The position numbers were made by a program, and so were the translations under genes. From contig JASJCD010000008.1 of NCBI GenBank assembly GCA_030066135.1, positions 1-36,762 of the forward strand: a stretch of DNA of 36,762 nt. Reading direction: 5' to 3'. Source of the stretch: Desulfobacterales bacterium. GTDB taxonomy: Bacteria; Desulfobacterota; Desulfobacteria; Desulfobacterales; UBA5852. Below, one piece after another: positions 1 through 36,762 of the stretch. The notes under the pieces are model-generated. The model saw only the letters and a program-made list of their open reading frames with translations, was not told where the DNA came from and did no database searches. Within the stretch, counting starts at the first letter, position 1. Each line of letters starts with the position of its first letter.

Positions 1-125
1 ACGCCATTTCACGGCGCAGACCGCCTTTACTGTTTATCGGATGCGCCCACGAGCACTTGAGCATAAAAACTTTTTACTCCGAAATGCCGAGAGAGTCAAA
101 CGAGATTTACACTTATGGGGGAAAT

Positions 126-818
126 CTACACCAGCAGGAGGGACTCGAGGCGACCGTCCTCGGCATTGTAGCGTGAAACGCGACCGGTACCAATCCAGCC
201 GGGCAGGGTGTGCATCTGCGGTCCAGGGGGGCCGCCATAGGTGTAAGACCGATGAAAATGACCCGCAAAAGCCGTCCGGACGCCATCGCGGAAACGGGCT
301 TCGGCAAAGGCTTCGATCTGTTCGACCGGCAGCCGGCGGCGGAAAGCAGGGTTGGTGTACTTGAGGCGGCGCTTGAGGTGCTCCGCCAGCGCCGGCCCCA
401 GGGGGAGCACTTTAAGGATCAGGCGGGCAACACGATTCTTGCTGATTTTTCGAAAGGTAAGGTAGCGGTAATCCTTCTGGTTGATCTGGTCGCCGTGGCA
501 GAAGAGGAGTCCTGCGCGATCCCGGTACCAGGGTCCAGGGGAACACCAGGAAAAAGCGCTTTTGTGGCTGGCGGCCACAAAAAATTCACGGTTGCCCTCC
601 AGGAAGCCGATGACGCGGCGACGCCTCTCGCGCCGGCACCATGCCAGAAAGCGCCGGTGCAGTTCATTCTCGTAGCGGGGCAGGGCCACCCAGAGGTCGA
701 AGATATCCCCCATGAAGACCAGGTCGTCGTCGCACCGGGCCAGGGCTTCCAGCAGCCTGAAAAAGGCGGGCGCGTTGCCCCGGACCTTGCTCACATGGGC
801 ATCGGCAATGAGAATCAG
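126..818 (-). CDS. LpxH-like metallophosphoesterase (UDP-2,3-diacylglucosamine diphosphatase family)
   Basis: A calcineurin-fold phosphoesterase of about 230 residues. Visible metal-site blocks in order: IADAH (D-x-H) at the N-terminus, FMGDIFDLW, EGNREFF, FCHGDQIN and AGHFHRS. The GNRE block has Arg where most phosphoesterases have His. E. coli LpxH has GNRD there, which favours lipid A-type UDP-diacylglucosamine hydrolysis at the inner membrane face. No ATG, GTG or TTG lies close before the D-x-H motif. A CTG at 816-818 overlaps the TGA of the upstream small gene (CTGA) and has GGAGG about 10 nt before it, so I set the start there. The alternatives are GTG at 863, with no ribosome site, or an ATG at 926, which would read deep into the neighbour in another frame. 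Function is inferred from motifs; confidence is high in the family and moderate in the substrate. Confidence 0.8.
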   Translation of the reverse strand: MILIADAHVSKVRGNAPAFFRLLEALARCDDDLVFMGDIFDLWVALPRYENELHRRFLAWCRRERRRRVIGFLEGNREFFVAASHKSAFSWCSPGPWYRDRAGLLFCHGDQINQKDYRYLTFRKISKNRVARLILKVLPLGPALAEHLKRRLKYTNPAFRRRLPVEQIEAFAEARFRDGVRTAFAGHFHRSYTYGGPPGPQMHTLPGWIGTGRVSRYNAEDGRLESLLLV

Positions 819-964
819 GGGTTTTCTTCCTCCGATCCCAGAATTTCCTCGGTCTCCATCCACATCACATTGATGGTCCCGAAAGCGCAGGCCAGCAAAA
901 CGCCCAGAATCCATGCAAAATACCACCTAAATGATTTTTCCTTATCAAAGCCTTCCGTATCCAT
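815..964 (-). CDS. Small single-helix membrane protein, hypothetical
   Basis: A predicted 49-residue protein. It has a charged N-terminus (MDTEGFDKEKSFR), one hydrophobic helix of about 20 residues (WYFAWILGVLLACAFGTINV) and an acidic tail (ETEEILGSEEENP). Its stop codon overlaps the proposed start of the LpxH-like gene, so the two are probably co-transcribed and translationally coupled. A GTG at 1012 would add 16 residues. The ATG at 964 has only a poorly spaced AGGA, so the start is uncertain. No family is recognised; its position suggests a membrane partner or leader for the lipid-A-type phosphoesterase. Confidence 0.5.
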   Translation of the reverse strand: MDTEGFDKEKSFRWYFAWILGVLLACAFGTINVMWMETEEILGSEEENP

Positions 965-1012
965 TCCTAATTTTCGCTCAGAGAAGCAGGCTTCAGCCTC
1001 GGGCGGGGCCAC

Positions 1013-1273
1013 TGTGATTTGGCGACCGCAGGCCTAGCTTAGGCATGTCGAAAATCGACAAAATGCCAGCGCGACAGTTCAATCAATGTGTCACTCGGTA
1101 GCATGGGCAAACGCCTTGTGGGCTGCCGAAGCATTCGTGAAGACAATGGTCTGAAAACCGCGGGCTGGCAATCGTAGATGCCGATAACGGCACGGGCCGC
1201 ACGCGTTTGGATTTCAGGAACGGGATGACTTTTTACCGAAAGATCTCTATTATAACCGATTTAAAACTGTCAA
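1013..1273. other. Divergent intergenic region between the LpxH-like operon and cydDC
   Basis: No credible gene is seen. It should hold the promoters for both directions. It contains a dyad GCCTA-GCT-TAGGC at 1032-1044, then a hairpin at 1042-1067 in which TGTCGA pairs with TCGACA across an AAA loop, extended by GGCA/TGCC with a three-A bulge. An AT-rich stretch around 1240-1270 (TATTATAACC) is a plausible -10 region for cydD, but no convincing -35 could be fixed. Confidence 0.4.
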
Positions 1274-3076
1274 ATGGTTTCATGTATGGATTCCATTTCC
1301 GCTCACACCAGCAAAACCGCCCGGCGATGGCTCTTCCGACAGGCCTGGCGCGCCCGCGGCTGGGTGGCCCTGACGGCCGCCCTGGGCCTGGCGTCCGGGC
1401 TGTTGCTGATTGCCCAGGCCGCCCTGGTGGCGGGCATCGTCCATGGCGTCTTCATTGCCGGCATGCCCCGCGACCAACTGGGCAGCCGCTTCGGGCTGCT
1501 GATCGCCGTGATCGGCCTGCGTGCCCTTCTGGCCTGGGGCCGTGAGGTCGCCGGCTTCAAGGCCGGGGCCCGGGTCCGCAGCGCCGTCCGGCGCGCGCTT
1601 CTGGAGGGGCTGTTCCACACCGGCCCTGCCCTGACCCGCCGGCATGCCGGCGGGGCGCTTGCCAGCAGCGTCATGGAGCAGGTGGAGGCCCTGCACAATT
1701 TCTACGCCTTTTACCTCCCGCAGCTGGCGCTGGCCGCCCTGGTACCACTGGCCATTCTGATCGCCGTCTTTCCCATCAGCTGGACCGCCGGGGCCATTCT
1801 CCTGTTCACGGCACCGCTGATCCCGCTTTTCATGATCCTCGTGGGGATGGGGGCCGAGAGCATCAGCCAGAAAAACTTCCAGGCCCTCTCGCGCCTGAGC
1901 GCCCAGTTTCTGGACCTGCTGCGGGGTTTGCCCAACCTGCGGCGCTTTGACCGCAGCCAGGCCGCGGCCGACAAAGTGGCCGCTGTGTCCGAAGACTACC
2001 GCCACCATACCATGCAGGTGCTGCGGGTGGCCTTTCTCTCCTCGGCCGTCCTGGAATTTTTCAGCTCGGTCTCCATCGCCCTGGTGGCCGTCTATCTCGG
2101 CACTTCCTACCTGGGCTATCTCAATTTCGGCACCTACGGAAACCCGCTCACCCTGGCCGACGGCCTTTTTATTCTGATGCTGGCGCCGGACTATTTTCTT
2201 CCCCTGCGCGAACTGGGCACCCATTATCATGCCCGGGCCGAAGCCGCCGGGGCGGCCGAAGAAATCCTCAAAGTGCTGGATCGCCCGCCACCGACATCGC
2301 TGCCGTCCAATCCACCGCAAGGGCTTCCACAACCATTGGAAATCCGGTTTCGCAACATTAGGCTGGGCTTCGAGGGCCGGGGAGGGAATGTTCTGGCGGG
2401 GGTGGATTTCAAGCTGGCCCCGGACGAGCAGGTTGCGCTGGTAGGCCCCAGCGGCGCCGGCAAAACCACGATCCTTGACCTGCTGCTCGGATTTCTGCAG
2501 CCGGATGGCGGCGAAATTGTGATCGGCGGCCGGCCGCTCGCCGACCTGGACATCGAAACCTGGCGCGGGCAGTTGGCCTGGATCGGCCAGCAACCCACAC
2601 TCTTCCATGGCACCCTGCGTGAAAATATCCGCCTGGGCCGCCCTCAGGCCGACAGCCAAGCCATCGAAGCCGCCGCCCGGGCGGCCCGCGTCACCGAATT
2701 CAGCCGCCGCCTGCCGGGCGGGCTGGACACCCGCATCGGGGAGATGGCCGCCGGTCTCTCCCGTGGCCAGGCCCAGCGGGTGGCCCTGGCCCGGGCCTTT
2801 CTGAAGGACGCGCCCCTGCTGCTCCTGGACGAACCCACCGCCGGCCTGGATCTGCAGAATGAACAGCTGGTGCTGGAAGCCCTGCAGGCCCTGTGCCGCA
2901 ACCGTACCGTGCTCACGGTGAGCCACCGCCTGGCCAGCATCCGGGCGGCCGACCGCGTGCTGGTGTTGGACGGGGGAAAAATCGTCGAGACGGGCTGCTA
3001 TGACGCGCTGATGGGCGCCCGCGGCCGCCTGTATGCCATGATCACCCGCAGAGAAGGGGCCTTTGACCTTGCCTGA
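1274..3076 (+). CDS. cydD: CydD-type ABC exporter, thiol reductant exporter subunit
   Basis: A 600-residue half-transporter: N-terminal six-helix exporter domain (about 1-320), then an ATPase domain with Walker A GPSGAGKTT near residue 391, signature LSRGQAQR, Walker B LLLLDEP and a switch His in SHRLAS. Length and domain order match CydD. CydDC is known in E. coli to export glutathione and cysteine to the periplasm and to be needed for cytochrome bd assembly, and it binds haem. Its 3' end overlaps the next gene by 14 nt, as expected for the two halves of one heterodimer. Start options are ATG 1274 and ATG 1286; neither has a clear ribosome site. No cydAB is present in the window. Confidence 0.88.
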   Translation: MVSCMDSISAHTSKTARRWLFRQAWRARGWVALTAALGLASGLLLIAQAALVAGIVHGVFIAGMPRDQLGSRFGLLIAVIGLRALLAWGREVAGFKAGARVRSAVRRALLEGLFHTGPALTRRHAGGALASSVMEQVEALHNFYAFYLPQLALAALVPLAILIAVFPISWTAGAILLFTAPLIPLFMILVGMGAESISQKNFQALSRLSAQFLDLLRGLPNLRRFDRSQAAADKVAAVSEDYRHHTMQVLRVAFLSSAVLEFFSSVSIALVAVYLGTSYLGYLNFGTYGNPLTLADGLFILMLAPDYFLPLRELGTHYHARAEAAGAAEEILKVLDRPPPTSLPSNPPQGLPQPLEIRFRNIRLGFEGRGGNVLAGVDFKLAPDEQVALVGPSGAGKTTILDLLLGFLQPDGGEIVIGGRPLADLDIETWRGQLAWIGQQPTLFHGTLRENIRLGRPQADSQAIEAAARAARVTEFSRRLPGGLDTRIGEMAAGLSRGQAQRVALARAFLKDAPLLLLDEPTAGLDLQNEQLVLEALQALCRNRTVLTVSHRLASIRAADRVLVLDGGKIVETGCYDALMGARGRLYAMITRREGAFDLA

Positions 3077-4814
3077 CGCTAACCGCCCGATGCGACCGTT
3101 TGTGCACCTGCTGAAGCCCCACCGGGCCTGGATGCTCGTCGGCCTGCTGCCGGCTGTGGCCGCCGCCGGCGCCGTGGTGGGCCTTTTGGCCGTGTCCGGC
3201 TGGTTCATTGCGGCCGCCGCCTTTGCAGGCCTCACCCCGGTGACGGCCCATGCCTTCAACATGCTGCACCCCAGCGTGGCCGTCCGGTTTTTCGCCATCC
3301 TACGCACCCTGGCACGCTACGCCGAACGCATCGTCAACCACAACACCACCTTCAGGATTCTGACCACCCTGCGCACCTGGGTGTACGCCCGCATCGCGCC
3401 CCTGGCCCCGTCCGGGCTGGCCGGCTTTCGCCAGGGCGATCTTTTGAACCGTATCGTCGCCGATGTGGATGCCCTGGACAACCTCTTTATCCGGGTCATG
3501 ACGCCCTCGGTCGTGGCGGGGGCCGTCATGATCGGCGTTCCCCTCCTGCTGGCCGCCTACGCACCGGCCGCGGCCGTCGCACTGGCAATCTTCCTGATGG
3601 CCGCCGGTCTGGCGGTGCCGGCCGGCGCCCGGCACTGGGGGGCGGCCACCGGCGGCGAACTCACGCAACAAAGCAGCCGGTTACGCATCCATCTCGTGGA
3701 AGCCCTGCAGGGAATGGCCGATCTTCTGGCCTTCAATGCCGGTCGCCACCAGACCGAGCGCATCTGGTCCGCCCACCAGGCGCTGACCGCAGGCCAGGAA
3801 CGCATGAGCCGAATCAACGGGGCCAGCGCGGCCGGCACCACCCTCTTGACGGGGGGCGCCCTGTGGTGCGTGCTCTACATCGGGGCCGACCTGGTGGCCA
3901 CAGGCGCCCTGGACGGCGCCCATCTGGCCCTTATGACCTTTGCGACCCTGGCAGCCTTCGAAGCCGTAACCCCCCTTGCGGCCGCCTACCAATACCTGGG
4001 GCAGACCCGGCAGGCCGCCCGGCGCCTCAACGAAATCGTCAGCCGGCCGATACCGGTCCGCTTTCCCTCCGCCCCCGTGAAACCCGTAAACACCGGCATC
4101 GCCTTTGAAAGCGTTTCCTTCCGCTACCACCCGGAGGCCCCCCCGGTGCTGGAGGCTTTTAACCTGCAGGTCGCCCCTTCGGAGCACGTGGCGATCATGG
4201 GGGCCACCGGCTCCGGCAAGTCCACCTTGATCAACCTGCTCTGCCGTTTCTGGGATCCCACAGCGGGCCGTGTGTTCATCGGCAACCAGGACCTGCGGTT
4301 ATGGCCGGAGGCCCAGCTGCGGCAAAACCTGGCCGTTGTTTCCCAGCAGTCCCACCTGTTCAACACCAGTATTCGCGAAAACTTGCTCTGGGCCAAACCG
4401 GACGCGGAAGAAGCAGATCTCTGGGAGGCTCTGGACAAGGCCCGCCTGAGCGCCTTCGTGGCCAACCTTCCAGACGGTCTGGACACCTGGACCGGCGAAC
4501 TCGGGCAGCTCATTTCGGGCGGGGAAGCCCGCCGCCTGGCCGTGGCCCAGGCCGTGCTGCGCGACGCCCCCATCTGGCTGCTGGACGAGCCCACGGAAGG
4601 TCTCGATACGGAAAACGAACACGCGCTTATCCGCACGATTCGGACACTGACGAGAGGACGCACCCTGCTTATCGTCACCCACCGGCCGGTGGGCCTGGCG
4701 GAAATGGATCGCGTCGTCGTTCTCGAAAACGGGAAGGTGGCCGAAGCGGGAACCTACGAAGCGCTTATGAACGCCAAGGGACGACTGGCGGCCATGCTCG
4801 ATGCCATCTGGTGA
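3063..4814 (+). CDS. cydC: CydC-type ABC exporter, thiol reductant exporter subunit
   Basis: A 583-residue second half of the CydDC heterodimer: six-helix exporter domain, then an ATPase with Walker A GATGSGKST at about 380-388, signature ISGGEARR, Walker B IWLLDEP and switch THRPVG. The Glu in ISGGE is a modest departure from the usual LSGGQ. It begins with TTG at 3063 inside the end of cydD, preceded by GAAGGGG; an in-frame ATG lies at codon 10. The translational overlap supports equimolar expression. A 71-nt gap separates it from the glycyl radical activase, so it may be co-transcribed with that operon, although the two functions differ. Confidence 0.87.
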   Translation: MTLPDANRPMRPFVHLLKPHRAWMLVGLLPAVAAAGAVVGLLAVSGWFIAAAAFAGLTPVTAHAFNMLHPSVAVRFFAILRTLARYAERIVNHNTTFRILTTLRTWVYARIAPLAPSGLAGFRQGDLLNRIVADVDALDNLFIRVMTPSVVAGAVMIGVPLLLAAYAPAAAVALAIFLMAAGLAVPAGARHWGAATGGELTQQSSRLRIHLVEALQGMADLLAFNAGRHQTERIWSAHQALTAGQERMSRINGASAAGTTLLTGGALWCVLYIGADLVATGALDGAHLALMTFATLAAFEAVTPLAAAYQYLGQTRQAARRLNEIVSRPIPVRFPSAPVKPVNTGIAFESVSFRYHPEAPPVLEAFNLQVAPSEHVAIMGATGSGKSTLINLLCRFWDPTAGRVFIGNQDLRLWPEAQLRQNLAVVSQQSHLFNTSIRENLLWAKPDAEEADLWEALDKARLSAFVANLPDGLDTWTGELGQLISGGEARRLAVAQAVLRDAPIWLLDEPTEGLDTENEHALIRTIRTLTRGRTLLIVTHRPVGLAEMDRVVVLENGKVAEAGTYEALMNAKGRLAAMLDAIW

Positions 4815-4885
4815 CCGCCAGCGGGGATCCGTCCGATGCTTTGATCCGGCTGCGTTTGAATCCCTGCACTGATTTTGTTAGGCTG

Positions 4886-5845
4886 ATGTCAATTTCCATC
4901 CATACGGCCTGCAGGGCAATGCAATTGGACGACACGCACCCCCCGACATCCGTGAAGGGACTTGTCTTCGACGTACAGCGTTTTTCGCTTCACGACGGTC
5001 CCGGTATCCGCACCACGGTCTTCTTCAAGGGCTGCCCGCTGCGATGCCGCTGGTGCCAGAATCCGGAGTCCCTGCGGTCCCGCCCCGAAGTGGCCTTTTA
5101 TGGGGAAAACTGCCAGGCCTGCTTCCGATGCGAAGCCGAATGCCCCCACGGGGCAATCCGGCGAACACCCGGTCGCCGCGTCGATTTCGACGGCTGCGAC
5201 GGGTGCGGCCGCTGTGTCCGGGTTTGCCCCCACGAGGGCCTCAGGCAAGTCGGGGCATGGTGGTCGGCTGAAGCGCTGGTTGCGGAAGTGCTCAAGGACC
5301 GGGACTTCTTCGTCGACGGCGGCGGCGTGACCCTGTCCGGCGGCGAGCCCTTCGCCCAGAGCCCCTTCCTCGAAAAGTTCCTGCCAAGTCTGAAGGCCGC
5401 CGGGCTCCACGTTACCGTCCAGACCTGCGGCCACTTTTCCTGGAACCACGTCGCCCCGCTTGTACCCCTGGTCGATCTGATCTATTTTGATCTCAAACAT
5501 ATGGACCCTGACGCCCACGCCTGCTGTACCGGCGCCCATAACCGGCGCATCCTGGAAAACTTCACCCGGCTCGTCGCAACAGGCGCGCGAATCGAGCCGC
5601 GCATGCCGGTCATACCGGGAAGCAACGACGACCGCGCCAACATCCGGGCCACCGCCCGCTGGCTGGCGCAAAACGATATCGAAACCATCCGCTGCCTGCC
5701 CTACCATAACCTGGGAGAGGCCAAAGGGCGGCGCATCGGGATCAAATTGGAACCTTTGACCGTCACGGACGCGGTCGAAACCGCCATGGCCCGCGTCCAG
5801 GCCGCATTCGCGCACGAGGGGATCCATGCTGTCATCGACGACTGA
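4886..5845 (+). CDS. Glycyl radical enzyme activating enzyme (radical SAM)
   Basis: A 319-residue radical SAM protein. It uses S-adenosylmethionine and a 4Fe-4S cluster to install the glycyl radical on its partner. The SAM cluster motif is CPLRCRWC (C-x3-C-x2-C), after the typical LHDGPGIRTTVFFKGC lead. An insert carries two ferredoxin-like four-Cys blocks (CQACFRCEAECP and CDGCGRCVRVCP), as in activases of the eliminase-type enzymes and unlike the short PflA. SGGEP follows. The start is ATG 4886 or ATG 4919; both have weak AGG-type sites. It overlaps the enzyme gene by 20 nt, so the pair is coupled. The subfamily is confident; the substrate of the partner is unknown. Confidence 0.92.
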   Translation: MSISIHTACRAMQLDDTHPPTSVKGLVFDVQRFSLHDGPGIRTTVFFKGCPLRCRWCQNPESLRSRPEVAFYGENCQACFRCEAECPHGAIRRTPGRRVDFDGCDGCGRCVRVCPHEGLRQVGAWWSAEALVAEVLKDRDFFVDGGGVTLSGGEPFAQSPFLEKFLPSLKAAGLHVTVQTCGHFSWNHVAPLVPLVDLIYFDLKHMDPDAHACCTGAHNRRILENFTRLVATGARIEPRMPVIPGSNDDRANIRATARWLAQNDIETIRCLPYHNLGEAKGRRIGIKLEPLTVTDAVETAMARVQAAFAHEGIHAVIDD

Positions 5846-8216
5846 AGACCGGAATGAAACCCGTATGACGGACCGTGTCACCCGGCTTAAAGCGGCGGTC
5901 CAGGAGAGCGCTCCGGGCATCTGCACCGAAAGGGCCTTGATCTGGACGCGCTATCACCGCCATCCGGCCAATCGGCGCAAACCCGCGGCCATCCAGATGG
6001 CCGAGGCCCTGCAGCGCGTCCTGACCCAGAAAAGTATCGCCATCTATCCGGATGAACTGATCGTGGGCAATTTCACGGCCAAACGCGTCGGGGGCTCCCT
6101 CTACCCCGAACTCCACGGCCTGCCCATGCTCGAGGACCTCTTTAAATTCCCGACCCGCAAGACCAACCCCCTGCAGATCACGCGCCGCGAACAGTGGGAC
6201 CTTCTCAAGATCATCCCCTTCTGGTCCCGGCGCTGGCTGGGATACCGCACCTATCCCACGCTCGGGCGCCGGCTGCGCTTTATCTTGCATCAGCTGCGCG
6301 GCGAATACTACCTGATCAACGAATCCGGCGGCATCGCGCACCTGGCCCCGGACTATGCCCGGCTGATCAATGACGGCACGGATGTCATTGCGGCGGAAGC
6401 GCGCCGGCGGCAGGCCGAGGCCGAACCCGGATCGGAGCGGGCCCATTTTTATGCCGCCGTCCGCATCATCGCGGAAAGTCTGGCCAGGTTCGGCGAGCGC
6501 TACGCCCGCCGGGCCGAAACCATGGCCGCCCGGGAATCGGATTCCGTCCGCAGGGCGGAGCTCAAAGCCATCGCCGCGGTCTGCCGGCGGGTTCCCCGCC
6601 AGCCGGCCGCCTCCTTTCACGAAGCGCTGCAGGCGGTCTTCCTGGCCCAGATCGCCCTGAACCTCGAAAGTCTGGACAACGCCATCTGCCCCGGCCGTAT
6701 GGACCAGTATCTTTTTCCTTTCTACGCGCGCGATCTGGAAGCCGGCATCCTGACGCCGGCCCGGGCCCGCGAACTCGTGGCGGCCTTCTGCATCAAGATG
6801 GCCGAGATCGTCCCGGTCTTTTCCGAACGGCTCACCCGGATTCACGGCGGGATGTTCAACGGGCAGGTCGTGACGGTGGGGGGTGTCGACGCCGACGGCC
6901 GGGATGCGGTCAACGACCTGAGCCACCTGTTTCTCGACGTCATGGATGCCCTGCGCATGCGCCAGCCCAATTTTCATGCCCGCCTCCATGACGGGAGCCC
7001 GAAGACCTACCGGGATCGGATCAACGCCATCCTGGCGGCGGGAAGCAATTCCCCGGCGCTCTACAACGATGAAATCATCGTGGAAACCATGTGCCGGCAG
7101 GGCTACCGCCTGGAGGACGCCCGCGACTACACTGGCGTGGGGTGTGTGGAACCCGTGTCGCAGGGCAGGAGTTTTGCTTCCACGGACGCGGCCCTGGTCA
7201 ATGTCCCCATCCTGCTCGAACTGGCCCTGAACGAGGGCCGGCGCTTCGGCACCAGGTGCCGCACCGGTGTCCCGACACCACCGGTGAGCGCGATGCGGGC
7301 CATGGCCGATGTGCGCCGCGCCTTCGAAGCGCAACTCGAATTTCAGCTGACACGCCTGGTGGACGATCTGCATGCCGTCGAGCGCGCCAACCGGCTTTAC
7401 CACCCCACCCCCCTGACCAGCATGCTGCTCGACGGGTGTCTGGAGAACGGTGCCTGCTCGACGGCCGGCGGCGCCCGCTATAATTTCTCCGGCATCCAGT
7501 GCGTCGGCCCCGCCGATGCCGGTGATGCCCTCTTTGCCATCGAACAGGCTGTTTTCCGGGACCGCAAGATCTCCCTGACAGCCCTGTTCGGCCAGCTCAG
7601 GGACGACTGGCCCGACCCGGAGATGCGGTCCTATTTCCTCCGCCTGCCCAAGTTCGGCAACGACGACCCCGCCGTCGATGGCTGGACCAGGTACGTCGTC
7701 GAGCGTTTCAACCACATCTTGGCCCGGTTCCGGAACACCCGCGGCGGCGCCTACACCACCGGACTTTATTCGGTGACCGCGCACCAGTATTTCGGCGAGC
7801 TGACCGGGGCGCTCCCCCATGGCCGGCAGCAGGGCCAGGCATTTGCGTCGGGCATCGCCCCGGTCAACGGCATGGACCGCCAGGGGCCCACAGCGCTGAT
7901 CAATTCGGTCAACCGGCTCGACTTCACCCAGACTGCCAACGGCATCAACTTCAACATTAAACTCGACCCTTTTACCCTGCGCGGGAAAACGGGCCGCGCC
8001 GGCCTGAACGGTCTCGTCCAGACCTATTTCCGCCGCGGCGGCATGCAGATGCAGGTCAACGTGCTCGATCCCGAGATGTTGATCGAGGCCCGCGATCACC
8101 CTGAACGCCACCCCCACCTGCTCGTGCGCGTCTCGGGGTATTCCGCCTACTTCAACGACCTGACCCCGGCCATGCAGGAAGAGATCATCCAGCGCAGCTG
8201 TCTGGCCCATGGGTAA
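5826..8216 (+). CDS. Glycyl radical enzyme, PFL2/glycerol-dehydratase-like eliminase of unknown substrate
   Basis: 796 residues. The catalytic thiyl Cys is C440 in GVGCVEP with the base Glu E442. This is the arrangement of eliminating or dehydrating members (glycerol or propanediol dehydratase, choline lyase, hydroxyproline dehydratase) and not the Cys-Cys pair of pyruvate formate-lyase. The C-terminal radical loop is RVSGYSAYF with the radical Gly at residue 771. Length fits the glycerol dehydratase group and is shorter than choline lyase. ATG 5826 has GAGGGG 4-5 nt upstream and lies in the activase 3' end; a second ATG is at 5865. Following genes (GNAT, SUMF1-fold) do not reveal the substrate. 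No microcompartment shell, aldehyde dehydrogenase or diol enzyme is adjacent, unlike many characterised loci. The family is certain and the reaction open. Confidence 0.9.
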   Translation: MLSSTTEDRNETRMTDRVTRLKAAVQESAPGICTERALIWTRYHRHPANRRKPAAIQMAEALQRVLTQKSIAIYPDELIVGNFTAKRVGGSLYPELHGLPMLEDLFKFPTRKTNPLQITRREQWDLLKIIPFWSRRWLGYRTYPTLGRRLRFILHQLRGEYYLINESGGIAHLAPDYARLINDGTDVIAAEARRRQAEAEPGSERAHFYAAVRIIAESLARFGERYARRAETMAARESDSVRRAELKAIAAVCRRVPRQPAASFHEALQAVFLAQIALNLESLDNAICPGRMDQYLFPFYARDLEAGILTPARARELVAAFCIKMAEIVPVFSERLTRIHGGMFNGQVVTVGGVDADGRDAVNDLSHLFLDVMDALRMRQPNFHARLHDGSPKTYRDRINAILAAGSNSPALYNDEIIVETMCRQGYRLEDARDYTGVGCVEPVSQGRSFASTDAALVNVPILLELALNEGRRFGTRCRTGVPTPPVSAMRAMADVRRAFEAQLEFQLTRLVDDLHAVERANRLYHPTPLTSMLLDGCLENGACSTAGGARYNFSGIQCVGPADAGDALFAIEQAVFRDRKISLTALFGQLRDDWPDPEMRSYFLRLPKFGNDDPAVDGWTRYVVERFNHILARFRNTRGGAYTTGLYSVTAHQYFGELTGALPHGRQQGQAFASGIAPVNGMDRQGPTALINSVNRLDFTQTANGINFNIKLDPFTLRGKTGRAGLNGLVQTYFRRGGMQMQVNVLDPEMLIEARDHPERHPHLLVRVSGYSAYFNDLTPAMQEEIIQRSCLAHG

Positions 8217-8748
8217 GGCAGGGGGCTATCCCGAAAAGAAAAAGATGACCCGATCCGCTGCGTACACCATCACGACCGGATACACCCCCGGCAGCATCGG
8301 CCGGATCGCCGAACTCCACGGCACCTACTACCATGCCCACTGGAATTTCGGCCTGTTTTTCGAAGCCAAAGTGGCCACCGATCTGTCCGCCTTTCTGCAG
8401 CGCTATGACGACAGCCGTGACGGCCTGTGGACCGCGGTGGTCGACGGACGGGTCGAGGGGGCTGTCGTGATCGACGGCATCCACGCCGGAACCGAGGGCG
8501 CGCACCTGCGGTGGTTTATCGTATCCGATGCCCTGCGCGACCAGGGGGCGGGGCGGCGGCTCATCGAAACCGCCCTCGCCTTCTGCCGTGAGAAACACTA
8601 TGACCGTATCTATCTCTGGACTTTCAAGGGGCTGGATGCCGCCCGCCACCTGTATACATCGCTGGGCTTCGAACTCGTCGACCAGCGCCGGGGCGAACAG
8701 TGGGGCACCGTCGTGGAAGAACAGTATTTTGTGCGCGCCAGCCGTTGA
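8209..8748 (+). CDS. GNAT family N-acetyltransferase
   Basis: A 179-residue acetyltransferase. It starts inside the end of the glycyl radical enzyme gene (ATG 8209, stop of the former at 8214-8216). An internal ATG at codon 13 is an alternative that removes a lysine-rich leader. The acetyl-CoA pyrophosphate loop reads LRDQGAGRRLIE (the R/Q-x-x-G-x-G/A form). It is followed by the usual C-terminal strand and helix, with HLYTSLGFELV (the YxxxGF signature). The N-terminal part (HGTYYHAHWNFGLFFE) resembles the GNAT domains found fused to MarR regulators. Co-translation with the radical enzyme suggests action on its substrate or product, but this is only context. Confidence 0.82.
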   Translation: MGKAGGYPEKKKMTRSAAYTITTGYTPGSIGRIAELHGTYYHAHWNFGLFFEAKVATDLSAFLQRYDDSRDGLWTAVVDGRVEGAVVIDGIHAGTEGAHLRWFIVSDALRDQGAGRRLIETALAFCREKHYDRIYLWTFKGLDAARHLYTSLGFELVDQRRGEQWGTVVEEQYFVRASR

Positions 8749-8894
8749 CCCCCGCCCGCCCATTTACGGGCGCGAGAGCCCCCGGGTGATGCGGGAAGAT
8801 GGCCGCCGTCGGGACGCCGGTTGGATCGAAGCCCAACACGACGCCTTCATTGTCAATCCGTTTAATGCGGAAGCTGGGATCTGATAAGGAGCAA

Positions 8895-9662
8895 ATGATG
8901 CCCGCAAGCGAGACCAACAGCATCGGCATGGAACTCATCAAACTGCCGGCCGGAAGCTTTGTCATGGGCGGCGACTGGGACGCCGAGCAGGCCGACGAAA
9001 ACGAACTGCCGCAGCACGAGGTGGTCTTCAAGCAGCCTTTATACATCGGGCGCACCCCGGTGACGCAGGCGCAATGGGAAGCCGTCATGGGCAACAACCC
9101 GAGCGAGTTCAAGGGTGGCGATCACCCGGTGGAAACCGTTTCCCATGAAGACGCGGCCGAATTCCTGCAACGCTTGAATCAGCGCGAAGAAAACCCGGGC
9201 TACCGCCTGCCCACCGAGGCCGAGTGGGAGTACGCTGCCCGGGCCGGATCCACGAGCACCTACTGCTTCGGCCCCCAAACGGCCAAGCTGGCCGAGTACG
9301 CCTGGTTCCAGAAAAACAGCGGCCGCACGACCCACCCCGTGGGCCAGCTGGCGCCCAACGCCTGGGGGCTCCATGACATGCACGGCAATGTGCACGAGTG
9401 GTGCGCCGACTGGTTCGACCGCAACTACTACGCCCGCAGCCCCGGCGAAAACCCGCGCGGCCCGCGCAAGGGCGTGGCCCGGTGCCTGCGCGGCGGCGAC
9501 TGGGGCTCCGAGGCCTGGTACTGCCGCTGCGCCATCCGCAGCCTGAGCGCCCCCACGCGCCGCAGTCCTCGGGTGGGGTTTCGCATCGTCCAGCCACATG
9601 AGCGGCCGCGTCCGCCCCGTAAGCCGCGCGGCCTGATGGCCAAAGTCTTTTCCTCGCACTGA
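8895..9662 (+). CDS. SUMF1/formylglycine-generating-enzyme-fold protein
   Basis: A 255-residue protein with the whole SUMF1 fold: MELIKLPAGSFVMGG, the substrate-entry block RTPVTQAQWEAVMG, YRLPTEAEWEYAARAG, GLHDMHGNVHEWCADW, then LRGGDWG and a C-terminal GFRIV. True formylglycine-generating enzymes have two active-site Cys spaced C-x4-C before the final Arg-rich block. Here the same place reads WYCRCAIR, so the pair is not conserved as such and sulfatase activation should not be assumed. The start ATG 8895 has AAGGAG just upstream; the in-frame sequence before it, back to 8799, looks non-coding. It is the last gene of the radical-enzyme cluster, 146 nt after the GNAT gene, and converges on the glycosyltransferase. 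Confidence 0.85.
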   Translation: MMPASETNSIGMELIKLPAGSFVMGGDWDAEQADENELPQHEVVFKQPLYIGRTPVTQAQWEAVMGNNPSEFKGGDHPVETVSHEDAAEFLQRLNQREENPGYRLPTEAEWEYAARAGSTSTYCFGPQTAKLAEYAWFQKNSGRTTHPVGQLAPNAWGLHDMHGNVHEWCADWFDRNYYARSPGENPRGPRKGVARCLRGGDWGSEAWYCRCAIRSLSAPTRRSPRVGFRIVQPHERPRPPRKPRGLMAKVFSSH

Positions 9663-9663
9663 T

Positions 9664-9740
9664 CCGGCGCACCGGCTCCGGGGATGGCGGAGGCTAGACG
9701 CCGGCCGATGGCAGGCGCCCGTCAACCCCTGGTGCGCCGG
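9664..9740. repeat. Inverted repeat at convergent gene ends
   Basis: A 10-bp perfect inverted repeat: CCGGCGCACC at 9664-9673 and GGTGCGCCGG at 9731-9740. It spans the junction between the SUMF1-fold gene and the convergent glycosyltransferase, whose last codons form the right arm. The loop is about 57 nt and there is no T-tract, so a classical intrinsic terminator is not supported. In GC-rich DNA such a match may be chance. Confidence 0.3.
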
Positions 9741-10804
9741 TGGTGGTACTGCCGGGCCAGCGCACCGCCGTCGGCCGTAAGGCGCGCAACCATGTCGAGA
9801 ATGGCGGTGTTGTCTTCGGCCTGGTAGCCCTCGAGTCGCACCTTGAATTCCGGCAGATGGTAGAGAAAGCCGGCAATCGCCTTGGGGTCGGGTGTTGCCA
9901 GCGCCTGGCCGAAACCCAGCCGGTCCAGGAAGAAGGCATTGATCTCCTGCTCGAACTGGCCACGCATGGGCAGTGCCAAATAGGGTTTGCGCAGGAAGAG
10001 GGACTCGGTGATCAAGGTGTAGCCGGCGGTGGCCATCACGGCCTTGCTGGCCGCGAGGTCCGCCAGAAAACCCTCGCGGCTGGGTCTTTTGAAGCACAAA
10101 TTGGCTTCCGTGCGCGCATCCCCCTGACCGTAAACGATAAAGCGCTCGCGCGGAAAATCCCGCAGCATTTCGACGAACGATTCAAACCCGCTGGTAAGAT
10201 AGACCAGAATGTGATCTTGCTGACCGGGTTGCAGGGCCAGGACTTCGGGGCGCAGGATGGGCGGGAAGAGAAACGTCCGGTCGTTTCGGGTTTCACCAAA
10301 AAAGAAGGTGGTTACCAGGGAAACGTCCGGTCGGGGGATCATGCTGCGAATGAGGTTGCGGGTCAGCACACGGTCTTTCTTGAGCGCGGCCGGGCAAGGA
10401 AAGTCCATGTAACGCAGCCGGTGCTGATTATCCACCGTCACCAGCGGCAGATCGTAGTGGTTGGCGAGATAGGCGGTCATGGGTTCAAAGTCGCTAAAAA
10501 CCACATCGGGCGCGAACGCTTTGAAAACCGTCTCTTTGAGGGCCGTCAACTTGCGGTGGCCTTGGGGCAGCCGCTGGAGATTGTCCGCCAGCGTGCGCCG
10601 TTTGGAAACCTTGTTGTCGACGCTGCAGATGTGGAGCCCCTCGGTAGCGAATACATCGAAACGTGCCTGCAGGTTGCGCAGCCCCCGGTCGTAGGTCACG
10701 ATCCTGACGGTGTGCCCCAGGTCAACCAGGTGGCCGGCCACCACCGCGGCCCGGGAGGAATGCCCTGCGCCCTCACCGGATACCCCGTAGACGATCTTGG
10801 TCAT
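9722..10804 (-). CDS. MJ1255/VC2487-family glycosyltransferase
   Basis: A 360-residue predicted GT-B glycosyltransferase. It begins MTKIVYGVSGEGAGHSSR, the nucleotide-sugar transferase glycine-rich start typical of the MJ1255/VC2487 family. The C-terminal domain has ATAGYTLITESLFLRKPYLALP, the donor-binding Gly/Glu region, followed by QFEQEINAFFLDRLGFG. The start ATG at 10804 has GAGAG before it, and the 13 further codons upstream are less likely. No signal peptide or membrane helix is seen, so it is cytosolic or peripheral and may modify a lipid or wall glycan. It is the last gene of a minus-strand run after the DUF2914 protein and diguanylate cyclase, 80 nt behind the latter. Acceptor and sugar are unknown. 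Confidence 0.82.
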   Translation of the reverse strand: MTKIVYGVSGEGAGHSSRAAVVAGHLVDLGHTVRIVTYDRGLRNLQARFDVFATEGLHICSVDNKVSKRRTLADNLQRLPQGHRKLTALKETVFKAFAPDVVFSDFEPMTAYLANHYDLPLVTVDNQHRLRYMDFPCPAALKKDRVLTRNLIRSMIPRPDVSLVTTFFFGETRNDRTFLFPPILRPEVLALQPGQQDHILVYLTSGFESFVEMLRDFPRERFIVYGQGDARTEANLCFKRPSREGFLADLAASKAVMATAGYTLITESLFLRKPYLALPMRGQFEQEINAFFLDRLGFGQALATPDPKAIAGFLYHLPEFKVRLEGYQAEDNTAILDMVARLTADGGALARQYHHRRTRG

Positions 10805-10884
10805 GGCCGTTCTCTCTAATTGATACGTGCCGAAGCGTGGCATGCCGTCGGCGGTAATCGCCGGCAGCGCCCGTTAATATGCGG

Positions 10885-11724
10885 CTATCCGTGGTAGGAA
10901 GCATAGCGGGTATTGTTCTTGCCGGCTTTCTTCACCGCCCACATCAAACGCTCCGAAGCCCGGATCATCTCCCGCGGCGCTTTGGGGGCCGAAAAGAAAG
11001 TGACCACGCCCACGCTGAGGGTCACCGGCCATTTGTTGTCTGCCATCAGTTCGGTGAGGCGGTTGCAGAGCTTGGGGATGACCACGCGGGCGGCGTCCTG
11101 ATCGGTCTCGGGCAGCAGCAGGATGTACTCGTCGCCGCCCAGGCGCGCCACCCGGTCGGTGGCCCGCAGGTAGCGCATCATGGCACGCGCCACTTTCCGC
11201 AGCAGGGTATCCCCGACCGTGTGACCGAAACGGCTGTTGATCGCCTTGAAATTGTCGATCCCGATATAAGCCAGGGTCATCGGGCGGCCAAAGCGCTGGG
11301 TCTTGCGGTGCTCATTTTCCACCAGGTTATAAATGGCCCGGCTGTTGAGGGCCCCGGTCAGGAAATCTGTCAGCGAGAGGGCCTGGGTGCGGGATCGGGC
11401 CCGCTGCCAGCGGGCCAGCAGAATGACGCCCAGGAGATAGACCGTCCCCCAGGAGGCATGCCACCAGAGGGCTGCGCTCAGGGGTGAATGCTGTCCACCG
11501 GTGTAGTGAACGCTCACCCACTGGAAAGCGATGCAGACCAGTGCCAGCATCATACCCGGGCCCCGCCCGGCCTGGAGCGTCACGAAGTAAAGGGGCAGCA
11601 GGTGGACGACCGCCAGTGAAAACCGGCTGCCGGCGAGATAATCCAGCACGGCCACCACCCCGGCCGATGTTACCCCAATGGTCAGGATGACCAGTCTCTG
11701 CTGCCCCTCGGTCAATGCACGCAT
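10885..11724 (-). CDS. Membrane-anchored GGDEF diguanylate cyclase
   Basis: A 279-residue protein. The N-terminal third has about four hydrophobic helices (residues 10-105), a small integral-membrane sensor. It is followed by a GGDEF domain from about residue 120 (SLTDFLTGALNSRAIYNLV). The active-site signature is GGDEY with RLGGDEYILLLPET around it, so cyclic di-GMP synthesis should be possible. An RxxD inhibitory I-site (RATD) lies exactly five residues before GGDEY, so product feedback is expected. It starts 9 nt after the DUF2914 stop with only a weak GAG-type ribosome site, suggesting translation coupled to the upstream gene. The input signal is unknown. Confidence 0.9.
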   Translation of the reverse strand: MRALTEGQQRLVILTIGVTSAGVVAVLDYLAGSRFSLAVVHLLPLYFVTLQAGRGPGMMLALVCIAFQWVSVHYTGGQHSPLSAALWWHASWGTVYLLGVILLARWQRARSRTQALSLTDFLTGALNSRAIYNLVENEHRKTQRFGRPMTLAYIGIDNFKAINSRFGHTVGDTLLRKVARAMMRYLRATDRVARLGGDEYILLLPETDQDAARVVIPKLCNRLTELMADNKWPVTLSVGVVTFFSAPKAPREMIRASERLMWAVKKAGKNNTRYASYHG

Positions 11725-11733
11725 TGTGAGCCG

Positions 11734-12156
11734 CTACTCGACCACGAACTGGACCGATCCCAGCACCTGGTCGGCGTCATCCTGCAGGTATACTTTCCAA
11801 TTGCCCTGGCGGTCTCCGATTTTCTTACTGGCATAGGTTCGCCAGCGGGCGCCGGCACCCAGCGAGAGCGGTACCCGGGCCACCTCTTCTTCACCGAAAT
11901 ACCAGACCATCTGCACCTTGACGGGCTGGCTGATATCACGGGCTTCCAGATAGCAGAAAACAATTTCGGTTCCCGCCGGGAATACGTCCGTAATCCCCAC
12001 CGGTTCGCGATCCTGGACATCCGTGCCGACCACCAGGCGTTCGACGCTGAAGGGCGCCCCCTGGGCCGCCGCTCCGCCGGCCATGAGGGTTAAAACCAGT
12101 AAGGTACTCAATATTGCCGTCAATAGATGCCGTCGGTGCATGACACAAAATTGCAT
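11734..12156 (-). CDS. DUF2914 domain protein with signal peptide
   Basis: 140 residues. An N-terminal signal peptide (RRHLLTAILSTLLVLTLMAGG, then AAAQG as likely cleavage site) is followed by a compact beta-rich DUF2914 domain. Visible blocks are IVFCYLEA, VQMVWYFGEEEVARVPL, RWRTYASKKI and GNWKVYLQDDADQVLGSVQF. The family is found in exported or membrane-anchored proteins of Proteobacteria and has no established biochemical role. The start ATG 12156 is fixed by AGGAG seven nt upstream; 65 more codons upstream are open by chance. It leads an operon with the diguanylate cyclase and a glycosyltransferase, which hints at cell-envelope or surface-glycan control. That link is inference. Confidence 0.82.
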   Translation of the reverse strand: MQFCVMHRRHLLTAILSTLLVLTLMAGGAAAQGAPFSVERLVVGTDVQDREPVGITDVFPAGTEIVFCYLEARDISQPVKVQMVWYFGEEEVARVPLSLGAGARWRTYASKKIGDRQGNWKVYLQDDADQVLGSVQFVVE

Positions 12157-12426
12157 TCGCAGCTCCTTTCGATATTGACCATCGCTTAAATTGCGTTGGT
12201 TTCTTCCCGTAAAGCGGGAAGCCTGTGTGTACCGCCAAGGAAATCCTAATTTCTCCGATCGAATGTGAAATCGGCACGATTGGCCGCAGCGGTCGGAATC
12301 GACCGGGGTATCGTCCCGAATCAAGCCGGGCATGTTTTGCAGGGGCCGCATTACGATTCACGCCCAGGTAAAAGCACTTGGGGCGGTTCCCCCCGGTCCT
12401 CAGGCCGGGCAGCGTCTCGGCCTGGA

Positions 12427-13326
12427 CTACAGCAGCGATTGATCACGCGGCATCCCCATGGCGTGGTAGCCTTTGTCGACATAAACAACCGACCCGGTGA
12501 TGCCGCTGGCCAGCGGGCTGCAGAGGAAGGCGGCTGTCTGGCCGACCTCGGCGGCGGTCAGCTTGTCACCCAAAGGGGCATTCTGAGCGACATATTCCAC
12601 CATGCGGTCAATGGCGCCGATGGCGGATGCCGCCCGTGAAGCCAGGGGACCGGCCGAAATGCAGTTGACCCGCACCTGATGGCGACGACCGGCTTCATGC
12701 GCCAGCACACGCACATCGCTTTCCAGCGCCGCTTTGGCGGAGCTCATCCCCCCGCCATATCCCGGGATGACCCGCTGGCCGGCCAGATAGCTCAAGGCCA
12801 GAAAGGCGCCGCCCGGGGCCATCAGCGGTGCCAGACGGTGCACCATGGCCACCAGCGAATAAGCGCTCACGTTGACGGCCGCCAGATAGCCGCTGCGGCT
12901 GGTCTCCAGGAGGGGGTTCTGAACCTCGGGACCGTTGGCCAGCGAATGCACGACGATGTCGAGCGGCTTTTCGCCGCCGTCTTTTTTCAGGTTGTGGACC
13001 AAGCCCTCCAGGGTGAAGTCGCCGACATCTTTGTAGCGCTTGTTGGTCCTGATTTCTTCGGGCACCTCCTCCAGGGTGTCGAAGGCGGCATCCAGCGGGT
13101 AGATGTTTTCAAACGTCAAAAGCGTGCCATCGCTTAGACGCCGGGAATCGTCGAGTTTACCGCGGGACAACAGCATTTTGAATATATTCCAGGTCGGCGG
13201 CCAGGTACCGACACTGACCCGGGCGCCTGCCTCGATCAGCGCCTTGGCAATGGCGAACCCATACCCTTTATCGTCCGCCACACCGGCAACCAGGGCATGC
13301 TTTCCCTTGAGATCGATCATCAACAT
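12427..13326 (-). CDS. fabI: Enoyl-[acyl-carrier-protein] reductase, plant/chlamydial-type long FabI
   Basis: A 299-residue NAD(P)H-dependent reductase for the last step of each fatty-acid elongation cycle. It starts LKGKHALVAGVADDKGYGFA, the FabI-type nucleotide loop. It then has the insert characteristic of plant and chlamydial enzymes (VGTWPPTWNIF, RLSDGTLLTFENIYPLDAAFD, EVPEEIRTNKRY), absent from the roughly 260-residue E. coli form. Catalytic elements SYLAGQRVIPGYGGGMSSAK give both active-site Tyr and a Lys eight residues after the second Tyr, as in the Brassica enzyme. HSLANGPEVQNPLLETSR and NCISAGPLASRAASAIG follow. Start ATG 13326 (or 13320) has only a purine-rich GGGAAAG upstream. 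It lies downstream of MATE and PlsB, fitting a lipid-synthesis cluster. Confidence 0.93.
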   Translation of the reverse strand: MLMIDLKGKHALVAGVADDKGYGFAIAKALIEAGARVSVGTWPPTWNIFKMLLSRGKLDDSRRLSDGTLLTFENIYPLDAAFDTLEEVPEEIRTNKRYKDVGDFTLEGLVHNLKKDGGEKPLDIVVHSLANGPEVQNPLLETSRSGYLAAVNVSAYSLVAMVHRLAPLMAPGGAFLALSYLAGQRVIPGYGGGMSSAKAALESDVRVLAHEAGRRHQVRVNCISAGPLASRAASAIGAIDRMVEYVAQNAPLGDKLTAAEVGQTAAFLCSPLASGITGSVVYVDKGYHAMGMPRDQSLL

Positions 13327-13415
13327 CTTCTATTCTTTCCCTCCCGTCGTATCGATTCCGCGGTCAACCACGGCCGCTGGAAATTTGTTTGGCGGCGGGG
13401 CGCCTTGTGCGCGGG

Positions 13416-13441
13416 GTGGTCGCCGGTGGCCGGGCGACCAC
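13416..13441. other. GC-rich hairpin between MATE and fabI genes
   Basis: A 9-bp perfect stem: GTGGTCGCC at 13416-13424 pairs with GGCGACCAC at 13433-13441, with an 8-nt loop. It sits in the 196-nt gap between the MATE stop and the fabI start. There is no T-run on the minus strand after it, so it is more likely an attenuating or mRNA-processing structure than an intrinsic terminator. The rest of the gap shows no gene. Confidence 0.35.
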
Positions 13442-13522
13442 AGGCTTTGGGACACCGCCAGCCTGTAAAGTTTTGCCTACCATGGATTCGGGGCGAAGTC
13501 GAGCCGACGCCATTGGTGGGGT

Positions 13523-14881
13523 TCACCCGGAATTGACGATCTCCGGCTTAGCGGCCAAAGGGCTGCGGCCCACGCCGGGCCACACGCGCAGGATGCCAAA
13601 CAGGGCCCGCAGCGACACCCACCCGCCGGTGATCGCCCACAGCCACACCAGGGCGCGCGGGTGGGTGGTGTCGAGCAGGACAACGGCCAGGGCCCCGGCG
13701 GCCGAAGCACCCAGCATGGCATTGCGCAGATAGCCAAAATCACCGCTGCCCCAGTGAATCCCGTCGGTGGCAAACGCAAAGGCATTGATGGGCTGAAAGA
13801 TGAGGGCCACTGTCCAGGCCGCCGGAAAAAGAGGGCGCGCGGCGGCCGGCACCATGGCAAGGGCCACCCAGTGGGTGCCCAATCCCATGGCGATGGCCAG
13901 AAAGAGACCGGCCCCGAAGCTCCAGAGACAGACCAGCCCGGCAACACGCCGGGCCTGGAGACGATCACCGCAGCCCAGAAAGTAACCCACCAGACTCTGC
14001 CCGGATATGGCAAAGGCGTCCAGAAGCAGCGCCGTCAGCACCCATACCTGGCGGATGGCCTGGTGAACGGCGCCGGCCTCGGGCCCGATCTGGGTGGCTG
14101 CGCGCGTGGTCAGCACCAGAAAAGCCGTGAGCAGGCCGGTGCGCAGAAACATGTCGCCGCCGATATGCAGCAGGCGTCGCAAATGTTCAGGCACCCATCG
14201 CCATTTGAGGCCGCCGGAAGCCTGCACCACGACAATGGCCCACACCGCCCCCACCCACTGGCTGAGCGCACTGGCCAGAGCCGCGCCTCTGATGCCCATG
14301 GCCGGCAGAGGGCCCAGGCCAAAAATCAGCAGGGCATCCAGAACGATATTAAGCAGGTTGAGGCCGGCCGCGATGGCTAGCGGGGCGGTCATGTCCTGGC
14401 GACCCCTCAGAATGCCGAAAGCAGCCAGGGTGACCACTACAGCCGGGGCGCCCCATAGACGGATGCGCATGTAGACGACCGCGTCTTCATAGACACGGCC
14501 CGTGGCTTCCATAAAATCGACCGCAACGGGTATCAGCCCGTAGCCCAGGACCAACAGCGCCAGGCCCAGGATAAAAGCCAGGGTCAGGGCCAGGGTGCTG
14601 ATCTCGGCCGCTTCCCGGGACGCCTGCCGGCCCAGCCGCTGGGCAACCTCCGTCTGGGTGCCGACGCCCAGAAAATTGAAGATCCAGAAAACCCCGGAAA
14701 GCAGAGTTGCGCCCACGCCCAGGGCCGCCAGCGACGGCGCCCCCAGCCGGGCCACGAAAGCCGTATCGACGGCCCCGGTGATGGGCTCCGCCGCCAGGGA
14801 CACCAGCACCGGCAGTGCGAGGCGCACCAGGGTGGTGTGGGGGGCGCGCTGGAAAGGATGCGGGGGCGTTTGGCTCGGCAT
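13523..14881 (-). CDS. MATE family efflux transporter
   Basis: 452 residues with about twelve hydrophobic helices in two six-helix halves, the MATE layout. The first helix carries the typical LALPVLVSLAAEPITGAVDTAFVARLG. The helix-2 to helix-3 region reads GVGTQTEVAQRLGR, and an internal block NLLNIVLDALLIFGLG is the usual mid-protein signature. The sequence looks like the DinF-related branch. It would export organic cations or drugs in exchange for Na+ or H+; the substrate cannot be told. It begins 13 nt after the AsmA-like gene with no strong ribosome site, which suggests coupling in the same minus-strand operon. Confidence 0.9.
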   Translation of the reverse strand: MPSQTPPHPFQRAPHTTLVRLALPVLVSLAAEPITGAVDTAFVARLGAPSLAALGVGATLLSGVFWIFNFLGVGTQTEVAQRLGRQASREAAEISTLALTLAFILGLALLVLGYGLIPVAVDFMEATGRVYEDAVVYMRIRLWGAPAVVVTLAAFGILRGRQDMTAPLAIAAGLNLLNIVLDALLIFGLGPLPAMGIRGAALASALSQWVGAVWAIVVVQASGGLKWRWVPEHLRRLLHIGGDMFLRTGLLTAFLVLTTRAATQIGPEAGAVHQAIRQVWVLTALLLDAFAISGQSLVGYFLGCGDRLQARRVAGLVCLWSFGAGLFLAIAMGLGTHWVALAMVPAAARPLFPAAWTVALIFQPINAFAFATDGIHWGSGDFGYLRNAMLGASAAGALAVVLLDTTHPRALVWLWAITGGWVSLRALFGILRVWPGVGRSPLAAKPEIVNSG

Positions 14882-14894
14882 GAATAGGGCGGGT

Positions 14895-15689
14895 CTAGTT
14901 GCCCAGCAGTCCTTTTACCTTGCTCTTGACGTCTTCGACCTGCTTCTTGGTTTTATCATCGAGGCCTTTTACGGAGATCCCCTTGACCGTGACGCCCAGT
15001 TCTTCGAGCCCCTTGCCCAGGGCGGCGGTCACATCGGGAGACTGCACCTGCTTGTAAAGCTCGGCCAGGATCAGGTTGGCGGCTTTGGCCGGCGTGACGC
15101 CCTCCTTCTTGCCCCCGACATCCTTCAGTTCGATATAGGGCAGATTGGCCGTGACCGTCTGGCCCGCCAGGACATTGGCCGTCAGGTTCACGCGGCCGTC
15201 TTTGATGACCATGCTCCGGATCAGCAGCTTCTTACCGCCGCTATCACCCGTTTCGGCTTTTTTCTGAGCATCACCGCCGGACTTGCCGCCGCCCGTCTGC
15301 TGCTTCACATTGCGCAGCAAAGCATTGAAATTGTCACCCCGGCCGGATCGCTCATAGGTGATCTCCGGCGCCACGATTTCGATCTTGTCGATAACGATCG
15401 GGTTGCCGGTCAGTGATTTTTCATCCACGTTGACGTAGATACTGCCAACCTTCATGGCGTCGGGGGATTTGAACCCCTTCGGGTTGCCCAGCAGAAAATC
15501 CTTCAGTTTGACTTCGCCGGAGAAGAGTGAAACCCCGGCGTCACCCAGTTGCACCTGGGTCTGGGTTATCTCCGGCCCGTAGGTATTGACGGCCTTTTTG
15601 ATGATCGGGCCCAGGTTGGACAATCCAAAGAAGACAATCGCGGCGACCACCACCACGAGGACACAACCGATCAGCACCAGTTTCTTCAT
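14895..15689 (-). CDS. AsmA-like/DUF748-type periplasmic membrane-anchored protein
   Basis: 264 residues. One N-terminal anchor (KKLVLIGCVLVVVVAAIVFFG) is followed by a periplasmic domain of alternating strands in the style of AsmA/TamB-like lipid-transfer proteins (LSNLGPIIKKAVNTYGPEITQTQVQLGDAGVSLF shape, then LLGNPKGF). A low-complexity Lys/Gly/Gln-rich linker sits near 135-160. The last quarter is a Lys-rich amphipathic helix (GLDDKTKKQVEDVKSKVKGLLGN). ATG 15689 is chosen for AAAGGAG seven to eight nt upstream; 10 further codons are open. Family members with this N-terminal pattern are linked to outer-membrane lipid homeostasis, which fits its position next to plsB, but the role here is inferred only. 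Confidence 0.72.
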   Translation of the reverse strand: MKKLVLIGCVLVVVVAAIVFFGLSNLGPIIKKAVNTYGPEITQTQVQLGDAGVSLFSGEVKLKDFLLGNPKGFKSPDAMKVGSIYVNVDEKSLTGNPIVIDKIEIVAPEITYERSGRGDNFNALLRNVKQQTGGGKSGGDAQKKAETGDSGGKKLLIRSMVIKDGRVNLTANVLAGQTVTANLPYIELKDVGGKKEGVTPAKAANLILAELYKQVQSPDVTAALGKGLEELGVTVKGISVKGLDDKTKKQVEDVKSKVKGLLGN

Positions 15690-15769
15690 TGGTAAGTCTC
15701 CTTTCATGCTGCGCTGCAATTATAACCAGGACAATGGGACGGGTCCCGAATGGTCAATGGCCGGTGGCG

Positions 15770-18373
15770 CTACAGGGGGAGATGCTTCATGCATTTCCGG
15801 ATACCTTCCAGATGCGCCTCCAGCGGATCCGAATCTTCCCGCCCGCGTATACCGTTCTTGAGACAGTAATCCACTGCGTTGAGGTAGTTGATCTTGGAGA
15901 GGGCCTCTTTGTAGACGACCTCCTGCCGCTTGTACATCTTGGCGCCCAGGCTCTGGATCTGTTTGAGACGCTGGGGCGCCTCGTGCTTATCGGCGGCGGT
16001 CTTCTGGAAATACCGCAGCACCACCCGGTAGGACTCGAAGAGCGGCGAAAGAAAACCGGCGAAGCACTTGAGCTTGCGATAGCCTTCCGAGGTCAGATTA
16101 TAAGCCTCCGGCAGCGAGGGGTGGGGGACGACGATGGCGTCCTCCATGAAGGCTTTGAGCGTTTTGCGCGCAATGGCATCCGGGACCGCATCGTCACCCA
16201 GGCTGAATTCATTCTGAAACAAGTGTTGCTGGAATTCAAAGCGGGCTCTCAGATCCCGCGAGGTGAACTGGAAGGCATCGGCCGCCAGAATCGAAATCGC
16301 GGTCAGGGCGGCGGGCACGAACGGTGCAATACAGTTATTCTTGTAGTAATCGAGGGCACTGCGTTTGGCCGGATTGACCTGATAATGTCGGGCATTGCCG
16401 CCCGCCCGATCCTGGGTGCGGAAAGGTTTGATATACTTCTGCTGGACGAAATGCTTCAGGATACGGTCGACGGCGTTCCCGACGTCATAGGCCAGGGTTT
16501 CCGCACGGGTGACCTGGCGCGCATCGAGGTAAGTCATGAAGGTATCGACATACGCATCGACCTGATCCTGGCTGATGATTTTGTGGGGGCGGTTGAGAAG
16601 GGCCGCCGCCACGATGGCCTGCGGCGTCACCACGGTCTCGCGGTCGATGGCCTGCAGGACGCGGTTGCCCAGATCACGCGTCAGGCTGCGCAGTTCCTTG
16701 CTGCGCATGTCGCGCACGCGGACCCCGTAAGCATTCTCCAGGTCCCGCAGGCGAAGCGGCTCGCAGAACTTGATGTAAATGCGGCCAAAACGTTTTTTGA
16801 GCAGGCGCCGGGCCCGGAAAAACTGACCGAAGGACTCCGGCGCCTTCTGGCCGCCCTCGACTTCATGGATATAGGCCCCTTCCTCGGGAACCCGGTCGTA
16901 GCCGACGTAGATCGGAACGAAGGTCAGATGTTCGCACGCCCCCTGGTGGACAGCATTCAGAATGATCGAAAGCATGCCCAGCTTGGGCAGCAGCAGCTTG
17001 CCGTTGCGGCTGCGGGTGCCCTCGATGAAGACTTCGATATTGAAACCCTGCCCCAGGAGCATGCGGATGTACTCGGAGAAGACTTTGGCGTAGAACACAG
17101 CGCCCGAAAACGAGCGGCGCACGAAAAAGGCGCCCACCCGCCGGAAAAAGGGCCCCACCGGCCAGAAGGCCAGATTGCTGCCGGCAAAGATATGCGGGCA
17201 GGGCATGTTGTTGCGCCCCATCAGGTAGGACAGCACCAGGTAGTCGATATGGCTCTTGTGGCAGGGAATCAGTACCAGGGGCCCCTCGCGCGAAGCCCGG
17301 CGGGCGGCGTTGAAACCCTCGCTGTTGAAGGAAAGCCCGTCGAACATGGCGTTGAGCAGGCCGTGCACCAGTCCCAGGCCCACTTGGACCACCCAGGGGT
17401 TGGGGCGGGCCGCAATCTCGTCCACATATTTGAGCGCCTCCCGGTGCACCTGGGGGATGCTTTTCTTGCGCCGCCGGGCGTAGGATTGCATGAACTGCTG
17501 CAGACGGTCATTGGTCAGGATGTGCTGGCGAATTTCTTCGGCCGGTTTGAGAATCGGGCCGGTAATGCTCTGGCGATGGCGCGTGATGCGGTCGAGCAAC
17601 TGGTGGCGCAGGACGAGCGCGGCCTGGCCCTGGCCCTCATCGCGGGCCGCCAGATCGGCCCGAAAGGCGCGGATACTCACCGGTTCGGATATCTCCACCA
17701 GAATTTTTTCGGGGGCGAATATCATTTTCCACAGCCGTCGCAACAGTCCCGGGTTGGGGTCGGAGCCCATAAACGGTGCTTTGTGGGTCATCACCGGGCC
17801 GGTCGTATAGAATATGAGCTGGGGCACCAGCCATATGGGTCGCTCGATCTGGTCCTGCAGCGCGATCAGGAATGCCAGCGGGTCGGTTTTGGACTGGACG
17901 TAGCGCCGGTAGAATTCATTGCTTTCCACCAAAGAAAGCATGGCGCAGCGCCCGTTTCGCAGTTCCCGGGCCAGATAGCCGCCGTCAAAGGGATCCGGCC
18001 GGCGGAAACGGCGCAGCAAGAGATCCAGATGGGCCAGAAAAATACGCCCCAGACGGATCAGGGGCTGAAAGCAATAGGAGCGGTAAAAAAAACCGATTTC
18101 CGGGCAGGGCAGGCCGGCCCGGTGGTAGAAGGCGTGAAAAAAAAGCCGCTCCAGGCGGCTTTTGTGTTTGGTGACATAGACCACCACGGCATCCTGGGGG
18201 AGACGGCGCAGGATCTCGGTCTGGTCTTTCTCGATGGTCACATGGGAGAACAGAAGCCGGAGCAGGATGGCCGGGAGCCGTCCGAGGCGCGCCGGCAGAA
18301 ACCAGCTGAAATGGTCATGGGTTTGCTGTAGGAGCCTGTTGATCAGGCCCGGGGGCGTTGATTGGCGTGTCAT
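15770..18373 (-). CDS. plsB: Glycerol-3-phosphate O-acyltransferase, PlsB type
   Basis: 867 residues, close to E. coli PlsB (807). It acylates sn-glycerol 3-phosphate at position 1 at the inner membrane, the first step of phospholipid synthesis. The four acyltransferase motifs are in order: HKSHIDYLVLSY (catalytic His and Asp), GAFFVRRSF, FIEGTRSRNGK and FVPIYVGYDRV. A long N-terminal region and a helical C-terminal region, both typical of PlsB, flank them. It starts 3 nt after the PRPP synthetase stop, so the two are translated together. It has no good ribosome site of its own. The large plus-strand open frame across this gene is a GC-rich shadow. Confidence 0.93.
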   Translation of the reverse strand: MTRQSTPPGLINRLLQQTHDHFSWFLPARLGRLPAILLRLLFSHVTIEKDQTEILRRLPQDAVVVYVTKHKSRLERLFFHAFYHRAGLPCPEIGFFYRSYCFQPLIRLGRIFLAHLDLLLRRFRRPDPFDGGYLARELRNGRCAMLSLVESNEFYRRYVQSKTDPLAFLIALQDQIERPIWLVPQLIFYTTGPVMTHKAPFMGSDPNPGLLRRLWKMIFAPEKILVEISEPVSIRAFRADLAARDEGQGQAALVLRHQLLDRITRHRQSITGPILKPAEEIRQHILTNDRLQQFMQSYARRRKKSIPQVHREALKYVDEIAARPNPWVVQVGLGLVHGLLNAMFDGLSFNSEGFNAARRASREGPLVLIPCHKSHIDYLVLSYLMGRNNMPCPHIFAGSNLAFWPVGPFFRRVGAFFVRRSFSGAVFYAKVFSEYIRMLLGQGFNIEVFIEGTRSRNGKLLLPKLGMLSIILNAVHQGACEHLTFVPIYVGYDRVPEEGAYIHEVEGGQKAPESFGQFFRARRLLKKRFGRIYIKFCEPLRLRDLENAYGVRVRDMRSKELRSLTRDLGNRVLQAIDRETVVTPQAIVAAALLNRPHKIISQDQVDAYVDTFMTYLDARQVTRAETLAYDVGNAVDRILKHFVQQKYIKPFRTQDRAGGNARHYQVNPAKRSALDYYKNNCIAPFVPAALTAISILAADAFQFTSRDLRARFEFQQHLFQNEFSLGDDAVPDAIARKTLKAFMEDAIVVPHPSLPEAYNLTSEGYRKLKCFAGFLSPLFESYRVVLRYFQKTAADKHEAPQRLKQIQSLGAKMYKRQEVVYKEALSKINYLNAVDYCLKNGIRGREDSDPLEAHLEGIRKCMKHLPL

Positions 18374-18376
18374 GGT

Positions 18377-19303
18377 CTATAATAATTCCTGCCCGTCTTC
18401 CATCAACAAGCGGGCAATCGTATCGCCCAGGGAAAGAATTTCAAAAGGCGGCCGGGACTGCAGATCGGCCGCCGTGCGCGGCACGGAATCCGTAATCCAG
18501 AAATGTTCGAATCCGGCGGTCAGAAACGGCTGCCAGGCTGCATCGGGGAAAACGCCGTGGGTCACATAGGCGCTTACGGCCGCAGCCTTTTGCTCGACAA
18601 GCGCCCGTCGGCACTCCAGCAGGGTTCCGCCGCTCATGGCCAGATCGTCGACGATCACCACGTGCCGGCCGGCCGGATCCCCTTCCCGGATGCTGATGCG
18701 CCGCTGGCGGCCCTCGCGGAGCTTGTGACATACGATCAGCGGGTATGCCTCGAACCAGCGCCCAAAGCGCTTCCAGGCCCCTTCGTCCGGGAAAGCGATT
18801 GCCGGTTTTGCGAGGGTCGCCAATCGATCGCGCAGCAGGGGCACGCCGGACTCCAGACGGGGGATCACCTGGTCGGAAAAATAAAAGCGCTCCTGCAGGG
18901 CGTGTATATCGAATATAATGACCTGCGTCGGTCCCGAAAGGGTCATGGGCACCCCGGAAATCATTTTGGCCAGGGTGGCGGCCGTGGCAATCTGGCCGTC
19001 ACGGTCGACCCGCTCCATCGTTCCGGTGGGGTAGTACGGCAGCACCACCTTGAAGGAGCGCACCGCATAGCGGGGGATTTCATAGATGGCCGACAGCTGG
19101 GTGAATATATCCCCCGGGGTGTCGAAGGCCGCCAGGAAAGCCAGATGATGGTTGCGAATGCTTTCTATGTTTTCAACCAGCACGTTCGGAAAACCGTCCG
19201 CAAAAGTATCCCAGCGGATGCGCACCGTCTGGATTTGATCATGCGAAGCGGCAATGCGGGCGGCCAGCGCACTCATCTGCGGGCAGGCCAGCAGGGTGAT
19301 CAT
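18377..19303 (-). CDS. Ribose-phosphate pyrophosphokinase, plant class II-like
   Basis: A 308-residue PRPP synthetase that joins ribose 5-phosphate and ATP pyrophosphate. The PRPP loop is VVIVDDLAMSGGTLLE. Diagnostic blocks WDTFADGFPN, YPTGTMERVDRDGQIATA, IIFDIHALQERFYFSDQV, FPDEGAWKRF and AYVTHGVFP closely follow plant PRS3/PRS4 proteins. Those form the phosphate-independent class II, which differs from the bacterial Prs in the ATP-binding and allosteric parts. The usual bacterial FDNLYAS-type and RYARQD motifs are absent. ATG 19303 has GGAGG eight nt upstream. It heads the plsB operon. That a bacterium carries this class near a plant-type FabI is notable; a second, ordinary prs may lie elsewhere. 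Confidence 0.85.
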   Translation of the reverse strand: MITLLACPQMSALAARIAASHDQIQTVRIRWDTFADGFPNVLVENIESIRNHHLAFLAAFDTPGDIFTQLSAIYEIPRYAVRSFKVVLPYYPTGTMERVDRDGQIATAATLAKMISGVPMTLSGPTQVIIFDIHALQERFYFSDQVIPRLESGVPLLRDRLATLAKPAIAFPDEGAWKRFGRWFEAYPLIVCHKLREGRQRRISIREGDPAGRHVVIVDDLAMSGGTLLECRRALVEQKAAAVSAYVTHGVFPDAAWQPFLTAGFEHFWITDSVPRTAADLQSRPPFEILSLGDTIARLLMEDGQELL

Positions 19304-19350
19304 GGTTTGGCCTCCATATCGGTCTGAAGGAATTGGTGCCGGGCGGGCCG

Positions 19351-19683
19351 TTAGTCTCCGGCCGGCAGATAGTCCTCGCGGACGGGTGTGAAAACCTCCA
19401 CCGCGATCGAATCTTCAAGGACAATAGCGCCGTGGTCCACCTCGCCCGGAATACACCAGCTGTCGCCCGGCCGGACCGCATGCGTCTGTGCGCCGATGGT
19501 CAGTTCCATGCGGCCGGCCACGAGATAGCCCGTCTGCTCGTGGGGGTGCCGGTGCAGCGGCAGCTCGGCGCCCGCTTGCAGGCGAAACTCCGCCATAAGG
19601 GTGTGCGCCCCGTAAACAGTGGTTTTCATGCGGATCTTGTCGATGACGTCCTGATAGCCTTCGCGACTGCCCGGTGTGAACAT
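19351..19683 (-). CDS. Small cupin-domain protein
   Basis: 110 residues, a single cupin barrel. Motif 1 is LPLHRHPHEQTGYLVAGRMEL, with three His and a Gln placed for a metal site. Motif 2 is PGDSWCIPGEVDHGA, giving the last His. No transporter, DNA-binding or catalytic extension is present, so the ligand and reaction are unknown. ATG 19683 has AGAGGA upstream. It lies 47 nt before the PRPP synthetase in the same direction and may be the first gene of the plsB operon. Confidence 0.85.
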   Translation of the reverse strand: MFTPGSREGYQDVIDKIRMKTTVYGAHTLMAEFRLQAGAELPLHRHPHEQTGYLVAGRMELTIGAQTHAVRPGDSWCIPGEVDHGAIVLEDSIAVEVFTPVREDYLPAGD

Positions 19684-19832
19684 GGGATCCTCTCTATTCG
19701 CGCGTCCTGGCGGTGACGCCGCAGTTCGGCGGCACGGCGGGCTCAGGGTAGCAAAAGATCTCGGGGACAACAAGCAGCGGCCGAAGCGCCGTTTTGATGC
19801 CGCTGCGGATCTTGGCCTGGGAATTGAATCGG

Positions 19833-20645
19833 CTAAACGCGCACCACACGCGTGGCGCATATGCGATCGTGCAGGGTCCGCTTCTCGCCGTCGAAAGCGG
19901 CCATGATGTATCCGAGCAGAAGCAGCATGCCACTCAGAAACTCGGCCAGATAGCGCCCCAGAGCCCGCAGATAGCTGATCGAACGGCCGTCGGCCGCCAC
20001 TACGCGGAGGCCGCAGGCCATCTTGCCCGGTGTGGCCCCGAACCTTCCCAGAAATAAGGTCGTGTAGGCCGCGCCGAACGCCTGATAGATGGCCTGGAGT
20101 AAAAATGAGTCGGCCGGCGAGGCGTCGCCGCCATCCATTCCTCCCGCGGCCAGGATAAAGACGAGACCGGTGACCAGATTGATGCCCACGAGAATCAGCA
20201 AATCGATAAGCTTGGCGCCGAAACGGACCCAGAAACCCGCATAGACCGGACCGCTGCGAACATTTACGCCCGCGCGCAGCTTCTGGATAAAAAGCGGTTT
20301 GCAGTCACTGCAGATAATGGCATCGTCGAAGCGGATCAAATCGGCGGCCGCAGCGGCGCGGCCGCATTCGGAGCATGTGGCCGCAGTCGACCCGTCTGTG
20401 GGGATAGGGGACGGCATTGTCCACCCACTTGGTGCCGCCTCGTTCGCCGGGGCCGTCGAGGCCTCGGCCCCCGGATCGGGCGATGGCGCGCCCCTGACGA
20501 ATTGCTGCAGGGGCTGCCAGGCCGACATGTCTTGTCGACGAACCTGGGTAGCCGCGCCGATCGATCCGGACTTGAAAAGCGCCTTGAGATCGCCGGCGCT
20601 GACCGGTCCGATTTCCTGCCCGTTGTGGCGATAGAACCATTCCAT
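19833..20645 (-). CDS. GYF_2 - zinc ribbon - RDD membrane protein
   Basis: 270 residues with three parts. Residues 1-50 are a GYF_2 domain (MEWFYRHNGQEIGPVSAGDL to MSAWQPLQQF), a peptide-recognition fold. A Pro/Ala-rich linker leads to a four-Cys ribbon (CSECGRA to CSDCK, about 93-120). The C-terminal half is an RDD domain of three to four helices with the defining YAGFWVRFGAKLIDLLIL start, GRFGATPGKMACGLRVV and TLHDRICATRVV end. ATG 20645 has AGGAG seven nt upstream. RDD proteins sit in the inner membrane and some act as Na+/H+ antiporters, but this combination has no assigned role. The soluble part would face the cytosol. Confidence 0.85.
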   Translation of the reverse strand: MEWFYRHNGQEIGPVSAGDLKALFKSGSIGAATQVRRQDMSAWQPLQQFVRGAPSPDPGAEASTAPANEAAPSGWTMPSPIPTDGSTAATCSECGRAAAAADLIRFDDAIICSDCKPLFIQKLRAGVNVRSGPVYAGFWVRFGAKLIDLLILVGINLVTGLVFILAAGGMDGGDASPADSFLLQAIYQAFGAAYTTLFLGRFGATPGKMACGLRVVAADGRSISYLRALGRYLAEFLSGMLLLLGYIMAAFDGEKRTLHDRICATRVVRV

Positions 20646-21051
20646 GCAAAGCTCCTGGAGGTATCTGTGTTTCAGCGGCAGCGTCATGGTTGCCGGGTTG
20701 CGGCACCCGAACCCGCCAACTGCTGCAACCCGGGCGCAAACCTGGCGGGCCCATGCCGCGCCGATACACAATCCCACTTTCTCGGCACGGTTTCAAGACC
20801 ACGGCCTGAAGCCCGCTTTGGCCCATCTTGCGCCCAAGCGCAATGCCATCCCAATGCGGTTGGGAACACAACGGGCGCGAGCATCACGCCGGGCAGGCAG
20901 GGCAGAAGCCCTGGTGCGGGACGGTCGAGGCCGCAGCCAGGTCTGAATGCGGGGCAGACCGATTTGCCCCTGGGAGGGGTCATGGTTAATATAACTTTTA
21001 CCGCCCATTTGACGGGCGCTGACAACCCTAGCCTGAACAAAGGAAAATTCA
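20646..21051. other. Intergenic region without recognised gene
   Basis: About 400 nt. Open frames on both strands here have no start signal, no family resemblance and biased composition, so I call none. A hairpin GGGGCA/TGCCCC with an 8-nt loop occupies 20951-20970. An AT-rich TATAAC at 20990-20995 may be the -10 of the small gene that begins at 21052; its -35 is unclear. The promoter of the GYF/RDD gene should also lie at the left end. Confidence 0.4.
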
Positions 21052-21222
21052 ATGAACAATATATGTATTGTTATCGCTGTCGGTCTGCTGATCGCGTTCA
21101 CAGCCGTCAACCTTTTTTTTCCTTACGCGCTGCTCGTGCTGGCGCTTTTCATACCCTTGGGGTTTGCCTGCAAGGTGATCGGCCGGTCATCCAAGAAAGA
21201 GTGTCCCCTGGGGTTTTGCTGA
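21052..21222 (+). CDS. 56-residue two-helix membrane protein
   Basis: A short gene starting ATG 21052 with AAAGGA seven nt upstream and ending TGA 21222. The product begins MNNICIVIAVGLLIAFTAVN, then a short turn and a second hydrophobic segment (YALLVLALFIPLGFACKVI), and ends with a basic, Cys-containing tail (GRSSKKECPLGFC). Two membrane helices with both ends on one side are predicted, and the positive tail suggests they face the cytosol. No family is recognised. It stands alone between the GYF/RDD and transglutaminase-like genes, both on the other strand. The good ribosome site and strong hydrophobic pattern support a real gene. Confidence 0.6.
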   Translation: MNNICIVIAVGLLIAFTAVNLFFPYALLVLALFIPLGFACKVIGRSSKKECPLGFC

Positions 21223-21338
21223 CGCCCTCAGGGCCAACAGGTAAATTAAGATTATCGATCCAGGGCGGCGGGAAATGGCGAGAAAGCGAAGCCAAACTTA
21301 GGGCGCTGGATTGATTAATTTGGGGAATGGTTCGAAGT

Positions 21339-21950
21339 TCAGGCCGCCGCCTGCTGGCGATGCATGTTGATCTTGAGTAGCGCCAACGCCTTCTCCCGGG
21401 CGGCCAGAACGGTTTTCAAAGTTACACCGGCCCATTCGGGTCGGGTGAGGATCTGCTCCTGCAGAGCCTGGCGATAGATACGGTATTCGTCTTTGGGCGA
21501 GATGTCAGGCGCCACGTTGCGGGTGAACAGAAAATCGTCGATGGGGCCGTTCTTGCCGTTGTGGTTGCCTTCGGTCAAGTCTACGCGGTAGCGGTCGCAG
21601 ACCAGAAAACAGTGCACCACCGGAATCGCCCTCAAGCCGTATTCGCGGCAGATTGAATCCGCCCCGGTGACCAGGCGGTCCGTCATGGCGTAGATCCCGA
21701 TGCATTTGTCGATCGGCAGCCCCAGTTCCTTGGCCAGCAGGCCGACCGCCATGTGCTTCGTGGTGCAGGTGCCGAAGCCTTCCTTGAAAAGAATCAGGGG
21801 ATCGTCCTTGCTGCTGTTGTACCCGTAGGGCATCTGGTGCACGTGGCGGCAGGCAGCCAGGAAAGTCTGCAGGCCTTCAGCCTGAAAGCGCCGCGATACC
21901 GGACCGGCGTCAAAAAGGTCTTTGTCGGGCAGTTTTCCGATGGGATCCAT
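21339..21950 (-). CDS. Transglutaminase-like cysteine-protease-fold protein
   Basis: 203 residues, cytosolic by sequence. It shows a transglutaminase-type Cys-His-Asp order: Cys in KEGFGTCTTKHMAVGLLAKELG, His in IPVVHCFLVCD and Asp in YRVDLTEGNHNG. The first block is the classic Cys at the head of a helix. Full domain length is short, as in the bacterial minimal transglutaminase-like proteins. ATG 21950 has GAGGAG seven nt upstream. No partner gene is adjacent and the substrate is unknown; it could be an amidase, a peptidase or an inactive relative. Confidence 0.65.
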   Translation of the reverse strand: MDPIGKLPDKDLFDAGPVSRRFQAEGLQTFLAACRHVHQMPYGYNSSKDDPLILFKEGFGTCTTKHMAVGLLAKELGLPIDKCIGIYAMTDRLVTGADSICREYGLRAIPVVHCFLVCDRYRVDLTEGNHNGKNGPIDDFLFTRNVAPDISPKDEYRIYRQALQEQILTRPEWAGVTLKTVLAAREKALALLKINMHRQQAAA

Positions 21951-22074
21951 TCCGTCTCCTCGTGGTCTTATCACATACCGTTCCGGGCCATGGTGATGGG
22001 ACTTCCATAAACCTTAAACGTTAGTAAATGATTATGCCTGCCGCCGGTGTCAACCTGCCAGGCGTGTTCCTTTG

Positions 22075-22479
22075 TCAGTGCCCGGGCGGCGGATGAAAAC
22101 GTCTCCCCCGCTTTCTGAACCGCTCCTCCAGCTCGGCCTGAAAGGCATCCAGTTTGACCTGCTGTGCCGGTGTAAGCTCCTCGCGGATTTCCGCAAAACT
22201 CTGCGCCATAAAAGTCTGCAGGGACTGGCGGTGCCGACGGAACTGCTCACGCGCTTTTTGATGGCGTCGGTCCACGATGGCCGCCACCCGCACCTTCTGC
22301 TCGGCGGTCAGGTCCAGCTTGCGCTCCAGCCGTTTCATGATGAAGGCTTTGCGCCCTTCGGGATCGCGCGCACCGAAAGGCGGACCGTGTTTGAGCGCCA
22401 TGCCGGTGCCAACGACCCCGGTCAATACACCCAGGATAAATACCAGTACGATCGCGGTAATAATTTTCCAGCGTTTCAT
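22075..22479 (-). CDS. Membrane-anchored Spy/CpxP-like (CnrX-like) periplasmic sensor
   Basis: 134 residues. An N-terminal hydrophobic helix (IITAIVLVFILGVLTGVVG) with no clear signal-peptidase site probably anchors it in the inner membrane. The rest is a helical hairpin domain with two LTxxQ motifs (LDLTAEQKVRV and ELTPAQQVKL), the hallmark of the Spy/CpxP/ZraP/CnrX metal-resistance fold. A His-rich C-terminus (HPPPGH) and H31 just after the helix could bind metal. It lies 8 nt downstream of the short anti-sigma gene, as CnrX sits with CnrY. The family is confident; a sensor role is inference from anchoring and gene order. Confidence 0.82.
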   Translation of the reverse strand: MKRWKIITAIVLVFILGVLTGVVGTGMALKHGPPFGARDPEGRKAFIMKRLERKLDLTAEQKVRVAAIVDRRHQKAREQFRRHRQSLQTFMAQSFAEIREELTPAQQVKLDAFQAELEERFRKRGRRFHPPPGH

Positions 22480-22487
22480 AGCCTCAC

Positions 22488-22805
22488 CTAAAGCAGCAGG
22501 ATTTGCACCATGTCGGCGGCTTCGTTTTCATAGCTGAGCATCGACCAGGCCGCATCCGGTGCAAAGTCGAGGTTGACTGCCACCACGGCCAGAACGGCTA
22601 TCAGGGCGCCGGCCACCGGGGCCAGCCGCCAGAAGAGGCGGTCCAGAAACACCCCCGGCGATGCGGCCTCGAATGCCGCCAGGTGACGGACACGGCGCAT
22701 CAGCGCCTGGGGATCCGCCGCCGGGGCGGGCGCGGCCGCCCGCTGGCGATAGGCCTGCTTGAGGACCTTCTGCAGCTTTGTTTCCGAGGTTGGTTTGGGG
22801 CCCAT
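22488..22805 (-). CDS. Short transmembrane anti-sigma factor candidate
   Basis: 105 residues: a cytosolic N-terminal segment of about 57 residues, one membrane helix (LAPVAGALIAVLAVVAVNL, about 60-80) and a short periplasmic tail. No ZAS zinc motif is present, so it is not a classical zinc anti-sigma. The size and layout match CnrY-type anti-sigma factors, in which the short cytosolic part clamps the ECF sigma. It follows the ECF gene by 43 nt and precedes the Spy-like sensor by 8 nt. The anti-sigma role rests on topology and operon position, not on clear sequence similarity. Confidence 0.65.
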   Translation of the reverse strand: MGPKPTSETKLQKVLKQAYRQRAAAPAPAADPQALMRRVRHLAAFEAASPGVFLDRLFWRLAPVAGALIAVLAVVAVNLDFAPDAAWSMLSYENEAADMVQILLL

Positions 22806-22848
22806 CCTGTTCTTCTCCCTGTCAACCGGCGAACTTCCCCTGGCCGGG

Positions 22849-23478
22849 TTAAGATTCCAGCAACAGCCGGTTGATTTTCTTCCGGGCCCGGTGGGCCCGC
22901 ACTTTTACGTTGGCCGCGCTCCAGCCCAGCAAACCGGCAGCCTCCTTGACGGCAAGCCCCTCGAGATAGACCAGTTCGAGCACCATCCGGTCCTTCGGGC
23001 TCAGCCGGTCCAGGGCCCAGGCCAGGATCTCGCGGGCTTCGCGCTGCTGCCCCAGCGCCTCCCAATCGTCCCGGGAGCGATCGGCCAGGCTGTTTTCGAG
23101 CCATTCCCGGTGCGCCTCCGACAGCCGGCTCAAGGGGATTTCCCGATGGCGGTACTGCCGCCGCCAGAAATCATAACAGGTGCGCACGGCAATGGTGGCC
23201 AGCCAGCGGCGGAAGCTGGATTTGGCCTTCCAGCCGGCCAGCGACTGGAAGGCCCGTACGAAAGCATCCTGAACGTTCTCCGCCACCCGATCGCCGGGCA
23301 CATGCCGCCGGACGATGGCGGTGACATGCCCCTGGTATCGGGTGAACAGGTGTTCAAAGGCGTTCACGTCGCCGCCCAGAACCCGGTCGACCACGTCCTG
23401 GTCTTCCTGCTTGTGATCCACCGGAGAGCGCATGGTTTTCGGCCGCGGTTTTCGATTGAGGACCTGAGATGTCGACAT
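22849..23478 (-). CDS. ECF-type RNA polymerase sigma factor
   Basis: 209 residues. Region 2 (about 28-100) includes FEHLFTRYQGHVTAIVRRHV, then DRVAENVQDAFVRAF and SSFRRWLATIAVRTCYDFWRR, the -10 recognition and melting part. Region 4 (about 150-205) has LSPKDRMVLELVYLEGLAVKEAAGLLGWSAANVKVRAHRARK, the -35 helix-turn-helix. There is no region 1.1 or 3, so it is an ECF. It starts 9 nt after the upstream Spy-like gene, with GGAG close before ATG 23478; an internal ATG at codon 16 is an alternative. Its likely target promoters are the matched pair at 24105-24204. Confidence 0.92.
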   Translation of the reverse strand: MSTSQVLNRKPRPKTMRSPVDHKQEDQDVVDRVLGGDVNAFEHLFTRYQGHVTAIVRRHVPGDRVAENVQDAFVRAFQSLAGWKAKSSFRRWLATIAVRTCYDFWRRQYRHREIPLSRLSEAHREWLENSLADRSRDDWEALGQQREAREILAWALDRLSPKDRMVLELVYLEGLAVKEAAGLLGWSAANVKVRAHRARKKINRLLLES

Positions 23479-23487
23479 CGCTCCGGT

Positions 23488-24021
23488 CTATTGGGAGGAC
23501 ACGCTTTCGGCCGGCGTGCTGAGCCAGGTATCCAGCATGGATTCCCGAACGCGGCGATGTTCACCGCGACGATTTTCGCGATTCAGGTGTTTTTCCTTGA
23601 CCCGGGCGATCTGCTCCGGTGTGAGGACCGATTTAATATCATGCATGAACTGCACCTTTAGCACCGCCATGTCCTCCATCAGCGGGGCCATCTGGCGGAA
23701 GGCCAGGCGCACTTCGTTTTCGTCGAAGCGGTCGGCTTCCATCAGCGTCCGCATCTGGGCCCGCATGGTCTGCAGGGAATCCTGGCGGGCCTCCTTTTCA
23801 GCCCGATAAACGGGTAGGATTTCTCGAATCTGGGCTTTTTGGGCATCGGTCAAATCGAGTTGCATGAGCATTTTGAGACCGCCGAACCCACCCCCGTGAC
23901 CGCCATGCCCACCGCCCCCAAATGCTTGGACCCACTGGGCACCGGTCGTGGCAGCCAGCATCAGAATAGCAGTGGCGATCACCATGATGGACCACTTTGA
24001 ACCTGAAATCGATCTATTCAT
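23488..24021 (-). CDS. Periplasmic Spy/ZraP-like protein with Gly-His-rich N-terminus
   Basis: 177 residues. A signal peptide (IMVIATAILMLAATTGAQW, likely cut after VQA) is followed by a Gly/His-rich tract (GGGGHGGHGGGFGG) that could bind metal as in ZraP. The core helical hairpin has two LTxxQ motifs (LDLTDAQKAQIREIL and SVLTPEQIARV). It is the first gene of the ECF operon and has the proposed ECF promoter about 75 nt upstream. Spy/ZraP proteins act as metal-linked periplasmic chaperones or sensors. The 5' leader contains a small CCCCGC/GCGGGG hairpin (24077-24090). Confidence 0.85.
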   Translation of the reverse strand: MNRSISGSKWSIMVIATAILMLAATTGAQWVQAFGGGGHGGHGGGFGGLKMLMQLDLTDAQKAQIREILPVYRAEKEARQDSLQTMRAQMRTLMEADRFDENEVRLAFRQMAPLMEDMAVLKVQFMHDIKSVLTPEQIARVKEKHLNRENRRGEHRRVRESMLDTWLSTPAESVSSQ

Positions 24022-24104
24022 CTGTCACTCCTTCAAGGTTTGTCAAGTTGAATGCGCTATCGGCCGACGATGCCAACCCCGCCTGCGGGGCGGCTTTGAC
24101 ATGG

Positions 24105-24134
24105 AAGTCGGTACGATCGTCGAAAAGGTTACAT
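24105..24134 (-). promoter_or_regulatory. Proposed ECF promoter of the Spy-sigma operon
   Basis: Read on the minus strand, ATGTAACC (24134-24127) is followed after exactly 16 nt by CGACTT (24110-24105). The identical pair with identical spacing faces the other way at 24175-24204. A GTAAC-type -35 and CGAC-type -10 with about 16 nt between are normal for ECF sigma factors. The transcript would start near 24098 and give a leader of about 75 nt for the Spy-like gene. Confidence 0.6.
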
Positions 24135-24174
24135 GCGCTCCCATACAACCCCGAACGCAGCGCTGAGATTTTTT

Positions 24175-24204
24175 ATGTAACCGCCGGAGCATTGCTGTCG
24201 ACTT
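24175..24204 (+). promoter_or_regulatory. Proposed ECF promoter of the divergent Spy-like gene
   Basis: ATGTAACC at 24175-24182, a 16-nt spacer and CGACTT at 24199-24204. This is the plus-strand twin of the promoter at 24105-24134. The transcript would start near 24211, about 60 nt before ATG 24273. The shared motif puts both Spy-like genes and the sigma operon in one regulon, by inference. Confidence 0.6.
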
Positions 24205-24272
24205 TTCTGACAGGTCGATCGTCGTAAAAAGAGGAAACCGCCAACATAAAATCATTTCACTGGGAGACCCTT

Positions 24273-24713
24273 ATGAAACCGAAAGCCCGATCCACAGAGA
24301 TTCAAGTTGTTCGTGAATTGCTCGGCCTGGCCGTCATCGGGTTCGTCCTCTGGTTGGCGGCCATCGGATGGCTGCCGGTCCCATCGGCCAACGCCGCTCC
24401 AGGAGCCCCGCGCCACGGTGATCCGGAGGAGAGCCTGGCGCGCATGCAGGCGCAATTGAACCTGACGGACGACCAGGTGGATCAAATCCGACCGATTCTC
24501 CAAAACCAATCCGCCAGGCGCCGCGCGCTGCTTGAGCGATTTTACGGCAAGGAAAACGGCCGGATGCGGGTGGAAATGCAGAAATTGTGGGAGGTAACCA
24601 GGTCTGACCTAGCCGCCGTGCTAACCGCAGACCAGATGGCAAAATGGCAGCAACTGCGGGAAGAACATCGGATAAAGCGCTTAAAACGCCACTCCGCGCC
24701 GACGCCGCCATAA
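24273..24713 (+). CDS. Membrane-anchored or exported Spy-like protein
   Basis: 146 residues. An N-terminal hydrophobic helix (LLGLAVIGFVLWLAAIGWLP, then SANAA) may be a signal peptide cut after ANA or an anchor. The mature part is the Spy/CpxP helical hairpin with LNLTDDQVDQIRPIL and VLTADQMAKW. A charged C-terminus (EEHRIKRLKRH) and His residues are present. GGGAG lies six nt before ATG 24273. It diverges from the ECF operon and shares its promoter motif, so it is the third Spy-like protein of the same locus. Confidence 0.83.
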   Translation: MKPKARSTEIQVVRELLGLAVIGFVLWLAAIGWLPVPSANAAPGAPRHGDPEESLARMQAQLNLTDDQVDQIRPILQNQSARRRALLERFYGKENGRMRVEMQKLWEVTRSDLAAVLTADQMAKWQQLREEHRIKRLKRHSAPTPP

Positions 24714-24838
24714 ATTAGGGAAGCGATGCACGGCAAACCGTAATTAGGTGCGTAATTAGCCTCCATGGCGTAGAAGAATTGGCAATTGGATGCGCAAGAA
24801 TAGGAATCCGCTAAAACCTATTTCCGGAGGACAAGATC

Positions 24839-24982
24839 ATGGGTAGAACACCAAACGACGATCGCAGCGACAGCCTGAATCCTAACAACCAGGCTTATTG
24901 GGACAGTTTGGACAATCATGCAAATCAACTCAATCCGAACAACGACGAGTACCGAGGTGATGAAGAAGACGACAACACATGA
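24839..24982 (+). CDS. Small NPNN-motif protein, hypothetical
   Basis: A 47-residue hydrophilic, Asn/Asp-rich protein: start ATG 24839 with GGAGG about nine nt upstream, stop TGA 24982. Two internal repeats read SLNPNNQAYWDS and QLNPNNDEYRG, followed by an acidic tail. The L-N-P-N-N-x-x-Y unit is the same one found in the neighbour at 25286 and resembles an uncharacterised class of very short bacterial proteins with NPNNPAY repeats. No signal peptide or helix is seen and it is likely disordered. The function is unknown. Two CGTAATTAG direct repeats with a 12-bp period lie upstream at 24739-24759. Confidence 0.65.
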   Translation: MGRTPNDDRSDSLNPNNQAYWDSLDNHANQLNPNNDEYRGDEEDDNT

Positions 24983-25285
24983 TTCGCGTCCCGCAATGAA
25001 AACAAGATTTAAAGCTGGCGGTCTTCAAATTTCCCTTTGTCCCGCGCCGAGCATCGTTGATGAGATTGGAAAAAGCTTGTCGGCCTGTTTGAGTCCCGCT
25101 GAAGGCGGGACGAGTTCCGACAAGCGCCGATCTTATCAACGACGCGCAGGGCTAAGCGGGGCGCGTTTTCTTTTGCTTCGTTTTCTTTCACGCGAAAGAA
25201 AATGAAGAACTTCTTTCAGGAAAATACCCGGTTCGGTCACACCGATAGGCCCTTCACCAAAACACGTTCTGCAAGGAGGCCATAG
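24983..25285. other. Intergenic region holding the structured repeat
   Basis: Apart from the element at 25032-25207, no gene is supported. Short open frames here on the minus strand read through the helices and give Lys/Arg-rich peptides that are not shared in frame between the two copies. The last 78 nt hold the leader and strong ribosome site (AAGGAGG) of the second NPNN gene. Confidence 0.5.
25032..25207 (+). ncRNA. Structured intergenic repeat element, copy 1 (candidate RNA)
   Basis: It pairs in a nested way. P0: (T)CCCGC at 25040-25045 with GCGGG(G) at 25156-25161. P1: 25054-25066 with 25130-25142, 13 pairs including one G-T. P2: GCTTGTCGG 25075-25083 with CCGACAAGC 25117-25125. P3: GTCCCGC 25093-25099 with GCGGGAC 25105-25111. 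P4: 25176-25189 with 25194-25207, 14 pairs with one G-T. Unpaired blocks shared with copy 2 are GCCGAGCA before P1, GGAAAA, CCTGTTTGA, CGAGTT and GCCGA. G-T pairs are stable only if the plus strand is the RNA. It lies between the two NPNN small genes, ending 78 nt before the second. There is no T-run, so it is not a simple terminator. No known RNA family was recognised. Confidence 0.6.
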
Positions 25286-25480
25286 GTGAAAAATGCAAAA
25301 GATCTTAGGGCCAATATAAAAAATCCTAACAATGATGCCTATTGGAAGCAAAGAGGGTATGCGAAAAGGCCAAACGATTGGAAGCAATTAATTGGAAAAA
25401 AACGTATTCATCTTAATCGCAGGGAAAAAGTGCCGGCAGATGGTGGCATAACCGATTTTTTCTGGAAAGATGATTATTAG
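25286..25480 (+). CDS. Small NPNN-motif protein 2, hypothetical
   Basis: 64 residues, GTG start at 25286 with AAGGAGG six nt upstream, an unusually strong ribosome site. The product has one motif KNPNNDAYWKQRGY, matching the repeats of the 47-residue protein upstream, then a basic middle and an aromatic C-terminus (GGITDFFWKDDY). It is basic overall, whereas its neighbour is acidic, so they could interact. Codon use is more AT-rich (AAA, AAT, TTA) than the flanking genes. No signal peptide is seen. Function unknown. Confidence 0.65.
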   Translation: MKNAKDLRANIKNPNNDAYWKQRGYAKRPNDWKQLIGKKRIHLNRREKVPADGGITDFFWKDDY

Positions 25481-25555
25481 ACTACAAGGCTTGGTGCCCG
25501 AATAAATTCGCAACGTATTCGCATGCCGACGGGCGTGGAAAACCACGATCAGGCA

Positions 25556-26446
25556 TCAAGCCTCCGACTTGAGACCGTGATAACGGATCAACCCCTCCTG
25601 GGCCACGGTGGCCACGAGCCGGCCGTTGCGGGTAAAAATTTTTCCGAGACTCAAGCCCCGCGCCTTGAAGGCGTTGGGACTTTCCATGGCATAGAGCAGC
25701 CAGTCGTCCATGCGAAAATCCCTGTGAAACCACATGGCATGGTCCAGGCTGGCCACCTGCATCTCCGGCTCCCAGAAGGTATGGCCGTGGGGGTAAAGCG
25801 AGGTGGCCACAAGGTTGAAGTCCGAGGCGTAAGCCAGCAGGTACTGGTGGGCGGCGATATCGTCGGGCATGCGATCGATGGCCTTGAACCACACGTATTT
25901 ATGGGGTGTCATTTTCTGCGGGGCAAAGGGGTCCACGGGGTTGACCTGGCGGATTTCGATCGGTTTCTCGCAGAGGATCTTTTCGCGGATACCCGTCGGA
26001 ATCCGGTCCGCGATCCGGCGCGCAATTGCGATGTCGGGCTCCAGTTCCTCGGGACCGGGCACGCGCGGGGCTTCGGCCTGGTGGTCAAAGCCCTCTTCAT
26101 CGACCTGGAAGGAAACGGCCATCGAAAAAATGGCCCGCCCCTGCTGGACCGCCACCACACGGCGAGTGGTGAAACTCTTCCCGTCGCGGATGCAGTCCAC
26201 GGTGTAGACAATGGGCTTGGTGGCTATCCCCGGGCGCATGAAATAAGCGTGCAGGCTGTGAGCCCGACGCTCGGCGCTCACGGTCTGGGATGCGGCCGAC
26301 AGGGCCTGCCCCAGCACCTGCCCCCCAAAAACGCTGCCAAAGCCCAGATCCTGGCTGGGGCCCCGGAAAATGTTCTGCTCGATTTTCTCTAGCTTGAGCA
26401 GCTTCAGCAGTTCTTCCAGCACGTTGCCTTGGACACAGACCGTCAT
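25556..26446 (-). CDS. tesB: Acyl-CoA thioesterase II (TesB)
   Basis: 296 residues, a double hot-dog thioesterase that hydrolyses acyl-CoA to free acid and CoA in the cytosol. N-terminal block NIFRGPSQDLGFGSVFGGQVLGQA and SLHAYFMRPG belong to the first hot-dog. The C-terminal one shows the TesB catalytic Asp in LAYASDFNLV, the block ASLDHAMWFHRDF and the Gln in TVAQEGLIR. Length is normal (E. coli 286). ATG 26446 has GGAGG eight nt upstream. A likely role in beta-oxidation or acyl-CoA balance is family knowledge. Confidence 0.94.
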   Translation of the reverse strand: MTVCVQGNVLEELLKLLKLEKIEQNIFRGPSQDLGFGSVFGGQVLGQALSAASQTVSAERRAHSLHAYFMRPGIATKPIVYTVDCIRDGKSFTTRRVVAVQQGRAIFSMAVSFQVDEEGFDHQAEAPRVPGPEELEPDIAIARRIADRIPTGIREKILCEKPIEIRQVNPVDPFAPQKMTPHKYVWFKAIDRMPDDIAAHQYLLAYASDFNLVATSLYPHGHTFWEPEMQVASLDHAMWFHRDFRMDDWLLYAMESPNAFKARGLSLGKIFTRNGRLVATVAQEGLIRYHGLKSEA

Positions 26447-26536
26447 GGAATGGACCTCCGGGAATCATTCGGCTCAAGGTTTCAAAGGTACGGACGTTTG
26501 CATCGTCACGGCAGGATTGGCTTCAGACGGGCGGCG

Positions 26537-26683
26537 TCAGGGGCTATAGCGCATTTCCGCACGGGTGTCAAAATTCAGGCCTGTCCGCCGCAGTCGCATG
26601 CGCGCCTCTTCGATAACCTTGGCAACCTGCCGCCCGGGCAGGGAGCCGGCCCTATCAGCCCTGGTAAATCTGCTCGGCGACAT
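26537..26683 (-). CDS. Candidate 48-residue basic protein overlapping the upstream gene
   Basis: An ATG at 26683 lies in the +1 frame inside the last codons of the ACT-like gene and has GGGGAGG six nt upstream, the best ribosome site of the area. The frame runs to TGA at 26537-26539. The product is basic with an amphipathic stretch (GRQVAKVIEEARMRLRRTG) and no known family. The overlap with strong ribosome site suggests translational coupling. It may instead be chance, because the Gly/Val codons of the ACT-like gene themselves generate the purine run. Confidence 0.35.
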   Translation of the reverse strand: MSPSRFTRADRAGSLPGRQVAKVIEEARMRLRRTGLNFDTRAEMRYSP

Positions 26684-26960
26684 CGGTCACCTCCCCGCTC
26701 ACTCCGTTGCGCGCGAGCAGCTCGATGATCTCGGGGATCTCAGCAGCGGCCTGGATGGCGACACCGCGGCAGCCCTGGCGATCGGACACGGTATAGCGGT
26801 GGGCCGCAAGAAGCCTGAAGGTGGCGGCACAGTCGTTGACCCGCAGCCCCATCACGGAATAATCGTTCATGTAGAAACGCGGCAGTGGTCCCGCGAACAC
26901 CCCGGCCGACCGGGACTGGTCCTGAATGTCGGGTTTCGGTACGATGGGCATAAAATGCAT
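26655..26960 (-). CDS. Small ACT-like regulatory-domain protein
   Basis: 101 residues. After a Pro-rich start (MHFMPIVPKPDIQDQ), the core reads FYMNDYSVMGLRVND, CAATFRLLAAHRYTVSD, GVAIQAAAEIPEIIELLARNGV and EVTDVAEQIYQG. This beta-alpha-beta order with a short helix between strands resembles single ACT-like domains, and the ending DVAEQIYQG is characteristic of a group of small orphan proteins. ATG 26960 has AGGGGG upstream; the further 45 in-frame codons are Arg/Gly-rich and unlikely. It converges on nothing and diverges from the decarboxylase at 27204, so a common intergenic control is possible. Ligand unknown. Confidence 0.6.
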   Translation of the reverse strand: MHFMPIVPKPDIQDQSRSAGVFAGPLPRFYMNDYSVMGLRVNDCAATFRLLAAHRYTVSDRQGCRGVAIQAAAEIPEIIELLARNGVSGEVTDVAEQIYQG

Positions 26961-27203
26961 CGAAGCCCCCCTTCGGTCTCCATTGGGATTCGGATCTGTC
27001 TGCCCGCCACCACCGCGGCCCCTTCCGCGAGCGGAACGCAGATGCAGGAATCGAGGCTGGCGCCAGGCAGGCCTGCTGGTATATAAGGATTCCAACGAAA
27101 CCCGGCAACCGAGGCGTTGGAATCACCGATGGGCCCGGACGCCCGGGGAGGCCACCTGCAGATGCTCAGGGGATTGATCCCCCGCAACCCATTGGGAACC
27201 ACC

Positions 27204-28721
27204 ATGACCACGACCCGCATCGACGAATGCCTCGCCACCCGAGACGGCCACCTGTTTATCGAAGACTGCGACACGGTGGAACTGGTCCGGCAATTCGGCT
27301 CACCGCTTTTTGTCATTTCCGAGAACCAGCTGCGGCGCAACACCCGACGCTTCCGGCAGGCCTTTGCGGAGGCCTGGCCCGATGGCGCGGTGGACGTGCT
27401 GCCGGCCATCAAAGCCAACTGGATCCTGGCCACACGCGCGATCTTGAGTGCCGAGGGCGCCGGGGCCGACGTCTACTCCGAAGGCGAGCTGCAGGCCGCC
27501 CTGGAATCCGGCGTGGCCCCGGATAAAATCTCGGTCAACGGCGGCGGCAAACCGGATGCCCTGATTACGAAATGCCTCCGGGCCGGGGTGCGCATCACGG
27601 TGGAGGACCTGGACGAACCCGCCCGGATCGACCGGATCGCCGGAGAGCTGGGAACCAAAGCCCGCATCCGTTTCCGTGTCAAACCCAATTTCCCCAACCT
27701 GTGGAGATCCACCGACTTCGCCCAGGAGAAGGTGTCCATCGACCTGGGCATTCAAACCTACAAATCCGGCATCCCGGCCCAGTATCTGCCCGAATTGGGC
27801 CGCGAGGTTCTGGCGCGGCCCAATCTGGAAATGGTGGGCATTCATTTCCATGCCGGACGTCATCACCCCAGCCTGTGGTACTGGCGCGGCCTGATGCGGC
27901 AGTACGCCCGCCTGGTGGCTGCGCTATGCCGGGAATGGGGCGACTGGCGCCCCTGGGAAATCGATATGGGCGGCGGTTTCGCCGTTCACCGCGACCCCCA
28001 CAACAAGCTGGGGCTGCGACGCGACGTGGTCGAGACCTGGCTCACCTGGCCGCTGGCCTGCCTGCTGCAGCTGCTGCCGCCCGCCCGGCGCTATCGTCTC
28101 ATGCGCCGCTTCGTGGGCCTGTTCACCAAAACGCCCAGCCCGAAGCGCGCGCCCGCGATCGAGGCCTACGCCCGGGCAGCCGCCGGCACCCTGCGGCGCG
28201 AGCTCAACCGCCAGGGTGTCGACACCCGGGGGGTCAAACTCCAGATCGAGCCCGGCCGCAGCCTCTACGGCAATGCCGGCATCCACCTGACAAGGGTCAA
28301 ACAGTTCAAGCAGCAGACCGAGCCCCTGCCCATGAACTGGGTGCTCACCGACACCACCTATTTCTTCCTGAGCGGCGGGGTCTTCGAATACCAGTTCGGC
28401 CACTTCATCTTCGCCAACCGGACCGATGACCCACCCGTGCACGTGGCCGATATCGTGGGCCACTCCTGTTATGCCGACCGCATCCTGCCCTTCGTCCGCG
28501 TACCGGCGGTCGCACCCGGGGACCTCCTGGCCCTGCTGGACATGGGGGCCTATCAGGAAGTTTCGGCAAGCAATTTCAATGCCCTGCCGCGTCCGGCCAC
28601 CGTCCTGGTCAACGGCGCCCGGGCGGATGTCATCCGCCGGGCCGAAACGCTGGATGATGTCTTCCGCCGCGACGTCATCCCGGATCGCCTCCTGGTTCGC
28701 CACCAAAGGCGGGAGCTATAG
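27204..28721 (+). CDS. PLP-dependent decarboxylase, fold type III (LysA/ornithine-decarboxylase-like)
   Basis: 505 residues. The alanine-racemase-like barrel has the PLP lysine K70 in PAIKANW and HFHAGRHHPS for the ring stack. IDMGGGF is the Gly loop, IEPGRSLYG binds phosphate, and the C-terminal domain gives the second-subunit Cys (C422, HSCYADRILPF) and the MGAYQEVSASNFN tail. Most family members are about 420 residues. Here an insert of about 60 residues follows IDMGGGF (from about 28000 to 28190), with a hydrophobic Leu-rich helix (TWLTWPLACLLQLLPPARRY). The start is taken at ATG 27204, with a weak GGGA; 29 further codons are open. The substrate could be diaminopimelate, a polyamine precursor or another amino acid. 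Confidence 0.85.
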   Translation: MTTTRIDECLATRDGHLFIEDCDTVELVRQFGSPLFVISENQLRRNTRRFRQAFAEAWPDGAVDVLPAIKANWILATRAILSAEGAGADVYSEGELQAALESGVAPDKISVNGGGKPDALITKCLRAGVRITVEDLDEPARIDRIAGELGTKARIRFRVKPNFPNLWRSTDFAQEKVSIDLGIQTYKSGIPAQYLPELGREVLARPNLEMVGIHFHAGRHHPSLWYWRGLMRQYARLVAALCREWGDWRPWEIDMGGGFAVHRDPHNKLGLRRDVVETWLTWPLACLLQLLPPARRYRLMRRFVGLFTKTPSPKRAPAIEAYARAAAGTLRRELNRQGVDTRGVKLQIEPGRSLYGNAGIHLTRVKQFKQQTEPLPMNWVLTDTTYFFLSGGVFEYQFGHFIFANRTDDPPVHVADIVGHSCYADRILPFVRVPAVAPGDLLALLDMGAYQEVSASNFNALPRPATVLVNGARADVIRRAETLDDVFRRDVIPDRLLVRHQRREL

Positions 28722-29094
28722 AGTGAAGCTCTTCCTCAGAGCGGAAGGCATACGGTGGCCCTCCGGATGGGAGCGAATTAATCGGTTGGACTTTCGTATT
28801 TATCCCTTTGCCCCGCGCCGAGCATCGACACGTCGGGCGGGAAAAGCGCGCGGACCTGTTTGAACGCAGCGAGTTTCCGCGCGCGCCGACCGACGTGGCG
28901 ACGCACAGGAAAAAGCGGGGCACGGGCGTCTTCTTTTGGTTCGTTTTCTTCCACGTGGAAGAAAATGAACACACCAAGAAATAATATTTCCCGCATCGGC
29001 AAACCCCACCGAGGCCTCCCCCTGTGGTGGCGGGTTTAGATCAAAACTAAATTTAAACCTTGACAATCGCATCGATAGTTCTATAGTTTGACAT
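28722..29094. other. Intergenic region holding copy 2 of the structured repeat
   Basis: No gene is seen. From left to right: about 80 nt after the decarboxylase, the structured element at 28803-28970, a stretch with GGCCTCCCCC, then the arsR promoter at 29060-29087. Peptides read through the element on the minus strand do not match those of copy 1 in frame, so it is not coding. Confidence 0.5.
28803..28970 (+). ncRNA. Structured intergenic repeat element, copy 2 (candidate RNA)
   Basis: Same architecture as copy 1 with different paired bases. P0: CCCCGC 28811-28816 with GCGGGG 28915-28920. P1: TCG then CACGTCGG (28825-28836) with CCGACGTG then CGA (28890-28901), one A-G mismatch. P2: GCGCGCGGA 28846-28854 with TCCGCGCGC 28876-28884. 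P4: 15 pairs, 28939-28953 with 28956-28970, a G-T pair in the same place as copy 1 and a flipped closing pair (G-C for C-G). P3 is reduced to a few bases, so that arm varies in length. The 25-nt lead before P1 (28803-28827) matches copy 1 at all but one position. It sits between the decarboxylase and arsR. Confidence 0.6.
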
Positions 29095-29099
29095 ATGTC
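29060..29099 (+). promoter_or_regulatory. arsR promoter and start-codon palindrome
   Basis: TTGACA at 29060-29065, a 16-nt spacer and TATAGT at 29082-29087 make a good sigma-70-like promoter. Only seven nt separate the -10 from ATG 29095, so transcription should start at or one base from the start codon and give a leaderless mRNA; no Shine-Dalgarno is present. A perfect 10-bp palindrome GACATATGTC (29090-29099) covers the start codon and is a likely operator half or centre for ArsR, by inference. Confidence 0.6.
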
Positions 29100-29412
29100 G
29101 AATAATAAAAGTACTAAACTTGAGCGGTTTGCCGAGGTTTTCAAGGCCCTTTCCAATCCCAACCGGCTGAAAATCTTCCAGCGCCTGGCCAGCTGCTGCA
29201 AACCGGGAACGGTCAGCATCATCGATGCCTGCGAAACGGCCTGCGTCGGCGATCTGGGCCGCGAGCTCGACATTGTGCCCTCGACCGTTTCACATCATAT
29301 AAAAGAACTGCGCCAGGCCGGGTTGATCCAGACCCGCCGTCGGGGGCAGAAGATCGAGTGCTGGATCGATCCCGGTGTGGTCGAGCAGCTGCGGGGTTTT
29401 TTCTCTTTCTAA
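29095..29412 (+). CDS. arsR: ArsR-family metalloregulatory repressor
   Basis: 105 residues, a winged-helix repressor. Helix 1 region FKALSNPNRLKIFQRLA is the ArsR signature. The recognition helix is in LDIVPSTVSHHIKELRQAGLI, with a wing RRRGQKIECWID. Four Cys stand out: the pair C34-C35 after helix 2 and C46/C50 in ACETACVGDL. The latter is in the position of the As(III)-binding ELCVCDL of E. coli ArsR but spaced C-x3-C. As(III) should release it from DNA. It is followed by arsM at 98 nt. Promoter and palindrome suggest autorepression and a leaderless transcript. Confidence 0.9.
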   Translation: MSNNKSTKLERFAEVFKALSNPNRLKIFQRLASCCKPGTVSIIDACETACVGDLGRELDIVPSTVSHHIKELRQAGLIQTRRRGQKIECWIDPGVVEQLRGFFSF

Positions 29413-29509
29413 GGGAAAAAATTTTTGGGCTAATAATTCGATACTTTTCGAAAATTTAAAATATTGTCCCTCCAGTCACGACGGACGGACACCAAACCAA
29501 GGAGGCAAC

Positions 29510-30358
29510 ATGACGTCGGACAATTTCAGCCCCATACGCAAAATGGTTCGCGATCAATACGGCCAGGTGGCCTTGGGTCAGGGTTCCTGCTGCGGCCGCC
29601 CGGAAACATCCGCGTGCGGTTGCGGCGACGATGCCGGCGCCCGGCTGGAATCCAAAGCCCGGGGCTATTCGGACGAACAGATTGCGAGTGTGCCCGAAGG
29701 CGCCAATCTCGGTCTGGGCTGCGGCAACCCGGTGGCACTGGCGGCCCTCGAAGCGGGCCAGACCGTTCTCGACCTCGGTGCCGGCGCCGGTTTCGACTGT
29801 TTTCTGGCCGCCCGGGCGGTGGGCCCCGAGGGCCGGGTCATCGGGGTCGACATGACCCCCGAGATGCTCGACAAGGCCCGCCGCAACGCCGAGGCGGGCG
29901 GCTATTCGAATGTATCCTTCCGACTGGGGGAGATCGAGCATCTGCCGGTGGCGGATGCGTCGGTGGACGTCGTCATATCCAACTGCGTGATCAACCTGTC
30001 GCCGGACAAACCCCGGGTGTTTGCCGAAGCACTGCGGACCCTGCGCCCGGGCGGCCGGTTGATGATTTCCGACATCGTCCTCTTAAAGCCCCTTCCGGAC
30101 ACCCTGCGCGATTCGGTTTCGGCCTACGTGGGCTGTGTGGCCGGTGCCGTGCTGCGGGACGACTACCTGGCCATGCTGCGTGCGGCTGGTTTCCAGGAAG
30201 TGACCGTCTGCAGCGAGACCGTCTGGGCGGAAGACCTGCCAACCCAGGACCCGCTGGTGGCATCCATATTGAAGGAAACACGGCTGACCCCGGCCGCAGC
30301 GGCCGACATCGGCCGCTCGATCGTGAGCCTCCAGGTAAGCGCACGCAAAGCCGCATAA
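29510..30358 (+). CDS. arsM: Arsenite S-adenosylmethionine methyltransferase
   Basis: 282 residues, a SAM-dependent methyltransferase that turns As(III) into methylated arsenicals. The SAM loop is VLDLGAGAGFD, with GVDMTPEMLDKAR. The three conserved arsenic-binding and catalytic Cys are present: C71 in GLGCGNP, C159 in SNCVINLSPDK and C209 in YVGCVAGA. An extra N-terminal Cys cluster (GSCCG, then ACGCG, C27/C28/C36/C38) may bind arsenic or a metal. ATG 29510 is fixed by AAGGAGG. The AT-rich 97-nt gap to arsR could hold a second promoter or operator. Confidence 0.93.
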   Translation: MTSDNFSPIRKMVRDQYGQVALGQGSCCGRPETSACGCGDDAGARLESKARGYSDEQIASVPEGANLGLGCGNPVALAALEAGQTVLDLGAGAGFDCFLAARAVGPEGRVIGVDMTPEMLDKARRNAEAGGYSNVSFRLGEIEHLPVADASVDVVISNCVINLSPDKPRVFAEALRTLRPGGRLMISDIVLLKPLPDTLRDSVSAYVGCVAGAVLRDDYLAMLRAAGFQEVTVCSETVWAEDLPTQDPLVASILKETRLTPAAAADIGRSIVSLQVSARKAA

Positions 30359-30415
30359 TATCGCCGGACGTCCGTCCATGCACGCCTGGTGCGACGATAA
30401 AAAAAGGAGCCAACC

Positions 30416-30961
30416 ATGGGCAAGCTTGAACCCCCTGCCGGGCGTATTACAATTCCAGAGGGAGACCAGTGGATCAGCGATGTGGCCCGAGCCGCCCAGG
30501 CCTACAAGGCCAGCGCCGCCAGCTGCACCCAGTCGATCGTGGCGGCTTTCCTGGATGTCTTTGAGCGTCGCGAACCCATGGTGCTGCGGGCGGCCACGGC
30601 CTTCACGGCCGGCATGTTCAGTTCCCTGACCTGCGGCATCCATGCCGGCGGCATCATCGTTCTGGGGCTGGTGGCGGGCAGAGAAGAGATCACCGACGGG
30701 CTGGATGGCCTCCTGCCGGTTGTCCAGCCGGCCCAGGAGATGATCCGCCGCATCAATCGACGGATCGGGGGCCATGACTGCCGTGAGATGACCGGTGTGG
30801 ATTTTACCGATCTTGAACAGGCCATGGCCTACCACGGATCGCCCGCGGCAGAGGAATGCACGCGCCGGATCCATGACGGCGCCGAAGAAATCGCTCGGGT
30901 GCTGCAGGAACTCAATGCTGCCGGCGAACTGATCATACGAACGCCGCGTCACCACCAATGA
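30416..30961 (+). CDS. C_GCAxxG_C_C-type redox family protein (divergent)
   Basis: 181 residues. It shows the Cys pattern of the C_GCAxxG_C_C family: a first Cys in ASCTQSIV, a central TCGIHAGGIIVLGLVAG in the place of GCAxxG, a third Cys in GHDCREMTG and a fourth in EECTRRIHDG. It is soluble by sequence; helices dominate. Family members are often found beside arsenic or redox genes and are thought to use the Cys in electron transfer or metal binding, but no reaction is established. ATG 30416 has AGGAG seven nt upstream. It follows arsM by 57 nt and overlaps the flavodoxin gene region, so it is part of the arsenic operon. Confidence 0.75.
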   Translation: MGKLEPPAGRITIPEGDQWISDVARAAQAYKASAASCTQSIVAAFLDVFERREPMVLRAATAFTAGMFSSLTCGIHAGGIIVLGLVAGREEITDGLDGLLPVVQPAQEMIRRINRRIGGHDCREMTGVDFTDLEQAMAYHGSPAAEECTRRIHDGAEEIARVLQELNAAGELIIRTPRHHQ

Positions 30962-30975
30962 GGAGCAGTATCAGC

Positions 30976-31557
30976 ATGAATGTCCTGACCATACTGGGAA
31001 GCCCGCGGCCTAAGGGCAACACCGCCACGGTACTGGCGGCGTTCGAGGCGCTGGTCGGCGCGCATTATGCAGTCACACGCATCGACCTGGCCCAACGCGA
31101 CCTCAACGGCTGCCTGGGGTGCAATGCCTGCCAGGCCAGGGGGCAGCCTGGCACCTGCGTACAGGCGGACGACGGCCCCGAGATTCTGGAGCAGATCGTG
31201 GTCGCCGATGCCGTGGTTTACGCCACCCCCCTCTACGCCTGGGGATTCAGCGCCCAGATGAAAGCACTGATCGACCGCCACTACTGTTTCGTCACAGGCT
31301 ACGGCACCGACCAGTTCGCCTCCCGTCTGCAGGGTAAGCCGCTCGCCCTGCTGGTGACCTGCGGCGGTCCGATCGCCGGCAACGCCGACCTCGTTCGGGA
31401 AATGTTTGCCCGGTTGGCCGCCTACGGCCAGAGCCGCATCTTCGGGACCTATGTCCTGCCCCACTGCACCGAACCGGACCATCTGGGCAGCCGGGCGGTC
31501 GAACTCGCCCGGCAGTTGGGCAAAGATCTCGCGGATCTGGCCCTGCCCCATTCCTGA
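30976..31557 (+). CDS. Flavodoxin-fold NAD(P)H-dependent FMN oxidoreductase
   Basis: 193 residues from ATG 30976, which has AGGAG ten nt upstream. An in-frame ATG at 30958 overlaps the previous stop (ATGA) and is an alternative. FMN loop LGSPRPKGNTATV, the iron-sulfur-flavoprotein-like Cys segment GCLGCNACQ and a third Cys in GTCVQADD, then YATPLYAWGFSAQMKALIDR for the flavin site. It belongs to the NADPH-dependent FMN reductase group. As the last gene of arsR-arsM-C_GCAxxG_C_C it may reduce arsenic or the Cys protein, but it lacks clear ArsH marks, so I do not name it arsH. Confidence 0.85.
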   Translation: MNVLTILGSPRPKGNTATVLAAFEALVGAHYAVTRIDLAQRDLNGCLGCNACQARGQPGTCVQADDGPEILEQIVVADAVVYATPLYAWGFSAQMKALIDRHYCFVTGYGTDQFASRLQGKPLALLVTCGGPIAGNADLVREMFARLAAYGQSRIFGTYVLPHCTEPDHLGSRAVELARQLGKDLADLALPHS

Positions 31558-31723
31558 ATGGCGCGTGCGCCTAAAGGCCATCGACCCGATCGGCCACTTC
31601 CGCCAGCAGACCGCCCAACCCGATCGGCGTAAAAAGCGCTGTACGGTCTGGTGAATTTTATAGGTCTGTTTGGGCGAGGTTCAGGGCTGAGGCCGCCGCC
31701 ACGGTGCGCTCGGGTGACACCTG

Positions 31724-32323
31724 TCAGATCTTATCCGGATCGAATCCCATGGCCGCAATGGTTTCGTGATCACGGCCCTGGGCGCGCTTTTTTAGATGGC
31801 GGGCGATGGCCAGGCGTTCTTCCTCTGACTTGTTCTGGGCCAGATCGCCCTTGCCCGTCATACGGCGCGGTTTGATTTCTACGACCGCACAGGCTTTGCA
31901 GGCCGGCATGGCCGCATCCACCGGCGTAAACGTACGGCCGGGTTCATGTTTGGCCACCAGGGCATTCAACGCCGCCGCTTTCCTTTCCCCGTCCGGCAGC
32001 AACCGGGCTTCGCCACGGATGACCACGCAGTGGTAGAACTGGTGCAGTTTGCAGGCCCCGCCTTCCGCATTGAGGCCCAGGTCGATATAGGCCAGCGGAA
32101 TATCCACTTCGAAGCACACGCGGGTATCGCGGGCGATATTATCCAGCTTCTCGCCCTTCAATGCGCAGTGGAAATAGATGCAGCCCCGATCGAAAACAAA
32201 GTTGACCGGGGTGATGTAAGGGTAGCCGTCCGGGCCGACGGTGGCCATCCGGCCGATGGTGGCAGCCGCCAGGATGCGTTCGAGTTCGGCCGGGTCCGTA
32301 ATTTCACAATGCTTGCGTCGCAT
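31724..32323 (-). CDS. Pyridoxamine-5'-phosphate-oxidase-fold (NimA-like) flavin protein
   Basis: 199 residues, split-barrel fold. Start block MRRKHCEITDPAELERIL, then GRMATVGPDGYPYITPVNFVFDRGCIYFHCALKGEKLDNI and VCFEVD are those of the NimA-like flavin or haem-binding family. A C-terminal part (HLKKRAQGRDHETIAAMGFDPDKI) is less conserved. ATG 32323 is used because it fits the family start; 29 further in-frame codons are open. It is close to flavodoxin-type genes on both sides, so a shared stress or nitro-compound reducing function is possible. The reaction is unknown. Confidence 0.82.
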   Translation of the reverse strand: MRRKHCEITDPAELERILAAATIGRMATVGPDGYPYITPVNFVFDRGCIYFHCALKGEKLDNIARDTRVCFEVDIPLAYIDLGLNAEGGACKLHQFYHCVVIRGEARLLPDGERKAAALNALVAKHEPGRTFTPVDAAMPACKACAVVEIKPRRMTGKGDLAQNKSEEERLAIARHLKKRAQGRDHETIAAMGFDPDKI

Positions 32324-32439
32324 GGGCGTGGCGCTTTCGGTATGGGTGTATGGAAACGGTATGGGCGTGGCGGCCAACGCGCAGATGCCGGGCCGCAGCG
32401 CATACCGCATTTCAGAAAATCATAATGTCGGGATGGACC

Positions 32440-33111
32440 TCAGACGCGATGCAATCCGAAATAGATGTGGTCCGTCATGGCTTCCGCCAGCTCATCCGGC
32501 CCGGCAGGCAGCGCCTTTTCTCTTAGCTGGTCATCCACCGCCAGCGTGGAGAGGCCGTGGACGCACGACCAGGCAAACAGGGCCTGGGTGCGGGATTCGC
32601 CATCGGCCAGCAGCCCGACCGATTGACAGTCCTCCACGGCCGTGACCAGCATGCCAAAGGTTTGGTCACCGGCCGCATGCAGATCGGGGTAAGCCTTCTT
32701 ATCCGCCACCGCCAGGTGAAACATCACCTTGAAATGGGCCACGTGGGTCAGGGCGAATTCGATATAGGCCTTGCCCAGAGCCTTGAACCGCATAAGGGGG
32801 TCATCCGCCGCCACCGCCTGCTGGGCCGCCGCCATCATCGCCGCCATCTGGCGAAATCCCTCTTCGGCCACAGCCGCCAGCAGCCCGCGCATATCCTTGA
32901 AATGATGGGCCGGGGCGGCGTGGCTGACGCCCGCATGACGCGCGGTCTTGCGCAGGGTCAGGCCGCCGATGCCTTCCTGGGCGACAATCGCCACGGCCGA
33001 GCGTATCAGGGCCGCGCGTAAATCGCCGTGGTGGTACCCGCCCGGCCGCCGGCCGCTGGCCTTCACCTTACGCCCCCTCCGATCTTTTATATGCGTGGTT
33101 GCATCCGTCAT
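32440..33111 (-). CDS. TetR/AcrR-family repressor
   Basis: 223 residues. The N-terminal helix-turn-helix is GLTLRKTARHAGVSHAAPAHHFKDMRGLLAAVAEEGF, preceded by a basic stretch (GRKVKASGRRPGGYHHGDLR). The C-terminal domain is of the TetR_C_13 (WHG) kind (FALTHVAHFKVMFH). The true start is ATG 33111, not the far-upstream end of the open frame, because the promoter TTGACA/CATATA sits immediately before it. It should repress itself and the divergent flavodoxin-SCP2 gene through the palindromes at 33132-33187. The inducer is unknown. Confidence 0.9.
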   Translation of the reverse strand: MTDATTHIKDRRGRKVKASGRRPGGYHHGDLRAALIRSAVAIVAQEGIGGLTLRKTARHAGVSHAAPAHHFKDMRGLLAAVAEEGFRQMAAMMAAAQQAVAADDPLMRFKALGKAYIEFALTHVAHFKVMFHLAVADKKAYPDLHAAGDQTFGMLVTAVEDCQSVGLLADGESRTQALFAWSCVHGLSTLAVDDQLREKALPAGPDELAEAMTDHIYFGLHRV

Positions 33112-33117
33112 GGCGAC

Positions 33118-33146
33118 TATATGACGAATAATCTTGACAATGTCAA
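33118..33146 (-). promoter_or_regulatory. tetR promoter, predicted leaderless
   Basis: On the minus strand TTGACA (33146-33141) and CATATA (33123-33118) are 17 nt apart. Only six nt separate the -10 from ATG 33111, so the transcript would begin at the start codon. There is no ribosome site. The -35 lies inside the right arm of operator palindrome 1, so TetR binding would block RNA polymerase. Confidence 0.6.
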
Positions 33147-33148
33147 GA
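33132..33148. promoter_or_regulatory. Operator palindrome 1 of the TetR regulator
   Basis: A perfect palindrome of two 8-bp arms with one central base: TCTTGACA-A-TGTCAAGA. It covers the tetR -35. A second, imperfect copy lies 39 bp away on the side of the flavodoxin-SCP2 gene. Confidence 0.65.
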
Positions 33149-33170
33149 AAGCTGTTGTAAGAACCTCCTA

Positions 33171-33187
33171 TCTTGACAATGTAAAGT
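33171..33187. promoter_or_regulatory. Operator palindrome 2 of the TetR regulator
   Basis: TCTTGACA-A-TGTAAAGT, the same left arm as operator 1 and a right arm with two changes. It precedes the plus-strand gene at 33232 by 44 nt and offers TTGACA as a possible -35, but no clear -10 follows. TetR dimers on both sites would block both directions. The call rests on symmetry and spacing only. Confidence 0.55.
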
Positions 33188-33231
33188 TTGATCCCAAACA
33201 GATAAGACATCATGCCAAGGAGGAAACCGCC

Positions 33232-34371
33232 ATGACCGCAACGCCCAGGATCATTTGCATCAACGGCTCGCCCAAGGTGGGGGTGGGCAACACATCCCAG
33301 ATGACCGCCATGCTGCGCCCCCATTTTGAACGCCAGGGGATCGCCTTCGAGGAGCACTTCCTGAGCCAGCACCAGATCCGCTACTGTAATGGTTGCGGCA
33401 GTTGTCTCGAAAAAGGCGCCTGCTGGATCCGCGACGATTTTAAAACCCTCATCCGCAAGGTCATGGCCGCCGACGCCCTGGTGCTGGCCTCGCCCGTCTA
33501 TTTCTTCCACGTCACCGCCCAGATGAAAACGTTTATCGACCGTTCCCTCGCTTTCGGCCACAAGCCCCAAGACGCCTGGAAGCCGGGCCTGGCGGTCTGC
33601 GTTTCCGCCGGGAGCGGCGAAACAGATACGGCCGGCTACCTGCAGCATGTCATGCGCACCTTCGGTGCTTACGGCATCGGCGCCCTGACCGCCATTTCGG
33701 CAGCCCCGGGGCAGTTCGTGGGCAAAACGGCTGTCGAGGCTCGCGCGGCTGACCTGGCCGCGGATCTGGCCCGGGCCCTCGAGCGCGGGGAGCGCTATCC
33801 GGCCACGGACCGGGATCTCCAATTCTGGCGTTTCATGGGTCACCTGGTGTATGAAAACCGTCATTTCATGGCCGCCGATCACCGCCATTGGGAAACGCGC
33901 GGGCTCTATGAGCGGTTTGGCGCCTACGTCGGTCAGGACACCGCCCCCGTCAATGTGGATCCGGCAATGCGCCAGGCCTGGCTGGACAGCATGCGGCAAC
34001 CGGATCCGGCGCCGCAGCAACCAAAGTCGACCGCTACCGGTACACGGCCCCACAATCTGCACACCCTCCTGCAATTCATGCCCGGGCATTTGAACACCGC
34101 CGCGGCCGGCGACCTCGAGGCCGTCTACCAGTTCGAAGTAAATGGTGATGAAGATTTCACGGCGCACATCCACATCGCCAAGGGTAAGGCGCGCTTCAAC
34201 GACGGCCCGGCTTCCAAACCCGACCTGATCATCCGCTCACCGGCTGCCGTCTGGATGGGGATATCCCGGGGAGAAATCGACGGCCAGACCGCTTTCATGG
34301 AAGGACGCTACACGGCGGAGGGTGATCTGAATCTCCTGATGCGCCTGCCGCAGCTTTTTGCCAGCCTGTGA
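33232..34371 (+). CDS. Flavodoxin-type oxidoreductase fused to SCP2 domain
   Basis: 379 residues. Residues 1-215 are an NAD(P)H-dependent FMN reductase: ICINGSPKVGVGNTSQM, the Cys block YCNGCGSCLEKGACWI, and ASPVYFFHVTAQMKTFIDR. A linker rich in Gln/Pro (QPDPAPQQPKS) precedes an SCP2 (sterol carrier protein 2) domain, about 275-379 (MPGHLNTAAAGDLEAVYQFEV, ISRGEIDGQTAFMEGRY, then LLMRLPQLF). SCP2 domains bind lipids and acyl chains, so the reductase may act on a hydrophobic substrate. ATG 33232 has AAGGAGG nine to ten nt upstream. It diverges from the TetR gene that probably controls it. Confidence 0.85.
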   Translation: MTATPRIICINGSPKVGVGNTSQMTAMLRPHFERQGIAFEEHFLSQHQIRYCNGCGSCLEKGACWIRDDFKTLIRKVMAADALVLASPVYFFHVTAQMKTFIDRSLAFGHKPQDAWKPGLAVCVSAGSGETDTAGYLQHVMRTFGAYGIGALTAISAAPGQFVGKTAVEARAADLAADLARALERGERYPATDRDLQFWRFMGHLVYENRHFMAADHRHWETRGLYERFGAYVGQDTAPVNVDPAMRQAWLDSMRQPDPAPQQPKSTATGTRPHNLHTLLQFMPGHLNTAAAGDLEAVYQFEVNGDEDFTAHIHIAKGKARFNDGPASKPDLIIRSPAAVWMGISRGEIDGQTAFMEGRYTAEGDLNLLMRLPQLFASL

Positions 34372-34582
34372 TGATCGCCGTCCGACCGATCCATCCCATC
34401 GGACCGCCCATTCGGTCTGAAAGCAGACACGGCCGGAATCGTCCTGCGGCAACATGCAAAATGGCATTTCGTGATTAGGATTATGCAGGTAAAGTTAAAC
34501 AGCTAATCCACGGACAGAAGCAGGCCGCCCTATTACGGGTGTTGGCCGCTGATTCCGATCACGCTCAGCAAGGCAGGACAAA

Positions 34583-35527
34583 ATGGCCAATCGCGAATTT
34601 TACGACTGTATCATCATCGGCGGCGGACCGGGGGGATTGTCGGCCGGGATCTATGCCCTGAGGGCCTCGATGCGTACCGTTCTGATCGAAAAGGCGGTAA
34701 CCGGCGGACAGATCGTACTATCGGACGAAGTGGAGAACTACCCGGCCCTGGGCAGCCTGAGCGGCGCCGAACTCGGGCAGAAATTCCTCCAGCACGCCCA
34801 GGACTACAACCTCGAAATCGTATCCCAGGAAGTGGTCGAACTGGTACCCGGCCTCGAGAACCACACGGTCCGCCTGGCGGACGGCGAAACCATCCGGGCC
34901 CACGCGATCATCCTGGCCACCGGCGGCAGCCCGCGCAAGCTTGCGGTTCCGGGGGAGGATGAACTATACGGCAAGGGGGTCAGCTACTGTGCGGTCTGCG
35001 ACGGTTTCTTCTTTCGCAACAAGAGCGTGGTGGTGGTCGGCGGCGGCGACAGCGCCGCCGAAGAAAGTCTCTACCTGGCCAAACTGGCCAGCAAGGTTTA
35101 CCTGATTCACCGCCGTGACAAACTGCGTGCCAGCATGATTCTGCAGGAGCGCCTGTTCGCCGACCCCAAGATCGAGATCCTCTGGAATACGACGGTGTCG
35201 GCCATCCTCGCCGAGGGCGAAGAAGTTGCGGCCGTCACGCTGGAGGACACCCAGACAGGCGAGACGCGCCACTTTCCGACCGAGGGCGTTTTCGTGTTTG
35301 TCGGATTCGACCCCAACAACGCGCTCGTGCCCGCCGGCATCAAACTGAACGCGGACGGCTATGTGTGCACCGACGAAAAATGCGAGACCGGCATCGACGG
35401 CATCTTCGCCATCGGGGATCTGCGCGAAAAATATGCCCGCCAGATCGTGGTGTCCGCCGGGGACGGGTGTACCGCGGCCCTGGCCGCGGCCCATTTTGTC
35501 GAGCTGCGGCGGCATGCACAGGAGTGA
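34583..35527 (+). CDS. trxB: Thioredoxin reductase
   Basis: 314 residues, a normal length for TrxB. FAD motif CIIIGGGPGGLSAGIYALRA, the redox pair C136/C139 in SYCAVCDG, NADPH motif VVVVGGGDSAAEES with HRRDKLRA (NADPH-specific Arg), and a C-terminal FAIGDLREKYARQIVVSAGDG. It reduces thioredoxin with NADPH in the cytosol. ATG 34583 has AGGAC six nt before it. The 211-nt gap upstream is without a gene and contains AT-rich sequence near 34470-34500. It converges with the flavocytochrome gene, 17 nt away. Confidence 0.93.
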   Translation: MANREFYDCIIIGGGPGGLSAGIYALRASMRTVLIEKAVTGGQIVLSDEVENYPALGSLSGAELGQKFLQHAQDYNLEIVSQEVVELVPGLENHTVRLADGETIRAHAIILATGGSPRKLAVPGEDELYGKGVSYCAVCDGFFFRNKSVVVVGGGDSAAEESLYLAKLASKVYLIHRRDKLRASMILQERLFADPKIEILWNTTVSAILAEGEEVAAVTLEDTQTGETRHFPTEGVFVFVGFDPNNALVPAGIKLNADGYVCTDEKCETGIDGIFAIGDLREKYARQIVVSAGDGCTAALAAAHFVELRRHAQE

Positions 35528-35544
35528 CCGCACACAACCGGCGC

Positions 35545-36762
35545 TCAGGCGCCCGGTCGCGCGTTCAGGCGGGCCGCCTCCTGCCCGGCGATCCGCCCGA
35601 ATACCAGGCACTCGGTAAGCGCACAGCTGCCCAGGCGGCTGGCGCCGTGAACACCGCCCGTAACCTCGCCGGCGGCAAAAAGACGCGGGATAGGCTTGCC
35701 GTGAAGATCGATCACCCGCGCCTGGGGATCGATGCGCACACCACCGGGGGTGTAATGCACCTTGGGGTAGAGGCGAATGGCGTAAAAAGGCGGTGTGGTC
35801 ACCGCAGTGGCTTCAGGGCCTAGCTTTTTGCCGAAGGCGTCCGGCTGCCCAGCGGCAATGGCGCGATTGTAGGCCGCCACCGTTTCCAGGAGTGCCGGCC
35901 CCGGCATGTCGTAAGCCGCCGCCAGGTCTTCCAACCTGTCGAACGCCCGGACTTTGCCGCTTTTGAGGCAGTACTGCAGGCTTTCAGCATCTTTTAACGC
36001 CCCGCGCGCATCGACGACGCCGACACAGGCATGCCCGGTCTGCATCATTGCTTCGGCGCGCTCGCGGCGGTCGCCCCACTCGTTGACGATTCGCTGTCCC
36101 GTAACCGGGTCCACCAGGATGCCGGCGGGAAACAGCGCGTAGGATGCAAAACGCCCCCCTTTGCCATAGCCCTTCTCATCCACACATCCCCAGGGACCGA
36201 GCTGAATCCAGGACAAGTGCACGGGACAGGCCTGCAGACCCAGCGCGGCGATCAGGCCCTCGGCGGTGGCGCCGCGGTGATTCGTGGTCTGCAGGGAGGC
36301 TTTCAGCCCGGGATGCTGCGCCACCCGGAAGGGGGGATCGTTGGCGAAGCCGCCGGTGGCCAGAACGACGGCCCGTCGGGCGCCGATCGTCCTGGGCGTT
36401 CCGCTGTCGGCGTCCGGGAAACGATAGCCCTCCCGGATGCGCACCCCCTGGATAGCGCCGTATACATCGGCAACAAAGCCCGTAAACCGGCACTGGGTGT
36501 GCACTTGTATACCCAAACCGGCCAACCGGGCCACCTGCGCCTTGATGATATCCACCCCCGAGTGGCTGCGCGTGGTAACGCTGCGCGCCACCGCGTGGCC
36601 GCCGAAGCGATCCACCTGATCGAGGTAGCGCACGCCCAGCTCCGTCCGCGTCCATTCGATGGTGGCGGCCGCGTTCTCGGCCACGATCCTGACCAGCTCG
36701 GGGTGGTTGAGCCCCAGACCGGCCTTCACCATGTCGGCCGCAAAGAGCTCGGGCGAATCTTC
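35545..36762 (-). CDS. Flavocytochrome-c/fumarate-reductase-type flavoprotein (partial)
   Basis: The gene runs off the right edge; 405 residues and the stop are visible, the N-terminal FAD dinucleotide motif is not. Visible are the FAD-domain block AVVLATGGFAND, the substrate-domain pieces GVDIIKAQVARLAGLGIQVHTQ and TTNHRGATAEGLIAALG, and the C-terminal YPKVHYTPGGVRIDP, FAAGEVTGGVHGASRLGSCALTECLVFGRIAGQEAA. This is the fumarate reductase/flavocytochrome c family that reduces a C=C or related bond. The real substrate may be something other than fumarate. No haem motif is visible in the part present; the Met at 36732 is internal, not a start. Confidence 0.85.
   Translation of the reverse strand, partial: EDSPELFAADMVKAGLGLNHPELVRIVAENAAATIEWTRTELGVRYLDQVDRFGGHAVARSVTTRSHSGVDIIKAQVARLAGLGIQVHTQCRFTGFVADVYGAIQGVRIREGYRFPDADSGTPRTIGARRAVVLATGGFANDPPFRVAQHPGLKASLQTTNHRGATAEGLIAALGLQACPVHLSWIQLGPWGCVDEKGYGKGGRFASYALFPAGILVDPVTGQRIVNEWGDRRERAEAMMQTGHACVGVVDARGALKDAESLQYCLKSGKVRAFDRLEDLAAAYDMPGPALLETVAAYNRAIAAGQPDAFGKKLGPEATAVTTPPFYAIRLYPKVHYTPGGVRIDPQARVIDLHGKPIPRLFAAGEVTGGVHGASRLGSCALTECLVFGRIAGQEAARLNARPGA

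Follow-up and report, generated by a model that had tools for sequence, protein, structure and literature searches.

The 36,762-nt window, the whole stretch of DNA analysed here, contains two look-alike intergenic elements, and the question is what they are and how they came to be there. A preliminary description, made from the sequence, held that they keep structure rather than sequence, recognised no family, and offered three identities: a regulatory RNA, a mobile RNA-like repeat or an mRNA 5'/3' element. Both elements are indeed present, at 25033-25212 and 28804-28975, and the helices then outlined are found in both. The element is larger than was described, however, since it includes a pseudoknot and since copy 2 is a long form, about 340 bp in length and with additional hairpins on its 5' and 3' sides. 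The long-form match was obtained with query 5718-6060 of window section 23000-31000, compared with related genomes.

25033..25212, plus strand: copy 1, core element, short form (covariance model R1, 158 bits)
28804..28975, plus strand: copy 2, core element (covariance model R1, 191 bits)
28717..29059, plus strand: copy 2, long form with 5' and 3' extensions, ends approximate; recurs as a unit in related genomes
28726..28803, plus strand: 5' extension of copy 2, hairpins of type CTCCCGCAGAGCGGGAG and CCCCCTCGAAGGGGG, common to long-form copies
28976..29059, plus strand: 3' extension of copy 2, with the family-wide end ...GGTGGAGGGTTTAGATCAAAACTAA (extension consensus)
25038-25045 / 25156-25162, plus strand: P0 outer helix, copy 1, TGTCCCGC / GCGGGGC
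28809-28816 / 28915-28922, plus strand: P0 outer helix, copy 2, TGCCCCGC / GCGGGGCA
25051-25069 / 25127-25145, plus strand: P1, copy 1, covariation across copies
28822-28840 / 28886-28904, plus strand: P1, copy 2, covariation across copies
25075-25083 / 25117-25125, plus strand: P2, copy 1, GCTTGTCGG / CCGACAAGC, covariation across copies
28846-28854 / 28876-28884, plus strand: P2, copy 2, GCGCGCGGA / TCCGCGCGC, covariation across copies
25084..25116, plus strand: apical motif, copy 1, CCTGTTTGA, an extended P3 hairpin and CGAGTT; conserved loop, cross-phylum signature
28855..28875, plus strand: apical motif, copy 2, CCTGTTTGAACGCAGCGAGTT; cross-phylum signature but for one P3 base

Fold, covariation and folding strand

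The fold consists of the outer helix P0, the stems P1 and P2, of almost free sequence and capped by the asymmetric, invariant loop CUGUYUGA/CGAGUU, and, on the 3' side, a portion that reads as an H-type pseudoknot. As had been claimed, P1, P2 and the last hairpin (P4) pair with different bases in the two copies, P4 is closed by C-G in copy 1 and by the swapped pair G-C in copy 2, P3 is variable in length, and the G-T pairs lie where they had been placed.

Across the 110 distinct copies analysed, standard pairs fill 95.2% of pair cells, versus 84.2% in column shuffles, and two-sided changes occur in 38 of 57 pairs; none of 500 shuffles reached so high a value. P1 contributes such changes in 13 of its 18 pairs and P2 in 9 of 13, and pairing drops to 38-51% in every slid register of the alignment. 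Because the alignment had been fitted to the model, the 95% figure is biased towards it; the shuffle control and the asymmetry of G-U pairs do not depend on model fit alone. These results support the view that the conserved property is structure, not sequence.

The plus strand can be taken as the folded strand, again in agreement with the preliminary description, because G-U pairs on that strand exceed A-C pairs by 365 to 39 (199 versus 37 without the conserved wobble sites). Computed as DNA, too, the plus strand outfolds the minus strand in 141 of 147 copies. Folded as plus-strand RNA, copy 1 reaches -90 kcal/mol (z -7.5 versus shuffles) and copy 2 reaches -88.8 kcal/mol (z -6.0).

The 3' pseudoknot

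The last hairpin and the previously unexplained TTTCTTTTGG that precedes it can be read together as a pseudoknot of the H type, in which a triple helix is predicted. The unpaired CGN-YTTCTTTTGG ahead of the hairpin belongs to the pseudoknot, the parts of which are as follows.

25164..25207, plus strand: predicted triple-helix pseudoknot, copy 1 (S1 covariation; L1 parallel to the S2 purine strand AAAGAAAA); S1 CGT 25164-25166 / ACG 25190-25192, L1 TTTCTTTTG 25167-25175, S2 25176-25189 / 25194-25207
28927..28970, plus strand: predicted triple-helix pseudoknot, copy 2 (L1 CTTCTTTT fits the purine strand GAAGAAAA position by position); S1 CGT 28927-28929 / ACG 28953-28955, L1 CTTCTTTTG 28930-28938, S2 28939-28952 / 28957-28970

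S1 is complementary in 98 of 106 copies (mean 64 and maximum 77 in 2000 shuffles), and this covarying helix links the strand before L1 with the hairpin loop, the arrangement that defines an H-type pseudoknot. L1 in turn tracks the purine strand of S2 (TTTCTTTT/CTTCTTTT with AAAGAAAA/GAAGAAAA), a match at the level of sequence only; at one locus (L108), a G in L1 faces a T interruption of the purine strand. The pyrimidine loop is predicted to form a triple helix by occupying the groove of the polypurine stem. Triple-helix H-type pseudoknots are exemplified by telomerase RNA and the SAM-II riboswitch. The predicted likeness is that the major groove of a polypurine stem 2 accommodates a pyrimidine loop 1; unlike those RNAs, the structure here sits in an interspersed repeat that has no Rfam match. 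Besides the pseudoknot, the preliminary description had missed how many copies there are, that the motif crosses phyla and that orientation is biased relative to replication, points considered below.

Distribution, turnover and orientation

The term 'two-copy' holds within the window and fails genome-wide: the covariance model finds about 37 full-length copies (E<1e-25) in the 4-Mb draft genome to which the window belongs. The search that had been proposed for further homologues with helix-preserving changes gave 114 covariance-model matches in loci retrieved from five genus genomes, each of which has tens of copies. In a presence survey, all five genus genomes were positive, as were 3 of 34 others, a patchy distribution; the sole other genome from the same family contained no member of the repeat. 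In the family alignment, core copies begin CCCTTTG and terminate AAAATGAACAA. The earlier failure to recognise a family was borne out by Rfam 15, which gave no match in the window at the gathering threshold, chance-level matches only for copy 2 at a relaxed threshold, and only a tRNA in 17 cross-phylum loci; literature searches by sequence string and by topic returned nothing relevant. Both window copies belong to an apparently unnamed dispersed repeat family, one that is abundant and structured, has its motif in many bacterial phyla, and is apparently missing from Rfam.

The copies are intergenic, dispersed singles among housekeeping genes, and the orientation of the flanking genes is random (same/opposite strand 21/19 upstream and 19/21 downstream). 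An mRNA leader or terminator was rejected on this lack of preference, and with it the mRNA 5'/3' element. At the site of copy 1, a related genome (G004:C157) carries a syntenic copy that is 87% identical within unalignable spacer, so that the element has been kept in two species, with compensatory change, while the spacer diverged. Copy 2 is absent at the syntenic G004 site, as is another copy at its own; both sites have unrelated spacer, with no clean empty site and no target duplication. About a dozen sites are common to different species of the genus, several with a different subfamily and two reversed. The closest relative of a copy lies within the same genome in 87 of 147 cases (33 expected, maximum 51), and in the genomes sampled best, top within-genome identity is 93-97%. 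Such clustering could also be imitated by gene conversion acting as concerted evolution. Inspection of genus copies by eye showed neither target-site duplications nor terminal inverted repeats. Of the three identities originally offered, the mobile RNA-like repeat fits best, since intergenic copies are dispersed by the tens, turn over between species and cluster within genomes.

The genus copies are strongly polarised, almost all of them being oriented opposite to DNA replication. Measured on the plus strand of the element, GC skew is negative in 118 of 141 copies (p 1.4e-16) and, with 20-kb windows, in 23 of 25; copies on the same contig are co-oriented in 64 of 73 and 22 of 22 pairs; and 11 of 12 copies in a second genus are skew-negative. 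If leading strands are taken to be G-rich, it is the leading-strand template that bears the better-folding strand. A cross-phylum single-copy sample has no strand polarity (44 versus 43).

The apical motif CTGTYTGAGCGNAGCGAGTT is also borne by unrelated stems in Bacteroidota, Bacillota, Pseudomonadota, Nitrospirota and Patescibacteria. At least 6 of 7 P2 pairs form in 66 of 84 cross-phylum copies, versus 2.8% in a swapped control, and 35 of the 84 have a pseudoknot-like 3' module; S1 pairs in other phyla include CTTGAT/ATCAAG, CTTGAC/GTCAAG, TCGCC/GGCGA and GTGCCC/GGGCAC. A Pfam scan of 144 neighbours of these copies revealed no linked protein family (158 families, each in at most 4 members). 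In G015 the motif is borne by a composite of about 235 bp with 17-bp terminal inverted repeats and 7-8 bp target duplications, the latter in 14 of 27 cases versus 2% in the control. Because the inverted repeat is present 297 times, often without the motif, the motif looks like cargo captured by a MITE, and the composite was rejected as proof of mobility for the whole class.

Origin of the repeat

On balance, and with moderate confidence, we read the repeat as an interspersed mobile element that is non-autonomous and needs a folded single strand in order to spread. Loops and helix geometry, rather than stem sequence, would be recognised in trans by machinery that may copy or insert the element as a folded single strand, RNA or DNA, and spread would be limited to copies that keep the fold. 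Such fold-dependent spread would account for constant loops with freely changing yet paired stems. The polarity could arise from insertion coupled to the replication fork, or from loss of copies with the better-folding strand on the lagging-strand template. Against a mobile element stand the lack of target duplications and clean empty sites in the genus, the lack of polarity in the cross-phylum sample, and the failure to find a mobilising enzyme, reverse transcriptase and Y1 transposase each being missing from some copy-bearing genomes; the conserved copy 1 site also fits a function in place.

That last observation also counts for the idea that the copies are small non-coding or regulatory RNA genes, each held in place by structural selection and rarely duplicated. 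The compensatory change at a syntenic copy inside diverged spacer, the wobble preference for the plus strand and a pseudoknot for which a triple helix is predicted, a feature characteristic of functional RNAs, all argue for it. We nonetheless consider it unlikely: only about a dozen compared sites are common to species of one genus, often with different stems or orientation, the relation to genes is random, and the family's other genus has no member.

Integron attC sites, which have core sites and stand in integrase-dependent cassette arrays, are recognised by structure rather than sequence and fold as single strands. The proposed element would share both properties; it differs in lying outside cassette arrays, in its greater length and in its pseudoknot. 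REP elements have a GT(A/G)G head beside a 20-35 nt palindrome (Nunvar 2010, PMC2817692). REP/REPIN sequences with RAYT (Y1) transposases are likewise intergenic and palindromic, number tens to hundreds of copies, preserve stems by complementary changes and form inverted doublets now and then (PMC2817692), whereas our alignment has no GT(A/G)G head, and the present repeat is about 170-340 bp rather than 20-35, has a pseudoknot and shares a cross-phylum loop. The H. influenzae REP given in PMC2817692 also differs in sequence. In REP/RAYT systems the repeats flank a cognate Y1 transposase gene. PF01797 (Y1 transposase) has no match in G000, G004 (about 80% complete) or G013 (96%), all copy-bearing, so the present repeat does not need a rayt gene, and many Y1-rich relatives have no copies. 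REP/RAYT identity was rejected on sequence and on the absence of PF01797 from copy-bearing genomes. In IS200/IS605, orientation follows replication (PMC5371812). The transposed strand there is on the lagging-strand template. Replication-linked orientation and, putatively, recognition of a folded single strand are shared with our repeat, but here the better-folding strand is on the leading-strand template, if leading strands are G-rich, and there is no transposase gene and no linkage.

MITEs resemble the repeat in being short, non-autonomous, intergenic and subject to turnover. An ordinary DNA MITE moved by a DDE transposase, its fold a passive result of the palindrome and its polarity due to a clamp-coupled enzyme, would be in keeping with the G015 composite and with the orientation bias that several IS families show via the sliding clamp (PMC5371812). 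This explanation is rather improbable, as many G015 inverted repeats are motif-free, genus copies have no visible terminal inverted repeats or duplications, and a DDE enzyme reads ends and would not preserve RNA-like covariation with compensatory stem changes, plus-strand wobble or a pseudoknot. More doubtful still is a polar replication element, its folded strand acting at the fork in pausing, segregation or repair. Such an element would be expected to have near-uniform orientation along each replichore, as seen in 118 of 141 copies, in nearly all same-contig pairs and in the second genus; it is not conserved in the family's other genus, however, turnover is high, the cross-phylum sample lacks the polarity, and fork-coupled insertion or selective loss would produce polarity too. 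A SINE-like RNA retrotransposed in trans by reverse transcriptase would suit the RNA-like plus-strand fold and the polarity and is disfavoured as very improbable: RVT_1 (PF00078, E<=1e-8) has no match in G001, G002, G004, G013 or G015, of which G002, G013 and G015 count against it, G002 being 99% complete and holding the most similar copies. The lack of a PF00078 match speaks likewise against a group II intron derivative.

Returning to the mobile element dependent on its fold, a broader version can be put forward tentatively: a bacteria-wide class that spreads as a structure-recognised single strand and has constant loops, a triple-helix pseudoknot and stems open to free exchange. Widespread machinery would move it in trans at the fork, and the class would be a bacterial counterpart of SINEs without reverse transcriptase. 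In the repeat, covariation of RNA grade occurs together with strong replication polarity and a pseudoknot that probably forms a triple helix. Should mobilisation act on the fold, a trans-acting system new to science would be present in very different bacteria; if the copies are transcribed, they would form a large unstudied RNA class. Either way, copies can mislead annotation through spurious short ORFs. Plasmids and phages searched by similarity to copy 2 gave no match, nor did the Haemophilus prophage version among phage records. The Variovorax version matches a Variovorax megaplasmid as well as Paraburkholderia megaplasmids, the latter through its 3' module alone; in the matched plasmid records, the element region carries no annotation.

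Copies, fold and pseudoknot

The element belongs to a family that is structured, dispersed, patchy and polarised with respect to replication; its pseudoknot covaries, and its apical motif recurs across phyla. Both copies claimed for the window in the preliminary description were confirmed, and each gives a far better fold than its dinucleotide shuffles. The count of two holds for the window only: a DNA search of the same draft assembly by itself gives 50 matches.

25033-25212 (+): copy 1
28804-28975 (+): core of copy 2 (long form approximately 28717-29059)
24839-24982: ORF of 47 aa flanking copy 1, with the motif NPNNxAYW
25286-25480: ORF of 64 aa on the other side of copy 1, with the same motif

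The element is indeed absent from Rfam 15, and no family was found in a literature search of partial coverage, so a local name may exist elsewhere. The covariance model originally suggested was built from 22 copies, and finds about 37 full-length matches (below 1e-25) and many partial ones in the 4.0-Mb own genome. Its yield in related genomes was uneven: the element is abundant in five of five genomes of the genus, while the sole other genome of the family has 0 matches and three of the order's remaining 34 genomes have 2, 22 and 43, so that above genus level the repeat family has a patchy distribution.

The alignment takes 114 copies, 110 of them distinct, from five genomes. Its six helices comprise 57 pairs, which are standard in 95.2% of cells, and 38 of the 57 show two-sided changes, bearing out the proposal that structure rather than sequence is kept. 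None of 500 shuffles comes close to the observed pairing, and sliding the partners abolishes it. Because the alignment was fitted to the covariance model, the case for the fold is made from the double changes and the asymmetry between strands. In the genus copies, 365 G-U pairs stand against 39 A-C mismatches (199 versus 37 after leaving out fixed wobble sites). A plus-strand A-C is a minus-strand G-U, and so the excess argues for selection on folding of the plus strand, the strand first proposed.

P2 is capped by an asymmetric loop (CUGUYUGA/CGAGUU) enclosing a short P3, and the flanking GA/GA would, judging from the bases, permit tandem sheared pairs like those of a kink-turn. Some copies (L020 and L023 in the own genome; C161, C301 and C88 are also suspected) carry a structured insert of about 140 nt (GCATCATGCTGTCAGGCAAGGCG...), at one and the same place in the P1 3' strand; it is either a variant form of the domain or another repeat that sits within the first.

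The conserved unpaired stretch ahead of the last hairpin is part of a pseudoknot. Immediately upstream of it, CGN complements NCG in the loop of that hairpin, and the partners of this helix (S1) covary: CGT with ACG, CGC with GCG, CGG with CCG. S1 is strictly complementary in 60 of 74 copies (shuffle maximum 45), and in 98 of 106 with either register allowed (shuffle maximum 77). YTTCTTTT, which follows CGN, is parallel to the hairpin purine strand, and its bases correspond to that strand one by one, as those of a third strand would (CTTCTTTT with GAAGAAAA; TTTCTTTT with AAAGAAAA). In H-type pseudoknots, loop 1 runs across stem 2 within its deep groove. S1 plus the parallel pyrimidine loop is the geometry of such a pseudoknot with a major-groove triple helix, which is predicted here. 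At a Methylotenera locus (L108, 5238), the third strand TTTTGTTT has G exactly opposite the T interruption in AAAATAAA, as would be expected of a G.T-A triplet.

Placement and turnover

The 40 copies in two of the genomes compared (G002 and G003) are intergenic. Most of the ORFs that overlap these copies are short and look spurious; the gene caller was crude, and a 685-aa call beside L225 is the neighbour of a second copy. Upstream genes share the strand of the copy in 21 cases and have the opposite one in 19; for downstream genes the counts are 19 and 21. This balance speaks against a leader, a terminator or a 3' UTR element, and the mRNA 5'/3' element originally offered as an option is not supported. 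The two small ORFs around copy 1 match no Pfam family, and are not seen in the aligned spacer of G004, a genome of the same genus.

The syntenic site in G004 lacks copy 2 and holds about 100 nt of unrelated spacer; a second copy is absent from a different syntenic site of that genome (39 nt). Placement of 163 copies (147 once duplicate loci are removed) gives about a dozen sites common to more than one species; at several of these the stems are of another subfamily, and at two the orientation is reversed. G004 does keep copy 1, amid spacer that is no longer alignable, and there a T-A pair has become G-C by compensatory change: retained copies keep their fold. The same genome holds the closest relative for 87 of 147 copies versus 33 expected, with within-genome identities up to 91-97%. 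This clustering fits dispersal with loss or gene conversion; the missing and reversed copies favour dispersal. Of the earlier suggestions, a mobile RNA-like repeat fits the dispersal, turnover and clustering best, mobility itself being inferred.

Replication polarity and probable mobility

Flanking GC skew on the element plus strand, with elements masked, is negative in 118 of 141 cases (p 1.4e-16), and in 23 of 25 with 20-kb windows. Independently of skew, same-contig pairs are co-oriented in 64 of 73 cases (G002) and 22 of 22 (G003). A second genus is skew-negative in 11 of 12 cases, and the composite in the closed genome of a relative (G015) divides 28 versus 11 by replichore (p 0.010), with replichore halves set from record coordinates and skew sign in agreement. 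The cross-phylum set has no polarity (44 versus 43). If leading strands are G-rich, as they usually are, the negative skew puts the plus strand on the template of the leading strand. IS200/IS605, Tn7 and several IS families have an orientation that depends on replication (PMC5371812).

Targeted insertion is one explanation. However, the minus strand folds less well than the plus strand also as DNA (141 of 147 copies), and selective loss from the lagging-strand template therefore explains the polarity equally well. The favoured reading is movement via a single strand recognised by its structure. The Y1 transposase family has no match in G000, G004 and G013 (G000 and G004 being incomplete drafts), nor has RVT_1 in G001, G002, G004, G013 and G015 (G001 and G004 being incomplete drafts).

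In G015 the apical motif lies inside a MITE with 7-8 bp duplications. The inverted repeat TCAACTTTCGACTTTC has 297 copies there at no more than one mismatch (for example L351-L380), and these make up MITEs whose length is about 60 to 240 bp and whose target duplications measure 7-8 bp; about 44 of the MITEs carry the motif. Because the repeats far outnumber the motif, the motif there is MITE cargo.

Occurrences beyond the genus

At least 120 stretches of reference genomes contain CTGTYTGAGCGNAGCGAGTT as an exact string, with Bacteroidota, Bacillota, Pseudomonadota, Nitrospirota, Patescibacteria and others among the matches listed. It is also present in 14 viral contigs. Neighbours of the cross-phylum copies are ordinary, mutually unrelated genes. 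Across 84 usable cases, with 64 different stem octamers, the stem flanking the motif is complementary (at least 6 of 7) in 66, versus 2.8% with partners swapped between copies. A triple-helix-type pseudoknot is detected downstream in 35 of the 84, a few of them weak and perhaps false, versus 0 of 60 shuffled; 10 of 60 reverse complements also score, because the element is near-palindromic. S1 is wholly different between groups yet paired (CTTGAT/ATCAAG, CTTGAC/GTCAAG, TCGCC/GGCGA, CGTGT/ACACG, GTGCCC/GGGCAC). Symmetric P2 scoring gives no strand preference in this set (6 versus 6); the case for the plus strand is therefore made by the copies of the genus.

In Paraburkholderia megaplasmids (NZ_CP012748.1, NZ_AP023181.1), about 40 pieces per megaplasmid match the 3' module. 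A single piece was read (L415); it preserves the arrangement of the pseudoknot, S1 being GCCGC/GCGGC, and does not contain the apical motif.

In Haemophilus-type prophage contigs (viral contigs L063, L065 and L073), copies appear to adjoin P2-like head completion and small terminase genes. Divergent inverted pairs of elements a few hundred bases apart were seen in Haemophilus, Variovorax and Parabacteroides, and the inverted-pair loci are as follows.

L126, 2849-3063
L104, 7152-7395
L085, 1724-1997
L113
L150
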